This document shows, piece by piece, positions 1-64,000 of a stretch of 64,000 nucleotides of DNA. This DNA is from an uncultured Butyrivibrio sp. (GTDB lineage: Bacteria; Bacillota; Clostridia; Lachnospirales; Lachnospiraceae): assembly GCA_946623755.1 (NCBI GenBank), contig CAMORK010000002.1:49748-113747 (forward strand), written 5' to 3'. Numbering within the stretch: position 1 is the stretch's first letter; the number at the start of each line of letters is the position of its first letter. Below the pieces are notes generated by a model, which was not told where the DNA came from, did not search any database, and was given only the letters and a program-made list of their open reading frames with translations. Made by a program: the position numbers and the translations under genes.

Positions 1-1865
1 CCCATAAGTTCAAGAAGCGAAACCACAATATTTATACCAAGGCCCGATCCCTCAATAGTCCTGTTCTTTTTGGCATCTATTCTCTCAAAAGCAGACATGA
101 GTTTATCCATGTCTTCTTCCCTGATACCTATTCCGGTATCACGGACACTTATCTTTAGCATGATATCCTGAACATCATCATATTCAGGATTCTCAGGTTC
201 TACTTCCTCATAGTCAACATCAAGCACAACAGATCCGACCTCTGTATACTTGACAGCATTGGTAACAATGTTCAGTATACACTGCTTTATCCTGATCTCA
301 TCGCCAAAAAGAATATGCGGGATTTTCTCGTTAACATTGATGGAAAGATCAAGATTCTTTTCCCTTGCTCTTACATCAGACATATTAAAGAGGTCGTTGA
401 GCAGCGATCCGAGCTCGTATTCCACCGGAATGATCTCCATCTTGCCGGCTTCTATTTTGGAGAAGTCAAGGATATCGTTGATCAGTGCCAGAAGAGTCTT
501 ACCTGATCCCTGAATATCTCTGGCATACCCCAGTATTGTATCATCTGTAGACTCCCTGAGGATCATTTCATCAAAGCCCAGAACAGCATTGATAGGAGTT
601 CTGATCTCATGCGAAATGGCAGACAGGAATCTGGATTTGGCTTCGTTGGCTGATTTGGCTATCTGGAGCTGATCTTCAATGTTCTGTCTGGCCTTAACCA
701 GTTCAATGTACTCCACAAGCCTGTACACAGTGAGGTCAACAGCATGATACAGCCCTTCAATTTCATCTTTGGTCCTGATGTCAAGGTTGTGAACCTCATC
801 AACTGCCGCATTCAGATTATTGTCATTGGAATTGTAAATACTTGACACAGCTTTGGACAACACCCTGATCGGCCTTGCAATTCTCCACTGGGCATATCTG
901 TTTACGAAAACAGCCATTGGAATGACAATGACAGAAATCAGCATGGCCAGCTGAATGCTGAATTTATAATCTATCCGTCTCTGTCCTGATACCTGTTCAT
1001 TAAAATATGTTGTTTCATCCTGGAACACGCCTTCCATCTCACGGCTGACGATCAGTTCCATCCTGTCTGCGCTTCCAACATCCCTCAGTGAATTCTCCCT
1101 CACCGACTGTTCCAGGTTAGAATCGTTTTTTACAATCGGCAAAATGGTATTGGAAGCAAGCTCTGCTGATATTCCGATTACCAGAGCTTCAAAAATAATG
1201 ATATTCATAATGATAAGGCTGATCCTGGAAGTTGATTCCACAGTATATCTCTCATCTTCGGAGAGCTTGGAAGGATCCACATAGTATTTGCCGTTACCAA
1301 ATAAAAGTTTAATCTTATCAGGAAGTTTTTTGAATATTAAATAGACAATAAAGCTGCTTAAAAGACATCCCGGCAGCTCATTTAAAAAAAAGAGCAACTG
1401 CTGCTCCGGTGAAATAGCAGCAATTCCTTCATCACTAAGCAGTATAAGAATGATACCCCAAAAGTTACCGACCAGTATCTGCAGGAAAACAGATGCCAGA
1501 AAGGTTTTATGCTTTTTGGCATAGAACCCTCTTCTGGCAAACAAATCCACGACGCACACCACAAGAAGGTACACAAATGTCATATATGAAAAAGAGCTGC
1601 TGACATAAGACCTGTGAAGAAACACCAGAAGGACGCATGTCATCCCCGGAATGTTACCGCCGAGAGCGGTAACAATTACCAGGGGAATATATCTGACTGC
1701 ATATAAAAGTCCGGCAGTAAAATAGCCTGATCTTTCAACATAGAGTACGTTTTCGTTGTACAGTATGATAAAAGCTGCAGTAAGCAGCACCATCAGAGCT
1801 GTTATGATTCTCTTTATGATCTGTTTCGGATTTCGGGGTCGTTTGAACATTCCGGCTATTTCCAT
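1..1865 (-). CDS. Membrane sensor histidine kinase, C-terminus cut by window edge
   Basis: Open frame from ATG at 1865 (MEIAGMFKRPRNPKQ...) to the window edge; N-terminal TM segments, HisKA motif SHEIRTPINAVLGFDEMI, HATPase motifs DTGIGI and GSGLGI. Missing from the ORF track because no stop lies in the window. Confidence 0.88.
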   Translation of the reverse strand, partial: MEIAGMFKRPRNPKQIIKRIITALMVLLTAAFIILYNENVLYVERSGYFTAGLLYAVRYIPLVIVTALGGNIPGMTCVLLVFLHRSYVSSSFSYMTFVYLLVVCVVDLFARRGFYAKKHKTFLASVFLQILVGNFWGIILILLSDEGIAAISPEQQLLFFLNELPGCLLSSFIVYLIFKKLPDKIKLLFGNGKYYVDPSKLSEDERYTVESTSRISLIIMNIIIFEALVIGISAELASNTILPIVKNDSNLEQSVRENSLRDVGSADRMELIVSREMEGVFQDETTYFNEQVSGQRRIDYKFSIQLAMLISVIVIPMAVFVNRYAQWRIARPIRVLSKAVSSIYNSNDNNLNAAVDEVHNLDIRTKDEIEGLYHAVDLTVYRLVEYIELVKARQNIEDQLQIAKSANEAKSRFLSAISHEIRTPINAVLGFDEMILRESTDDTILGYARDIQGSGKTLLALINDILDFSKIEAGKMEIIPVEYELGSLLNDLFNMSDVRAREKNLDLSINVNEKIPHILFGDEIRIKQCILNIVTNAVKYTEVGSVVLDVDYEEVEPENPEYDDVQDIMLKISVRDTGIGIREEDMDKLMSAFERIDAKKNRTIEGSGLGINIVVSLLELM

Positions 1866-1882
1866 ATATGGCACCCTCAGTA

Positions 1883-3355
1883 TTACATATGACCGTCTCT
1901 ATGCATCGAAAACTTATCCATAGGATAATTCTTGAGATTTTCCAAAACTTTTCTGTCATCCGCTTTTGCAAGAAGAGCTTCTCTCGGCTTATTGATATCG
2001 CTGATATTCTTGTGCCTTGAAGGTCCTCCTACACAGCCTCCGGGACAAACCATACCTTCGATGAAGTCCTCTGGAAGCTTGCCAACCTTAAGAAGCGTGA
2101 GAGCTTTTTTACACTCTGCTCCGCCGGCTGCTCTGTGGAGCTTGATACCCTCGGTATCTTCTCCTCTCTCATGCATACATTCGATAACAGCATTTGCAAC
2201 TCCGCCACTGGCTGCGAATCTCTTTCCCCAGATTGAAGACTCCTGATAATCCTCAGGAACAGGCTCAAATTTGGCATCCCTGGATCTCATAAGAGCCCGG
2301 AGTTCTCCATAGGTTACAACATAATCCGCATTGTCCGGAACTGATTTATCCTGAGCCTCAGATTTCTTGGCGATACATGGTCCGATAAATACCGTCACAC
2401 ATCCGGGTCTTGTTGCCTTCAGATATCTGGAAATAGCACACATCGGAGAAACAGTGGATGACATGTTCTCCTTGTACTGCTCAGGGAAATGCTTCTTTAA
2501 CATATTGATGAATGCAGGACAGCATGAAGTTGTCATCTTTCTGCCTTCTTTGTATGCCTCAGACCACTCTGCAGACTCATAGGCAGCTGTCATGTCACCG
2601 CCAAGTCCTACTTCTACCATATCTGCAAAACCAATCTTTTTAAGCCCTTCCCTGATGGAACCCATGGTGATCTCCTCACCGAACTGTCCCTCAGTCGCAG
2701 GTGCACACATTGCGATAACTTCTTTACCAGCCTTGATCTCTTTAATGATATCTACCAGGAAGGTCTTGCTTCCGATAGCTGCGAAAGGACAGCTGTGGAT
2801 ACAATGGCCGCACTGTATGCACTTATCCTCGTCAATCTTGCAATATCCGTACTCATCGTAGGTAATTGCGCCTACAGGGCAAGCCTTCTTGCAAGGTCTC
2901 TCAAGGTGAACGATAGCGTTATAAGGACACGCATTGGCACACATTCCGCACTCCTTGCACTTGGCAGGATCGATGTGCATATGTGTATCACCCGGTGTGA
3001 TAGCTCCGAATTTACAGGAACTAAGACATGCCTTACCCATACAGAATCTGCAGTTATCTGTTACCGAATATGCGGCAATAGGACACTCGTCACAGGCCGG
3101 ATCGATAACCTGAACAATATTCTCGGATTCAGGATTGTAGCTGGGAGCCTTGGCATTTGCCAGATTGATCCTCTGCCTTACGATCTCCCTCTCCTTATAT
3201 ACGCAGCAACGATACTCGGGCTTGGGTCCCGGTATCATCTTGAGCACAAGCTGCTCAATGTGCTCCTGGTCATTTTCACCATTCCACTCCAGTCTGCACA
3301 CTTCCTCCATGATCTTGTGCTTGAAGCTGTTCATACTCGCATCATTTGTTACCAT
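1883..3355 (-). CDS. Monomeric [FeFe] hydrogenase-like protein with several 4Fe-4S clusters (group B-like)
   Basis: Ferredoxin CxxCxxCxxxCP motifs plus H-cluster-like motifs TSCCPAF, PCIAKKSEA and EGMVCPGGCVGGP. Confidence 0.85.
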   Translation of the reverse strand: MVTNDASMNSFKHKIMEEVCRLEWNGENDQEHIEQLVLKMIPGPKPEYRCCVYKEREIVRQRINLANAKAPSYNPESENIVQVIDPACDECPIAAYSVTDNCRFCMGKACLSSCKFGAITPGDTHMHIDPAKCKECGMCANACPYNAIVHLERPCKKACPVGAITYDEYGYCKIDEDKCIQCGHCIHSCPFAAIGSKTFLVDIIKEIKAGKEVIAMCAPATEGQFGEEITMGSIREGLKKIGFADMVEVGLGGDMTAAYESAEWSEAYKEGRKMTTSCCPAFINMLKKHFPEQYKENMSSTVSPMCAISRYLKATRPGCVTVFIGPCIAKKSEAQDKSVPDNADYVVTYGELRALMRSRDAKFEPVPEDYQESSIWGKRFAASGGVANAVIECMHERGEDTEGIKLHRAAGGAECKKALTLLKVGKLPEDFIEGMVCPGGCVGGPSRHKNISDINKPREALLAKADDRKVLENLKNYPMDKFSMHRDGHM

Positions 3356-3371
3356 AAAAAATCTCCTTTTT

Positions 3372-3953
3372 TCATACCATCTGAATTACACGGCCAAAGC
3401 CAAGCCCTCTTGTGTCATGAGTCGTAAGGACCAGCGGTCCCGACCCCTGCTTGTGTCTTATGTATTCAATACACTTCTCCCTTGACTCATCGTCAAGTCC
3501 CGTGAAAGGTTCATCCATTATCAGAATATCACTGGGAATGGCACAGGCTCTGACGATTGCCACTCGTCTTCTCTGGCCTCCCGACAGCTCTTTTACCGGT
3601 TTATGAATTGCCTCCTCCGGAAGGAGCTTAAGCAGTTCCTCCGTTACCGTCTCCTTAAAGACCTTCCTGCTGACCATCGTCACATTTGTGACTGCATCAT
3701 ATTCCTCACAGAGCCTGTCTTCCTGAAAAACAGTTCCCGAATTGATAAATGGATATTTATAATCGCCAAGGAGCTTCACTGTCCCCGCATCCGGCTTCTC
3801 AAGTCCCAGTATAAGACGCAGGAGAGTTGTCTTGCCACAACCGGAAGGTCCTGTGATTATGTAGCTGTGCTCTGATTCTATATTTAAGCTGAAGTCCTCA
3901 AGTACGACCTTGCCATCGTATGACTTCTTCACATCTTTTACTTCAATTGTCAT
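3372..3953 (-). CDS. ABC transporter ATP-binding protein (NitT/TauT/SsuB-like)
   Basis: Walker A GPSGCGKTT, signature LSGGQRRRVAIVRA, Walker B ILIMDEPF; 4-nt overlap with permease gene. Confidence 0.9.
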   Translation of the reverse strand: MTIEVKDVKKSYDGKVVLEDFSLNIESEHSYIITGPSGCGKTTLLRLILGLEKPDAGTVKLLGDYKYPFINSGTVFQEDRLCEEYDAVTNVTMVSRKVFKETVTEELLKLLPEEAIHKPVKELSGGQRRRVAIVRACAIPSDILIMDEPFTGLDDESREKCIEYIRHKQGSGPLVLTTHDTRGLGFGRVIQMV

Positions 3954-4687
3954 TTTGTTTCCCCCGCTATCAGGGCAAGTATCTTTTCACAGATAAAAGA
4001 GATCAGGACTATAACTATAGTCCAGGCAAAAAGCTCGCCGGTCTCCAGATAAACCTTGGCAAGATACAGGCCGTTGCCCATTGTGTGAAGGGGCTGTCCG
4101 ATAACCTCTGCAGCTATTCCGCTCTTAAAGCTCATACCGATTGCCAGTTTAAAGGCGCTCTGGAAAAAGGGACGCAGCTGCGGCAAAAAGATATATCTGA
4201 TAACCCGGGTTCTCGGCATCCTGAAAACACCGGCCATCTCAAGGAGTTTGACATCTGTAGAAAGAAGTCCCTCAAGTGTGCTTAGATAGAGTATCGGAAA
4301 AACTACCATTGCACAGATTATCACGGATATATTCCTGCTTCCGAACCATATCAGCAAAAGTATTACAAAACTTGCTACAGGTACGGATTTCAAAGTTACA
4401 ACAAAGGGCTGTAAAAAATCTCTGATAAACTCTTTTGTGTACGCCAGATATGCGGCTCCTGTTCCAAGAACCGCTCCCACAAAGAATCCAAGTAGTATTC
4501 GCCATGTGCTCTCTGCTACTGACTCCCAGAAATCTGCTGTCCCAGAGAGGCTTATCAGCGCCCTGACAGTCTCTATCGGTCCTGCCAGAAGTATTTTATT
4601 ATGTATTATCAGGGCTACCATCTGCCAGATTGCAAGCCATAAAAGCACCGGAATACCCTTCTTTAAAACTTTTTTCAACAAGTCCAT
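3950..4687 (-). CDS. ABC transporter permease (NitT/TauT-like)
   Basis: Hydrophobic TM protein with BPD-type permease layout (EMAGVFRMPRTRVIRYIFLPQLRPFF); coupled to the ATPase gene. Confidence 0.88.
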   Translation of the reverse strand: MDLLKKVLKKGIPVLLWLAIWQMVALIIHNKILLAGPIETVRALISLSGTADFWESVAESTWRILLGFFVGAVLGTGAAYLAYTKEFIRDFLQPFVVTLKSVPVASFVILLLIWFGSRNISVIICAMVVFPILYLSTLEGLLSTDVKLLEMAGVFRMPRTRVIRYIFLPQLRPFFQSAFKLAIGMSFKSGIAAEVIGQPLHTMGNGLYLAKVYLETGELFAWTIVIVLISFICEKILALIAGETK

Positions 4688-4695
4688 CCCCCAGG

Positions 4696-5697
4696 TCAGG
4701 CTCCATAGTAAAACTCATCGCCGGGAACATTTCCTCCAACGGATTTGGGATCCTGCTCGAATAAAACCTTCAGATACCCTGCGAGAGTATCCTTCATCTC
4801 TTTTCCGGTAATACATGTTATGCTGCAGTTCGGAATAGCCTTCTTAGCCAGTGGCTCCTTGGCTATGATTCCCTGCTCCACTACAAGGGCTGCTGTGGTA
4901 TCCACATCTGAAAGTGCCTTATCAGCGCTATCCTTGTGATCTTTAAGGAATGAATCTACAAGGCTTTTATGCTCCTTGATGAAGGAATTGGCCGCCACCG
5001 TAACTCCTGTGACGATCTTGCAGTCAGTATTAACCTTGTTCCACTCGTCATTTAAGTCAAAGGCAATCTTCAGCGACTCATTCTGAGCAAGTGCTGCGGT
5101 CACAAAGGGCTGCGGAAGGATTGCAACTGCGTCGGGGTTTTCAGCAAATATAGAAACAATCTCAGTGGGCTCTGACTTGAACTCGAGGTTGCAGTCCGTT
5201 ACGCCATTTGCCTCAAGAAGGTATCTGATAGTATATTCAGGAACCGCTCCCTGCCCTGTTGCATATACCGTCTTGCCTGACAGATCGGATATACCTGTGA
5301 TCTGATCACCGGCTGATATGCAGTTTAAAACCCCAAGAGTGTTGATATCTATTACCGATACTCCGCCCTCTACTTTGGTGTTCATAACACATGCCACATT
5401 GGCCGGTACAGTGGCTATATCGACTTCTCCGGCCACCATTGCTGCCATGACATCGCTGCCTGCGGTGTACATCTCAAAACTATAATTTGAAGCCTCTCCT
5501 TTGTTTATCTTATCAACCAGGTTGACGAGTCCAATTGTGGTGGCACCCTTCATGCCTCCGATTCTAATTACTGTGTCATCCTTCTTTTCTACTGCCCCAC
5601 ACCCCATAAGTGCACTGGCAATTGTCCCGATAACCATAGCCAGAATAAGAATAAGTGCAACACTTGACAGTATCCTTTTTGATTTGTTCATTCTCAT
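4696..5697 (-). CDS. ABC transporter substrate-binding lipoprotein (NMT1/TauA-like)
   Basis: N-terminal signal with lipobox-like LMGC; GEVDIATVPANVA and LSGKTVYATGQGAVPEY motifs; adjacent permease and ATPase. Confidence 0.87.
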   Translation of the reverse strand: MRMNKSKRILSSVALILILAMVIGTIASALMGCGAVEKKDDTVIRIGGMKGATTIGLVNLVDKINKGEASNYSFEMYTAGSDVMAAMVAGEVDIATVPANVACVMNTKVEGGVSVIDINTLGVLNCISAGDQITGISDLSGKTVYATGQGAVPEYTIRYLLEANGVTDCNLEFKSEPTEIVSIFAENPDAVAILPQPFVTAALAQNESLKIAFDLNDEWNKVNTDCKIVTGVTVAANSFIKEHKSLVDSFLKDHKDSADKALSDVDTTAALVVEQGIIAKEPLAKKAIPNCSITCITGKEMKDTLAGYLKVLFEQDPKSVGGNVPGDEFYYGA

Positions 5698-5725
5698 TTT
5701 GCGAAAAAATCCAGCCTTTCTGTAT

Positions 5726-6541
5726 TTATTTTTGGTTTATCATGCCTGCAAGATATCCGGCACCAAAACCATTATCTATATTTACCACGCTCACTCCGCT
5801 GGCGCAGGAATTAAGCATGGCTAAAAGAGCTGCAACACCTCCGAAAGAAGCTCCGTATCCGACACTTGTCGGCACAGCAATAACCGGCACTGACGCAAGT
5901 CCTCCTATAACACTCGGCAGAGCGCCTTCCATTCCGGCAATTGCTATGATCACATTAGCCGTCATTATCTCTTCCATAGGTTCCTGTGCAAGCAGTCTGT
6001 GTATGCCCGAAACACCCACATCATAGAGCCTTACGACCTTATTACCAAAAAACTCAGCAGTAAGAGCCGCTTCCTCTGCTATCGGAATATCACTTGTTCC
6101 GCCTGTAGCAACTACTATCTTGCCTTCACCCTCAAAAGGAGAAGCCTTTACATCATGAGGAACGGTGAACCCGGGTTTACCCTCATCTGTGTAGGCTATT
6201 CCGACTTTGCTGTGTCTGTCATATATGAAAAAGCCTGCTGCTTCCGATAAATTACACTCATAGTACTGTGCTGCTTCTTCTGACATTCTGGTTATAAGCA
6301 CCCTGTTCTGGCCATGACCAAGGAGAGCCTTTGATATTTCGAATATCTGCTCGGGAGTCTTGCCGGCACCGTATATTACCTCAGGTTTGCCCTGTCTGAT
6401 TCCTCTGTGAAAATCGGGTCTTGCAAACCCCATGTCTTCAAACGGCTCTTCCTTCAAACTCAGGACTGCCTCATCAATCGAAATTTCACCTGATTTTACA
6501 AGGTTTAAAAGTTCCTTGACACTTCTCTCATCCATAGCCAT
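5726..6541 (-). CDS. larB: Nickel pincer cofactor biosynthesis protein LarB
   Basis: DxxRxxRxGxPEVIYGxGKT-like start (DFHRGIRQGKPEVIYGAGKTPEQ), ATGGTSDIPIAEEA, IAGMEGALPSVIGGL, VPVIAVPTSVGYGASFGG, typical of the LarB/AIRC-like family. Confidence 0.9.
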   Translation of the reverse strand: MAMDERSVKELLNLVKSGEISIDEAVLSLKEEPFEDMGFARPDFHRGIRQGKPEVIYGAGKTPEQIFEISKALLGHGQNRVLITRMSEEAAQYYECNLSEAAGFFIYDRHSKVGIAYTDEGKPGFTVPHDVKASPFEGEGKIVVATGGTSDIPIAEEAALTAEFFGNKVVRLYDVGVSGIHRLLAQEPMEEIMTANVIIAIAGMEGALPSVIGGLASVPVIAVPTSVGYGASFGGVAALLAMLNSCASGVSVVNIDNGFGAGYLAGMINQK

Positions 6542-6570
6542 TCTCCATATCAGCGCATAATAGCCTGATA

Positions 6571-8844
6571 TTATTCTACCACAGAATTTATCTGATCCAG
6601 CAATTTCTGAACATCGTCTACGCTCATCATTCCGAAGCTGGCCAGACTAAGAACAGGCATTTCCATTATCATCTTCTCAAACATTTTTTTGCCTGCTTCG
6701 CCAAGGGATTCATCGTTTCCGCCCTCAGCATCGTTTGCATCAAGCACCTTTTTAATGACAGGTCCGAGTATCTCTTTTCCCTTTCTGTTCTCGAGAATAT
6801 CCTCAATAGGAGTAAACGTGATAAAGTTTCCTGGAAGGTCAGTCGTTCCCTCAACATGAACCTGCACAGCATGTCTGATGTCAGCTGAGGAAGCACCGAT
6901 CATGATACTGTAGTCATCACTCGGTACATAGAAGTCATGAAGTCTCTCATCGTAGTAGGCAAAAGACCTCTTGTCTAAAGTAAAGGTTACAGTCGTACTC
7001 TCACCGGGATTCAGTTCGATCTTTTTAAAGCCCTTAAGTTCTTTATGCGGTCTTGAAACCCTGGGAGCATTCTCAGAAACATAGAGCTGGACTACTTCCT
7101 TGCCGGGATATCTTCCTACATTCCATACATCAATGCTGACATTCACCGTATCCTGATCTGTGATGCTATCCTTGTCTATACTTATATTGGAATACTCAAA
7201 CTCCGAATAGCTAAGGCCATGTCCGAAGGGGAACAGTACCTGCATTCTCTTCTTTTCATAATACCTGTAGCCTATGTAAACGCCCTCAGCATAGACAGGA
7301 TTACCGTGTTCTCCCGGGAAATTCAAAAAGCTTGGGTTGTCAGAAAGCTTGAGGGGATATGTCTCTGCAAGCTTACCCGAAGGATTTACCTCTCCCCATA
7401 AAAGTCTTACAGTGGCCTCTCCCACTGCATCTCCAGCCAGCATCATATCAAGCACCGCATCAACGTTGTCGATCCATGGCATTGCCACAGCACCTCCGTT
7501 GTGAAGCACCACAACAACCTTTTTACCGGTGTGAGAAAGGTCATCGATAAGCTTGTCCTGCTCTCTCGGGAGATTGATATCTTCTCTGTCAAAGCCTTCT
7601 GATTCGTAAGATGCGGGAAGTCCGGCAAATACAACTATCACATCTGCATCTTCTGCAGCCTGCATTGCCTCTTCTCTGAGAATGTAACTGTCTTTGCTGT
7701 TTGAAGTGTCATATCCTCTTACATAAGAAACACCTTTGTCTGCTGCCGCATCAAGAGCATTGGAAACACGGATACTGTTGATGTGCGAAGAGCCCGATCC
7801 CTGATATCTGGGATTTTTTGCAAACTCGCCCACAAAAAGGATTTTCTTATCCTTCTTAAGCGGAAGCACTTTGTTGTTTTTAAGAAGAACCGCACTGTTT
7901 TCTGCAAGTTCCCGGGCAAGTTCATAGTCAGCCCTGCTTGTATCCTCATTGGATGGCTCAGCATTCTTATCGGCATTGTCATCATTCCAGAAGAACACAT
8001 CGAGTATGCGTCCTGCCGCTTTATCAACCAATGCCTCATCCAGCTCTCCCGCTTCAACAGCAGCGATGATTGCCTTCTCGTGATCCTTTGGTCCGCCGGG
8101 CATAACAAGATCAAGTCCTGCCTCAACGCCCTTTGCAGGTCCTTTTCCTGCGCCCCAGTCAGTTACAACAAAGCCTTCAAATCCCCACTTGTCCCTCAGG
8201 ACATCGGTGAGCATGTATTTATTCTCTGAAAGATAGGTTCCGTTAAGCTGGTTATAAGCACACATGATGGACTTAGGTCCTGCCTCTTTAACCAGCATCT
8301 CGAATGCGGTCAGATATATCTCATGAAGTGTCCTCTCATCTACGATTGAATTGCCGGACATTCTCCTGTATTCCTGGTTATTGGTGGCAAAATGCTTGGG
8401 GCAGGCAGCAACGCCTTTTGACTGAACACCCTTAACAAAGGCAGAAGCCAGTTTTCCCGCAAGGTAAGGATCCTCAGAAAAATACTCAAAGTTTCTTCCG
8501 CATACAGGACTTCTCTTCATGTTAAGTCCGGGACCCAGAAGCATGCTTATATGCTCCCTGTTGCACTCATCGCCAAGGCTCTCTCCAAGCTTTTTCTCAA
8601 GCTTTACATCAAAGCTTGATGCAAGGGTATTGGCTGAAGGATAGCAGACAGTTTTGATACTCTCCTTTTTGCCGAGATGATCAGGGCTGCCCTCCTGCTT
8701 TCTGAGACCGTTAGGGCCGTCGCACATCATATATCCCTTGATGCCAAGCCTTTCTATAGCCTGTGTATGCCAAAAGTCACCTCCCGAAAGAAGAGATGCT
8801 TTTTCCTGTAATGTCATTTTTGATATAAGTTCCGCTGATTTCAC
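6571..8844 (-). CDS. Beta-glucosidase-like glycoside hydrolase family 3
   Basis: GH3 motifs KHFATNNQE, GFVVTDWGA, C-terminal fibronectin-III-like domain (PGKEVVQLYVS...RPHKELKGFKKIEL). Confidence 0.93.
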   Translation of the reverse strand: MKSAELISKMTLQEKASLLSGGDFWHTQAIERLGIKGYMMCDGPNGLRKQEGSPDHLGKKESIKTVCYPSANTLASSFDVKLEKKLGESLGDECNREHISMLLGPGLNMKRSPVCGRNFEYFSEDPYLAGKLASAFVKGVQSKGVAACPKHFATNNQEYRRMSGNSIVDERTLHEIYLTAFEMLVKEAGPKSIMCAYNQLNGTYLSENKYMLTDVLRDKWGFEGFVVTDWGAGKGPAKGVEAGLDLVMPGGPKDHEKAIIAAVEAGELDEALVDKAAGRILDVFFWNDDNADKNAEPSNEDTSRADYELARELAENSAVLLKNNKVLPLKKDKKILFVGEFAKNPRYQGSGSSHINSIRVSNALDAAADKGVSYVRGYDTSNSKDSYILREEAMQAAEDADVIVVFAGLPASYESEGFDREDINLPREQDKLIDDLSHTGKKVVVVLHNGGAVAMPWIDNVDAVLDMMLAGDAVGEATVRLLWGEVNPSGKLAETYPLKLSDNPSFLNFPGEHGNPVYAEGVYIGYRYYEKKRMQVLFPFGHGLSYSEFEYSNISIDKDSITDQDTVNVSIDVWNVGRYPGKEVVQLYVSENAPRVSRPHKELKGFKKIELNPGESTTVTFTLDKRSFAYYDERLHDFYVPSDDYSIMIGASSADIRHAVQVHVEGTTDLPGNFITFTPIEDILENRKGKEILGPVIKKVLDANDAEGGNDESLGEAGKKMFEKMIMEMPVLSLASFGMMSVDDVQKLLDQINSVVE

Positions 8845-8857
8845 GCTGATCCTCCTT

Positions 8858-9433
8858 TTACCTGATATCCTCTAAAAGTCTGTGTCTGCCATCTATGGAT
8901 TCGTAGACAAAAATCTCGCAGTTCTTGGGCCTTGGGCGCCAGATAACCCCGCTTTTTCTGTTTTCAAGATATCCTCTTATGGGTCTTATTATTCCGCCAT
9001 GGCAGGCAACAAGTACATTTTCGTAATCCTTTTGCTCCAGCTCCTTAAGAAAAGAACTTGTCCTGTCTATCATTTCCCGAAGGGTCTCAACGCCTTTCGG
9101 TGCCTTGAATATCTCCGGAAAAGACCAGTACGACATCATGGGAAGTCCTGTCATGTAGTAGTTCTTGAGCTCATATTTTCCGAAGTCTGCCTCGATGATC
9201 CTCTCATCTTTTATGATCTCATCTTCGGACACATTTCCAATAATCTCTGCTGTCCTGACTGCTCTTATAAGAGGGCTTGAATAAACCGCATCAAACTTTA
9301 TACTGCCAAGAAGTTCTCTCTTTGCCCGAGCCTGGGAAAGCCCCGCTTCGTTTAAGGGAATATCACTTCTCCCCTGCATCATTCTGTGTTTGTTATAGTC
9401 TGTCTGACCATGTCTTACGACATAAATCTTCAT
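8858..9433 (-). CDS. Histidine phosphatase family protein
   Basis: VRHGQTDYN motif, YSSPLIRAVRTAEI, ACHGGIIR. Confidence 0.9.
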   Translation of the reverse strand: MKIYVVRHGQTDYNKHRMMQGRSDIPLNEAGLSQARAKRELLGSIKFDAVYSSPLIRAVRTAEIIGNVSEDEIIKDERIIEADFGKYELKNYYMTGLPMMSYWSFPEIFKAPKGVETLREMIDRTSSFLKELEQKDYENVLVACHGGIIRPIRGYLENRKSGVIWRPRPKNCEIFVYESIDGRHRLLEDIR

Positions 9434-9445
9434 CGGGTAAAAACC

Positions 9446-10357
9446 TCATTTCTTCTTTGAATAATCGGGTCTTGCATTTTTCAGATCCCTATAAATGATC
9501 CTGTAATTGTCATACCTTACTCCCGAGAGCTTTCCTTCTTCAAGAGCTGCCTTGACTCCGCAATCAGGCTCTGCAATATGGGAGCACCCTCCAAATCTGC
9601 AAAGAGGCTCAAATTCCTCAAATTCAGGATAGTACCCCATAAGTTCATCGGCACCGACATCCCTGAGTTCCAGTGATGTAAAGCCGGGAGTATCTATTAT
9701 AAAGGTATCCTGTCCCTCTTCTGAGAGCTCTTTTACGAAAAAGAGCTCTGAATGTCTTGTAGTATTCTTGCCCCTGTCAATCTTTCTGCTGAGTTCTCCT
9801 ATCTGCATATCAGCATCGGGAACCAGTTTGTTTAAAAGAGATGACTTGCCGACGCCGCTGGGTCCTGCCAAAGTTGAAGTCTTGCCCTTTAAAAGGCTCC
9901 TCAGCTCATCGAGGCCGCGTTCTTCCTTAACACTTACAAACAGAACCTTGTAGCCACACTTCTCGTAGGCGTCGTGAAGTTCTTTTTGCTCCTCTTTAGT
10001 TGCAATATCCTGCTTGTTGAAGCAGATGATGACCGGGAGATTCTGCTGTCTCATCATGATAAGAAAGCGGTCTAACAGATTGTAATTGGGATCCGGCTTA
10101 ACAATTGCGAACAAAATAACCGCCTGGTCAACATTTGCAACAGGCGGTCTGTAAAGACAATTTTTTCGAGGCAGGATATCCGTAAGATTTCCCTGCCTGT
10201 TTTCTTCATCAATAATCTCGATCTCAACATTATCGCCTACTATTGGTTTTATACCGGACCTTCTGAAGATCCCTTTAGCCTTGCATTCATAGACCTTGAG
10301 ATCTCTGGTCTCCACATAATAAAACCCGGCGATGCCCTTAAGTATCCTACCTCGCAT
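9446..10357 (-). CDS. rsgA: Ribosome small subunit-dependent GTPase A
   Basis: Circularly permuted GTPase: FNKQD, GPSGVGKSSLLN, DTPGF, C-terminal zinc motif CRFGGCSHIAEPDC. Confidence 0.95.
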   Translation of the reverse strand: MRGRILKGIAGFYYVETRDLKVYECKAKGIFRRSGIKPIVGDNVEIEIIDEENRQGNLTDILPRKNCLYRPPVANVDQAVILFAIVKPDPNYNLLDRFLIMMRQQNLPVIICFNKQDIATKEEQKELHDAYEKCGYKVLFVSVKEERGLDELRSLLKGKTSTLAGPSGVGKSSLLNKLVPDADMQIGELSRKIDRGKNTTRHSELFFVKELSEEGQDTFIIDTPGFTSLELRDVGADELMGYYPEFEEFEPLCRFGGCSHIAEPDCGVKAALEEGKLSGVRYDNYRIIYRDLKNARPDYSKKK

Positions 10358-10362
10358 AAGGG

Positions 10363-12405
10363 TTAGTTCTCCTGCGTAAAAGTAACCGCTCTGGTTACTG
10401 TGTACTCCTGAGTCTCTCCACCTGTTGTCTCTCCTGTTTCAGGATTGGTGGATGTAGGAGCAGTTGCTGTGTAAACAAAGGTGAGTGTTCCGGTTGGTGC
10501 TGTTATCCCCTTGTATGTACCCTGTACAGGGAAGTCAGTAGTTGTCGTACTAAGAAGTGTTGTTCCGTCTGATGTTACCAGCGTCACCTTTACAGGAATT
10601 CCGTATGTATAATTCTCTCCCTCTGTGGGAGCTGCTATCTCTGCATTGTAACTGTATGTAACCTTGGCAGGGCCCGTTGAAAGCTCCATATTTATAACTG
10701 TACCCTGTGAAACCGAAGTCTGAGGAGCTATGCTCTGTGCACAGATAAGGCCTGTAAGATTTGAATCCTCATTGGTAGTTTCTACAACCTTACCGGCTTC
10801 AAGTCCGGCTTCTACCAGAGTTATAACTGCATCTTCAGAAGTCATTCCAATTATATTCGGAACCGTAACCTGTCCCTCTGACTTGGCTGTTGAAACCTCT
10901 GCAGTTGCCGCCTGTGTGCTATAATTTGAACCGTCACTTATGTAAATTGTGACCTTTGATCCGCTCTGTGTCTTGTCGCCTGCTGCCGGACTCATTGAAA
11001 CAACAGTGTCCTTGGCTGCAGTATTTGCAGAATCAGCTGCTTTCTCCACATCAAATCCCTTGTCGTCATGAAGTATGGAAACAGCTTCTGCCACAGTCTT
11101 GCCCACTACATCCGGAACCTCAATTCCATCAGATGACTCAGTGACCTCCTCTACAGAGCTGAGCTCAGTGCTGGCACCCTCTATAGGCTCTTCCTCGCCG
11201 CCGAATATTCCAAGGCTTCTACCGAGAAGGAGCAGAACAATAAAGCCCACAAGAGCCGCTGAAATGATTGCCATCACTATAGTCAGCTTCTCAACTCTTG
11301 ACTGTGAAGAGTTTGAACCCGAACCTGACCTTCTTTTGTTTGGTGACTTGGAATATCCGTAAAAATCGTCATCATCGTCGTAGGTTCTTCTTCTGGGTCT
11401 CTTTTTATCGTAATCATCGTAGTTATCGTCTCTGTCATAGTCCTTCATAACATCGGACTTGAGCCTCATCTGCTCTGTATCGGAAAGTCTTCCGCTGCCG
11501 CCATGAAGCATCTCTTCCTCTTCCTCAGAGGCAACCCTTGTAGCTCCCTCCTCATCGGGATCCACCAAAGACACAAAGTCTTTGTCGGGCGTGATCAGTG
11601 ATCTCTTAAGGTCCGCTATAAGCTCGGCAGCGCTCTGATAACGTCTGTCCGGGCTCTTCTGGCAGCACTTAAGCACGATCTTCTCAACACTTATCGGTAT
11701 CTCATCATTGAACTCAGCAGGGCTTGGAAGCTCTTCCTGAATATGCTTGATGGCAATTGCAACTGTAGTGTCCCCGTTGAAAGGAACTCTTCCTGTCAGC
11801 ATCTCAAAGAGCGTGATTCCCAGTGAATAGATATCACTCTTGGCATCACTGTATCCGCCTCTTGCCTGCTCAGGAGATGTATAGTGAACCGATCCCATAA
11901 CATTGGAAGTAATGGTGTTACTGGTTGCAGCCTTGGCAATACCAAAGTCTGTTACCTTAACCTTACCGTCTCTTGAGATCATGATATTCTGCGGTTTGAT
12001 ATCTCTGTGGATGATACCGTTATTGTGAGCAGCCTCCAGTCCCATAGCCACCTGGATTGCTATACTGACCGCTTCCTTGACTGAGAGCCTTGACTTTTTC
12101 TCGATGTATTTCTTGAGAGTAATTCCGTCAACCAGCTCCATTACGATATAGTTTATTCCATCTTCATCACCTACATCATATACATTAACTGTGTTCGGAT
12201 GAAGAAGACCTGCTGTTGACTGTGCTTCTACCCTGAACTTTGATACGAAATTCTCATTCTCTGAGAATTCCTGTTTAAGTACTTTCACAGCAACAAGTCT
12301 ATTAAGCTTATGATCTTTTGCTTTGTAAACATCGGACATGCCGCCGGTGCCAATCTTCTCCAGCACCTCATAGCGATCTCCGATCACCATTCCAATCTTA
12401 ACCAT
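10363..12405 (-). CDS. prkC: PASTA-domain Ser/Thr protein kinase
   Basis: Hanks kinase motifs (GTGGMSDVYKA, HRDIKPQNIM, DFGIAKA), one TM segment, two PASTA repeats (VPDVVGKTVAEA..., VPNIIGMTSEDA...). Confidence 0.94.
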   Translation of the reverse strand: MVKIGMVIGDRYEVLEKIGTGGMSDVYKAKDHKLNRLVAVKVLKQEFSENENFVSKFRVEAQSTAGLLHPNTVNVYDVGDEDGINYIVMELVDGITLKKYIEKKSRLSVKEAVSIAIQVAMGLEAAHNNGIIHRDIKPQNIMISRDGKVKVTDFGIAKAATSNTITSNVMGSVHYTSPEQARGGYSDAKSDIYSLGITLFEMLTGRVPFNGDTTVAIAIKHIQEELPSPAEFNDEIPISVEKIVLKCCQKSPDRRYQSAAELIADLKRSLITPDKDFVSLVDPDEEGATRVASEEEEEMLHGGSGRLSDTEQMRLKSDVMKDYDRDDNYDDYDKKRPRRRTYDDDDDFYGYSKSPNKRRSGSGSNSSQSRVEKLTIVMAIISAALVGFIVLLLLGRSLGIFGGEEEPIEGASTELSSVEEVTESSDGIEVPDVVGKTVAEAVSILHDDKGFDVEKAADSANTAAKDTVVSMSPAAGDKTQSGSKVTIYISDGSNYSTQAATAEVSTAKSEGQVTVPNIIGMTSEDAVITLVEAGLEAGKVVETTNEDSNLTGLICAQSIAPQTSVSQGTVINMELSTGPAKVTYSYNAEIAAPTEGENYTYGIPVKVTLVTSDGTTLLSTTTTDFPVQGTYKGITAPTGTLTFVYTATAPTSTNPETGETTGGETQEYTVTRAVTFTQEN

Positions 12406-13159
12406 TTAGTCCTCCAATGTGCCCCGGTTCATCTGCATAAGGCTCAATAAGAATAACTGCTATATTGTCCTTGCCTCCGTTGTTATTGGCGTGGTCAACC
12501 AGCTTTTGCGCCTTTTCGATAATATCCCTCTGACCACTTACTATCATGCGGATTTCTTCATCCTCCAGCATGTTTGTAAGTCCGTCAGAACACATGAGAA
12601 CGATGTCCCCACGGTTTAATTCCACATTAAAAAAGTCGATGTCTACTGTCTCAGTGGCACCGATAGCCCTGGTAATTATATTCTTATCAAGGTGAGTCCT
12701 TGCGGTTTCTCTGTCTATTCCACCCATGCGGACCATCTCTTCCACAAGGGAATGGTCTCTGGTTATCTGAGTGATCTTGTCGTTAATGACATAAAGCCTT
12801 GAATCTCCGACATTTGCAACCTGCAGATATCTTCCGAGAACAGTAGCTGCAACTACAGTTGTACCCATTCCAAAGAGACTGGGATCCTCTGCTGCTCTCT
12901 CGCGGAGCTTTTTGTTGGCTGTCTTAATAGCATTTTCCAGGATCTTGACAGGGCTCTGTTCAAAAGACTTCTCAATCTCCTCCACCATTGTTTCAACGGT
13001 AAAGCGCGATGCATAATCACCTGCATTGTGGCCTCCCATACCGTCTGCAACAATAAAGACGTTGGAGAGATTACCGATCCTGGTGTCGGATGAAAAGACA
13101 TAATCCTGATTTAGTTTTCTCTTTTTTCCGATATCCGTAATGGAAAAAGTCTTAAGCAA
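12398..13159 (-). CDS. stp: PP2C-family Ser/Thr phosphatase (Stp1/PrpC)
   Basis: ADGMGGHNAGDYAS, GTTVVAA, NVGDSRLY, DGLTNML, GGKDNIAVILI; overlaps the kinase gene by 8 nt. Confidence 0.94.
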   Translation of the reverse strand: MLKTFSITDIGKKRKLNQDYVFSSDTRIGNLSNVFIVADGMGGHNAGDYASRFTVETMVEEIEKSFEQSPVKILENAIKTANKKLRERAAEDPSLFGMGTTVVAATVLGRYLQVANVGDSRLYVINDKITQITRDHSLVEEMVRMGGIDRETARTHLDKNIITRAIGATETVDIDFFNVELNRGDIVLMCSDGLTNMLEDEEIRMIVSGQRDIIEKAQKLVDHANNNGGKDNIAVILIEPYADEPGHIGGLNG

Positions 13160-13207
13160 AACTGCCTCCTAAGAGTACATTTATTCATGGAAAAAAAGCA
13201 GGTGGTA

Positions 13208-14254
13208 CTATTTCTCTTCCAGATGGCGCCTCCTGAGCTGTCCACAGGCTCCGTCTATATCCCTGCCCATTTCTCTTCTAATAGTAACATTTATATGGCT
13301 TTTTTCAAGTTTATTTTTGAACTGCTCCGCCCCTTTGCGATCCGTAGGTTTGAATGTTCTCTCCTTGATTGGATTGACCGGGATCAGGTTAACAACAGCA
13401 TTGAGCCCTTTAAGAAGATCCGAAAGCTCCGCAGCGTCTCTGTCAGTATCATTGACCCCGCTCACCAGCGAATACTCAAAGGTAAGCTGTCTTCCGGTCT
13501 TGTCAAAATATGCCCTGCAGGCATCAAGCACTTCCTTGATTGTGTATGTGTTGGCGATAGGCATAAGCTCTTTTCTCTTCTCATCGTTAGATGCATGGAG
13601 GGAAAGCGCAAGGTTAATGGCAAAGTCTTCATCTGCCAGCTTGTATATGTTAGGGACAATACCGCATGTGGATACCGTTAGATTTCTCTGGCCAAGATTG
13701 TGACCATCGGGATCACTTACAAGCCTGATAAACTTCACCACATTGTCATAGTTGTCCAGCGGTTCTCCGCTTCCCATTACTACAACTCTTGCTACTTTTT
13801 CCCCTGTGATCCTGGAGATGGCATATATCTGGTCAAGCATCTCCGATGGCAAAAGACCTCTTACCACTCCGTCAATAGTCGACGCACAGAACTTACATCC
13901 CATCCTGCATCCCACCTGGGATGAGATACATACGCTGACGCCGAATTTGTACTTCATGAAAACACTCTCGATGACATTGCCATCGGAGAGTGCAAATAAA
14001 AACTTTTTGGTCTCGTCCAGTTTGGACTCCTGAAGATCCACCTGCTCAAGGGATGTAAAATCAAAACTCTCAGAAAGCTTGCTCTTTAAAGACGTCGGAA
14101 TATTGGTCATCTCATCGTAGCTTCTGGCCATCTTCACGTGCATCCACTGATAGAGCTGCTTTGCCCTGAATGCAGGTTCTCCCATCTCCCTCATCGCAGC
14201 TGTTAATTCGTCAAGGTTCAGAGACTTTATATCTCTATTTAAATCGTACATCAA
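13208..14254 (-). CDS. rlmN: 23S rRNA (adenine2503-C2)-methyltransferase RlmN
   Basis: Radical SAM CRMGCKFCAS, VVVMGSGEPLDNYDN, SLHASNDEKR, VNLIPVNP. Confidence 0.95.
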   Translation of the reverse strand: MMYDLNRDIKSLNLDELTAAMREMGEPAFRAKQLYQWMHVKMARSYDEMTNIPTSLKSKLSESFDFTSLEQVDLQESKLDETKKFLFALSDGNVIESVFMKYKFGVSVCISSQVGCRMGCKFCASTIDGVVRGLLPSEMLDQIYAISRITGEKVARVVVMGSGEPLDNYDNVVKFIRLVSDPDGHNLGQRNLTVSTCGIVPNIYKLADEDFAINLALSLHASNDEKRKELMPIANTYTIKEVLDACRAYFDKTGRQLTFEYSLVSGVNDTDRDAAELSDLLKGLNAVVNLIPVNPIKERTFKPTDRKGAEQFKNKLEKSHINVTIRREMGRDIDGACGQLRRRHLEEK

Positions 14255-14272
14255 TAACTCCTGTATATTAAT

Positions 14273-16360
14273 CTATGCATTCGGATCTATATACTTAAAT
14301 CCAAGCATTGTGACATCATCAAACTGATCTGCCTCACCAACGAATGCAGAAAGGTCATTCCTGACTCTTGGAAGAAGTCTGTCCAAAGGAATATCCTTGT
14401 TGGCATTAAGAGCATTCAGCAGTCTGTCGGTACCATACTGCTGTATATCCTTATCTATTGCCTCAGGGATACCATCGGTGTAAACAAAGATCTCATCCCC
14501 ATACTCAAGCTGAAGTTCATAATCCTTGTACATTACGCCTTCCATGGTTGCAAGCGCAATACTGTGTTTGTCCTTAAAGAGCTCATAGTCTCCACCTTTA
14601 TGTCTGATTATCGGATACTCATGTCCCGCATTCGAACATCTCATAAGTCCGGTCTTAAGATCCATGATGCCGATCCAGACTGTAACGAACATGTCCGCAT
14701 CATTACCCTCACACAGCACATCATTGACCTTGGCAAGTATCTCAGAAGGACTTGAGCCCGCTCCCGCGGTACTTCTGATGGCAGCCTTACTTCTCATCAT
14801 GAAAAGAGAAGCCGGAATACCTTTTCCTGATACGTCAGCAATAACCAGCGCCATAACACCCGCATCCAAAAAGAAGAAATCGTAGAAGTCGCCACCAACC
14901 TCTTTTGCAGGATCCATAGTAGCAAAGATCTCAACATCTTTTCTTGGAATCCTGAAGTTCTGCGGCAGAGCAGATTCCTGTATGGATTTGGCAAATTCTA
15001 GTTCCTGGGCTATTCGCTTTTCGGCAGCATCAATATAGCTCTTCAAAACATCAACAGTCTGGTTTATGTCATCAGAAAGCGATGCAAATTCCGACGAATT
15101 GTAGACATTGACCGTCTCGTTGAGATCACCGTTTGTGATCTTATTGAGGGATTCGTTTACAAGGTCCAGATTATTGACAACTATTTCCTGAACCAGCATG
15201 GATATCAGAGCATAGATTACCGTAAACAAAATGATATCGGCAAGAGCAGTTTCATACGCTGCCGCATCCCTGTCATCGTAGACCTCTTCAGAAGGGAGCA
15301 TTACCAGAAGAATCTCATCATTGGCCAGCGTATCTGCTCTGCAGAACGAATACAGACCATAGGCGTTTCCTCTGAACATGCCTTTGTCAAGATTGGCCAT
15401 TACCGCTGCCATCTCCGCTTCAGATAATGAATCTCCCTTATGTCCTCCGGTAATACTAAGGCCTGACTCTCTCAGAATGTCAAAAGTTCCCGTCTCTCCA
15501 ACATGGGAGTGCAGAACATTTATGTTGTAGTTCTTTTCACGGACCTCGTTATAGGTTTCTATTATGTCTTTTGACGCTGTTTCCAGCCTCTCATCCGTAT
15601 TCTGGACAGCAGAGGCGGTCTGAACCGCAAAAGAAAAGCAAAATCCAACAACAATGATAATTGCACTTACCAAAAACAGCCAGCGCTGGAATTTCTGCGC
15701 CACCTGAATTTCAGAGTCCTTACGCCTCTTAAAGGGATTCTTCCATTCCCCCGCATAGACCTTCAGTACATTTGCGCATAACGCAAGTCCCAATCCGGTG
15801 AATATTATCATCGGAGGTGCACAGACCTTTACAACGTAAAAGGCCATCTTCATATCATCTTTATGTGTGATGAACACGACATACATATGGAAAACTTCCA
15901 TTACTGCACCCATGAAAAACGCATAGGTTGCAGAAGGCTTTTTTCTCTTAAAGATAAATATGCTCATGAAAGCAGCCACAAATCCCGAAAGGCAGGTAGA
16001 AATGGCACATGCCTCCTTGGTGTAGGAACCAATGCCCCAATAAGCTCCGGCTATGTACCTCTCAACACCGCCTATAAGTCCTGCGATTATTCCTGCAAGC
16101 GGATCAAAGAAAAGTCCCGCACAAAGAGGTCCCATATCCCTGACATTTATAAGCATATGGCTGTAGTCCACACCAAAGTGGGTGGACAAGATTGCGCATC
16201 CTGCATATACAAGCACAAGTAGTATCCTGATAGGCCAGGTTATCTTTTTGTCACGCAGATAAATCCACAATAGCAATGTAAGTATGGTTATTGCTAAAGT
16301 AATACCGGACATTTTGATGATCATCAACAGCATATCGTTACCCCTCTTAACAAAATGCAA
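14273..16360 (-). CDS. Membrane SpoIIE-type PP2C phosphatase with LytS-like (5TMR-LYT) N-terminus and HAMP
   Basis: NVRDMGPLCAGLFFDPLAGIIAGLIGGVERY multi-TM sensor, HAMP-like linker, PP2C motifs EVGGDFYDFFFL, VIADVSGKGIPASLFM. Start may be an internal Met (~16336). Confidence 0.85.
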   Translation of the reverse strand: MHFVKRGNDMLLMIIKMSGITLAITILTLLLWIYLRDKKITWPIRILLVLVYAGCAILSTHFGVDYSHMLINVRDMGPLCAGLFFDPLAGIIAGLIGGVERYIAGAYWGIGSYTKEACAISTCLSGFVAAFMSIFIFKRKKPSATYAFFMGAVMEVFHMYVVFITHKDDMKMAFYVVKVCAPPMIIFTGLGLALCANVLKVYAGEWKNPFKRRKDSEIQVAQKFQRWLFLVSAIIIVVGFCFSFAVQTASAVQNTDERLETASKDIIETYNEVREKNYNINVLHSHVGETGTFDILRESGLSITGGHKGDSLSEAEMAAVMANLDKGMFRGNAYGLYSFCRADTLANDEILLVMLPSEEVYDDRDAAAYETALADIILFTVIYALISMLVQEIVVNNLDLVNESLNKITNGDLNETVNVYNSSEFASLSDDINQTVDVLKSYIDAAEKRIAQELEFAKSIQESALPQNFRIPRKDVEIFATMDPAKEVGGDFYDFFFLDAGVMALVIADVSGKGIPASLFMMRSKAAIRSTAGAGSSPSEILAKVNDVLCEGNDADMFVTVWIGIMDLKTGLMRCSNAGHEYPIIRHKGGDYELFKDKHSIALATMEGVMYKDYELQLEYGDEIFVYTDGIPEAIDKDIQQYGTDRLLNALNANKDIPLDRLLPRVRNDLSAFVGEADQFDDVTMLGFKYIDPNA

Positions 16361-16378
16361 TCACACTGTCTGATACTC

Positions 16379-17776
16379 TTATTTTTCTTTTCTTCTCAGC
16401 TTAGAGATAAAAAATCCGTCGGTGCCGTACTGCCCGGGCAGAAGCTGAATATAACCGTTTTCGGCGGTTTTTGCAAGCTCTCCGCCTTTAAATGCCTGCG
16501 GAAGCATATCCTTAATGTTTACAGGTTCAAAAGGAAGCTCTGAGCATATCCTGCTGACCATGGCCTCATTCTCATCCCTGTTTACCGTACAGGTCGAATA
16601 CATCAGGATTCCGCCGGGTTTAACATAATCCCAGGCTGTCTTTATTATCTCCCACTGAAGTTTTGACACATCGGTAAGGCTCTGCCTTGTTACGTTATAT
16701 TTTATATCGTTCTTTCTTCCGATTATCCCAAGACCTGAACATGGAAGATCCATAAATAGAATATCGGCTTTGTTCTCCATATTGCGGTCGTGGATCCTGG
16801 CATCGTAAAGCTCAACCTTCACATTTGCACATCCCATTCTCTCAGCGTTTTCTCTGATAAGATCGCATTTGTGCTCAGATACATCTCTGGATATCACTAC
16901 ACCCTGGCTGTTCTCTGCGCCGTCTGCGCCTCCCGATACTCTCTCAGCAGCATGAAGACTCTTTCCGCCGGGTGCGGCACAGACATCAACAACCACCTGT
17001 CCGGGCTGCGGATTCGCAATCTCAGTGACCATCATGGAGCTGACATCCTGAGCAAAGAACAGACCCTCATCAAATCCCGGAAGGAATCTGATATTGTCGG
17101 TCTTTTCAAGATTGAGTGCATACGGAAGGATGTCACTCTCTGTTACAACCACTCCGACTGATTCAAGCTCTTTTACGAAAGCTTTCTTGTCACAGCCATT
17201 TTTAAGGCGCACTGTTGTAGGCCTTGGCTGCAGGAAGAACTTAAGCATTTCCTCTGTTTTTTCAAAGCCGTAAGTGCTTACCCACATCTCGCATATCCAC
17301 TCAGGCATGGAATAAAGAGCCTCGAGGTATGTTATGCCGTTCTTTTCATTTTTTGAGGGATATTCGATTTTCTCTTTATTACGGGCAATGTTTCGAAGTA
17401 CTCCGTTAACAAAGCCCTTGAGCCCTGCAAACTTGTGCTTCTGAGCCAGTTTCACAGCCTCGTTGCAGGCTGCGGAATCCGGAACCGCATCCATGAACAT
17501 GATCTGATACACACTCATCCTCAGAAGGCTTCTTATGAAGGACTGCATCTTGTCCACTTTGGTCTTGGAAAAAGAGTTGAGAATATAATCGATCTGTATC
17601 TGTCTCTCGATACAGCCGTCCACAACCCTCTTCATGAAGGCCTTGTCCCTGCTCTCCAGATAATCGTATTTATTAAGGCTGTCTTTTAAAAGGGATGGCT
17701 TCCTCACGCCATCCCTGTCATATTCATTAAGGATACCCAGAACTATCTCTCTAATGTTTGCCATGCTGTTCTCCAA
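16379..17776 (-). CDS. rsmB: 16S rRNA (cytosine967-C5)-methyltransferase RsmB
   Basis: NusB-like N-terminus; VDVCAAPGGKSLHAAE, MDLPCSGLGIIGRKNDIKY, YSTCTVNRDENE. Start could be the internal MANIRE. Confidence 0.94.
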   Translation of the reverse strand: MENSMANIREIVLGILNEYDRDGVRKPSLLKDSLNKYDYLESRDKAFMKRVVDGCIERQIQIDYILNSFSKTKVDKMQSFIRSLLRMSVYQIMFMDAVPDSAACNEAVKLAQKHKFAGLKGFVNGVLRNIARNKEKIEYPSKNEKNGITYLEALYSMPEWICEMWVSTYGFEKTEEMLKFFLQPRPTTVRLKNGCDKKAFVKELESVGVVVTESDILPYALNLEKTDNIRFLPGFDEGLFFAQDVSSMMVTEIANPQPGQVVVDVCAAPGGKSLHAAERVSGGADGAENSQGVVISRDVSEHKCDLIRENAERMGCANVKVELYDARIHDRNMENKADILFMDLPCSGLGIIGRKNDIKYNVTRQSLTDVSKLQWEIIKTAWDYVKPGGILMYSTCTVNRDENEAMVSRICSELPFEPVNIKDMLPQAFKGGELAKTAENGYIQLLPGQYGTDGFFISKLRRKEK

Positions 17777-17879
17777 AATATCTATATATATTTAATTATC
17801 TTCTGATTTATGGATTTTTGTCAAACTATTAAAGTGGGGGCGTGGTCAAGTTCTAAATGTGGTGTGAATTGATATGTTC

Positions 17880-17960
17880 ATAAAAATACCGGAGTCAATG
17901 GACAGTACGCCGGGCGCTGCTTTTGAGCGCTCGGGCAGCCATTGGCTCCGGTATTTTTAT
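17880..17960. terminator. Long, likely bidirectional hairpin terminator downstream of the GH32-like gene
   Basis: 22-nt arms ataaaaataccggagtcaatgg / ccattggctccggtatttttat (one G-U type mismatch) with a second inner stem (gcgct...agcgc); A/T tracts on both ends. Confidence 0.75.
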
Positions 17961-17992
17961 AAACTAAACTCTCTTGGTGACGGACAGGTAAG

Positions 17993-19504
17993 TCATTTGC
18001 AGATTCTGATATTCTCAAAACACGCCACGGATCCCATGCTGAAAACTCCCCAGTCTGATGCCTGCGATAAATACATCCTTGTTGTAAATGCAATCTCATC
18101 ATTTACATACATGCTCACAACGCCATCAGCTATCATCATGGAAACAACAAGTTCATCCTTATCTGCCATGTCATACTCCACATAGGACTGTGCAGATTTC
18201 TCCGTGATATTGCCATCGTTGTAGAATTCGATCCTGTTGTTTGCCGCATTGAATACTATATTCAGTCTTCCTGTATTTTCTTCATCGGTATTAAAGCAGA
18301 ATCCAAACATTCCCTCTTTATCGAAGTCTTTAATGGTGGTACTTACTATGTAACTTCCGGATAGTTCTTTAAATCCCGCCATCTCATATTTTCCCCCGGA
18401 AAAAGAGATGCTTCCACCGTCAAAAGACACAGACTCCGACATTTTGACCGGCTCCAATTCAATTTCACCAGATAAAAGAGCTTTAACCTCCGGATTTAAA
18501 ACAGGTGCAAGACTTCCGTCTTCATGCTTTTTGAGCAGATGTGTTACCATATTTCCGCCCCAGTCGTAGTCCTCGGAATCGGTATGTTTTTTCTTGGTGC
18601 CGTTCCACCCGACTATGTACAGGTTTTCTCCGTCAGTCTCCATTCTTCCCGCATAAAAGCCGTTGCAGTCAAAAATATCCCTGTCCGGTATTTCAAAAGG
18701 GCCGTCGAATTTATCTGATATCCGGTAATGTACTAGCCGGTTCGGCCACTGATCCGAAAAAGACAGATACCATTTTCCCTGATATTCAAGAAGTGTCGGG
18801 CACTCGAGATTGGAATCTGTTCCCATATCATTTTCAAAAAAGACACCTGCATCCTCCCAGTTCTTCAGATCGGATGATGTGTATCTGGCTATTACGCCCA
18901 TATTGTCTTTCCTGGTGGTCACCAGCATTGAATAGCAGTTCTCTGAATCTGTGTAAAATACATATGGATCCCTGAAGTCATTTTGCGAGTACTCATCTCC
19001 GGCATAGAGCGTATCCTCAGGAATCTTTTCCCAGTTCTTAAGATCACCGCTCACTGCATGCATAACAGCTTCTTTCGGTTCAAACATGTCGTTGTGACCG
19101 GTGTAGAAAGCATGGTACTTGCCATCATTTCCCCTGATCACACTTCCGGTACCAAGAGCAATATCCTGCTCTTCAACATCATCTGCGTAGTTTATGACAA
19201 TTCCACAGTCCTCATAAGTTATGAAATCCTTCGTCTGCATAAGCCCCCAGGGATGATATCCCTGTTTGCCGTCTCTCTGGTCAGCCAGGAAAAAAATGTT
19301 AAAAGTTCCGTCATCATAAAACGGCATCGTATCTCCGATCAGGCCTTCACCGGATACAGGAAACAAAACATGATCTTCAATACTCTCTCCCAGATACCGT
19401 TCGTTCGAAACTTCCATGCACTCCACTTCTGCTGCATCATTTGCACAACCAAGACAACAACTTGCAACTACCCCAGCCGCAATAAGCGTCTTTATCTTTT
19501 TCAT
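17993..19504 (-). CDS. Secreted GH32-like glycosidase (fructan/sucrose-type), lipoprotein
   Basis: N-terminal signal with lipobox-like CCLGC; five-bladed propeller motifs including FRDPYVF, ECPTLLEYQGKWYLSFS; C-terminal beta-sandwich. Confidence 0.75.
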   Translation of the reverse strand: MKKIKTLIAAGVVASCCLGCANDAAEVECMEVSNERYLGESIEDHVLFPVSGEGLIGDTMPFYDDGTFNIFFLADQRDGKQGYHPWGLMQTKDFITYEDCGIVINYADDVEEQDIALGTGSVIRGNDGKYHAFYTGHNDMFEPKEAVMHAVSGDLKNWEKIPEDTLYAGDEYSQNDFRDPYVFYTDSENCYSMLVTTRKDNMGVIARYTSSDLKNWEDAGVFFENDMGTDSNLECPTLLEYQGKWYLSFSDQWPNRLVHYRISDKFDGPFEIPDRDIFDCNGFYAGRMETDGENLYIVGWNGTKKKHTDSEDYDWGGNMVTHLLKKHEDGSLAPVLNPEVKALLSGEIELEPVKMSESVSFDGGSISFSGGKYEMAGFKELSGSYIVSTTIKDFDKEGMFGFCFNTDEENTGRLNIVFNAANNRIEFYNDGNITEKSAQSYVEYDMADKDELVVSMMIADGVVSMYVNDEIAFTTRMYLSQASDWGVFSMGSVACFENIRICK

Positions 19505-19674
19505 AGTTTCTCCTTTGGTGCTTTTGCACTATTTTTCAACAACGTTATAATACCATTATGTTTCATTTGTTTCAATCTCAAAGTGCATATGCCACACATT
19601 TTCGTGCATTACTGCTTGTTGCCGATGTCATTTTTGTACATTTTGCACATCGTAAAGCCTGCGCAATGTTACAT

Positions 19675-19704
19675 TTGACACATTATGTCCGTTCAAGTTA
19701 TCAT
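19675..19704 (+). promoter_or_regulatory. Putative sigma-A promoter of the lacI-family gene
   Basis: TTGACA (19675-19680), 18-nt spacer, TATCAT (19699-19704). Places the true start at 19742, not 19685. Confidence 0.5.
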
Positions 19705-19741
19705 ATTATCCAGCATAGATATTATTTTTATGGGGGAAATT

Positions 19742-20806
19742 ATGGGAAACAGAGTAACACTACAGGAAATTGCTGACGCTCTGGGAATGTCCAGAAACAC
19801 AGTATCAAGAGCACTCAACAACTCAGGAAGTGTATCAGCCGATACAAGAAATAAGATATGTCAGATGGCAACAGCCATGGGCTATAAGCAGTTCACAGCA
19901 ATAGAAACGACTCCCGCTCGGAAAGCCGGCACAATATCTGTATCAAAAGACAAAACGGAGATTGCACTGTTCACCCACTCTTTTCCAGGTGCATCCCACT
20001 CCGGAGCCAAGCTGCTCGAGGCCTTTCAGAACAGGATCGATTCTCTGGGCTTCAAGCTTTCCATAAACATAATCAAGGACTACGAGATAGATAATCTGTG
20101 CTTACCGGCCAATCTCAATCTCGATAACATTGCGGGAATTTTATGTATCGAGCTCTTTTCTCTTGATTACAGCAGATTCCTTTGCTCACAGAATATCCCG
20201 GTCCTGTTCGTCGATACTCCGATAATGCAAAAGAGCAGTCTGGAAGCCGATACGCTTTACATGGAGAATCTCTCCAGCGTTTACCGCCTGATAAATTCTC
20301 TTATAGCAGCAGGTAAAAGAAGCATATCCTTTGTGGGTGACAGATTTCATTGTCAGTCCTTCAGTGAAAGATGGCAGGCCTATGTTCTGGCTCTTACAGA
20401 TAACGGTATCGGCGTAAGAAACGATCTGTGCATACTCGATGATGACTCCAGCCCTTACTATGACCCGGCATTTATAGCCGAAAGAATCCGCTCCTTTAAT
20501 GCGCTGCCCGAGGTTTTCTTCTGTGCCAATGATTTCCTGGCCACATCCACGATAAAAGCTCTTAAGCTTCTTGGAAAAAGAATTCCCGAAGACGTGCTGG
20601 TGTGCGGCTTCGATAATTCTCCCGAAGCAACCATCATCGAGCCAAACCTTACCACCATTAAGATACACAGCAGTTCTATGGGCTATACTGCTGCAGACCT
20701 TCTGCTTGCCAGGATTGCAAATCCTAGCACGCCCTATAAAAAGACCTACATAGAAACCGATATCATTTACAGACAATCAACAGGATCAATACAAAACAGG
20801 CAATAA
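19742..20806 (+). CDS. LacI-family transcriptional regulator
   Basis: HTH MGNRVTLQEIADALGMSRNTVSRALNNSG; periplasmic-binding-like effector domain. Start moved from the ORF-track 19685 because of RBS-like gggggaaat and the upstream promoter. Confidence 0.92.
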   Translation: MGNRVTLQEIADALGMSRNTVSRALNNSGSVSADTRNKICQMATAMGYKQFTAIETTPARKAGTISVSKDKTEIALFTHSFPGASHSGAKLLEAFQNRIDSLGFKLSINIIKDYEIDNLCLPANLNLDNIAGILCIELFSLDYSRFLCSQNIPVLFVDTPIMQKSSLEADTLYMENLSSVYRLINSLIAAGKRSISFVGDRFHCQSFSERWQAYVLALTDNGIGVRNDLCILDDDSSPYYDPAFIAERIRSFNALPEVFFCANDFLATSTIKALKLLGKRIPEDVLVCGFDNSPEATIIEPNLTTIKIHSSSMGYTAADLLLARIANPSTPYKKTYIETDIIYRQSTGSIQNRQ

Positions 20807-20809
20807 AAA

Positions 20810-20843
20810 AAGAAGTCTACGGAGATTATTCCGCAGGCTTCTT
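20810..20843. terminator. Bidirectional intrinsic terminator between convergent genes
   Basis: aagaagtctacgga / tccgcaggcttctt stem with G-U pairs, flanked by A-run on the left and T-run on the right. Confidence 0.8.
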
Positions 20844-20848
20844 GCTTT

Positions 20849-21565
20849 TTATCTTCTTCTGTTATTTAAGGCTATGAGTCTAAGGAGCTGTATAACCGCT
20901 GATGCTGCGCTGGCAACATAGGTCATGGCTGCAGCAGTGAGGACTTTCCTGGAAGAATCAACTTCTTCCGTTCCAAGAATCCCATAGTCTTCCAGCATTA
21001 CCAGAGCTCTGTGAGAAGCATTAAACTCAACCGGCAGGGTTACAACCTGGAACAGAACTGCCAGAGAGAAAACCCAGATACCGATGGTAATAAGCGGTGA
21101 AAAGCTAAATAACATTCCCAAAAGAATAATAGGGATTCCGGCTTTCGACCCTATGCTCGCAGCCGGTAATATTGCTGACCTTATCTGAAGCGGGACATAA
21201 CCGGTGTGATGCTGAAGGACATGACCGCATTCATGAGCAGCAACACCGACTGCCGCAACCGAATTTGATCCATAAGTCGAATCTGACAGATTAACCGTTT
21301 TTGTTCTGGGATCGTAGTTGTCGGTAAGATTACCCGGAACATGCTGTACAGCCACATCGGTTATCCCGTTTCGCCTTAAGATCTCCATTGCAGCCATAGC
21401 CCCTGTCATACCGCTCATGCTTCGAATTCTGTTGTATTTTTTATAAACTGATGAAACCCTTGCGCTGGCCACCATGCAGATAATGGCCATTATTATTGTA
21501 AGAATATACATGGGATCTATGCCAATCCCATATCCGTATCCCATTCTTCCCATTCCGTAATACAT
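20849..21565 (-). CDS. Zinc metallopeptidase (Zn_peptidase_2 / YugP-like)
   Basis: VAAHECGHVLQH zinc motif with membrane segments. Confidence 0.9.
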   Translation of the reverse strand: MYYGMGRMGYGYGIGIDPMYILTIIMAIICMVASARVSSVYKKYNRIRSMSGMTGAMAAMEILRRNGITDVAVQHVPGNLTDNYDPRTKTVNLSDSTYGSNSVAAVGVAAHECGHVLQHHTGYVPLQIRSAILPAASIGSKAGIPIILLGMLFSFSPLITIGIWVFSLAVLFQVVTLPVEFNASHRALVMLEDYGILGTEEVDSSRKVLTAAAMTYVASAASAVIQLLRLIALNNRRR

Positions 21566-21604
21566 ATTGCCTTGTCACCTCATTTCTGTCCGGTAGGTAA
21601 TCTG

Positions 21605-22597
21605 TCAGCCAAGGACAGTTCCTATTTCTATTTTATTGCCAAGAAGGAAGGACTTTACATCCATTCTCTTTTTGCCTTCAAGCTGGACCTCTGTGATCTT
21701 AAGATATCCGTCTCCTGTAAGAACCACGAATGAATCTTTTAAAACCGCTATGATGCTTCCGTAAGCTTTCGCCTTCTCAAGCTCTTTTGCCCGGGCAGCA
21801 TCCCCCGGAGTAAGACTGTTACAAAGATAGCCGAAATCAAGTGGTGAAAGAGCCTTGGCATGCCAGATCTTCAGCATCTTACCTCCAAGCGAAGTGAAAG
21901 CTGAAGGCCATGGATTAAGGCCTCTTATAAGATTTCTGATAGTCTCCGCATCTTTTGAAAAATCTATTTTTCCCATGTCTTTGGAGAGCTTGCCGCACTT
22001 GGTGGCAAGGGCTTCGTCCTGAGGGATTGGAGTAAGCTCACCCTTTTCAATCTTAGGAAGAGCTTCAACAATAAGTTCTCCTCCGAGCTTAGAAAGTTTA
22101 TCAAAAAGACTTCCTCCGGTCTCCTCCTCATCAATCTTTATCTCTCTCTGTAGGAGGATATCACCGGTGTCCATTCCTGCTGCCATCTGCATGATGGTGA
22201 CACCTGTGGTCTTCTTGCCGTCAATGATTGCCTGCTGGATAGGCGCTGCTCCTCTGTACTCAGGAAGGATGGATGCGTGGATATTGACGCAGCCAAACCT
22301 TGGAATATCCAGGATCTCCTGGGACAGGATCTGTCCAAATGCAGCAACCACGAATATATCGGCATCGATGGTCTTAAGATAGTCAACGTGCTCCTGCTGC
22401 TTGATCTTAACAGGCTGAAAAACCGGAATATCATGCTCCAAGGCACACACCTTTACATCGCAGGGCTGGAGTTCTCCGCTTCTTCCCTTTGGCTTATCCG
22501 GCTGTGTCACTACAAGTACAACCTCGTGTCCGGCTTCAATTATTTTTTCAAGGGCTGACCTGGCAAAGTCAGGGGTACCCATAAATACTATTTTCAT
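21605..22597 (-). CDS. fmt: Methionyl-tRNA formyltransferase
   Basis: MKIVFMGTPDFA, NIHASILPEYRGAAPIQQAI, GVTIMQMAAGMDTGDIL. Confidence 0.96.
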   Translation of the reverse strand: MKIVFMGTPDFARSALEKIIEAGHEVVLVVTQPDKPKGRSGELQPCDVKVCALEHDIPVFQPVKIKQQEHVDYLKTIDADIFVVAAFGQILSQEILDIPRFGCVNIHASILPEYRGAAPIQQAIIDGKKTTGVTIMQMAAGMDTGDILLQREIKIDEEETGGSLFDKLSKLGGELIVEALPKIEKGELTPIPQDEALATKCGKLSKDMGKIDFSKDAETIRNLIRGLNPWPSAFTSLGGKMLKIWHAKALSPLDFGYLCNSLTPGDAARAKELEKAKAYGSIIAVLKDSFVVLTGDGYLKITEVQLEGKKRMDVKSFLLGNKIEIGTVLG

Positions 22598-22664
22598 ATT
22601 ATCCCGCTCCTTTTTGACAGACTCAATTATAGCACGTTTTTATAATTCATGTCCTGCCCATGAA

Positions 22665-22699
22665 AAAAGCCCGAGATGAATATGTCATCCCGAGCTTTT
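22665..22699. terminator. Hairpin terminator after the 658-aa surface protein gene
   Basis: aaaagcccgagatga / tcatcccgagctttt stem. Confidence 0.78.
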
Positions 22700-22718
22700 C
22701 CCTATTTCTATTCTGTTA

Positions 22719-24695
22719 TTAAGCGATCTCCTGACCACCTAAAACAGCCAGAAGTCTTAAGTAGCCACAATATCCATGCTCATCCAGAAGGCTCATTACA
22801 TCATAGCCTGCAGGAATTACAACTTTGTACTGCTTGCCGCCATAGCTGAATACAACGTTTACATCAACATCGCTTCTTGAAGAAATGGCCTGCATCATAG
22901 CTGTATCAAATACAGAAAGTTTATTGGATATGATATTTAATGCTCCGTTCTGAGGTACTGACTGAACGTTGGCAATAACTGCATCTTTATACTGTGCAAC
23001 TGATATCTTACCGAAATTAAATGTAGCTGTCTGAGCAGGTCTGTCTCCGCTAACCTTAGAAACAAGCTCTGCTGTCTTCTGATCAGAAGATGCTGAGTTT
23101 GCATTTGTAACCACTACGCCTTCCTCCTGAGCCTGAGGCTCAGCCTTTTCCTGAGTCTGAGATGCAACCTCCTCAACCACTACCTCATAAGAAGTCTCCT
23201 CCTGTGCTGCTTCGGCCACCGGACGAAGAACAGCCTTAATATTGATTCCGCCTCTTACATCGTTAAGTGTCAGTGAAAAGGTTCCATCACCGTTATCTAC
23301 CACAGTTACATTATTACCGCCATCAATTGTATATCCTTCCGGAAGATTTGCAGCAACACCAAATGCCTGATTGATCTTTGTTGTCAGAATATCCTGCTCA
23401 GCAACAGTTGACTGTGTAGCATTTACTCTGATGCCATATTGCTCATTGGATGCGTCATCCTGTTTGATGATGTAGTTGATGGCATTTACGATTGTGTTAT
23501 ATGCAACCTGGTATGCATCATAATTCCGAATAGTATCTCCGTCTTCATATCTGCCATCTGTTATCGCCTTGGGTGCATCAATAGCATACACTGTGATTTC
23601 AGGAATCTCTTTTGCAAAAGCCTTGCCGGCCTTTTCATTCTTTTCTTCAGTAGTACCGGTCTCATCTTCAATATAGTAATCCATTTCATAATCACTGCCG
23701 ATATTTATACCGACTTCGTCAGCCTTTATAGTACCCAGAACCACAATTGAACCGGATCTTCCGTTTTTATCAGGATAGCTGGTTGTTATACTGATTCCGT
23801 AGTCCTGTCCTGATACATTACCGCCAACTACAATATTACCCTCTCCATCAGTATATATACCGTTACCATTCGTATATGAAAATCCGAAATGCTCTCTGTT
23901 AGTATATGACTCGACATAGGGCTCCCTGACGATACTTCCGTTTTCGTATCTCCTCACATTACCATATTCGTCTACAGCATCTCTCATTTTGATGACTGCA
24001 CCGTTATTAGCATCATAAAGCCATCCGGAATCTACTCTTTCCTGACCGTTAGACACAACATCTCCTCCTACATAAAGAGAAGACTCGCCCATTACAAAAG
24101 CTCCATTCATACCGGCCACAACGTCACCACCGACGCTTACACTTCCACCGTTATCTACACTTACACCTGAACCTGCTCCGCCTGAAACTGTTTCAGTCTC
24201 ATAATCCCATAACTTAGTCACATTACCGGTTTCGCGATTATACATGGTGTCATATCCGCCCATTTCATGCCTGTCTGTGATAATTCTGGATCCATCCACA
24301 TTGCCGTCAATGTTAACTGTTGCGCCGGTAGTAGCGGTAACCAGTCCGTTATAATTTCCACCGGTTGCAAGAGAGTTATCTCCGTTAGAAACTACATCAC
24401 CGGATATATTTACATCACTATTATTATAAGCAGTAACCTGCCCCTCAACAGATCCGTTTACAGTAACGTCCTGCCCAAAAGTCTGAATAGCACCCGTACT
24501 AAAATCATCTGTGGCTTCAACAACTACATCACCCGGAACAACAATAGGCTGCTCCTCTGTGTCACTGCTACCAATAACAGTCTCTGTCACAGCAGGCTCC
24601 CCTTCAAAAGCATAAGAAGAAAATCCGGCAGTTGCTAACATTGAAATAACCATTGCTGTTGCAGTAATACTAGCTAAAACCTTTCTGTACATCAC
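22719..24695 (-). CDS. Secreted repetitive surface protein of unknown function
   Basis: N-terminal signal (VLASITATAMVISMLATAGFSSYAFE); Gly/Asn/Val-rich repeating GDVVSNG / VSVGGDVV segments suggesting beta-solenoid; separate C-terminal domain. Confidence 0.7.
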   Translation of the reverse strand: MMYRKVLASITATAMVISMLATAGFSSYAFEGEPAVTETVIGSSDTEEQPIVVPGDVVVEATDDFSTGAIQTFGQDVTVNGSVEGQVTAYNNSDVNISGDVVSNGDNSLATGGNYNGLVTATTGATVNIDGNVDGSRIITDRHEMGGYDTMYNRETGNVTKLWDYETETVSGGAGSGVSVDNGGSVSVGGDVVAGMNGAFVMGESSLYVGGDVVSNGQERVDSGWLYDANNGAVIKMRDAVDEYGNVRRYENGSIVREPYVESYTNREHFGFSYTNGNGIYTDGEGNIVVGGNVSGQDYGISITTSYPDKNGRSGSIVVLGTIKADEVGINIGSDYEMDYYIEDETGTTEEKNEKAGKAFAKEIPEITVYAIDAPKAITDGRYEDGDTIRNYDAYQVAYNTIVNAINYIIKQDDASNEQYGIRVNATQSTVAEQDILTTKINQAFGVAANLPEGYTIDGGNNVTVVDNGDGTFSLTLNDVRGGINIKAVLRPVAEAAQEETSYEVVVEEVASQTQEKAEPQAQEEGVVVTNANSASSDQKTAELVSKVSGDRPAQTATFNFGKISVAQYKDAVIANVQSVPQNGALNIISNKLSVFDTAMMQAISSRSDVDVNVVFSYGGKQYKVVIPAGYDVMSLLDEHGYCGYLRLLAVLGGQEIA

Positions 24696-24904
24696 ACAAA
24701 TACCTCCGATTGATTTGCATTTTTTATAAAGACTTTTTCATTAACCATTTTCATAGCTGCGCTCACGCAACAAAGTCATAATAATCCTTCGGAGTATGTG
24801 GAATCTATAAAAAAATCATTAAATTCACTCTTAAACGCAACACATTATCACAAAAAAACGTATACCCCGGAAACTTAATTTCACATGGCTTTTTAAGCAA
24901 AAAA

Positions 24905-24929
24905 GATGCAACCCTTATCAGGTCGCATC
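24905..24929 (-). terminator. Intrinsic terminator overlapping the end of def
   Basis: Minus strand gatgcgacc-tgataa..gggttgcatc followed by ttttttgc; the stem starts in the last sense codons of def. Confidence 0.78.
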
Positions 24930-25436
24930 TCCGTTTTCTTCATATTCTTTTTCCTGCTGAGCTACAAGGTCTTCATTGTCTACAAGATCTCCTTCTACCT
25001 TCTCAACATACATGTGACCGTCAAGGTGATCAAGCTCATGGCAGATTGCTCTGGCGAGAAGCTCCTCGCCCTCAATTTCATATTCGTTGCCGTCAAGGTC
25101 CATTGCTCTGGCCCTTACGTGATTCGGTCTTGTTACGATACCGGATTTACCGGGAAGTGAAAGACATCCCTCGTATCCTGTCTGCTCTCCATCCTTCTCA
25201 AGGATAACCGGATTTATCATTACAAGCGGCTGGTCTGCCTCCGGCGATACGTCAATTACAACGATTCTCTTAAGAACACCAACCTGTGGTGCTGCAAGTC
25301 CTACGCCGTTTGCATCATACATGGTATCGAGCATGTCCTCTACAAGCTCACGTACCCTTGGTGTTATCTCTTTGACTTCCCTGCACTCCTTGGCAAGAAC
25401 GTCATCTCCATATTCTCTGATTTGTCTTAATGCCAT
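24918..25436 (-). CDS. def: Peptide deformylase
   Basis: GVGLAAPQVG, EGCLSLPG, ICHELDHLDG. Confidence 0.97.
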   Translation of the reverse strand: MALRQIREYGDDVLAKECREVKEITPRVRELVEDMLDTMYDANGVGLAAPQVGVLKRIVVIDVSPEADQPLVMINPVILEKDGEQTGYEGCLSLPGKSGIVTRPNHVRARAMDLDGNEYEIEGEELLARAICHELDHLDGHMYVEKVEGDLVDNEDLVAQQEKEYEENGDAT

Positions 25437-25489
25437 TTCTTACTCCTATATAAATATTAAAATCTGAATTTAAATTGTACGTAACCTAA

Positions 25490-27754
25490 TCATACGGTAT
25501 GCATGGGGTCAAAGTCAAATTGCACTGTAATTGTCTTTAACCTGCCCATAGCTTCAAGCTCCTTGATATAGCTCTCCAGCATGTCCTTAAGGCCTACCAG
25601 AGCGTTATAGTCATCAAGCTTAACATACAATACTATTCTGAATACATCGTTAATCTTACCTATATTGCCAAATGCCGGTCCGATGAAGACCGCGCCAGTT
25701 ACCTTCTGCTGTTCCATTACAGCCCGAAGTCTTGTGGCAAACTGCATTCCCTCATCTTCGTCCCTGCTAAAGAGCTGAACACACATCATGTGCGATACAG
25801 GCGGATAACGAAGAAGCTTCCTGTAGGATATTTCCTCCTGATAAAAAGACAAGTAGTCCTGCCTCGACGCTGTCTGAATGCTGTAGTGCTCAGGCTGATA
25901 GCTCTGTATTACTACGTTTCCGGGCTTTGTGCCTCTTCCGGCTCTTCCGGCAGCTTGCGTAAGGAGCTGGAAAGTTCGCTCGCTGGCTCTAAAGTCACTG
26001 GCATAGAGCGACATATCTGCAGCAAGGATTCCCACCAGAGTGACATCAGGAAAATCATGGCCCTTTACTATCATCTGTGTTCCCACGAGAACATCCGCTT
26101 CTCTGTTTGCAAAGGCAGACAGTATTTTGTCATAGCTTCCCTTGGTCCTCGTAGTATCAGCATCCATCCTAAGAACCCTTGCCTGTGGCCAGAATTTTTT
26201 TACTTCATCCTCAATCTGCTGTGTTCCTGCCCTGAAGGACGATACATACTTAGAACCACACTTCGGACATATCTTAGGTCTAGGCTCCTCATGTCCGCAG
26301 TAGTGACATACAAGCCTTCCCCCTCTGTGTTCTGACAAAGACACATCACAGTGAGGGCACTTAAAGACATGACCACAGGATCTGCAGGAGACAAACCCTG
26401 CAAGACCTCTTCTGTTGATAAAGAGCATGGCCTGCTCACCCTTTGAAAGTCTGTCTGCCATCAGCTCCTGAAGTCTTAATGAGAAGATTGACCTGTTTCC
26501 GGCTCTTAGCTCCTCTCTGAGGTCAGCAATCTCAACCTCCGGAAGTGTGCCTCCCGTAAGCCTTCTGTTTAATTCAAAAAGATGATACTCTCCGGTAGTG
26601 GCTCGATAATATGACTCAAGCGAAGGAGTAGCAGAGCCCAGCACAACGCATGCTCCGTCGGGAAGCAGCTTTGCAAGCTCAATCGCTGTTTCTCTTGCAT
26701 GATATTTGGGAGCATTGTCACTCTTATACGTCTGCTCATGCTCCTCGTCAATGATTATTATTCCTGTATTTGGAAACGGTGTGAAAAGAGCTGATCTCGG
26801 CCCTATGATTATATCTATATCACCACACCTTGCCCTCTCCATCTGGTCAAACTTCTCCCCCGGAGAAAGCGATGAATTCATCACGGAAACTCTGTCTCCG
26901 AAGTGTCTGTAAAAGCGCATGAGAGTCTGATAAGTGAGTGCTATCTCAGGAATCAGGACAATTGCCTGCTTCCCTCGCTTTATCATGTTATCTATGAGCG
27001 CTATATAAACCTCTGTCTTGCCGCTTCCCGTGATTCCGTGGATCAGATAAGTATCTCTTTTGCCATTGTCGTAGTCATTACTTACGGTGTCAACTATACT
27101 CTGCTGTTCAGGACTCAGAATCTTATCTTCATATCTTGCAGAAGTCCCTGCTATCGGAGTTCTGAAATACTCTTCACTGTCTATCCTTATAATCCCTGCT
27201 TCGCTCATACTCTTAAGGGTCTGGGAGCTCACACCGAGCTTATCCGTTATAAGCTCATAGGGGATCCTCTCGTCGCTATTATCAAGGAGTTCCTTCAGGA
27301 TCCTCTCTCTGGCCTTCTGCTTCTTCCTTATACACTCATAGTACGCCTCTGTTGCCTCCCTTAGTGGCATACGCAGGGATACAAACTTATGAACCTGCCT
27401 CTTCATCTTCTTGCAGGATGGGAGCACAGTCTTAAGGGCAGCATTCATGGTACCGCCATAGTTTCTCTTCATCCAGGCGGCAAGCTTAATGGATATATCA
27501 TCGGCAGAAGTCATATCCTTAGACACTGCTATGATCTCTTTAATCTTATCCGGATCCCAGTTTGCCTCATCCGTAAGCTCGATCACATACCCCTTTCTCT
27601 GGGTATCCCCCTTACCAAAAGGCACAATAACACAATCTCCGACAGCCACCTTTCCTCTTAACCTGTCCGGAATTCTATACTGAAAAAGTCTATCAACTTT
27701 CTCATGGGATATATCAATTATTATATTCGCGTAAAGTGCTGCTTCTCTTTCCAA
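25490..27754 (-). CDS. priA: Primosomal protein N' (replication restart helicase)
   Basis: Helicase motifs GITGSGKTEVY, IIIDEEHEQTYKSD, GSATPSLES; Zn cysteines CRSCGHVFKCPHCDVSL / CHYCGHEEPRPKICPKCGS; AAGRAGRG. Confidence 0.96.
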   Translation of the reverse strand: MEREAALYANIIIDISHEKVDRLFQYRIPDRLRGKVAVGDCVIVPFGKGDTQRKGYVIELTDEANWDPDKIKEIIAVSKDMTSADDISIKLAAWMKRNYGGTMNAALKTVLPSCKKMKRQVHKFVSLRMPLREATEAYYECIRKKQKARERILKELLDNSDERIPYELITDKLGVSSQTLKSMSEAGIIRIDSEEYFRTPIAGTSARYEDKILSPEQQSIVDTVSNDYDNGKRDTYLIHGITGSGKTEVYIALIDNMIKRGKQAIVLIPEIALTYQTLMRFYRHFGDRVSVMNSSLSPGEKFDQMERARCGDIDIIIGPRSALFTPFPNTGIIIIDEEHEQTYKSDNAPKYHARETAIELAKLLPDGACVVLGSATPSLESYYRATTGEYHLFELNRRLTGGTLPEVEIADLREELRAGNRSIFSLRLQELMADRLSKGEQAMLFINRRGLAGFVSCRSCGHVFKCPHCDVSLSEHRGGRLVCHYCGHEEPRPKICPKCGSKYVSSFRAGTQQIEDEVKKFWPQARVLRMDADTTRTKGSYDKILSAFANREADVLVGTQMIVKGHDFPDVTLVGILAADMSLYASDFRASERTFQLLTQAAGRAGRGTKPGNVVIQSYQPEHYSIQTASRQDYLSFYQEEISYRKLLRYPPVSHMMCVQLFSRDEDEGMQFATRLRAVMEQQKVTGAVFIGPAFGNIGKINDVFRIVLYVKLDDYNALVGLKDMLESYIKELEAMGRLKTITVQFDFDPMHTV

Positions 27755-27796
27755 GTGTAACTCCTTTACGTATTCAGTCTCAAAAACATATAGGCT

Positions 27797-27802
27797 ATTA
27801 TA
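27797..27802 (-). promoter_or_regulatory. Extended -10 element of putative priA promoter
   Basis: Minus strand TGGTATAAT between the foldback element and the priA start. Confidence 0.5.
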
Positions 27803-27856
27803 CCACGCCCTAATCCGATTCCTTAGACGATCTCATCTAAACGTAAATTATTTGAA

Positions 27857-28045
27857 GGCGGCTCTGACTGGAGGGCTCCCGGCCAATATATGTGAGAATT
27901 TTTGAGTCTTGTCCTGCGGAGATGAGACCTATCAATTTCTTAGTGCCTATGCACGTAGAAATTGATGTCCAGGGCTCAGTGGAGCGCTTAGGACAACGAG
28001 AAAATGATCACATATATTGGCCGGGAGCCCCCAGGCAGAGCCGCC
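27857..28045. repeat. ~189 bp near-complete inverted repeat (foldback / structured RNA candidate)
   Basis: Outer arms 27857-27895 and 28008-28045 match with one substitution and one 1-nt bulge; inner partial pairing ttgtcct/aggacaa; apical perfect stem atcaatttct/agaaattgat enclosing gtgc-ctat-gcac. Confidence 0.85.
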
Positions 28046-28057
28046 CCAAGTCCTTCA

Positions 28058-29545
28058 TCATTTGCGTTCGTTGAGGATTTCCTGGATGAGTTCGCGCTCG
28101 TCCATGTGGTATTTGACGCCCTTGATCTCCTGGTAGTCCTCGTGGCCCTTGCCGGCGAGAACAATGATGTCACCCTGCTCGCCATGGTCGATGGCATAAG
28201 CTATGGCTTCCTTGCGGTCAGTGATCTTGATGTATTTGCCATCGGTTTTTTTGATGCCGGTCTCGATGTCATTTATTATGTCCTCCGGCTCCTCAAAACG
28301 AGGATTGTCAGATGTGATTATGGTGAAGTCCGCATATCTTCCGGAGACCTCTCCCATCTCAAAGCGGCGGAGCTTACTTCTGTTGCCGCCACAGCCAAAG
28401 AGACAGATAAGTCTGTTGGGGCGATAATCGCGAAGTGTTGTCAAAAGAGATTTAAGCGCCATTGCATTGTGGGCGTAGTCAATCATCAGTGTGAAATCAT
28501 CAGATACCTTGACCATCTCTATTCTGCCCTTAACCTTGGCATCCTTGAGTGCAGGAGCAATCTGCTCAGGGCTGCAGCCAAAGTGCCTTGCAACAGCAAT
28601 TGCGCACAATGCGTTGTATACACTGAACTTGCCGGGATTCGTGATCTCCGCATGCATGTTGATAAGTCCCTCTGTGTCAAAGAATACTCCCAGATTACCG
28701 GGTTTTCTGATGTATGCAAGATTGATGGCGCGAATATCCACATCATTATTAAAGCCATAAGTTTCAACATCACAGGTGTGACCTTCAAGAATATCCTCGG
28801 TATGAATATCGTCTCCGTTGCAGATACCTACCTTGCACTGTTTAAAGAGAAGGCCTTTACAGTGCATGTAATCCTCAAAGTCCTTGTGTTCATTAGGGCC
28901 AATGTGATCCGGCTCAATATTGGTAAAGATTCCGATATCAAATATAAATCCCTGACTTCTGTGAAGCATAAGTCCCTGAGAAGAGACCTCCATGACTACC
29001 GCATCACATCCGGCTTCTACCATTCTGGACATGTACTCCTGTAAAGTATACGACTCAGGTGTTGTATTCTCGGCATGAATATGCTCATCACCGATTATAA
29101 CCTCTATAGTTCCGATAAGTCCTACTTTGTATCCCGCATTCTCAAGCATGCTCCTGATGAGATATGTTGTAGTTGTCTTGCCCTTGGTTCCTGTTATACC
29201 TATTGTCTTAAGTTTGGAAGCCGGGTGATCAAAATATGCAGCTGAAATAAAAGCCATGGCATATCTGGTGTCTGCGACTCTTATAACAGGCAGCTCTGAG
29301 CTTTCCGGGAGCTCAACATCAGATTCTGCAACAATAGCTGCCGCATTTTTCTCAGCTGCGTCTGCCGCACAGGAATGCCCGTCAAAATTTGCACCCTTAA
29401 TACAGATAAAGAGCGATCCCTCTTCAATTTTCCTGTTATCATTTATTACATTTTTAATCTCGATATCAGCCGCATTTAGTTCTCTGTTACTATTTCCTGC
29501 AGTGATTCTGTATTCAAGTCCTTCCAGCAGTTTTTCAAGCTTCAT
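28058..29545 (-). CDS. murE: UDP-N-acetylmuramyl tripeptide synthase MurE
   Basis: GITGTKGKTTTTYLI, DYAHNAMALKSLL, SDNPRFEEP (DNPR motif, associated with meso-diaminopimelate use). Start set at MKLEKLLEG, inside the longer ORF-track entry (29710). Confidence 0.94.
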   Translation of the reverse strand: MKLEKLLEGLEYRITAGNSNRELNAADIEIKNVINDNRKIEEGSLFICIKGANFDGHSCAADAAEKNAAAIVAESDVELPESSELPVIRVADTRYAMAFISAAYFDHPASKLKTIGITGTKGKTTTTYLIRSMLENAGYKVGLIGTIEVIIGDEHIHAENTTPESYTLQEYMSRMVEAGCDAVVMEVSSQGLMLHRSQGFIFDIGIFTNIEPDHIGPNEHKDFEDYMHCKGLLFKQCKVGICNGDDIHTEDILEGHTCDVETYGFNNDVDIRAINLAYIRKPGNLGVFFDTEGLINMHAEITNPGKFSVYNALCAIAVARHFGCSPEQIAPALKDAKVKGRIEMVKVSDDFTLMIDYAHNAMALKSLLTTLRDYRPNRLICLFGCGGNRSKLRRFEMGEVSGRYADFTIITSDNPRFEEPEDIINDIETGIKKTDGKYIKITDRKEAIAYAIDHGEQGDIIVLAGKGHEDYQEIKGVKYHMDERELIQEILNERK

Positions 29546-29647
29546 CTGTTGACCTCCGAATTTTAATATTTTCGTCACAATTGCGACACAAATGTGTATT
29601 ATATTATTTTTATAGATGTGAACTAGCTCACATCTCCCCCTCATAAG

Positions 29648-29686
29648 AAACCGCAAACACACGCTTGTCGTGTGTTTTTGTGGTTT
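29648..29686 (-). terminator. Hairpin terminator overlapping the recJ stop codon
   Basis: aaaccgcaaacacacg / cgtgtgtttttgtggttt stem. Confidence 0.65.
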
Positions 29687-31502
29687 ATGGAGTATTTTTT
29701 GAATAATCACTCATTACCAGCTGAACGCTTTCTCTTCCCATATAGCTGTTAATATTCGGGTAAAAAGCCGCCTTAATGGTCATAGAATCCTTGACTTCTC
29801 CGGCGTAGAGATTCTCTACACCTTCAGCACCAAACTCACTTTCCAGAAATTCATTAAAGCTGTCCAGATCTCCAAAATACATCATATCGCAGGTTCTGCC
29901 CGATTCATCGCACACTCTGTATTTACCGCAGTTTCTGTTCTTACCCAGGATCCTGCCGGAGAGGAGTTTTACATCCTTTTGTACAAATAAAGGTTTCTCA
30001 TTGCCATTCCCAAAGGGCTCAAGTCTCTCAAGCTCCTTTACAAAATCCATATCAGCATATCTGAACGGAAGGACCATATCAACCTTTAGAACCGGCACAA
30101 AATCCTCTTTTGTCAGCATACACTGTTCATTGAGTCTTGTCCTGAGTATGTCTATATTCTCAATAGGAAGCGATAATCCGGCTGCCATTTTATGTCCGCC
30201 AAACTTCGTAAACAGTTCTTTACAAGCTGAAAGCGCCTTAAACATATCATAGCTTTCTATGGATCTGCCTGATCCCTTAGCTCCCTCTGCCCCATTGGTA
30301 AGAATGATAGTGGGTCTGTAATACTTCTCTTTGATCCTTCCCGCTATGATTCCCGCAATAGATTCAGCAACATCAGGGAGATAGACCACAAGGACCTTGG
30401 GAAGCTCCCCGCCTTCAGTCATTTTCTCAATCTCCGAAATTGCAGCTTCCACTCCACGAACCGTCAGGGTCTTTCTGGAGTCATTCATATCCTTAAGATC
30501 CTGCGCCATACTAGCAGCCTTGTTTATGTCTTTTTCAAGAAAAAGAGAAAGAGCACGTGATGCAAGATCAAGTCGTCCGGTAGCATTAAGGCACGGCCCG
30601 ATTACAAAGCCATAGTGGAATGCTGAAAGTCTTCTTGCATCAAGGTCATTTACATTGATGAGAGCCCTAAGCCCGGGATTTTGCGTAAATGCTATCCTCT
30701 TAAGTGACTCCTTGACAATTATCCTGTTCTCATCGCGCAGCTCCATAACATCACAGACTGTTGCGATTCCGGCAAAGATAAGCATTTCATCAAAGAATTC
30801 CCTGACTTCATCCTCTTTATCCCGACCGGTGATCCTGGCCATCATCTGAAGGAACTTATATGCAACAACAGCTCCGCATATCTCCTTAAAGCTGCAGCTT
30901 CCTTCTCTTCTCTTGGGATCAATAACTGCATCTGCAGGAGGAAGGATCTCTTTGCCACCATCACTTCCCTCTTCAAAAGGGACCTCGTGATGATCTGTGA
31001 CAACTACTGTCAAGCCTTCATCCTTGGCATGTCTGACCTGTTCAAATGCAGCTATTCCATTATCACAGGTAATAATGGTATCACGGCCTTCTGCAATGGC
31101 ATCATCCACCAGCTTGATACTAAGTCCGTATCCGTCCTTGACCCTGTCAGGAAGGACATAATCAACATCTGCCCCAAAAAGCTCAAGACCCTTGACCAGG
31201 ATATAGGAAGAACAGATTCCATCCACATCATAGTCTCCGATTACCCTGATATGAGCACCATCGGATATTCTTCCAAGTATCACCTCAGCTCCCTTTTCTA
31301 TATCAAAGAGTTCTGAAGGGTCATGAAGCATCGAAGCATCTCCGGAAAGATATCTCATTATCTCTTCATCAGTAGAAAGCCCTCTATTGATAAGAAGTCT
31401 GGCTGTTATCCTGCTTATTCCAAACTTGTCTGCTATCGCATCAAAGTCAGCCTTCTTCATCTTCACCATCCATTTTGACATACAAACACTCCTCAAATCC
31501 AT
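29685..31502 (-). CDS. recJ: Single-stranded-DNA-specific exonuclease RecJ
   Basis: DYDVDGICSSYIL, DHHEVP, GPCLNATGRLDLA, GAKGSGRSIESYDMFKAL, FGGHKMAAGLS. Confidence 0.95.
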   Translation of the reverse strand: MDLRSVCMSKWMVKMKKADFDAIADKFGISRITARLLINRGLSTDEEIMRYLSGDASMLHDPSELFDIEKGAEVILGRISDGAHIRVIGDYDVDGICSSYILVKGLELFGADVDYVLPDRVKDGYGLSIKLVDDAIAEGRDTIITCDNGIAAFEQVRHAKDEGLTVVVTDHHEVPFEEGSDGGKEILPPADAVIDPKRREGSCSFKEICGAVVAYKFLQMMARITGRDKEDEVREFFDEMLIFAGIATVCDVMELRDENRIIVKESLKRIAFTQNPGLRALINVNDLDARRLSAFHYGFVIGPCLNATGRLDLASRALSLFLEKDINKAASMAQDLKDMNDSRKTLTVRGVEAAISEIEKMTEGGELPKVLVVYLPDVAESIAGIIAGRIKEKYYRPTIILTNGAEGAKGSGRSIESYDMFKALSACKELFTKFGGHKMAAGLSLPIENIDILRTRLNEQCMLTKEDFVPVLKVDMVLPFRYADMDFVKELERLEPFGNGNEKPLFVQKDVKLLSGRILGKNRNCGKYRVCDESGRTCDMMYFGDLDSFNEFLESEFGAEGVENLYAGEVKDSMTIKAAFYPNINSYMGRESVQLVMSDYSKNTP

Positions 31503-31551
31503 ACTAAAAGATGTCTATACCCTTGCATAAAATGCTCAAAAGGGTAAAAAA

Positions 31552-31585
31552 ACACCGTTCATATTATTATAAACATGAACGGTGT
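31552..31585 (-). terminator. Intrinsic terminator downstream of secDF
   Basis: Minus strand acaccgttcat...atgaacggtgt followed by ttttttt. Confidence 0.88.
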
Positions 31586-31599
31586 CCTATATTTATACC

Positions 31600-33900
31600 T
31601 TATTCAGCTTTTTTGCTTCCAATGAAGTTCTTAAAGCTTGTCTTGAGGTCATACCACATAGGTGATGCGATGAAGATTGATGAGTATGTACCACAGATTA
31701 CGCCAACCATAAGTGGAAGAGCAAAAGCCTTGATATCAGCTACACCGAATATGTAAAGAGCAAATACTGTAAAGAATGTAGTTGCTGATGTAAAGAGGCT
31801 TCGTGTAACAGTCTGGGATACACTGGTATTTACCAGATCTTCCATCTCCTTCCTGCCTGTTGCAAGGTGCAGGTTCTCACGGATACGGTCGAAGGTAACA
31901 ATTGTATCGTTGATGGAGTAACCGATGATCGTAAGTACTACTGCGATGAATGTGTTACCTACTGCAAGTCTTGTAAACGCATAAGATGCAACTACAACAA
32001 GTGCATCATGGGCAAGAGCTATAATAGCAGCTGCACCAAACTTGATATCCTTGAATCTGATCCAGATATAGATCAACATAAGTGCAAGCGCTATAGCAAG
32101 AGCAACTACTGCATCAGTTCTCATCTCTGAGCTGATGACACCACTGATGGTCTCTGCTGCTATGTTCTCAGGGCTTACACCGTAATTGGTTTCAAGCATC
32201 TGATCAACAGCCTCTCTCTGATCAACTGTAAGAGTTGATGTCTTAAAGATAACCTGATTTGTTCCGGTAACTGTCTGGATAAGGACCTCATTGATGCCTG
32301 CTGCACTCTTGATATCTTCCTTAACACCTGACTCAAGCTCAGCAAGAGTGTATGCCTTGTCAAATGTAACAGTTGTTGATGTACCGCCAACGAAATCAAG
32401 GCTGTAGTTAAATGCTCCCTTACCTGCTGATGCATTAACACCCATAACTACAAAGCCGGCAATAATGATTGCGCATGAAATAGCGTAGAATATCTTTCTC
32501 TTACCAACAAAATCGAACTTCTTAACCTTCTTGGCCTTACCGTAAAGAACAGGACTCTGGAGTCCGATTCCGTAAAGGATTGATGTGATAGCTCTTGTAA
32601 CAACAAGTGCTGTAAACATTGAAAGGATAATACCAAGTATAAGAGTCTCAGCAAATCCCTTAATGCTTCCTGTACCCTTCCACAACAGTACTGCTGCAAT
32701 GATAAGGGTTGTGATATTACCGTCAAGGATTGATGACAGAGCCTTGTTATATCCGTTCTTTCTTGCTTCATCAACCGACTTGCCTGCTGCAATTTCCTCC
32801 TTGATCCTGGAGAAAACAAGCACGTTGGCATCAACCGCCATACCGATTGAAAGGATGATACCTGCTATTCCGGGAAGAGTAAGTGTCATTTCGAATGCAG
32901 AGAGCAGGAATACTATAAGTCCTGAATAAAATGCCAGAGCAATTGTTGCTGAAAGGCCCAGCAGTCTGAAGAACACGATCATAAATACTGCAATAAGTGC
33001 AAATCCAACCGCTGCTGCGATAAGGCTTGTCTTAATAGCATCACTTCCCAGCTGAGCACCTACAACGTTTGAACGAAGTTCGTTGAGCTGAAGCTTAAGT
33101 CCACCGATACGGATCATTGAAGCAAGATTATCTGCTGCCTCAAATGAGCTCATTCCGGTGATGACAGCCTTGCCGTCCGTGATAGCTGCCTGAACAGTAG
33201 GAACACTGATAAACTGTCCGTCATAATAGATACCGATGCTCTCACCGTTTGCAAAAGCCTTTGTTGTAGCATCTGCAAATGCCTTGGCACCATTTTCCGT
33301 AAACTCAAGGGAAACAACAGCCTCCTGTGCTCCGTATGAATCCTGCTGATATGCTGCCTGGGCAACTTCTACATCTTCGCCTCCAAGAACAATTGATCCT
33401 TCAGCCTTAAGCTCTTCAATTGTCTTGTTGAGCTGGTAGCCATAGATCATCATACCGTTCTCATCAGTCTCAACATTTCCATCCTCTGTGATTCCGGAAT
33501 GATATGTGTAGTTATCATTGCCATTTGCATCTGTCTGAGCTATGAAATAAAGATTACCGGGCTGTCCCAGATCCTCAAGGATCTTGTTGGCATCTGACAC
33601 GCCGGGAATCTCAATGTTTATACGGTTTGTACCTTCCTGATAAACCTGAGACTCTGTGCTGTACTGCTGCACACGCTGCTGCAGCTTGTAAATGGTATCT
33701 GACATATCCTCTTTACTGGGAGTGCCATCACCAACTACCTCGTAAGTGATGCTGACACCACCTGCAAGATCAAGTCCGAGATCAATACTATCAAGTGATC
33801 CTGACTTATCGGCGCCGAGTCCGAAAACTGCTGAGTACCCGATTCCCCCAAGAAGTCCGAGGGTAAGGATCAGCGCCAATACATACTTTAACCTTTTCAT
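31600..33900 (-). CDS. secDF: Fused protein translocase subunit SecDF
   Basis: SecD part (DLGLDLAGGVSITYEV, GMAVDANVLVFSRIKEE) followed by SecF part (YSLDFVGGTSTTVTF, GYSINDTIVTFDRIRENL). Confidence 0.95.
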   Translation of the reverse strand: MKRLKYVLALILTLGLLGGIGYSAVFGLGADKSGSLDSIDLGLDLAGGVSITYEVVGDGTPSKEDMSDTIYKLQQRVQQYSTESQVYQEGTNRINIEIPGVSDANKILEDLGQPGNLYFIAQTDANGNDNYTYHSGITEDGNVETDENGMMIYGYQLNKTIEELKAEGSIVLGGEDVEVAQAAYQQDSYGAQEAVVSLEFTENGAKAFADATTKAFANGESIGIYYDGQFISVPTVQAAITDGKAVITGMSSFEAADNLASMIRIGGLKLQLNELRSNVVGAQLGSDAIKTSLIAAAVGFALIAVFMIVFFRLLGLSATIALAFYSGLIVFLLSAFEMTLTLPGIAGIILSIGMAVDANVLVFSRIKEEIAAGKSVDEARKNGYNKALSSILDGNITTLIIAAVLLWKGTGSIKGFAETLILGIILSMFTALVVTRAITSILYGIGLQSPVLYGKAKKVKKFDFVGKRKIFYAISCAIIIAGFVVMGVNASAGKGAFNYSLDFVGGTSTTVTFDKAYTLAELESGVKEDIKSAAGINEVLIQTVTGTNQVIFKTSTLTVDQREAVDQMLETNYGVSPENIAAETISGVISSEMRTDAVVALAIALALMLIYIWIRFKDIKFGAAAIIALAHDALVVVASYAFTRLAVGNTFIAVVLTIIGYSINDTIVTFDRIRENLHLATGRKEMEDLVNTSVSQTVTRSLFTSATTFFTVFALYIFGVADIKAFALPLMVGVICGTYSSIFIASPMWYDLKTSFKNFIGSKKAE

Positions 33901-33918
33901 GACTTATTATTCCTCCAT

Positions 33919-35355
33919 TTAACCTTCTTCAGCTAATGCTGCTTTTATCATAATCGCACACTCGATGCGCTTCCTTTGAAGCTCACATCCGTGCTTATAT
34001 GTCGTATTGATATCACCGTTGAAATTATAGGCATTGGCAGCACATCCGCCGCTGCAATAATATCTGGCAAAACACTTTTCGCACTCAGGTCTTGAGTAAA
34101 CATTGCTCTTTTTGAACATCTCACGGATGTCATCTCTCTTGATCCCCTCGAAGACATTTCCCATAATAAAGTCTTCATTGCCGACAAACTGATGGCACGG
34201 GTAAAGATCTCCCCATGGTGTAACACCCAGATATTCGCATCCCGATCCGCAGCCGGAAAGTCTCTTGGCCACACATGGACCGCCCTCAAGATCTATATTG
34301 AAGTGGAAGAAGTTAAAGCCCCTTCCCTCTTTTCGTCTCTCCAGATAGAACTTTGCAAGCTTATCATATTCCTCGCAAAGCTTTGGAATATCTTCATCCT
34401 TAAGAGCGTACCAGTCATCAGGTTTAGCAACAACCGGTTCAACAGAAATCTGCTTAAAGCCAAGATCCGCCAGATGCTTAACATCCTCTGAGAAATCAAG
34501 ATTGTTGTGAGTGAAAGTACCTCTTACAAAGTAACGCAGCTGATGACGGGACTCGGCAACCTTTTTGAACTTGGGAACTATATCGTCATAACAGCCCTGT
34601 CCGCCTTTTCTGGGACGCATAAAGTCATTGACTTCCTTGCGGCCGTCGATGGACAGAACAATATTTCCCATCTCTTTATTAACATAATCGAGAATCTCAT
34701 CATTAAGGAGCGTTCCGTTTGTGGTGATCGTGAACCTGAAGTTCTTGTCATGCTCCTTCTCAATGCTGCGACCGTATTCTACTATCTTTTTAACAACCTC
34801 CCAGTTCATGAGAGGCTCTCCGCCAAAGAAATCTACCTCAAGATTTCTTCTGTTTCCGGAATTCTTAACAAGAAAATCAAGAGCTGCCTTGCCGACTTCC
34901 TCGCTCATAAGAGCTCGCCTTCCGTGGTATTCTCCCTCATCGGCGAAACAGTACTTACAGCGAAGATTGCAATCGTGCGCGATGTTGAGACAGAGCGCCT
35001 TAACTACCGTATCTCTCTCCTGGAATTCCTCAACATAGTTCTCATATACATCATCTGTATAAAGAACATCTGATGCTCTGAGCTCCAAAAGCTCAGAAAT
35101 AGCTTCTCCGATGTCCTCAGGTGAATACTTCGAAGATATCTCAGGCATGAGGATTATCTCGTTAAAGAGCTTCTGAAAATCCTCATCTCCTTCCCTGTCC
35201 TCACCCTCCGGAGCAGCTGCGGTGCCGTGATAGCTCACAAGCTTCTCTTCAACGATGGGAACCAGGTCTAAAACAACGTCATCCACAACATGAACAGATC
35301 CTGAATTCACGTCCAGAACTATGTTGTAGCCGTTGTTTGTGTACGCGTGAACCAT
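33919..35355 (-). CDS. scfB: SCIFF radical SAM maturase (thioether cross-link forming)
   Basis: Radical SAM CNLRCKYCFADEGEYHG, C-terminal SPASM cysteines (CGSGCEYLGVTPWGDLYPCHQFVG..., CEKCFARYYCSGGCAANA); adjacent SCIFF precursor. Confidence 0.95.
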   Translation of the reverse strand: MVHAYTNNGYNIVLDVNSGSVHVVDDVVLDLVPIVEEKLVSYHGTAAAPEGEDREGDEDFQKLFNEIILMPEISSKYSPEDIGEAISELLELRASDVLYTDDVYENYVEEFQERDTVVKALCLNIAHDCNLRCKYCFADEGEYHGRRALMSEEVGKAALDFLVKNSGNRRNLEVDFFGGEPLMNWEVVKKIVEYGRSIEKEHDKNFRFTITTNGTLLNDEILDYVNKEMGNIVLSIDGRKEVNDFMRPRKGGQGCYDDIVPKFKKVAESRHQLRYFVRGTFTHNNLDFSEDVKHLADLGFKQISVEPVVAKPDDWYALKDEDIPKLCEEYDKLAKFYLERRKEGRGFNFFHFNIDLEGGPCVAKRLSGCGSGCEYLGVTPWGDLYPCHQFVGNEDFIMGNVFEGIKRDDIREMFKKSNVYSRPECEKCFARYYCSGGCAANAYNFNGDINTTYKHGCELQRKRIECAIMIKAALAEEG

Positions 35356-35400
35356 AAAAATAAAAACTCCTAACTAATAAAATCATATAACGCAAGAATA

Positions 35401-35429
35401 GGCAGCGACCGATGAATGGGGTCGCTGCC
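35401..35429 (-). terminator. Hairpin between scfA and scfB (attenuator/processing-site candidate)
   Basis: Perfect 10-bp stem ggcagcgacc / ggtcgctgcc; weak T-tract on the minus strand. Confidence 0.65.
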
Positions 35430-35459
35430 CAACATGATTGCTTAACTTATCGGTAAAGA

Positions 35460-35606
35460 TTACTTGCTAAGCTGCTCACAGCTCTGGTTACCTACTGTGC
35501 ATGATGTCTTGCAAGCTGACTGGCATGATGTCTGGCACTCACCGCATCCGCCCTTCTTCATTGATTCCTTAAGGTTTCTGGTTACTAATGACTTTACATG
35601 CTTCAT
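35460..35606 (-). CDS. scfA: SCIFF ribosomally synthesised peptide precursor (Six Cysteines in Forty-Five)
   Basis: Translated by hand: MKHVKSLVTRNLKESMKKGGCGECQTSCQSACKTSCTVGNQSCEQLSK (48 aa, six Cys), RBS-like taggaggcaat upstream. Too short for the supplied ORF track. Confidence 0.96.
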   Translation of the reverse strand: MKHVKSLVTRNLKESMKKGGCGECQTSCQSACKTSCTVGNQSCEQLSK

Positions 35607-35701
35607 AATATTGCCTCCTACTTGAAAATGCTCTCTTTTCGCACTTCGAGTTTTATGTCGATTTAGTATATCATAAAAAACTCAAAGATAAAAGTGGACT
35701 T

Positions 35702-36976
35702 TTAAAGTTTTTCTATTTCCTGAGCCGGAGCTGTTACGGTGATAAGGACCTTGGTAATACGGTTTCCTTTGATTCCCCTTGCAGTAAGGGTAATACCATT
35801 ATCCAAAGTAACCGTTTCGCCATATCCTGGGAGTCTGTCCAGCGCCTCAATCATAAGTCCTCCGATGGAGTCGTAGTCCTCAGAGTCAAGCTCTGTCCCA
35901 AGTTCATCGTTTATATCATCCAGCTTCATATTACCTTCTACAAGGTAGCGCCTTCCGCCTACGTTCTTGATAAGATTTTTCTCATCGGAATCGTATTCAT
36001 CCCTGATCTCTCCGACAATCTCCTCAAGAAGGTCTTCAAGTGTGATCATTCCTACGGTAGCTCCGTACTCAGATAAGACAAATGCCACATTCTGTGATTT
36101 CTCTCTCATCTCCACAAGAAGATCCGCAGTCTTTTTAAATTCATATGTATAATATGCCTTCCTCAGGTGATCCGATATTTTGAATGACTCATGGTCCTGT
36201 AAAAGAATGAGGTCTTTGACATTTATAAGGCCGATAATGTTATCCTGTTCATTTCCCTCATATACAGGGATTCTGGTGTACATATTCTCCTTAAAGATCT
36301 TCATGACCTCATCGTATGTAGCCTGCGTGCTGACACAGCTCATATCGATCCTTGGTATCATGATGTCTTTGGCCACAGCATCGGAAAAATCAAATACATT
36401 GTAAATGATCTCCTTCTCGCCGCTCTCAATGACACCGTCCTCATGGCTAACATCCACGTAGGTCTTGAGCTCATTCTCCGTCATGGTCTGACGGTTATCG
36501 GTATCCACATGAAGAATCTTCAGTATAACGGTTGCTATACCGTTAATGATAAAACTAAAGGGAACCATGATGGCCATAAGAGCTACAATTATCCCCGAGT
36601 ACCAGAGAGAAATATTCTCTGCATAAGCTGTTGCTATGGTCTTGGGAATGATCTCGCCAAAGATCAGAACAACAAGGGTAAGTACTCCGGTTCCGATTCC
36701 TATGGCAAAGCTTCCGAACATATCCGTTACGAGAACGGTCATAAGCGCAGATGCACTTAAATTCACAATGTTATTTCCGATCAGTACTGCCGAGAGCATC
36801 TTCTGCGTATCTTCGCAGATTCTTAATACCCTCGCAGCACCCTTACTACCCTCATCAGCAAGTGCCTTCATCTTAACCTTATTACAGGTCATAAGCGCTG
36901 TCTCTGCTGATGAAAAAAACGCAGACAACAAGACCAACAAAACTAATATAATTATTCTTACCAAATGAACGTCCAA
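35702..36976 (-). CDS. Hemolysin/CorC (CNNM-CBS) family membrane protein
   Basis: DUF21-type TM domain (SAFFSSAETALMTCNKVKMKALADEG), tandem CBS domains (DIMIPRIDMSCV...), CorC_HlyC C-terminal domain. Confidence 0.92.
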   Translation of the reverse strand: MDVHLVRIIILVLLVLLSAFFSSAETALMTCNKVKMKALADEGSKGAARVLRICEDTQKMLSAVLIGNNIVNLSASALMTVLVTDMFGSFAIGIGTGVLTLVVLIFGEIIPKTIATAYAENISLWYSGIIVALMAIMVPFSFIINGIATVILKILHVDTDNRQTMTENELKTYVDVSHEDGVIESGEKEIIYNVFDFSDAVAKDIMIPRIDMSCVSTQATYDEVMKIFKENMYTRIPVYEGNEQDNIIGLINVKDLILLQDHESFKISDHLRKAYYTYEFKKTADLLVEMREKSQNVAFVLSEYGATVGMITLEDLLEEIVGEIRDEYDSDEKNLIKNVGGRRYLVEGNMKLDDINDELGTELDSEDYDSIGGLMIEALDRLPGYGETVTLDNGITLTARGIKGNRITKVLITVTAPAQEIEKL

Positions 36977-37009
36977 AATATTCTCCTCATTACATTTTTA
37001 TAGTACACA

Positions 37010-37046
37010 GGGCGAAGGAAGGCCCCTGCGGGAGCCCCCTTCGCCC
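37010..37046 (-). terminator. Hairpin downstream of hisS
   Basis: gggcgaagg / ccttcgccc stem with inner ggcccc/gggagcc pairing. Confidence 0.65.
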
Positions 37047-37054
37047 GTCATTAA

Positions 37055-38320
37055 TCAGCTGAGCGGATTGAGATAAAACTCCTTAAAGTCTTCATATCCC
37101 TGTTCTACAAGCTGCTGCTTCTGGAATTTCTTGTTCTTATTCATGCGGACCACAAGAACCTGTGAACCCTTTGCCCTCTCTTCCTGTGCTTCCTTGATTA
37201 TCTCTGCAAGTCTGTCCCCTGCAATTCCTTTTTCTATAAGGAAAGCCTTCTTCTGATCAGCTCCGGGAATCTTGAATCCCTCATCCATCATGATCATGAT
37301 GATTCTCTCAAAACCGATGGAAAATCCGCAGGCCGGAGTGTCCTGTCCAAGGAACTTGCCAACCATCTTGTCATATCTTCCGCCGCCGCCGCAGCTTCCG
37401 CCGTACTGAGGCATTGCAACCTCAAAGATTGTTCCTGTATAGTAGCTCATACCCCGGACCAGTGTAGGGTCAAAAACCATCTCAAACTGAGCAGTCTTGG
37501 TGCTCTCAACCGAGCTTATGATCTCAGAAAGTCCCTGCTTTGTATCTGCATCCAGGAAATCTCCTATCTTATCAGCGATAACCTTAAGGCCTTCCAGAGA
37601 GTCTTTTCCCTCTGCTGCCTTGAACAGATCAAGGTACTTATCTACGCTCTCCTGCGCAAAACCAGCCCCCACAAGTTCCTCTGAAACTCCCTCTATTCCG
37701 ATCTTATCCATCTTGTCCAGTGTTATGAACACATTGTCGTATTCTTCCTCCGGAAAAGAGCTGTAGGCTGCCATAGCCTTAAGTATCCTTCTGTCATTAA
37801 TTCTGATCTTGAAATCCTTAAATCCGAGTCTTCCGAGAGTTGTGGTCGTAGCAAGAATAAGCTCGATCTCTGCAAGGTTTGAAGCCTCTCCGAGAATATC
37901 GATATCACACTGCATGAACTGACGATATCTGCCCTTCTGTGGCCTGTCAGCTCTCCAAACATTACCCATCTGCAATGCCTTAAAAGGTGAAGGAAGTTCT
38001 CCCGCATGATTTGCATAAAAACGAACCAGCGGAACCGTAAGGTCATAACGAAGTCCTGAATCCGTAAGATCATTTTCCTCTTTGGCCTCAGCCAGATTCA
38101 GCTTCTCGCCTCTCTTCATCACTTTGAAGATAAGCTTTTCATTCTCTCCTCCCTGCTTGCTGTTAAGGTTGGCAAGAGACTCAACTGCCGGTGTCTCGAT
38201 TGATGTAAATCCAAATTCACCGTAAGTCTTCTTGATCACTCCAATGCAGTAGTCTCTGAGCTGCATCTCAGCAGGAAGTATATCCTTCATGCCCGTAACG
38301 GGCTTTTTCACAAGTGCCAT
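37055..38320 (-). CDS. hisS: Histidyl-tRNA synthetase
   Basis: GMKDILPAEMQLRDYC, LRYDLTVPLVRFYA, FMQCDIDILGE, GGGGRYDKMVG, GFSIGFERI. Confidence 0.96.
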   Translation of the reverse strand: MALVKKPVTGMKDILPAEMQLRDYCIGVIKKTYGEFGFTSIETPAVESLANLNSKQGGENEKLIFKVMKRGEKLNLAEAKEENDLTDSGLRYDLTVPLVRFYANHAGELPSPFKALQMGNVWRADRPQKGRYRQFMQCDIDILGEASNLAEIELILATTTTLGRLGFKDFKIRINDRRILKAMAAYSSFPEEEYDNVFITLDKMDKIGIEGVSEELVGAGFAQESVDKYLDLFKAAEGKDSLEGLKVIADKIGDFLDADTKQGLSEIISSVESTKTAQFEMVFDPTLVRGMSYYTGTIFEVAMPQYGGSCGGGGRYDKMVGKFLGQDTPACGFSIGFERIIMIMMDEGFKIPGADQKKAFLIEKGIAGDRLAEIIKEAQEERAKGSQVLVVRMNKNKKFQKQQLVEQGYEDFKEFYLNPLS

Positions 38321-38389
38321 CTCTAAAAATCCTCCAAAATACTATATACTGCTAGATTTTACTATTATTTGGCAGTAAGCACAAGCGTT

Positions 38390-40351
38390 TTAATGCTTAT
38401 TATTCTCCCTCAGAAATTCAAGGAACTGATTCTTTGGCATTGGCCTTGCATAGTAAAAGCCCTGAATATGATCGCATCCGATCCTGATGATCTGCTCTGC
38501 CTGTTCCTTGGTCTCAACTCCCTCTGCAACGATCTCTTTTCCCAGAGATTTGATGATTTTGACAAGATTGAGCATTACCATATAGGAATTCTCTGACTCG
38601 AATGCTGACTGAATGATGCTCTTGTCCAGCTTGAACAGCTCCACCGGAAGGGTTGCGATTCTGTCCAGATTTGAATAACCTGTGCCGAAATCATCCATAG
38701 AGAATGACAATCCATGGCTGATAAGCTTTGCTATATTTTCATCCATAACCGATGAGATACCCTTCTCATAGGTTTCGGTTATCTCAAGATTTAGCTGCCC
38801 GGGTTTTACACCATGTTTCTCCATGGTCTTTATTATGTTCTCGGAAAGGTTGGTCTGGATGCAGTCAACCACCGACAGATTAACTTCAGCGTATTCAAGG
38901 CCGTTTTGGACCGCATCTGTATTGGCGATCATGTTGCAGACCTCATCCATTACAAAGCTATCTATCGACACAACCATGCCATTTCTCTCTGCAACAGGCA
39001 TAAACACTGCAGGTGAAATAAATCCCATCTGAGGATTCTTAAGTCTCAGCAGAGCCTCGCAGGATGAAAACAATCCGGTCTTAGGGTCAAAGATCGGCTG
39101 ATAATAAACCTCCAAAAGATCATCTTCCAGAGCATGCTTAACTATCTGATCTATCTTCTTGTCATGCTCAATATGCTTGAGATTTAAATCCGATACCCTG
39201 AGAATATCCCTGTTATGGTGGATAAGTGTCTTTTTAATAACCTCTTTGACCTCATTGAACTTGTCAACTGAGTCCACTTCATCAGGAAAGCCAATAACAT
39301 AGGAGCTCTGGAAGAGCTTGACATCCTGCCCATTCATTGTCCAGAAATCTCTGAACCTTTTGCTTATCTGCTCTGTAATCTTCTCAATAAATGCATCATC
39401 GGGATCAACATCATAAATGATCATCAGATAATGACCGTCATCTGTATAGTATACTTCACCGCTGGGACTTATCTGCTTCAGATAAAAAGTGATCTGTGAT
39501 AAGAGCTCAGCAACCGCTTCAAGGGGCTCTCCTCCGATTACAGCATCAAGTCTTTCCAGTGCCACACCGTAGACAGTGAAGATCTTTTTCTGAAGAAGAC
39601 TGCTGGAAACCGCAAAGTTAAGAGCATTTTTCGTGCCCGCACCGCTGACTCCGTCCCTGAACTCTCCGGGATTCTGTACAGTATACACGCAGAGCAAAAG
39701 AGCCAGTGATACACTGAACTCAAATATAGAGCTGGACTTGGTAATGATCCTTATCGGCACACCCGAAAGCATGAGAACGTAATAAACAACAAGGGATATA
39801 AATTTCTCCGAACTGAGTGATCTTGCATATCTGACATACAAATACGCAGCATAAACAAAGTAGACATACAGCGAAAAGTTGACTACTGCCCCCTGGGGAT
39901 AGTTGTATTCAAGTTCTCCTTCAGGTGAAAACGCAAAGAAGAAGTCACTGATGATACCGCTGAGGAAAAATACCACAGAAAAGATTGTAGGAATAAAAAG
40001 CAGGATTTTCCTCATGGCTGAATCAAGTTCAATGCGGAAAATGGTCATCACATAGACCATTGAAATATATGCGAGCAGATATGAGCAGACCTTCTCAGTA
40101 ATTACAAGGAAGTTATTCCCGACAGGCGGCAGCAAAAGCTTGAAAGAATCGCTGTAAAGCCAGATGTTGTGCAAGAGCCCTGCAATATTCAAAATCAGGG
40201 CATCATAAATAAGCATCCCAAAAATCAGCCTTTGATTGTTGTTGTGAGCATCTTCCGTCAAATGGACAATAAGCACAACAATAATAACAAGCAGGGACGC
40301 AATGCCAAAACAGACATTATAATGTTCCGGACTTGTGATGAGTTCCATCAT
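38390..40351 (-). CDS. Membrane EAL-domain protein with degenerate GGDEF; EAL residues intact
   Basis: N-terminal multi-TM; EALLRL, EVNLSVVDCIQ, LEITETYE, SMDDFGTGYSNLD, LDKSII, VAEGVETKEQAE, QGFYYARPMP. Confidence 0.9.
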   Translation of the reverse strand: MMELITSPEHYNVCFGIASLLVIIVVLIVHLTEDAHNNNQRLIFGMLIYDALILNIAGLLHNIWLYSDSFKLLLPPVGNNFLVITEKVCSYLLAYISMVYVMTIFRIELDSAMRKILLFIPTIFSVVFFLSGIISDFFFAFSPEGELEYNYPQGAVVNFSLYVYFVYAAYLYVRYARSLSSEKFISLVVYYVLMLSGVPIRIITKSSSIFEFSVSLALLLCVYTVQNPGEFRDGVSGAGTKNALNFAVSSSLLQKKIFTVYGVALERLDAVIGGEPLEAVAELLSQITFYLKQISPSGEVYYTDDGHYLMIIYDVDPDDAFIEKITEQISKRFRDFWTMNGQDVKLFQSSYVIGFPDEVDSVDKFNEVKEVIKKTLIHHNRDILRVSDLNLKHIEHDKKIDQIVKHALEDDLLEVYYQPIFDPKTGLFSSCEALLRLKNPQMGFISPAVFMPVAERNGMVVSIDSFVMDEVCNMIANTDAVQNGLEYAEVNLSVVDCIQTNLSENIIKTMEKHGVKPGQLNLEITETYEKGISSVMDENIAKLISHGLSFSMDDFGTGYSNLDRIATLPVELFKLDKSIIQSAFESENSYMVMLNLVKIIKSLGKEIVAEGVETKEQAEQIIRIGCDHIQGFYYARPMPKNQFLEFLRENNKH

Positions 40352-42303
40352 TATCCCTCTTCAAAATAAGCATCAATATATTTTACAAAAGAACTGTCTT
40401 TCATGGGCTGGCCCATATAATCCCCCACAAGGAAATCGCACCCGAGTTCTTCTGCCATCAGTTTATCTTCCTCAGTTTCTATATCTTTAGCTCCAACAAA
40501 GATGCTTATGTCGTGGAACAGATTTACTATTCCTTTCGCCACGAGCTTCATCTTCTCCGATTCACGGGCTTTGACCAGAATATCATGGGCAATGTTTACC
40601 TGAGTAACGGGAAGTGCCATGATCTTATCCAGATCTCCGTAGCCGCTTCCGAAATCATCGACTATGATCGAACATTTTTGTTCTCCCATGAGCTTTAAAT
40701 TCCGCTCAGCCACACCATTCATCGTCGTGATGGTAGTCTCAGTAAGTTTCAGTGTGATCCATGATATTTCCGCCGTCTCCTCCCTGGCAATTTTCTTCAT
40801 TCTTCTGATAAAGTCATTCTTTGAGATTTCACCCTGCGACATTCCCACCACTGCTCTGTACTTGCCATTCTTATCTCCCGCATTCCAAAAAGCGAGTGCC
40901 CTGCAGGCTCTTCTGTACACCGTTTCGTCCATATCCATAAGGGCCTGAGTCGCATTGATATCCGGAATATGTCCGCGCATATCAATCTCATTTCCGTACT
41001 CATCCTTTAAAAAGCACAGCACGTCAGCACAATAATTTATCCTGTATATTTTTGACAGAACAGGCTGATATCTGATGACAAAGCTCTTGGTATCCAGGTT
41101 ATTCCTTGCCAGCATATCGTAATCTGTTATCTTCTTAAGTTCAGTGTATTCAGGCTTGTTTACATCTATTATCTGATCTATGTCAGAAGCTGCATGTTCA
41201 ACAATAAGATCAAGTCTTGCCAGAAGCTCGGATGCAGTCTTGTAATGCTCCGGGTACTCCATAAGAAAGCAGTGTGTCTCAACCCTGATAGCCATATTTG
41301 AAAAGCTCCAAGATTGCTGGAGTCTTTTTGATATACTGTTCAAAAGTGCAAGAACTTTATTTTTATCAACAGTATGTACCGTAATGGCAAAGACATATTC
41401 AGAATATCTGTAGGCATAGCACTGCAGACGGTATTCCAGCCTTCCGACATATTTAAGATATCTTGTAATCTTTTTCATAACTGCCTGAGCCTGTGAATAA
41501 CCAATCTCGTCACTGAGCGCTCTGATATTATCAATCGTCACAAAAATAGTGCTCTGTGCGGTCTTTATACCGGTCTTCAGATCAAGGCCTTCAAGAAAAG
41601 CCTTTCTGTTAAGAATATTCAAATTCTCATCAACCATTTCACTTGGGTTCTGAAGCGATATATAAACAAGAGTTATTCCAATAGTACTTAGCAGATTCTC
41701 AATAAGTACCGTAGGCCATATAAACTGAACAACCATACCCGAAAGAGTAAGCACTACAAAAGAGAGCACAACCACCTTTGTTCTAAGGCGCATCAAAATA
41801 TTGTACCTGAAAAGAAGGGAGATTCCATAGACCATGTAGTATCCCGCCAGAATATAATACAGGAAAACAAATCTCTCTCTTTGATAAAGACCATCTTCTG
41901 TATAGCTGAACAGAATAGGCACAAAGAGATTGATCACAACGAGAGCGATTCCGATGTAATACCCGAGCATAACGCCGATAAAATCCGACAGTCTCCTGGC
42001 ATCGACATAAATATCAAGAACAGCAAGCATATATCTCAGATAACAAAAACCCGTTCCAAGATGTGCTATAAAATACAACGATCCGCAGAACATCTCAGCC
42101 GGATGATACCAGGGGCCCGAAAAAGGCCTCATCTGGAGGAAAGTCTCCATTCTTTCGGCAAGAGTAGCTGCAAATGTTGCCAAAAAGAGCATGACATAAG
42201 CTCTCTGCCTGTAAGCCGGTACCCAGCGTCTTGACAGAGAGGTTATAGCAACAGTTCCCAATATGCACAATGCACAAATATCAAAGTAAAAATTATACTG
42301 CAT
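40351..42303 (-). CDS. Membrane protein with degenerate GGDEF and degenerate EAL domains
   Basis: Multi-TM N-terminus; RYSEYVF at the GGDEF site; EAL replaced by ADVLC, GMSQGEIS for xNLS, VAKGIVN for AEGVE; IVDDFGSGYGDLD retained. Stop and next start overlap (TAATG). Confidence 0.85.
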   Translation of the reverse strand: MQYNFYFDICALCILGTVAITSLSRRWVPAYRQRAYVMLFLATFAATLAERMETFLQMRPFSGPWYHPAEMFCGSLYFIAHLGTGFCYLRYMLAVLDIYVDARRLSDFIGVMLGYYIGIALVVINLFVPILFSYTEDGLYQRERFVFLYYILAGYYMVYGISLLFRYNILMRLRTKVVVLSFVVLTLSGMVVQFIWPTVLIENLLSTIGITLVYISLQNPSEMVDENLNILNRKAFLEGLDLKTGIKTAQSTIFVTIDNIRALSDEIGYSQAQAVMKKITRYLKYVGRLEYRLQCYAYRYSEYVFAITVHTVDKNKVLALLNSISKRLQQSWSFSNMAIRVETHCFLMEYPEHYKTASELLARLDLIVEHAASDIDQIIDVNKPEYTELKKITDYDMLARNNLDTKSFVIRYQPVLSKIYRINYCADVLCFLKDEYGNEIDMRGHIPDINATQALMDMDETVYRRACRALAFWNAGDKNGKYRAVVGMSQGEISKNDFIRRMKKIAREETAEISWITLKLTETTITTMNGVAERNLKLMGEQKCSIIVDDFGSGYGDLDKIMALPVTQVNIAHDILVKARESEKMKLVAKGIVNLFHDISIFVGAKDIETEEDKLMAEELGCDFLVGDYMGQPMKDSSFVKYIDAYFEEG

Positions 42304-42328
42304 ATTCTGTCTTTATGATCCCATAAAA

Positions 42329-42365
42329 ATAGTGTTATCGGAGGGCATAAATCCGATAACACTAT
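42329..42365 (-). terminator. Intrinsic terminator downstream of the GH35 gene
   Basis: atagtgttatcgga / tccgataacactat perfect stem followed by T-rich sequence on the minus strand. Confidence 0.85.
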
Positions 42366-42376
42366 TATACGTCAAG

Positions 42377-44584
42377 TTATGATATTTTGATACAATATTG
42401 AACTATTAAAAGTATATTAACTAGCCGGCATGCCTTGCCGTCCCGCATGGTTGGCCAGTTCTGGAGATATATCCTGTCATCTTCGTAAAGAGGTTCAAGC
42501 TCTAATTCAAATGTAAGCTCATCTCTTTCTCCAAATTTATCAAAATACCTCTTAAGACCAACCTCAAAATCCTGTCCGGTATAGAAATTATCATCAAGGA
42601 TCTCACCATCCTTAAGCAGTCTTGCTGTATTAGCCTCATACTCAATGTTTGCAAAGATTTCTCCAAGACCGTCCAGTTTGCCGGGAAGCCTGATCTCGTA
42701 TACAGTCTCGCTCTTCTGTGAAAACTCTGCTGAGAGCACATTTTCTATCCTGTTCTTTCCCTGATAGAGCGCAAATGCATCTCCACTCATGAAGTCCTGC
42801 GCTTCTCCGGCTTTCTTTTCCTTCTCAAATCCCGGAGGTTCATAGTCAATATCCGGATAAATCCTGAACTGCGGTGTCTTGAACTTCTCTTCCTGTGAAA
42901 CCTCGAAATAAAGCTGCACATGTCCTTCTGCATCAGTTACGGGTTCCGCATCAGATATTATCAGATGTTCCTTTCCACCTATAGTCACTTTGGCAGAATG
43001 AAGCGCTTCAGCAGCTGTAAGAGTTATGATCGTATTCCCATCCAGATCTCCCTTGACATCAGCACTTGCCTGTCTGTCACTATCGGTATAGAAGACATAA
43101 GCATCATGTCCTCCAATTCCTGCGCCGTGTAAGATACATACAGGTGTTGCATCTATAGTCAAAAGAGCTTTCTCTCCAACAGGCATTCCGAACGGATAAA
43201 AGAAGTAATCTCCATCCTCCACATCCCGTCTTGGGAAAGAAGCAAGTATTTCTTTTCCATCCTCAGCGTAAGCATTAAGCTCAGCATCTTTATGGGCCGC
43301 CATCTCATATCTGCGCTGATAGTTGTTTACAAAGAAGTAGCCTCTCGATGCTTTTTCCCCATCGGGTCCTATGACTCTTTTAAATCTGACTGCCGTCCTC
43401 AGGCTCTGTAAATCCTCCGGCTTGGCCGGATTACCCGGCTGTCCGGTATACGCCATATCTGTCAGATCATCACCAAAATCGTGAACAAAAGCTGAAAGCA
43501 GTCTTACATGTCTGTAGGTATCTTCCATTTGTCCATACTCACGAAGAGGTGCATTAAAGTCATATGAGCACTCCGGAAGGTCATTGGGATATCCCGTTTC
43601 TCTAGTCTCCTGCAGAGTTGTAAGTTTGCCCTTAGGATTCGTCCCACCGTGGTACATGTAATAACCAAGAAGATTTGCTCCGCTTCCCAGCTTGGTCATG
43701 GTCATTGCTGCAGTATCAGTACCTGTAGCAATCGGTCTTCTGTGCTTTGTAACCTGAAGTCCTCCGCCGAGCTCAGCAGTAAGATACGGGAACTTGTCCA
43801 TATCAAAGGTGATCCCGACTCCGAGGCCATGATCAGAGCCAATGTTGTGATCATTTCTTTCTCTTGTAAAGATGTAGTTACCACTTGGCTCAATCTCTGT
43901 TGTTCTCTGATCCCAGGGAGCTTCACAGTATCCGCCCATTACAGGGATCATGCCTCCTGTAACAGCCCCGCCCCATCCCGTTGCTGTATAGATGGGAGTT
44001 TCAAATCCGATCTCTTTTGCCATGGCAAGAAGAGTTCTCATATGCTGTTCGCCCTCTTCTCCGCCTTTTCCACCGCAGTGGCCGTATTCATTTTCAATCT
44101 GAATGCCTATTACAGGTCCGCCGTCCTTTATAAAAAATCCTTTGGACTGCTCATAGGTCTTTTCATAAAAACGTCTTACATGCTCAAGATACTCAGGAGC
44201 ATCGGTTCTTGGCTCATACCCTTTAGTCTCGGCATCCTGCAGCAGCCAGTCCGGAAAGCCTCCGTTTCTGGCCTCTCCGTGTGCCCAGGGTCCGATTCTC
44301 AAAATACTGTAGAGTCCGCATTTTTTAACCGTCTCAAGGAAAGCTCTAAGGTCTCTGTCCCCTGTAAAATCGTATTCACCCTGTATCTCCTCATGGTGTA
44401 TCCAGATTACATAGAGGGATACAATATCGATCCCTCCGGCTTTCATCTTAAGCAGTTCCTCTTCCCAGTACTTGCGGGGATATCTGGAAAAATGCATCTC
44501 TCCCATCATAGGGAAGATTCGCTTACCATCGACAATCAGACTTATAGGGTCGAAGGTAATATTCGATTTTGAAGTGATTTTCAT
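42377..44584 (-). CDS. Beta-galactosidase-like glycoside hydrolase family 35
   Basis: GEMHFSRYPRKYWEEELLKMKAGGIDIVSLYVIWIHHE, RIGPWAHGEARNGGFPDWL, IGIQIENEYG. Confidence 0.92.
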   Translation of the reverse strand: MKITSKSNITFDPISLIVDGKRIFPMMGEMHFSRYPRKYWEEELLKMKAGGIDIVSLYVIWIHHEEIQGEYDFTGDRDLRAFLETVKKCGLYSILRIGPWAHGEARNGGFPDWLLQDAETKGYEPRTDAPEYLEHVRRFYEKTYEQSKGFFIKDGGPVIGIQIENEYGHCGGKGGEEGEQHMRTLLAMAKEIGFETPIYTATGWGGAVTGGMIPVMGGYCEAPWDQRTTEIEPSGNYIFTRERNDHNIGSDHGLGVGITFDMDKFPYLTAELGGGLQVTKHRRPIATGTDTAAMTMTKLGSGANLLGYYMYHGGTNPKGKLTTLQETRETGYPNDLPECSYDFNAPLREYGQMEDTYRHVRLLSAFVHDFGDDLTDMAYTGQPGNPAKPEDLQSLRTAVRFKRVIGPDGEKASRGYFFVNNYQRRYEMAAHKDAELNAYAEDGKEILASFPRRDVEDGDYFFYPFGMPVGEKALLTIDATPVCILHGAGIGGHDAYVFYTDSDRQASADVKGDLDGNTIITLTAAEALHSAKVTIGGKEHLIISDAEPVTDAEGHVQLYFEVSQEEKFKTPQFRIYPDIDYEPPGFEKEKKAGEAQDFMSGDAFALYQGKNRIENVLSAEFSQKSETVYEIRLPGKLDGLGEIFANIEYEANTARLLKDGEILDDNFYTGQDFEVGLKRYFDKFGERDELTFELELEPLYEDDRIYLQNWPTMRDGKACRLVNILLIVQYCIKIS

Positions 44585-44595
44585 AAAAACTCCTC

Positions 44596-45594
44596 TTATT
44601 TCGTGCTTTCTTTTAGTATTACCTCATACCCTCCCAGCATCTTGCTTGTAACCGGTACATTATCGATAATATCCAAAAGTGTCTTGGCAGCCACCGCACC
44701 AAGATTTCTGTCATTAAAATTAAGTGATGTAACTGAGGGTATTGCACTCTCGAGTATTGAACTGTTGTAGAAGGAAGCAACCCTCAGGTCTTCCGGGATC
44801 TTGATGTGTTCATCCCTACATCTTGAAATAACTTCGCCGGCAATATTGTCATCCATGCATATAACACCGTCGATGTTCTTCTTACGAAGATCCTTAAGGA
44901 TATTGCCCACCTTGGACATAGATTCAACATCCAGATAAATAAGGCCACCGTCAATGCTGATATCCGCATCTTTAAAAGCATCAGCAAAGCCCTGATATCT
45001 GGTTCTTGTGATTATATGTTCTGTTGATCCCCCAATAAGTGCAAGCCTCTTAAGCCCTTTTGCAATCAGGATCGAAGTCAGTTCCTTGCACGCAGCATAG
45101 TTGTCATTATCTACATAGATAATATCCTTATCGTCAGTACTTCCGACAGCTACAAAGGGTATCCCGCTCTCTTTTAAAAACCTGGCAGGTCTGTCATGCA
45201 CAAGGGTCCTGGTGAGAATAATTCCGTCAACCTTGTGGTTATCAATTATCCTCCTTAGTCCTGTAAAATCATCTCCGCTTACCATCGACACAATAATGTC
45301 GTAACCGTAACCGGATGTAACCTCACTCATCCCGATCATACAGCGCTGGAAAAACGGAAGATCCACAGCATTATAATCATCCGGCCATATAACGCCGATA
45401 TTATAGGTCTTTTTCTGTGCGAGAGCTCTCGCCATCAAATTAGGCCTGTAATTATGCTCTTCAATGTATTCCAGAACTCTCAGCCTTGTATCATCGCCCA
45501 CTCTTCCCTTGCCCGAAATAGCGCGGGAAACGGTGGTCTTTGAGATGCCAAGGGCTCTGGCAACATCATCGATTGTAATTTTGCCGTCCGCCAT
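44596..45594 (-). CDS. LacI-family transcriptional regulator
   Basis: HTH ITIDDVARALGISKTTVSRAISGKGRVGDDTR; sugar-binding-like domain; located in the sugar transport locus. Confidence 0.93.
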   Translation of the reverse strand: MADGKITIDDVARALGISKTTVSRAISGKGRVGDDTRLRVLEYIEEHNYRPNLMARALAQKKTYNIGVIWPDDYNAVDLPFFQRCMIGMSEVTSGYGYDIIVSMVSGDDFTGLRRIIDNHKVDGIILTRTLVHDRPARFLKESGIPFVAVGSTDDKDIIYVDNDNYAACKELTSILIAKGLKRLALIGGSTEHIITRTRYQGFADAFKDADISIDGGLIYLDVESMSKVGNILKDLRKKNIDGVICMDDNIAGEVISRCRDEHIKIPEDLRVASFYNSSILESAIPSVTSLNFNDRNLGAVAAKTLLDIIDNVPVTSKMLGGYEVILKESTK

Positions 45595-45649
45595 TTCAAT
45601 TATTCCTCTTTTACCAGAGTTGATAATACCTCATCAAGTCTAATGTAGT

Positions 45650-46513
45650 TCAGCCCTTAACAGCTCCTCCGGTTACACCTTCAACATAGTATTTCTGAAG
45701 GAACATGAACAGCAGTGTTACAGGGATTGCTACAAGGACGCCGCCGGCGCAGAATCTTGTAAAATATCCCTGATAGTCATTGGTCCAAACCCATCTTGTC
45801 ATACCTACTGCCACGTTATAGCTTGTGTCATGTCCGAACGCAACATAGGAAGCAAATACGTAATCACACCATGGCGCCATGAAAGCAACCAGTGCAGTGT
45901 AGATTATGATCGGCTTAGACATAGGAATGATCATTGTGAAGAATATCCTTGATCTTGTAGCGCCATCGATCATTGCCGCTTCATCAAGTGCCTTGGGAAT
46001 TGTATCAAAGTATCCCTTGCAGACATAATAGCCCATTCCGCAGCTAGCCACAGATACAAGGATAAGACCTGGGATAGCACCTGCCTGTGTAAGTCCAAAC
46101 TGCTTCAACAGGAAATACAGGCAGATCATTGTAAGGAATCCGGGGAACATACCAAGAACAAGCCAAAATCTCATAAGGAATGTTCTTCCCGCGAATCTCA
46201 TTCTTGAAAGTGCATAGCTTACGCACAGCTGAATGATCGTCTGAAAAAGAGATACAAATACCGCGATAATGATCGTGTTCTTATACCATAAAAGGTAGTT
46301 GGTCTGACTGCTGTCAAAAAGGAATTTATAATTGTCCAGTGAAAAATGCTTGGGCACCAGATAGTCTACCATTCCGCCATACTCTGTGGCATATGATCTG
46401 AAGCTCTGAAGGACAAGTCCCACAAACGGGAACAGCCAGATAATACTTATAAGTATCAGTATGATATAGCCAACAGCGTTTCCGATGGCTCTTTTTGTCT
46501 TGTATGATTTCAT
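45650..46513 (-). CDS. Sugar ABC transporter permease (MalG/GanQ-like)
   Basis: DEAAMIDGATRSRIFFTMIIPMSKPI permease EAA motif; overlaps partner permease gene. Confidence 0.92.
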   Translation of the reverse strand: MKSYKTKRAIGNAVGYIILILISIIWLFPFVGLVLQSFRSYATEYGGMVDYLVPKHFSLDNYKFLFDSSQTNYLLWYKNTIIIAVFVSLFQTIIQLCVSYALSRMRFAGRTFLMRFWLVLGMFPGFLTMICLYFLLKQFGLTQAGAIPGLILVSVASCGMGYYVCKGYFDTIPKALDEAAMIDGATRSRIFFTMIIPMSKPIIIYTALVAFMAPWCDYVFASYVAFGHDTSYNVAVGMTRWVWTNDYQGYFTRFCAGGVLVAIPVTLLFMFLQKYYVEGVTGGAVKG

Positions 46514-47910
46514 TATTGGAAGCCCTCCTCATCTTTAACTGACGGAAGCATGTTGTAAACAACAAGTGAGATCACCGCTGTAACTACAAATACCATGATT
46601 CCGATTACCGCCGCCATCCTGTAGTTGGTGTCGTTTACTGTCATCTTGTAGAGCCATGTGATAAGAAGGTCTGAATATCCGGCCTTCTCTGCAAGGTTAA
46701 CCGACTGTGGTTTACCCTGAGTAAGAAGGTAAATAACATTGAAGTTGTTGAGGTTTCCTGTAAACTGTGTCAGCAGGAAAGGTCCTGTTACAAACAGCAT
46801 ATATGGAAGGGTTATACTTCTGAACATCTGCCAGGGATTTGCGCCGTCAATTCTTGCACTCTCGTAGAGATCCTCGGGAATGTTCATGAGAAGTCCTGTT
46901 GCGATCAACATCATGTATGGAATACCGATCCAGATATTAACAATGATTATGGTGATCCTTGCCAGCATCGGATCTGTCCAGAAAGGAATATAGTTCTTAA
47001 TGATACCCCACTTTATCAGATATCCGTTGATAAGTCCGTCATTGGCAAACATCTTCATTACATAAAGAAGTGAAACAAACTGCGGAACAGCAATGGTAAG
47101 AACCAGAATTGTTCTCCACAGCTTCTTGAATTTTATTCCCTTTTTATTGATCAGCATTGCTACTGCCAGTCCAAGGAAATAGTTTGTAAATGTCGCAAAC
47201 AGCGCCCATACAAGGGTCCATAAAAGAACCTGCAAAAAGGTTCCGCCAATACCCGCTCCGGAAAATGAAACCAGATTTTTGAAGTTCTCAAGCCCCACCC
47301 AGGTGAACAGATTGGATGGTGACTGGTGATTCTTGTCATAGTTTGTGAAAGCCACAAGAATCATGAACACAATGGGAAGTACGGTAAATACAAAGATTCC
47401 TATCACAGGAAGTGATAAAAGTGTCTTATGGAAATTCTTGTCAAAGAGTGATAAAAAGACATCCTTGTTGGAAGGAAGCTTTTTCCCCTGTTTTAAAAGA
47501 AGCTCTTCTTTGCGATTTTCTCTTACATTTATATACCAGATGGCAATAAATGCAATTATTGCAAAGATGCACAAAACGCCAAACAGCAGGATCAGAAAGC
47601 TGTTGTCACCGTAAACAGTCTTTCGTCCCACCTTCTTGGTGGCGACTGTTCCAAGTGTTGAGAACTTGGAAAGATACTGCCATCCAAATCCGGCCATATA
47701 GTAGAAGAACAGCACTTCGCTACAAAGCAGTGCAATTCCGATAAGTATCTGTCCTCTGAGAATGGGGCCAAGCCCAAAGATCAAAAATGAGAGCTTAGTC
47801 TTAATATCCCCCTCAATAAATGTTACCCCTACTTCTTTAAAGCCCTTTCCAAGGGCTTCAAAAAACAAAGACGCTGCACTTTTTTTCTTTTTTTCTGCGC
47901 CATTTGCCAT
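46513..47910 (-). CDS. Sugar ABC transporter permease (MalF/GanP-like)
   Basis: YESARIDGANPWQMFRSITLPYM EAA motif; multi-TM. Confidence 0.92.
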   Translation of the reverse strand: MANGAEKKKKSAASLFFEALGKGFKEVGVTFIEGDIKTKLSFLIFGLGPILRGQILIGIALLCSEVLFFYYMAGFGWQYLSKFSTLGTVATKKVGRKTVYGDNSFLILLFGVLCIFAIIAFIAIWYINVRENRKEELLLKQGKKLPSNKDVFLSLFDKNFHKTLLSLPVIGIFVFTVLPIVFMILVAFTNYDKNHQSPSNLFTWVGLENFKNLVSFSGAGIGGTFLQVLLWTLVWALFATFTNYFLGLAVAMLINKKGIKFKKLWRTILVLTIAVPQFVSLLYVMKMFANDGLINGYLIKWGIIKNYIPFWTDPMLARITIIIVNIWIGIPYMMLIATGLLMNIPEDLYESARIDGANPWQMFRSITLPYMLFVTGPFLLTQFTGNLNNFNVIYLLTQGKPQSVNLAEKAGYSDLLITWLYKMTVNDTNYRMAAVIGIMVFVVTAVISLVVYNMLPSVKDEEGFQ

Positions 47911-47956
47911 ACCATCAGCCTCCTTCTACCAATGCGCAAGCATTTTTAGTTTAAAA

Positions 47957-47987
47957 CAGGCCCGGAAACTTAATGAATCCGGGCCTG
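47957..47987 (-). terminator. Hairpin between substrate-binding protein and permease genes (attenuator candidate)
   Basis: caggcccgga / tccgggcctg perfect 10-bp stem followed by ttttaaa on the minus strand. Confidence 0.8.
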
Positions 47988-48079
47988 ATACGAATGTAAA
48001 TAATGTAGTTCTGCTCTCGCACTTCGTGCTCGCCAGAACAAAGTTCGATCACGAAAATCAGAGATTTTCTATCTCACTT

Positions 48080-49423
48080 TTACTGAGCGTAGCTCTCACA
48101 AGTTGTCTGGAAGTCTGTAAGAGCCTTCATGAATTCATCATCTGAAGAATCAGCCTTGATCTCACCTGAAATGATTGAATCACCAAGTGATGTAGCAAGT
48201 GTCCAGTAATCTCCAGGATACTGTCCCTGAGGAATTGTGTACTGAAGCTGCTCAGCAAGAGCTGAAAGTGCTTCATCAGCCTGAACTGCATCTGACTTCT
48301 GAGCGTTAAGGTTTGAAGGGCCCCAGCCTACTGCATTATATCTTGCAAGCTGTACTTCTTCGCTTGAAAGGAATGCTGCAAGAGCATCACAAACTGCAAG
48401 CTTATTGTCATCTTCCTGAGGCTTAACACCAAGGAGCTTGAATCCACCGAAACCGCTCATCTGATATGTCTTGCCATCAGCGCCTTCAAATGTAGGAAGC
48501 TTAGCACATGCATAGTTGTCACCGAACATATCCTTAGCTGCCTGTGCATCCCATGTACCATCAACGATTGCTCCGCAGTTAGTTGCGTTTGAAACAGCTG
48601 AACCGTTCTGGAATGACTTAGAAGAAGCAACTTCTGCGATCTTCTTAAGAGCAACTACTCCGGCATCAGATGCGTATGTAGAATTGCACTTTGTGAAGTT
48701 ACCTGAATCATCTGTATCGTATGTAAGCTCAGCACCTGCTCCGAAGAAGAATGCTGTCTGATACCAGCCTGAGTTGATCTCGAAGTAGAAGTTCTTGCCT
48801 GCTGCTTCGCAATCAGCGATGATGCCTTCAAGAGTAGAAGGATCTTTTACAACACTCTTATCATAGTAAAGGAAATATCCGTTATCTGATGTAAGAGGAT
48901 AAGCATAAAGTGTACCACCTACTGTAGCAGCACCAACTGCACCGGCATCGTTCTGAGCCTTAACAGCCTCGGCGTTTGAGTCCTCAACGACCTCAAGAGC
49001 ACCTGCAGTAACAAGTCTTGCAATCTGATCCTGTGCGAATGCATAGATATCAGCACCGGCTTCTACGTCTGTGATCATGTTTCCGGCTGCATCGCCTTCA
49101 CCAACAGCCTCAACTGTGAATGTGTATCCCGAGAACTCAGGGTGTGCATCCTGGAATGCCTTGATCTGCTCGTTTGTGAAATCAACAACGTTATCAGCAA
49201 CCCATACCTTAATGTCGCCTGTACCGTAATCTGTGATCTCTTCTACAGCCTCAGTTGCTTCCTGTGCAGTGTCCTGAGCTGTCTCTGCCACCTCAGTAGC
49301 TGTCTCTGCTACAGTCTCAGCTGTCTCTGTAGCTGTCTGTGCTGCTTCCTGTGAGCCACATCCTGCAAGGAGTGTTGCACCCATAGCAGCTGTCATTAAA
49401 ACAGATACCAATTTCTTTTTCAT
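48080..49423 (-). CDS. Maltose/galactooligosaccharide-type ABC substrate-binding lipoprotein
   Basis: MKKKLVSVLMTAAMGATLLAGCGS lipobox; Ala/Thr/Glu-rich linker; SBP_bac_1-like fold sequence. Start moved from the ORF-track 49468. Confidence 0.9.
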   Translation of the reverse strand: MKKKLVSVLMTAAMGATLLAGCGSQEAAQTATETAETVAETATEVAETAQDTAQEATEAVEEITDYGTGDIKVWVADNVVDFTNEQIKAFQDAHPEFSGYTFTVEAVGEGDAAGNMITDVEAGADIYAFAQDQIARLVTAGALEVVEDSNAEAVKAQNDAGAVGAATVGGTLYAYPLTSDNGYFLYYDKSVVKDPSTLEGIIADCEAAGKNFYFEINSGWYQTAFFFGAGAELTYDTDDSGNFTKCNSTYASDAGVVALKKIAEVASSKSFQNGSAVSNATNCGAIVDGTWDAQAAKDMFGDNYACAKLPTFEGADGKTYQMSGFGGFKLLGVKPQEDDNKLAVCDALAAFLSSEEVQLARYNAVGWGPSNLNAQKSDAVQADEALSALAEQLQYTIPQGQYPGDYWTLATSLGDSIISGEIKADSSDDEFMKALTDFQTTCESYAQ

Positions 49424-49451
49424 ATAAATCCCTCCATTTGTTAAAAGTGAC

Positions 49452-49467
49452 TGCGCAATTTTGCGCA
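49452..49467. promoter_or_regulatory. Palindromic operator candidate overlapping the predicted transcript start region
   Basis: tgcgcaa-tt-ttgcgca (7-bp arms), just downstream of a TTGACA-N17-TAGACT minus-strand promoter (49487-49515). Confidence 0.5.
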
Positions 49468-49486
49468 ATCGGTTGCTCCATTAATG

Positions 49487-49515
49487 AGTCTATGCTTTGT
49501 GCAATATTTTGTCAA
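49487..49515 (-). promoter_or_regulatory. Putative promoter of the sugar ABC locus
   Basis: Minus strand TTGACA (49510-49515), 17-nt spacer, TAGACT (49487-49492). Confidence 0.5.
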
Positions 49516-49581
49516 TTAAGAAATTTGTTACATATTTTTGCCAAAAAATTATACAAATTGCACATTGACTATTTTAGTGGG

Positions 49582-49599
49582 AACGTTTCCGGAAACGTT
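49582..49599. promoter_or_regulatory. LacI-family operator candidate
   Basis: Perfect 18-bp palindrome AACGTTTCCGGAAACGTT upstream of the sugar ABC operon. Confidence 0.65.
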
Positions 49600-49628
49600 G
49601 TCGGTAACGTTTTGCGCACTCGGTTTCT

Positions 49629-50777
49629 CTACGCTATTCTGCGATAATATGCACCGTTTTGCGCAATTTTTCCGCAACAGGTCATGTCCATCAAAGTCGT
49701 CATAAGTGCAGGCATAGACAGCCTTTCACCCTTCTTAAACAGCTCTTCTGCAATGTATGATGTCGATACCGGAATGATATCAATAATCTCCAGAATTTTT
49801 TCCTCTATCGTTAACTCCTTATTAACCTCCAATTCATTGTCAGGTGTGCACACCAGCTCCTTTTTACTTCTCTCTTCAAGGTCCCTGCCACAGTTATTCA
49901 TACATCCTATGCTTCTTAGCCTCTCAAGCACATCCTCTACTGCAGTCGCGACTCCCGCCCCCTGGCTTATAAGGTAGTTGCAGCCGTCACTCAGTCTGTC
50001 TGTTACTCTTCCCGGTACAGCCAGCACTTCACGCCCCTGCTCCAATGCAGTATCCACAGTGATCTGTGTTCCCGATTTCTGCCTTGCCTCTACCACAAGA
50101 AGGACATCGGAAAGGGCACTGATGATCCTGTTTCTCATCGGGAAGAAATTTGCCATCGGCTCCATCCCCGGAGGATACTCTGAAACAGCTCCTCCGTTCT
50201 TAAGAAGTGCATCATATATTGTCTTATTTTCGGGCGGATAGCAGATATCAACTCCGCACCCCAAAACGCCAAAAGACCTCCCTCCGGCCTCAAGCGCAGC
50301 TCCCTGTGCGATGCTGTCTATCCCCCTTGCCATTCCGCTGATCACCTGCACTCCCGAAAGTGCCAGTCCTCTTCCGAACTGTCTTGCCATATATCTTCCG
50401 TATTCAGAACACATTCTGGCCCCGACAATTGACACTGAAGGTATCGAAGGATCCGGAAGATCCCCCTTCACATAGATTGCAAACGGCGCGTTTGGTATGT
50501 TCTTTAATTTTTCGGGAAACTCAGGATCGATCCTTGATACAAAGCGAACTCCTTTGTCCTTAAGCTTTTTCCTTTCTGCATCAAAATCCCAGCTGTATCT
50601 GGATCTTTCTATGCTTTCTGCTTTCTTCCTCGAAAGAAGCTTTGACAGTTCCCCTGTCCCCAGCTGATACACGTCTCTGCAGCTTAGTCCGCTGCACAGA
50701 AGTTTGTCCACACTGGCATTTCCAACATTAGGCACGTTGAAAAGCCAGTATGCATAGTCTTTTTCACTTATTTCCAT
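49629..50777 (-). CDS. dprA: DNA processing protein DprA
   Basis: SIVGARMCSEYGRYMARQFGRGLALSGVQVISGMARGIDSIAQGAAL, FPMRNRIISALSDVLLVVEA, C-terminal winged helix. Start set at MEISEKD. Confidence 0.95.
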   Translation of the reverse strand: MEISEKDYAYWLFNVPNVGNASVDKLLCSGLSCRDVYQLGTGELSKLLSRKKAESIERSRYSWDFDAERKKLKDKGVRFVSRIDPEFPEKLKNIPNAPFAIYVKGDLPDPSIPSVSIVGARMCSEYGRYMARQFGRGLALSGVQVISGMARGIDSIAQGAALEAGGRSFGVLGCGVDICYPPENKTIYDALLKNGGAVSEYPPGMEPMANFFPMRNRIISALSDVLLVVEARQKSGTQITVDTALEQGREVLAVPGRVTDRLSDGCNYLISQGAGVATAVEDVLERLRSIGCMNNCGRDLEERSKKELVCTPDNELEVNKELTIEEKILEIIDIIPVSTSYIAEELFKKGERLSMPALMTTLMDMTCCGKIAQNGAYYRRIA

Positions 50778-50779
50778 TC

Positions 50780-52348
50780 TTATTCCTCCATCTGATGCCA
50801 ATATTTTCCGTCCGTGATCCTGTAGCCGACCGCTTCCATCAGATGTATCTGTCTGATTTCCTCACAGCCATCAATGTCTGCAATAGTCCGGGCCACGCGA
50901 AGGATCTTGTGATAAGCCCTTGCACTGAGTTCCATGCTGCAGAATGCATTTTCAAGATATGCCTGCTCTTTGGGTCCCAGCGCACAATACTTCTCTATAT
51001 CTTTTGGTGTCATTTCCGAATTGAACTTAATTGAAGTTCCTTCAAATCTCTTTTCCTGTATCTTTCTGGCTTCCAAAACTCTTTTTCTGATACTGCGGCT
51101 GCTTTCATTGGCATTTTTATTCTTCACCGCCAGATCGGCAATGTCGATTCTTGGCGCCTCTACACAAATATCGACTCTGTCTAATATAGGACCGGATATA
51201 TGACCCAAATACCTCTTTATGTCGGCCGGTGTGCACTTACACTTGTTTCTGTCGGGATAATATCCGCATGGGCACGGGTTCAAAGCCCCCACAAGCTGAA
51301 AATCTGCCGGATATGTATATGTCCCCCTGTTTCTTACGATATGGATGTTGCGATCCTCTAAAGGCTGGCGAAGCAGATCCAGCTTGGCTCTCGGAAATTC
51401 AGGCATCTCATCCAGAAAAAGAACTCCTCTGTGAGCCAGAGATATAATACCCGGTCGGGGAGTCGCCCCTCCCCCAACAAGAGCCGTCTCGGTAACAAGA
51501 TGATGAGTACTCATGAAAGGTCTTTTAGTAATAAGAGCCTCTTCATCCGAAAGCATTCCCGCCACCGAATAAATAGTTGAAACTTCAAGGCTCTCCTCCA
51601 GAGACAGAGGCGGTAGTATTGTGGGAATTCTTTTGGCTACCATGCTCTTCCCCGCTCCCGGCGGGCCTATCAGCATGATATGATGAAAACCAGCAGCAGC
51701 TATTTCAGCAGCTCTCTTAACTGCTGCCTGCCCGTTGATGTCTGCAAAATCCAAGGTTTCATCCAGATATTCCGCATCCTCAAACATCTTTTTAACATCC
51801 ACATGAGCAGGCGTTATGAGCTTATCTCTCTCTTCAACCGGCGCGTTGAGATACTGTGCAGCTTCTTGCAGAGAGCTGACTCCGATAATCTTAATACCTT
51901 CTACCACGGCACCTTCTTTGGCATTGCACTCCGGAAGAACGACAAGCTTATATCCCATTTCTTTCGCCCTTGTGACTATTGGCAGTATCCCCTTTACCGC
52001 CTTTACATCGCCGTCAAGACCAAGCTCTCCAAGAACTACCGTGTCTTTTAACGAATCAGCGCCTATTTCGCCCATGGCAGCCATTATGCCGACAGCTATA
52101 GGCAGATCCACCACTACGCCACTCTTTCTAATATCCGCAGGGGACAGATTGATGGTTATCTTTGACGGTGGGATCTTTGTACCGGCGTTTCTGAGCGCAA
52201 CCTTAACGCGTTCTCCGGCTTCCCGGACATCTCCGCTCATAAAGCCAACCATGTTAAAACTTGGAAGTCCGTCACTGACATCAACCTCTACCTGCATAAG
52301 GTAGGACGCAATGCCACCAACAGCTCCCGATGTTACTGAACTGAACAT
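50780..52348 (-). CDS. comM: YifB/ComM Mg chelatase-like AAA ATPase
   Basis: MFSSVTSGAVGGI, IGPPGAGKSMVAKRIPTILPP, GVLFLDEMPEFPR, NPCPCGYYPD. Confidence 0.95.
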   Translation of the reverse strand: MFSSVTSGAVGGIASYLMQVEVDVSDGLPSFNMVGFMSGDVREAGERVKVALRNAGTKIPPSKITINLSPADIRKSGVVVDLPIAVGIMAAMGEIGADSLKDTVVLGELGLDGDVKAVKGILPIVTRAKEMGYKLVVLPECNAKEGAVVEGIKIIGVSSLQEAAQYLNAPVEERDKLITPAHVDVKKMFEDAEYLDETLDFADINGQAAVKRAAEIAAAGFHHIMLIGPPGAGKSMVAKRIPTILPPLSLEESLEVSTIYSVAGMLSDEEALITKRPFMSTHHLVTETALVGGGATPRPGIISLAHRGVLFLDEMPEFPRAKLDLLRQPLEDRNIHIVRNRGTYTYPADFQLVGALNPCPCGYYPDRNKCKCTPADIKRYLGHISGPILDRVDICVEAPRIDIADLAVKNKNANESSRSIRKRVLEARKIQEKRFEGTSIKFNSEMTPKDIEKYCALGPKEQAYLENAFCSMELSARAYHKILRVARTIADIDGCEEIRQIHLMEAVGYRITDGKYWHQMEE

Positions 52349-52427
52349 TAAATTTCCTCTTTTCTACAAATAATGGGATTCCCTTGTAGACAAACACAGA
52401 AATATAAGAATTTTAGATATAAAAAAA

Positions 52428-52455
52428 TCGACCTGCTGATTATACAACAGGTTGA
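52428..52455 (-). terminator. Intrinsic terminator downstream of pilT
   Basis: Minus strand tcaacctgttg...cagcaggtcga followed by ttttttt. Confidence 0.82.
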
Positions 52456-52503
52456 CCTCAAAAATCTTTAAGATTTTCTTAAGATTGAAAAATTTTCTGT
52501 TTT

Positions 52504-53565
52504 TTATCTGAGCATCTTGTTTTGCATGGTGTCAGGATCCTGTGCAAAAGTAAGCGCAGCCTCACGTCCGATCTTCTGGGCTCTGTAAAGATCAAGGATT
52601 GCATCATCCATTGTGATCATTCCCTGCTTTCTGTAAGTCTGCATGTAAGTGATGAGCTGATGGCTCTTTCCTTCACGGATAAGGTTTCTTACAGCACTGT
52701 TGATATGAAGCACCTCAAAAGCTGCGATTCTGGATACGCCATCATTCATTGGGATCAGCTGCTGTGATACGATAGCCTCAAGTACACCTGCCAGCTGGAT
52801 CCTTACCTGTTGCTGCTGATGCGACGGAAATACATCTATAAGTCTGTCAACGGTATTGGAAGCTCCTATCGTATGAACTGTTGAAAGAACCAGATGGCCG
52901 GTCTCAGCCGCAGTAATGGCTGTACTGATTGTCTCAAGGTCTCTCATCTCGCCAACAAGGATAACATCAGGATCCTCACGAAGTGCTGCGCGAAGGGCAC
53001 TGGCATAATTGTTTGAATCAGTGCCAATCTCACGCTGATTAACAATTGACATATTGTGCTGATATGTAAACTCAATGGGGTCTTCCAGCGTGATGACATG
53101 AGCCTCCCTGTGGGAGTTTATCATATCAATGATAGATGCCAGAGTTGTAGACTTTCCGCTTCCGGTAGGTCCTGTAACCAGCACCAGTCCCCTCTTTTTC
53201 TGATAGAGGTCTATTACCGAATCCGGAATTCCAAGGCTCTCTGCCGATGGTATCTGCGTTGCAACAACTCTGAAGGCCATAGCGGTAGAGCCTCTCTGCT
53301 TGAAGACATTTAACCTGTATCTTCCAACCTGAGGAATGGAAAAAGACATATCAAGCTGCCCCTTATCATCAAGGACTGCCCTCTGCTTTTCTGTCATGAT
53401 CTCCTCAGCTATTGCTGCTGTATCCTTAGGAAGCATCTTGCCATACTCATCCATGGTAATCAGCTTGCCGTTGACTCTCATCTTGGGAGGAATACCGACG
53501 GTGATATGTACGTCAGATGCTCCTTCATCTTTTGCCTTTTGCAGAATATCAGTAATCTGTGACAT
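52504..53565 (-). CDS. pilT: Twitching motility ATPase PilT
   Basis: GASDVHITVGIPP, VTGPTGSGKSTTLASIID, DPDVILVGEMRDLETI, TGHLVLSTVHT. Confidence 0.95.
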   Translation of the reverse strand: MSQITDILQKAKDEGASDVHITVGIPPKMRVNGKLITMDEYGKMLPKDTAAIAEEIMTEKQRAVLDDKGQLDMSFSIPQVGRYRLNVFKQRGSTAMAFRVVATQIPSAESLGIPDSVIDLYQKKRGLVLVTGPTGSGKSTTLASIIDMINSHREAHVITLEDPIEFTYQHNMSIVNQREIGTDSNNYASALRAALREDPDVILVGEMRDLETISTAITAAETGHLVLSTVHTIGASNTVDRLIDVFPSHQQQQVRIQLAGVLEAIVSQQLIPMNDGVSRIAAFEVLHINSAVRNLIREGKSHQLITYMQTYRKQGMITMDDAILDLYRAQKIGREAALTFAQDPDTMQNKMLR

Positions 53566-53574
53566 AAACTCTCC

Positions 53575-54696
53575 TTATACGTATTCCGGTTCCTCCACCG
53601 TAATACCCAAAGCCTTCATTCTGGATGTATCCATGATACATCTGTTGTCCATAGTCTTCATGATATCAACAATTTCAAGGTCACCGTAGGCTCTTCTGTT
53701 TGACAGGTCAATGATGGAATTGTCTCTGAAACTTAATACTGTTGGTCTTAAGAAATCATCATCATTGGTTCTTATTACCAGCGCCTTCTCTCCGGTATTA
53801 AGCTCTACGCTGATTCCCGGGATCAGAATATTGAGTGAATTTATCAATCCGTTTACAACCTTCGGATCAAAGACATCGCTTCTGTGCATCATCTTTCTGA
53901 TGACCATAACCTCCGATACCGGAGAATCATCAATTCTAACAGCTGTTTCCTTGTCAAAGATTCCCGCAACCACAAGAACCTTGGCCGCAGTCAGCGTTTT
54001 CTGGTTCTGTATGGGCTCATTGTTCCAATAATCAAGCAGTATTCTTCTGGCCTGATTGCATGCTCTCTTGATGTTTGGCTGAGAAGAAAAAGCTTCATCG
54101 ATTATTGGATACCCCTGAACCTCATGGCCGTCAATGATTGATCTCTCCTCCTCTGTTGTCTGCAGCTTGGACTGAAGCTCAACAGGAAGTGTAAGCTTAC
54201 CTATGTCGTGTATTACAGCTGCCATAACCGCTTCATTCTGCTCCGAGAGAGGAACATTCATGGTGTGTGTTATCATGGCCGCAAGTATGGCCACATTAAG
54301 AGAATGCTTGTAAATATAATCATCCGCGCTTCTTAGGGATTGCTGGAATGTTATCTTTTTCTTGAGGTTTCCGTAATTCTTAATTATCTGTGCACAAATA
54401 TTCGGGAACTTTTCCTGCTTATGGTTCTTGATGATTCTGGCATATTCATCCATGATCTCGTTGTACATGACAGTCTGGAAACGCTCAAATTCCAGATCGT
54501 CCTGAGTCATTGGAGGAACAGGCTCAGCAGGCTCTAAGATAAAAAGACCAATAAGACCGAAGCTCTTGATATTCTCAATGCTCTGCATATCCTTCAGCAC
54601 AGTAGCACGATCATACAAAAGAACACCCTTCTTACTGTATATGGGTTTCGCAAGGCGCATACCCGGCTTAAGCTCTTCACATTTTATGAATTTCAT
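53575..54696 (-). CDS. HD-GYP domain protein (putative c-di-GMP phosphodiesterase)
   Basis: YIYKHSLNVAILAAMI, AAVIHDIGKLTLP, DGHEVQGYPII. Confidence 0.85.
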   Translation of the reverse strand: MKFIKCEELKPGMRLAKPIYSKKGVLLYDRATVLKDMQSIENIKSFGLIGLFILEPAEPVPPMTQDDLEFERFQTVMYNEIMDEYARIIKNHKQEKFPNICAQIIKNYGNLKKKITFQQSLRSADDYIYKHSLNVAILAAMITHTMNVPLSEQNEAVMAAVIHDIGKLTLPVELQSKLQTTEEERSIIDGHEVQGYPIIDEAFSSQPNIKRACNQARRILLDYWNNEPIQNQKTLTAAKVLVVAGIFDKETAVRIDDSPVSEVMVIRKMMHRSDVFDPKVVNGLINSLNILIPGISVELNTGEKALVIRTNDDDFLRPTVLSFRDNSIIDLSNRRAYGDLEIVDIMKTMDNRCIMDTSRMKALGITVEEPEYV

Positions 54697-54811
54697 CCTG
54701 TTTGCTCCGTTTAATGAAGTTGGCTTTTAAACAATATAAACTTACTCATAATTAATTATCATGCTAATTCGCCAAAAAATCAATTAAATATCGCCAAAAC
54801 AGAGATTATAT

Positions 54812-55405
54812 TCAGGTCAGCTCATCAAGGGTACTGCCATAGGATGCAAGGAACTCGTTTACAAAATCCAGAACCTCCGGAAGTTCCTGATACAACCCCC
54901 TTATAGACTTGCCCGTACTTTCTTTTGCAGTTCTGAATTCCGAGTTGCCCGCGTTGGTCTCACCGATGCACTTAATAAGAGCAGACAGCTTATCTGCAGC
55001 TTTGACAAGTTTTCTCATGTATCGCTCTTCTTCTGTGTCTGCAGGTCTGAAGATTTCTTCAAAGGATGGGCGCAGATCATCGGGGAGTTTCTCCAAAAGT
55101 TTATCGTCGGCGATAGCCTCAACCTCTTTATAGGCGTGCTTTAAGTCAGCATTAAAGTATTTAACGGGGGTAGGCATATCTCCTGTGATGATCTCTGATG
55201 CATCGTGATAAAGACCTATAAGCGCAGCCTTGTTGGCATCAAGATTTCTGCCGTATCTCACATTGCCTATAGTACAGAGTGCATGGGCTATCATGGCAAC
55301 CTCCATGGAATGTTCGCAAAGATTCTCTTCTCTGGTATTTCTCATAAGCGCCCAGCGATTTATGTATTTCATTCTTGATATAAGTGCAAAAAAGTTATAG
55401 TTCAT
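54812..55405 (-). CDS. HD-domain 5'-deoxynucleotidase (YfbR-like)
   Basis: RNTREENLCEHSMEVAMIAHAL, ALYHDASEIITGDMPTPVKY. Confidence 0.9.
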   Translation of the reverse strand: MNYNFFALISRMKYINRWALMRNTREENLCEHSMEVAMIAHALCTIGNVRYGRNLDANKAALIGLYHDASEIITGDMPTPVKYFNADLKHAYKEVEAIADDKLLEKLPDDLRPSFEEIFRPADTEEERYMRKLVKAADKLSALIKCIGETNAGNSEFRTAKESTGKSIRGLYQELPEVLDFVNEFLASYGSTLDELT

Positions 55406-55451
55406 AGTAATCCCCCTCCATACCCTTTCATAGTGGTAAAGCTAATATCCA

Positions 55452-56639
55452 TTATAGCAAAAAATCTGCCATGACTGTGTTACTGACATCGAGACCTTTA
55501 TCGGTAAGACGAAGGTATTTTTTGTCCCCCGCCGAATGCTCCAAAAGTCCGATCTTTTGGTATTTATCTATTACTTCTCCGTAAACCTCTGAGATATCTT
55601 TTCCGAAGATTTCCTTAAAACAATCAAGACTTACGCCCTGTACCAGGCGAAGCCCAAGAAACATGAATTCTTCCATCTGTGCCTGAACACTGAGCTTTTC
55701 AACATTTTCCCGTATTTTGTCAAAAGAGCTTTCTAAAGCACTCAGCTCTTTTACATAGCCTCTTATGTCCCTTGTATTACTCCATCGAACATTCCTCACC
55801 ATGGATGCGGCACCTATACCAAGCCCAAGATAATCCCCTCTTGCCCAGTAAACCTTGTTGTGGCGGCACTCATATTTCTCATCATTCTCCGGTCCCAGAG
55901 CATAATTGGATATCTCATACCTGTGATATCCGCATTCTTTGAGCATTCTTTTTGTTTCGTGATACATGGTTCTGTCCGAATCCTCATCCGGAAGATCAAG
56001 CTCCATGTCGTAGAACGGAGTTCCCTCCTCAATGATCAGGCTGTAGGCTGAAATATGCTCAGGTTTAAGATCAAGAACCTTACTCAGAGTTTCCCTGTAC
56101 GAATCAAGGCTCTGACCCGGAAGAGCGCTCATAACATCCACATTGATATTGTTAAAGCCTGCATCTCTGGCATTATTATAGGTCTCAAAAAATAAACTGC
56201 TGTTGTGGAGTCTTCCCAGAATTTTAAGCTCATCATCACTTAAGGATTGGCAGCCGATACTGAGTCTGTTAAAGCCTGCTTCGCGATAGGAAAAGAGCTT
56301 ATCCCTCATGGCAGATGCGGGATTGACCTCTATGCTGATCTCAGCGTCATCGCTTACGTCAAACTCAGCCTTTATCATCTCAAGCAATCTGCAAACTCTT
56401 TTTTCATCTGCAAAAGAAGGAGTTCCGCCTCCGAAGAATATAGTGACAACCGTCATGTCTTTATACTCTTCTGCAGATTTCGATATCTCTTTTTCCAGAG
56501 CATCAAAGTATTTATCCATCAGCTCTTTTTCTGCATTAAAAGAGAGGAAGTCGCAATAATTGCACTTCCTCGCACAAAACGGTATGTGTATATATAAAGA
56601 CAAAGTCTTTAGCGGCATACTAATCATATGTATCCCCAA
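55452..56639 (-). CDS. hemW: Radical SAM HemW family protein (heme chaperone / CPO III-like)
   Basis: LYIHIPFCARKCNYCDFLSF, FFGGGTPSF, RLSIGCQSL, NVDVMSALPGQ. Confidence 0.94.
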   Translation of the reverse strand: MGIHMISMPLKTLSLYIHIPFCARKCNYCDFLSFNAEKELMDKYFDALEKEISKSAEEYKDMTVVTIFFGGGTPSFADEKRVCRLLEMIKAEFDVSDDAEISIEVNPASAMRDKLFSYREAGFNRLSIGCQSLSDDELKILGRLHNSSLFFETYNNARDAGFNNINVDVMSALPGQSLDSYRETLSKVLDLKPEHISAYSLIIEEGTPFYDMELDLPDEDSDRTMYHETKRMLKECGYHRYEISNYALGPENDEKYECRHNKVYWARGDYLGLGIGAASMVRNVRWSNTRDIRGYVKELSALESSFDKIRENVEKLSVQAQMEEFMFLGLRLVQGVSLDCFKEIFGKDISEVYGEVIDKYQKIGLLEHSAGDKKYLRLTDKGLDVSNTVMADFLL

Positions 56640-58448
56640 TCAGTCTACGTTATCCAGCTTAAGGACACTAAGGAATGCGGACTGCGGAACTTCTACATTT
56701 CCTATCTGACGCATCTTTTTCTTGCCTTCCTTCTGCTTCTCAAGAAGTTTCTTCTTACGGGTTATATCACCGCCGTAGCACTTGGCAAGGACGTCCTTCC
56801 TGTAGGCCTTGACTGTCTCACGGGCAATAACCTTGCCACCCACAGATGCCTGAATAGGTATCTCAAACAGATGCCTTGGAATCTCCTCTTTGAGCTTCTC
56901 ACACATCTTACGGCCGCGCTCATAGGCTCCGTCCTTGTGAACGATAAAGGACAGTGCGTCAACCTCTTCTCTGTTGATGAGGATATCAAGCTTAACAAGA
57001 TCTGACTTCTCATAGCCCTTTAGTTCATAATCAAATGATGCATAACCTCTGGACCTTGATTTAAGTGCATCAAAGAAATCGTAAATGATCTCGTTAAGCG
57101 GAAGCTCATACTTAAGTATTGCCCTTGTCTGCTCTATGTAATCGGTGCTCAGGTACTTGCCTCGTCTCTCCTGGCAAAGCTGCATGATAGCACCGACATA
57201 GTCTGTTGTAACCATGATCTCGCCGTTAACTATAGGCTCTTCCATGAAATCTATCTCTGATGGATCAGGAAGGTTTGTAGGGTTGGTCAGGTCAAACACT
57301 TCTCCGTCCGTCTTGTGAACCTTGTAGACAACGGAAGGTGCCGTAGTAACAAGGTTTAAGTCATATTCTCTCTCAAGTCTCTCCTGCACAACCTCAAGGT
57401 GAAGAAGTCCAAGGAAGCCGGCTCTGAATCCAAATCCGAGAGCCTGTGATGTCTCAGGTTCATAGAAAAGAGATGCATCATTAAGCTGCAATTTCTCCAG
57501 AGCGTCACGCAGATCCGAATAGTGAGCAGAGTCTGCAGGGTAAAGTCCGCAGTAAACCATGGGCATAACCTTCTTGTATCCCGGAAGCGCCTCCGCACAT
57601 GGCTTTGCAGAATCGGTAACGGTATCACCGACGCGTGTATCCTGAATATTCTTAATGGATGCAGTGAAGTATCCAACTTCTCCGGCTGTCAGCTCATCAC
57701 TTGGAACAAAGCTGCCCGGGGCAAAATATCCAACCTCAACAACCTCTGCCTCGGCTCCTGTTGCCATGAAGCGGACCTTCATTCCTTTTCTTACAACGCC
57801 GTCCTTAACTCTTACAAATACGATAACTCCCCTGTAGGAATCATAAATACTGTCAAAAATAAGTGCCTTGAGCGGAGCTGATGCATCGCCCTGCGGTGCA
57901 GGGATCTTGTGAACTACAGCCTCTAATACTTCCTCGATTCCGATGCCGTTCTTGGCAGAAATAAGAGGCGCATCCTGAGCCTCAATTCCGATGACATCCT
58001 CAATCTCATCCTTGGCTTCCTGAGGCATTGCGCTGGGAAGGTCAATCTTGTTGATAACAGGAAATACATCAAGGTCATGATCCAGAGCCATATATACATT
58101 GGCAAGAGTCTGAGCCTCGACACCCTGAGTTGCATCAACTACAAGGATTGCACCGTCACACGCTGCAAGAGACCTTGAAACCTCATACCCAAAGTCTACA
58201 TGACCGGGAGTATCGATCATGTTAAAGGTATATTCCTGCCCGTCCCTTGCCTTATAGATCATTCTTACAGCCTGGGACTTGATGGTGATACCTCTTTCTC
58301 TTTCTATGTCCATGTTGTCCAGGACCTGGTTCTGCATTTCTCTTAAAGTGAGAACACCGGTTTTCTCGATCATACGGTCTGCCAGTGTAGACTTACCATG
58401 GTCAATATGGGCAACAATACAAAAATTTCTTATCTTACTCTGATCCAC
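56640..58448 (-). CDS. lepA: Elongation factor 4
   Basis: [38 protein letters not shown]-terminal LepA domain ([27 protein letters not shown]). Confidence 0.97.
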
Positions 58449-58635
58449 AATTAATTCCTCTGTATGCTATTTAATAAATCTCGTACGCTGAATTATAACA
58501 TAAATTCTATTGACATCGCCATCATTTTCAACTAAAATATTTCTACGTATGTGGCATTAACTGTCCGTGTCCGGCTTAATGCACACACGAACTTTTATAT
58601 ACAAACTATTACATTGATTAATATCGGAGGTAATT

Positions 58636-58899
58636 ATGGCTAATATCAAATCTGCCAAGAAGAGAGTTTTAGTTAACGAGAAGAAGGCTGCACAGAACCA
58701 GATGATCAAGTCAGCTGTTAAGACAGAAATCAAGAAGGTTAGAGCTGCTGTTGAGGCCGGTAACAAGGAAGAGGCTGCCAAGGCACTTCTTGCTGCTACA
58801 TCAGCAATCGACAAGGCTGAGTCAAAGGGCGTTATCAAGAAGAACACAGCTTCAAGAAAAGTTTCAAGACTTGCTCTTGCTGTTAACAAGCTTTCATAA
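58636..58899 (+). CDS. rpsT: 30S ribosomal protein S20
   Basis: MANIKSAKKRVLVNEKKAAQNQMIKSAVKT; RBS ggaggtaat upstream. Confidence 0.97.
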   Translation: MANIKSAKKRVLVNEKKAAQNQMIKSAVKTEIKKVRAAVEAGNKEEAAKALLAATSAIDKAESKGVIKKNTASRKVSRLALAVNKLS

Positions 58900-58914
58900 T
58901 CATAACGATAAGAA

Positions 58915-58947
58915 AAGACCTTAAGCACGGCTGCTGCTTAAGGTCTT
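58915..58947. terminator. Intrinsic terminator after rpsT
   Basis: aagaccttaagca / tgcttaaggtctt stem followed by attttttat. Confidence 0.88.
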
Positions 58948-58952
58948 ATTTT

Positions 58953-59954
58953 TTATCTTTTTCTTCTTTTCTTGACCTTTTCCTTCACTTCCTCAAGGTT
59001 TCCCTTGTAGTTTTCAGAAGACATCGTAGGATTTCCCTCAATAGTACGTTCTCTGTACCACACAAAGAAATTCTTAACAGGTCCCGGTGTGAATCTCGCC
59101 ATGATAACTTTATATTTGGCATATAGTTCTAAAATCTCTTCTCTTGCATTTCCAACATAGGCTGCGGGATCAAGATTTATTTTTTCCCTGATGGTCTTAA
59201 AGGAATTCTCAAGTGAATCGCTAAGGCTGTCGAGTCTTACCGAAATACCTGAACCGATAGCACCTACAGTACTGCCTACTGTACTTCCGATGCCTCCGAT
59301 CCTGTCACCAATTCCATCAATCTTATCTTCGATACTCTCACGTACATCCTCGCCCTTAAAGGCAATAATGGCATCAAGCCTCTTCTGCATCCTGGCCATT
59401 TCACTCTTGGCTTTCTCCATGTACACAAGCACATCCTTAAGATCGAGAGCTGTCTTGAATGCAAGCATAAAGTCAGCACTGAACATTACCAGAACAACAG
59501 CAGTTGCAACGGTAACTATGTTATAAGGAATTGATAATACAATCCTTTCGATCGGGAGCTGCAGCCAGTGTGTAAAAACCACCGTACAAAGGCCCCAGGC
59601 CAGTGTTGATTCCAGCGAAATCCTCCCCTGGAAATGAATCTTTTTATGAGAATAATCCCAGTATCTGACTTTAAAAAGAGCTTCCATCACAACCGCAGTT
59701 ATGTACTCAAGAGCCGTTGCCCCGATACATCCGGAAACAAATACCAGAACAATATTTTCATAAAAAGGTTTGGATGCCAGCAGCATCATGATCCCGCCAC
59801 ATCCATACAACGGCAAAAAGGGTCCACGAATGAACCCTCTGTTTACAAAATGCCCTTCATGTACAGAGACATAAATCGTCTCAAATATCCAGCCAAAAAA
59901 GCTGTAAAAAAAGAACAGGAATAGCCACTGCATTGGCTGATAATTAAACATCAC
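58953..59954 (-). CDS. Membrane protein, putative ABC-transporter CmpB-type family
   Basis: FFYSFFGWIFETIYVSVHEGHFVNRGFIRGPFLPLYGCGG, typical of the Firmicutes 'putative ABC transporter permease' family; long amphipathic tail. Confidence 0.75.
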   Translation of the reverse strand: MMFNYQPMQWLFLFFFYSFFGWIFETIYVSVHEGHFVNRGFIRGPFLPLYGCGGIMMLLASKPFYENIVLVFVSGCIGATALEYITAVVMEALFKVRYWDYSHKKIHFQGRISLESTLAWGLCTVVFTHWLQLPIERIVLSIPYNIVTVATAVVLVMFSADFMLAFKTALDLKDVLVYMEKAKSEMARMQKRLDAIIAFKGEDVRESIEDKIDGIGDRIGGIGSTVGSTVGAIGSGISVRLDSLSDSLENSFKTIREKINLDPAAYVGNAREEILELYAKYKVIMARFTPGPVKNFFVWYRERTIEGNPTMSSENYKGNLEEVKEKVKKRRKR

Positions 59955-59966
59955 GTTCTCCTACGG

Positions 59967-60914
59967 TCACTGCTGTGGGTTAGAAAAATCTATTACGGGA
60001 TTCTCAGGCTCTGTAGTCTTTTCAACGGATATAGCCTGAAGAACAGGGCCCTCGCCCTTATACTCGGGAACAAACTGTTTAACAACCTTGGCTGTTACAG
60101 TAACCCAGTCTTTCTCATTAAGCTCATCAGTTTTATCATACTCACAGGCAAAGCCCAAAAACTGCATATCCTGTGCGCAGCATGTCATTGCCATTCTACC
60201 CGGAACAAATCTGTTATCCGGGAACTCTTCAGGCTTAAGTACAAGACCTTTGAACCTTACGTTCTTACCCTCATATCTCTCAACGTGATCAAGAGCATCA
60301 AGGTAGAACATGCCATATCCGTAATTGTTAAGCTCTATAGGATCCTGGTTGAGGTCGAAAGGAAGATCCTCATCAAGAGTCACATCAACTTCGCCGTCTT
60401 TATCCTCAAAAATGATATCAGCCTTCTGATTGATGGCCTTTACATTTCTCTTGTATGAAGGAAGCTTATCCGCAAGTCCATCACACCTGTTGAACAGGAT
60501 AAGGTCTGAATTTCTTATCTGTTCAGCCAAAAGAGATTTCATATTGCTAAAATAGAGTTCAAAGCTTGAGCAGTCAATAACTGTTATCTGCTGTTCAAGA
60601 TTCCACATTACAGGGAGCTTCATCTCCCTGAAGTTCCACATTCCGTTGTACTCGATAAGAATACGCTCGGGGTTATGCTTGGCATCAAGTGCAATGAGCT
60701 GATTGGGATTAAAATCCTCTTCCTCTTCAATGTACTCAATTACAGTATTTGTGCTCTTTAAAAGCTTCTCATCATAATCATTCTCGCCCTCTTCGCAGAC
60801 AATAAGAAGAGTCTTGCCCTTTGTCCTGAAGTACGGCTGAGCTATTGTGTAGCGGAAAAAGTCAGTCTTCCCCGCATCCAAAAATCCATTAATAATATAT
60901 ACAGGTTTCATCAT
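59967..60914 (-). CDS. G3E-like P-loop GTPase N-terminus with DUF1980/YcgQ-like C-terminus
   Basis: P-loop IINGFLDAGKT; C-terminal VRFKGLVLKPEEFPDNRFVPGRMAMTCCAQDMQFLGFACEY...KDWVTVTAKV resembles TIGR03943/DUF1980 proteins (from memory). Confidence 0.7.
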   Translation of the reverse strand: MMKPVYIINGFLDAGKTDFFRYTIAQPYFRTKGKTLLIVCEEGENDYDEKLLKSTNTVIEYIEEEEDFNPNQLIALDAKHNPERILIEYNGMWNFREMKLPVMWNLEQQITVIDCSSFELYFSNMKSLLAEQIRNSDLILFNRCDGLADKLPSYKRNVKAINQKADIIFEDKDGEVDVTLDEDLPFDLNQDPIELNNYGYGMFYLDALDHVERYEGKNVRFKGLVLKPEEFPDNRFVPGRMAMTCCAQDMQFLGFACEYDKTDELNEKDWVTVTAKVVKQFVPEYKGEGPVLQAISVEKTTEPENPVIDFSNPQQ

Positions 60915-60954
60915 CTCGCACCTCGATAATTCTGCAAATTATTGGTAAAAGACC

Positions 60955-62202
60955 TTATGCAAGTCTTCTAAAGAGTTTCTGAAGATTATCTTCGTTGAGC
61001 TCTGAGCCGATTACGCAGAACTTACCTGTAACGTCAGCTGCTCCTGTTCTTACATCAGACTCCCCCGGAACATAGTCAAACTCGATCCATGATCCGTCTG
61101 TTGATGGAACTACTCCCTTGGTACGAAGAACGATACCATAGGTCTCCTCGTCCTCAAGCTTTGAGAGCATTCCTTCGATCTCTTCCTTAGTGTACTTAAG
61201 GGGAGTCTCCATACCCCAGCTCATGAAGATATCATCGGCGTCATGATGATGGTGTTCATGCTCGTGGTCATGCTCATCGTGGTCATGGTGATGCTCATGA
61301 TCGTGTTCATCATGGTCATGGTGATGGTGTTCATGTTCATCATGATCATGGTGGTGCTCATGATCGTGATCATCATGGTCGTGGTGATGGTGTTCATGCT
61401 CATGTTCATCGTGATCATGCTCATCGTGATCGTGGTGATGATGGCACTCACACTCCTCATCATCGCATTCACCGTCGGGATGTGCGCTGTAGATTACAGA
61501 GCCGTCCTCAGCTATAGTCTTATGGCTGCCATGGTCATGATGATGATGGTGATGATGATGCTCCTGCTCCATAACAAGCTTAAGGAGCTCAGCTTCAAGA
61601 TCATTATTACCCTCGAAAGTATCAAGTATCTCTTTTCCTGTGATATCAGCAAGTGGTGTTGTAATAATAGTTGCTTTCTTGTTGTGCTCACGAATAAGCT
61701 CTACAGCAGTCTCAATCTTGGCCTGATCAGCCTTGTCAGTTCTTGTAAGAATGATTGTTCCCGCATTCTCAATCTGATTAATGAAAAACTCACCGAAATT
61801 CTTAATATAAACTTTGGCCTTAGTTGCATCAACAACCGTAACAGCACTGTTAAGCTCCATATCCTCATTGGCATCGGCAATATTCTGGATAGCTCTCATA
61901 ACGTCTGAAAGCTTACCTACACCTGAAGGCTCAATGAGGATTCTCTCTGGTGCATACTGATCCATTACCTGCTTAAGGGATGTCTCAAAATCACCCACAA
62001 GGCTGCAGCAGATACAACCTGAATTCATCTCGGTAATCTCGATTCCGGACTCCTTAAGAAAACCTCCGTCAATACCGATCTCACCAAATTCATTCTCTAT
62101 AAGTACTACCTTAGTTCCGGCAAGAGCTTCTTTCAAAAGCTTCTTTATAAGAGTAGTTTTTCCGGCTCCCAAAAAGCCTGAAATAATATCTATTTTTGTC
62201 AT
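60955..62202 (-). CDS. CobW-family G3E GTPase with very long His/Asp/Glu-rich insert
   Basis: IISGFLGAGKTTLIKKLL, GCICCSL (CxCC), EPSGVGKLSD, CobW C-terminal domain; start set at MTKIDIISG (ORF track begins at 62238). Confidence 0.92.
   Translation of the reverse strand: MTKIDIISGFLGAGKTTLIKKLLKEALAGTKVVLIENEFGEIGIDGGFLKESGIEITEMNSGCICCSLVGDFETSLKQVMDQYAPERILIEPSGVGKLSDVMRAIQNIADANEDMELNSAVTVVDATKAKVYIKNFGEFFINQIENAGTIILTRTDKADQAKIETAVELIREHNKKATIITTPLADITGKEILDTFEGNNDLEAELLKLVMEQEHHHHHHHHDHGSHKTIAEDGSVIYSAHPDGECDDEECECHHHHDHDEHDHDEHEHEHHHHDHDDHDHEHHHDHDEHEHHHHDHDEHDHEHHHDHDEHDHEHEHHHHDADDIFMSWGMETPLKYTKEEIEGMLSKLEDEETYGIVLRTKGVVPSTDGSWIEFDYVPGESDVRTGAADVTGKFCVIGSELNEDNLQKLFRRLA
61236..61566. 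repeat. His/Asp/Glu codon-rich tandem repeat tract inside the CobW-like gene
   Basis: Repeated gtggtcatg/gatcatggtg-type units on the + strand encode about 50 His within ~110 residues. Confidence 0.9.
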
Positions 62203-62298
62203 ATTTTCTCCAATCTGCACATATTGTGCTATAACCACTACAACACATTTATTCTATGCAGATGGATTCTGAATGTCAAGAAAGCCTCATACATCAGA

Positions 62299-64000
62299 TC
62301 AGTATGTCACATGCGCACCGACTATCTGATTTGCAACCTTTCCGCATCCCCTCGCATACTGAATTTCAACCACATTGGCTGCTTCTTCTTCAGTTGGTTC
62401 AAATGTCCACTTGTCCACAGTATCTGTTCCGCATTGATGACCTGTCGGTATCTCCCAACCGGGGTAGTCTCTATATACCGGCTTCCATGAATCACAGTGT
62501 CTGCATCCCCAGTATTCATAAGGTTCTCCTTTGTCGTCATGTGAAATCAGCATCTCATAGTCTCTGAACACAGGAGCCGTAAAGCTGACATGATAGTACG
62601 GTCTTGTAAAACAACCATTCTGCTCCGGAGACAGATACTCATCCCCATACGAGTCTCCATGCATATCTCCGTCATCTCCTATGCCATCCTGACCGTTTGT
62701 ATGATGATGATACGTATAACTGACATTACCTGTCAGTTCTTCAACCTTTATTTCAGTCTTAATGCTCATGATTGCGTTATATATTTCCTCAAAAGTAGCA
62801 TCACTGGCAACTTGAATGTTTTTTGTCGCTAATGCAGAAGCCACCAACTGTTTTCCATTAGCGACAGATGTAAAAGAATCTTTTACCGACTGATGATACT
62901 CTGAAAGGAGCTGCTTGAGTTCCTGAGTATTGCTGTTCTGCCCCTGGACAATGCTGGAATACTGATTCGCAATATTTGTGTTCAAGCTGTTGAATCCGTT
63001 ATCCATACTTGAATTCAAGGAAGTAATATTCTTGCCAAGTTTTTCATTCATTGAATTGATATTGTTTCCAAGATTCTGATTCATGGAATTTATGTCTTTT
63101 CCAAGTTTTTCGTTCATGGAATTTATACCTTTTCCAAGGTTTTCATTCATGGAATTCATACCTTTTCCGAGATTCTCATTCATTGAGCTTATGTTATTTC
63201 CAAGGCTCTTTTGCATACTGTTAATATCACTGCCCAGACTCTCTTTCATGGAGCTGATATTATTCCCGAGATTCTCATTCATAGAGTTAATGCCATTTCC
63301 GAGATTCTCGTTCATTGAGTTAATATCTTTTCCAAGATTCTCATTCATTGAGTTAATGCCATTTCCGAGATTCTCGTTCATTGAGTTAATATCTTTTCCA
63401 AGATTCTCATTCATTGAATTAATACCATTTCCGAGATTCTCATTCATTGAACTGATGTCTTTTCCAAGATTCTCGTTCATAGAACTGATATTATTGCCAA
63501 GACTCTCATGCATATTATTGATATTGCTGCCAAGACTCTCATGCATATTATTGATATTGCTGCCGAGGCTCTCATTCATTGTGCTGATATTATTTCCAAG
63601 ATTCTCATTCATGGAATTGATATCTTTTCCAAGATTCTCGTTCATAGAATTAATATCTTTTCCAAGATTCTCGTTCATAGAGTTAATATCTTTTCCGAGA
63701 TTCTCATTCATGGCACTGATATTATTTCCAAGATTCTCATTCATGCTGTTAATGCCATTTCCAAGATTCTCGTTCATGCTGTTAATGTCATTTCCAAGGC
63801 TCTCGTTCATTGTGCTGATGTTATTACCAAGGTTATCATTCATATTACTGATATCTTTTCCAAGGTTATTGTTCATATCGCTGATATTTTTTCCAAGATT
63901 ATCATTCATATTGCTGATATTTTTTCCAAGATTATCATTCATATTGCTGATATTTTTTCCAAGATTATCATTCATATTGCTGATATCTTTTCCGAGTTTC
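62299..64000 (-). CDS. Hendecad-repeat filamentous protein with unusual C-terminal domain, N-terminus beyond window
   Basis: Frame stays open to the right edge (upstream codons still read ...KLGKDISN); 11-aa repeats (MNENLGKDINS); C-terminal GKQLVASALATKNIQVASDATFEEIYNAIMSI segment and Cys-containing end (CRHCDSW, GCGK). Confidence 0.85.
   Translation of the reverse strand, partial: KLGKDISNMNDNLGKNISNMNDNLGKNISNMNDNLGKNISDMNNNLGKDISNMNDNLGNNISTMNESLGNDINSMNENLGNGINSMNENLGNNISAMNENLGKDINSMNENLGKDINSMNENLGKDINSMNENLGNNISTMNESLGSNINNMHESLGSNINNMHESLGNNISSMNENLGKDISSMNENLGNGINSMNENLGKDINSMNENLGNGINSMNENLGKDINSMNENLGNGINSMNENLGNNISSMKESLGSDINSMQKSLGNNISSMNENLGKGMNSMNENLGKGINSMNEKLGKDINSMNQNLGNNINSMNEKLGKNITSLNSSMDNGFNSLNTNIANQYSSIVQGQNSNTQELKQLLSEYHQSVKDSFTSVANGKQLVASALATKNIQVASDATFEEIYNAIMSIKTEIKVEELTGNVSYTYHHHTNGQDGIGDDGDMHGDSYGDEYLSPEQNGCFTRPYYHVSFTAPVFRDYEMLISHDDKGEPYEYWGCRHCDSWKPVYRDYPGWEIPTGHQCGTDTVDKWTFEPTEEEAANVVEIQYARGCGKVANQIVGAHVTY
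62953..64000. repeat. 33-bp tandem repeats encoding 11-residue units
   Basis: At least 29 clear consecutive 11-aa units from 63019 to 63975, two further degenerate units down to 62953, continuing past the window edge. Confidence 0.93.

Follow-up and report, generated by a model that had tools for sequence, protein, structure and literature searches.

At its right end, the 64,000-nucleotide stretch of Butyrivibrio DNA analysed here (the window) carries on its minus strand a reading frame of 566 codons (62299-63999) that is still open at the window edge and that had been described, from the letters alone, as a long repeat protein with a phage-tail-fibre-like motif. What kind of protein does this gene encode, and does it belong to a phage or to the cell? 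We propose, with a probability of about 0.6, that it encodes a membrane-anchored, phage-fibre-like surface protein, here called the stalk, whose tip would bind a ligand outside the cell and probably contains structural zinc. The parts of the locus are as follows.

59967-60914, minus strand: neighbour, the second CobW-type GTPase (CobW2), which ends in a fused DUF1980/TIGR03943 domain
60955-62202, minus strand: neighbour, CobW/COG0523 GTPase with a His-rich region (CobW1)
62251-62279, minus strand: CobW operon promoter, TTGACA-17-TAGAAT (11 of 12), at a position conserved across Butyrivibrio
62299-64000, minus strand: stalk gene, 3' part, with its stop codon at 62299-62301 and the rest on contig G000:C39
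62302-62760, minus strand: Cys/His-rich tip (HHH, GC, CxxC, C, GC), without LPXTG and without an acidic tail in the window copy
62761-62865, minus strand: joint, VANGKQLVASALATKNIQVASDATFEEIYNAIMSI, by its sequence homologous to a phage tail-fibre motif
62866-63018, minus strand: distal coiled coil from array to joint, without strict units, its last residues modelled as helix
63019-63975, minus strand: 29 strict 11-residue units, consensus M-N-E-N-L-G-K/N-N/D-I-N/S-S, with at least one more on C39
Contig G000:C39, locus L005, 1-909, minus strand: stalk gene, 5' part, with a likely start codon near L005:873

The window and its contig (G000:C2, 113,747 bases) stop at the same position, and the stalk gene overruns both. 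The full gene had been expected to the right of position 64,000; the contig stops there, but the start was recovered from contig C39, whose first 55 bases are identical to the final 55 bases of the window contig, as is typical of the k-mer overlap expected at a repeat, and which holds the N-terminus of the stalk protein. Joined, the two contigs give an open frame of 851 amino acids, or 839 from the likely start (MNFKEK, preceded by GGGAG), and the join is based on this single 55-base overlap together with the matching frame, repeat and orthologue architecture. Because a unit identical twice near the junction would loop a 55-mer assembly graph, the copy counts of the array are minima, and the protein length is a lower bound of at least 839 amino acids. 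The protein consists, in order, of an N-terminal signal anchor (predicted), a coiled coil, at least 30 hendecads, a joint of ~37 residues and the Cys/His-rich tip. On the plus strand, a 306-codon antisense open frame at 63083-64000 (MEFMSFPSFSF...) mirrors the 33-bp repeat and is no gene candidate. The upstream neighbour of the stalk gene, at L005:1107-1553 on the minus strand, encodes a bacterial PH-domain protein (PF03703), and the same cluster lies upstream in seven loci.

The preliminary description had counted at least 29 consecutive 11-residue units up to the window edge, and this count holds: the units are spaced by exactly 11 residues throughout, with 29 strict units in the window and 30 in the joined gene. 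The lag-11 identity of the shaft is 0.79, while shuffles reach at most 0.23, and TRF reports a 33 bp period with 29 copies. All 29 units keep M, L and G, and 28 keep I, whereas dS between units is near saturation, giving a dN/dS of about 0.09. Since the core residues are kept while silent sites are near saturation, the units are real and selected, and a simple assembly artefact, raised earlier as a possible objection, is ruled out for the units seen. The hydrophobic period of the array is 3.66 and its pattern is M-x3-L-x3-I-x2, so that the 11-residue period with 3-4-4 hydrophobic spacing of a hendecad coiled coil is found here, in agreement with the rod proposed previously.

Comparison of the repeat among relatives revealed that the shafts differ. 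Orthologues carry repeats of 7 or 14 residues (e.g. L043 and L064), of 11 or 22 residues (the window, L050, L053, L060 and L071) or of 18 residues (L039, L046 and L051), or have no array (L047, L061 and L062). The hydrophobic period across the orthologous shafts is 3.50-3.67. Because every unit length can be made up of sevens and elevens, the coil can stay in phase, and coiled-coil character is, as judged from these sequences, kept while the repeat unit changes between orthologues.

The joint was previously likened to strings in phage tail fibres, and profile comparison bears this out. Its motif, VSxGKxxLASALLTKGVxxxxDATFxEIxxAI, has a mean identity of 61% within the compared set. When 50,697 phage records were searched with a single joint sequence, only tail-fibre proteins were matched, and weakly (E 0.4), and a 50-column joint profile matched gp30 of Brevibacillus phage Davies with an E value of 6.7e-7 and a structural protein of Paenibacillus phage phiERICV with 4e-4. 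These E values assume a database of 100,000 sequences, and none of 7,350 shuffled decoys matched; as the phage set was picked by motif search, the scores test similarity and not frequency. Separate phylum-wide joint matches lie at loci of distant Bacillota whose proteins match phage tail families, and a second module (DATA..ILSGKTAYVNG..), present in some orthologues, is also found in phages (E 1e-6). These matches show that the joint of the stalk and the phage tail-fibre motif are homologous. In L177, L178, L179 and L196, an extra phage-type module separates the Cys/His region from the coil or joint. In L044 (G042:C1), an in-frame stop within the joint stands in place of the Gly that relatives have in 'SDGKQLLAS', which is either an error or a disrupted copy.

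That the protein ends in a distinct Cys-containing domain was correct in that Cys is concentrated in the tip, where it makes up 241 of 6,403 residues, compared with 7 of 11,905 in the shaft. The CxxC pairs, on the other hand, come down to one CxxC among five Cys in total, while relatives usually have 6-8 Cys. The Cys/His pattern HxH, GGC, HxH, C, CxxC, C, C is largely kept among tips, and the window copy lacks part of it. The tip of a canonical Butyrivibrio relative gave a mainly beta model in which most of the ~145 residues have a pLDDT of 93-97, whereas the model of the window tip is moderate (mean pLDDT 69.6). A fold search of PDB and BFVD with the relative's model gave no convincing whole-domain match. 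Short local Foldseek matches include zinc ribbons, and Pfam zinc-ribbon models give weak scores on several tips, by which the tip likely contains structural zinc. No Pfam or PHROG model in the family libraries searched matches the tip. Against phage and viral collections, tblastn with L062 and L048 and scans with A1 and L048 found no match at the sensitivity used, and the DNA pattern GGCYTxPVYHxH found none in phages or viral contigs.

The tip also changes rapidly. Tip identity averages 40% where CobW1 identity is 93-97%, as would be expected of the exposed binding domain that we predict. The window tip has 22% identity to its nearest relative at 97% CobW1 identity, compared with 35% to 95% in 38 other such pairs, which indicates that the window tip underwent replacement or very rapid divergence. 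The earlier suggestion of a fibre or tether that carries a module at its C-terminus is supported, but for the proposed cross-linking function nothing points to cross-linking.

At the other end of the protein, KQNNSVKxLLRKLKRHDT is followed by a hydrophobic stretch of ~20 residues, with 68% mean pairwise identity over this region, and we take it as a predicted signal anchor. A wall anchor, LPXTG or other, was not seen in the window copy, which, like the moderate model of the window tip, counts against a surface stalk; the window protein ends in ...VGAHVTY, without a C-terminal LPXTG sorting signal. We propose that the positively charged N-terminus and one transmembrane helix would keep the stalk in the membrane with the remainder outside, and that the long coiled coil, possibly trimeric and extended by at least 30 hendecads, would project outward, reaching roughly 85 nm if ~580 residues form a continuous coil. 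The ~37-residue phage-tail-fibre-type joint would end the coil and present the beta-rich, Cys/His-rich tip. The tip, probably held by zinc, would bind something outside the cell, and tip divergence and shaft length would set specificity and reach.

The signal anchor, a genus-wide family and the CobW/COG0523 neighbours all lie beyond what the preliminary description could see. A tip search matched 37 of 61 genomes of the same genus. Among the 24 without a match, 17 were judged by reading to keep a stalk gene whose Cys/His-rich tip has diverged; the gene usually sits next to CobW1 on its upstream side, and in one of these genomes the contig stops before the tip is reached. The stalk gene is thus present in about 54 of the 61 sampled Butyrivibrio genomes, with six lacking a visible copy and one ambiguous. 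Beyond the genus, matches to the tip profile are few (4 of 299 family genomes, the window's own included), and in 398 phylum genomes there were only joint-region matches outside Butyrivibrio. Homologues occur in Eisenbergiella and a few other Lachnospiraceae. Three Lachnospiraceae MAGs (L136-L138) contain stalk-like proteins with the joint and without the Cys/His tip in an identical neighbour set, one member of which is ParM-like by eye.

Downstream of the stalk gene, the order is nearly constant (CobW1, CobW2-DUF1980, a PF06541 gene, rpsT, lepA and hemN), whereas upstream genes vary. Of 37 first-set loci, 36 have the stalk gene immediately upstream of CobW1, and most copies with a diverged tip are placed in the same way. 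A consensus promoter, scored in the window and recognised by eye elsewhere, separates the two genes in nearly all aligned loci and often overlaps the stalk stop codon; it leaves room for readthrough, which may occur from the stalk gene. Just downstream of its -10 element, 62215-62250 holds an imperfect inverted repeat, TGTGTTGTA-N5-TATAGCACA, conserved in many Butyrivibrio, which may be an operator or a hairpin of the leader; folding of the stretch gives a z of -3.5, and its outer stem is partly upstream of the expected transcript start. Within CobW1, a His-rich tandem repeat at 61241-61436 gives spurious Rfam microRNA scores at the DNA level, and an Rfam search of 58-64 kb returned chance-like matches only, below gathering scores and mostly in the His-repeat DNA.

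This neighbourhood raises the alternative of a metal-handling stalk, whose Cys/His tip would capture or sense external zinc together with the two downstream COG0523 GTPases. The adjacency to CobW1 despite varying upstream genes, the Cys/His-rich tip and the long His-rich stretch of CobW1 favour it, as does the existence of zinc-homeostasis members among COG0523 proteins (PMC2770081). However, lepA and hemN are likewise syntenic, and therefore the adjacency may be plain inheritance, while the tip evolves much faster than CobW1. Since a conserved promoter of their own precedes the GTPase genes and homologues in Eisenbergiella and elsewhere lie beside other neighbours and not beside CobW, the metal function is a lead rather than a result, and we consider it unlikely, though the foremost of the alternatives. 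Less likely again is its fullest form, in which a membrane-tethered fibre of phage tail-fibre parts with a zinc-capturing tip acts with the GTPases in zinc acquisition. Neither coiled coils of the Butyrivibrio surface nor the combination of DUF1980 and COG0523 came up in the literature searched. Rated between these two is a secreted fibre. In most Butyrivibrio copies the hydrophobic stretch runs straight into a conserved A-x-A that has a Pro before it, and therefore what we take for an anchor may instead be a long signal peptide, cleaved there so that the stalk is released or otherwise held; yet the N-terminal region is more conserved than is usual for a signal peptide, and in several homologues from outside Butyrivibrio no obvious A-x-A accompanies the hydrophobic segment.

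The remaining alternatives appear far more improbable. An apolipoprotein-like, lipid-binding 11-mer amphipathic helix is suggested by a PF01442 score of 136 bits against a cut-off of 90, but we attribute this score to the 11-residue periodicity, and the array is also matched by many unrelated coiled-coil models. The 11/22-mer periodicity of Apolipoprotein A1/A4/E is not kept among orthologues, whose heptads or 18-mers (or lack of any array) point to a coiled coil and not an 11/3 lipid helix, so that we regard this reading as very doubtful. Profile matches to tape-measure, ZorA, SMC and similar proteins were mostly generic coiled coil, the few above cut-off being explained by periodicity. A prophage or defective phage tail-fibre gene could account for the joint and for the second phage-type module of some orthologues; nevertheless, the housekeeping neighbours rpsT, lepA and hemN are conserved over the genus, a signal anchor is predicted, and the tip has no match in the phage and viral collections at the sensitivity used, leaving this reading the least credible of all. 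A phage origin of the stalk gene was rejected on the grounds of conserved chromosomal synteny without phage genes.

The proposed membrane-anchored surface stalk can be compared with several known systems. Like Bacillota phage tail fibres (Davies gp30, the phiERICV structural protein and PHROG 26419 relatives), it has the same ~37-residue joint before a distal domain, and a second phage-type module recurs in some stalk orthologues; unlike them, it is encoded by a host chromosomal gene and has a predicted signal anchor, a long shaft of tandem coiled-coil units and a Cys/His tip that is unmatched in the phage collections searched. With trimeric autotransporter adhesins of the YadA type it would share a membrane-held coiled-coil stalk of variable length presenting a tip, but its predicted anchor is N-terminal, and no Pfam match to a YadA-type C-terminal membrane barrel was found in the stalk protein P0001 or in the tips. 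LPXTG-anchored coiled-coil proteins of the M-protein type are likewise surface coiled coils of variable repeat length, whereas the stalk has the opposite polarity and, in the window copy, no LPXTG. COG0523/CobW zinc-homeostasis loci share the gene neighbourhood in Butyrivibrio, but the separate promoter and the absence of the link in other genera set the stalk apart. By analogy, the stalk may function as a cell-borne counterpart of a phage tail fibre or of a trimeric adhesin, a resemblance that does not establish membership of either family.

In summary, the stalk is an undescribed modular and probably surface-exposed protein, in the sense that it has no match in the family libraries and literature searched. 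Butyrivibrio are major rumen fibre degraders, and most of their species keep this family, whose tip fold is without a PDB match. The exchange of 7-, 11- and 18-residue units in one shaft among orthologues is a natural experiment in coiled-coil lengthening, and through the shared joint a probable surface stalk of cells is connected with the tail fibres of phages.
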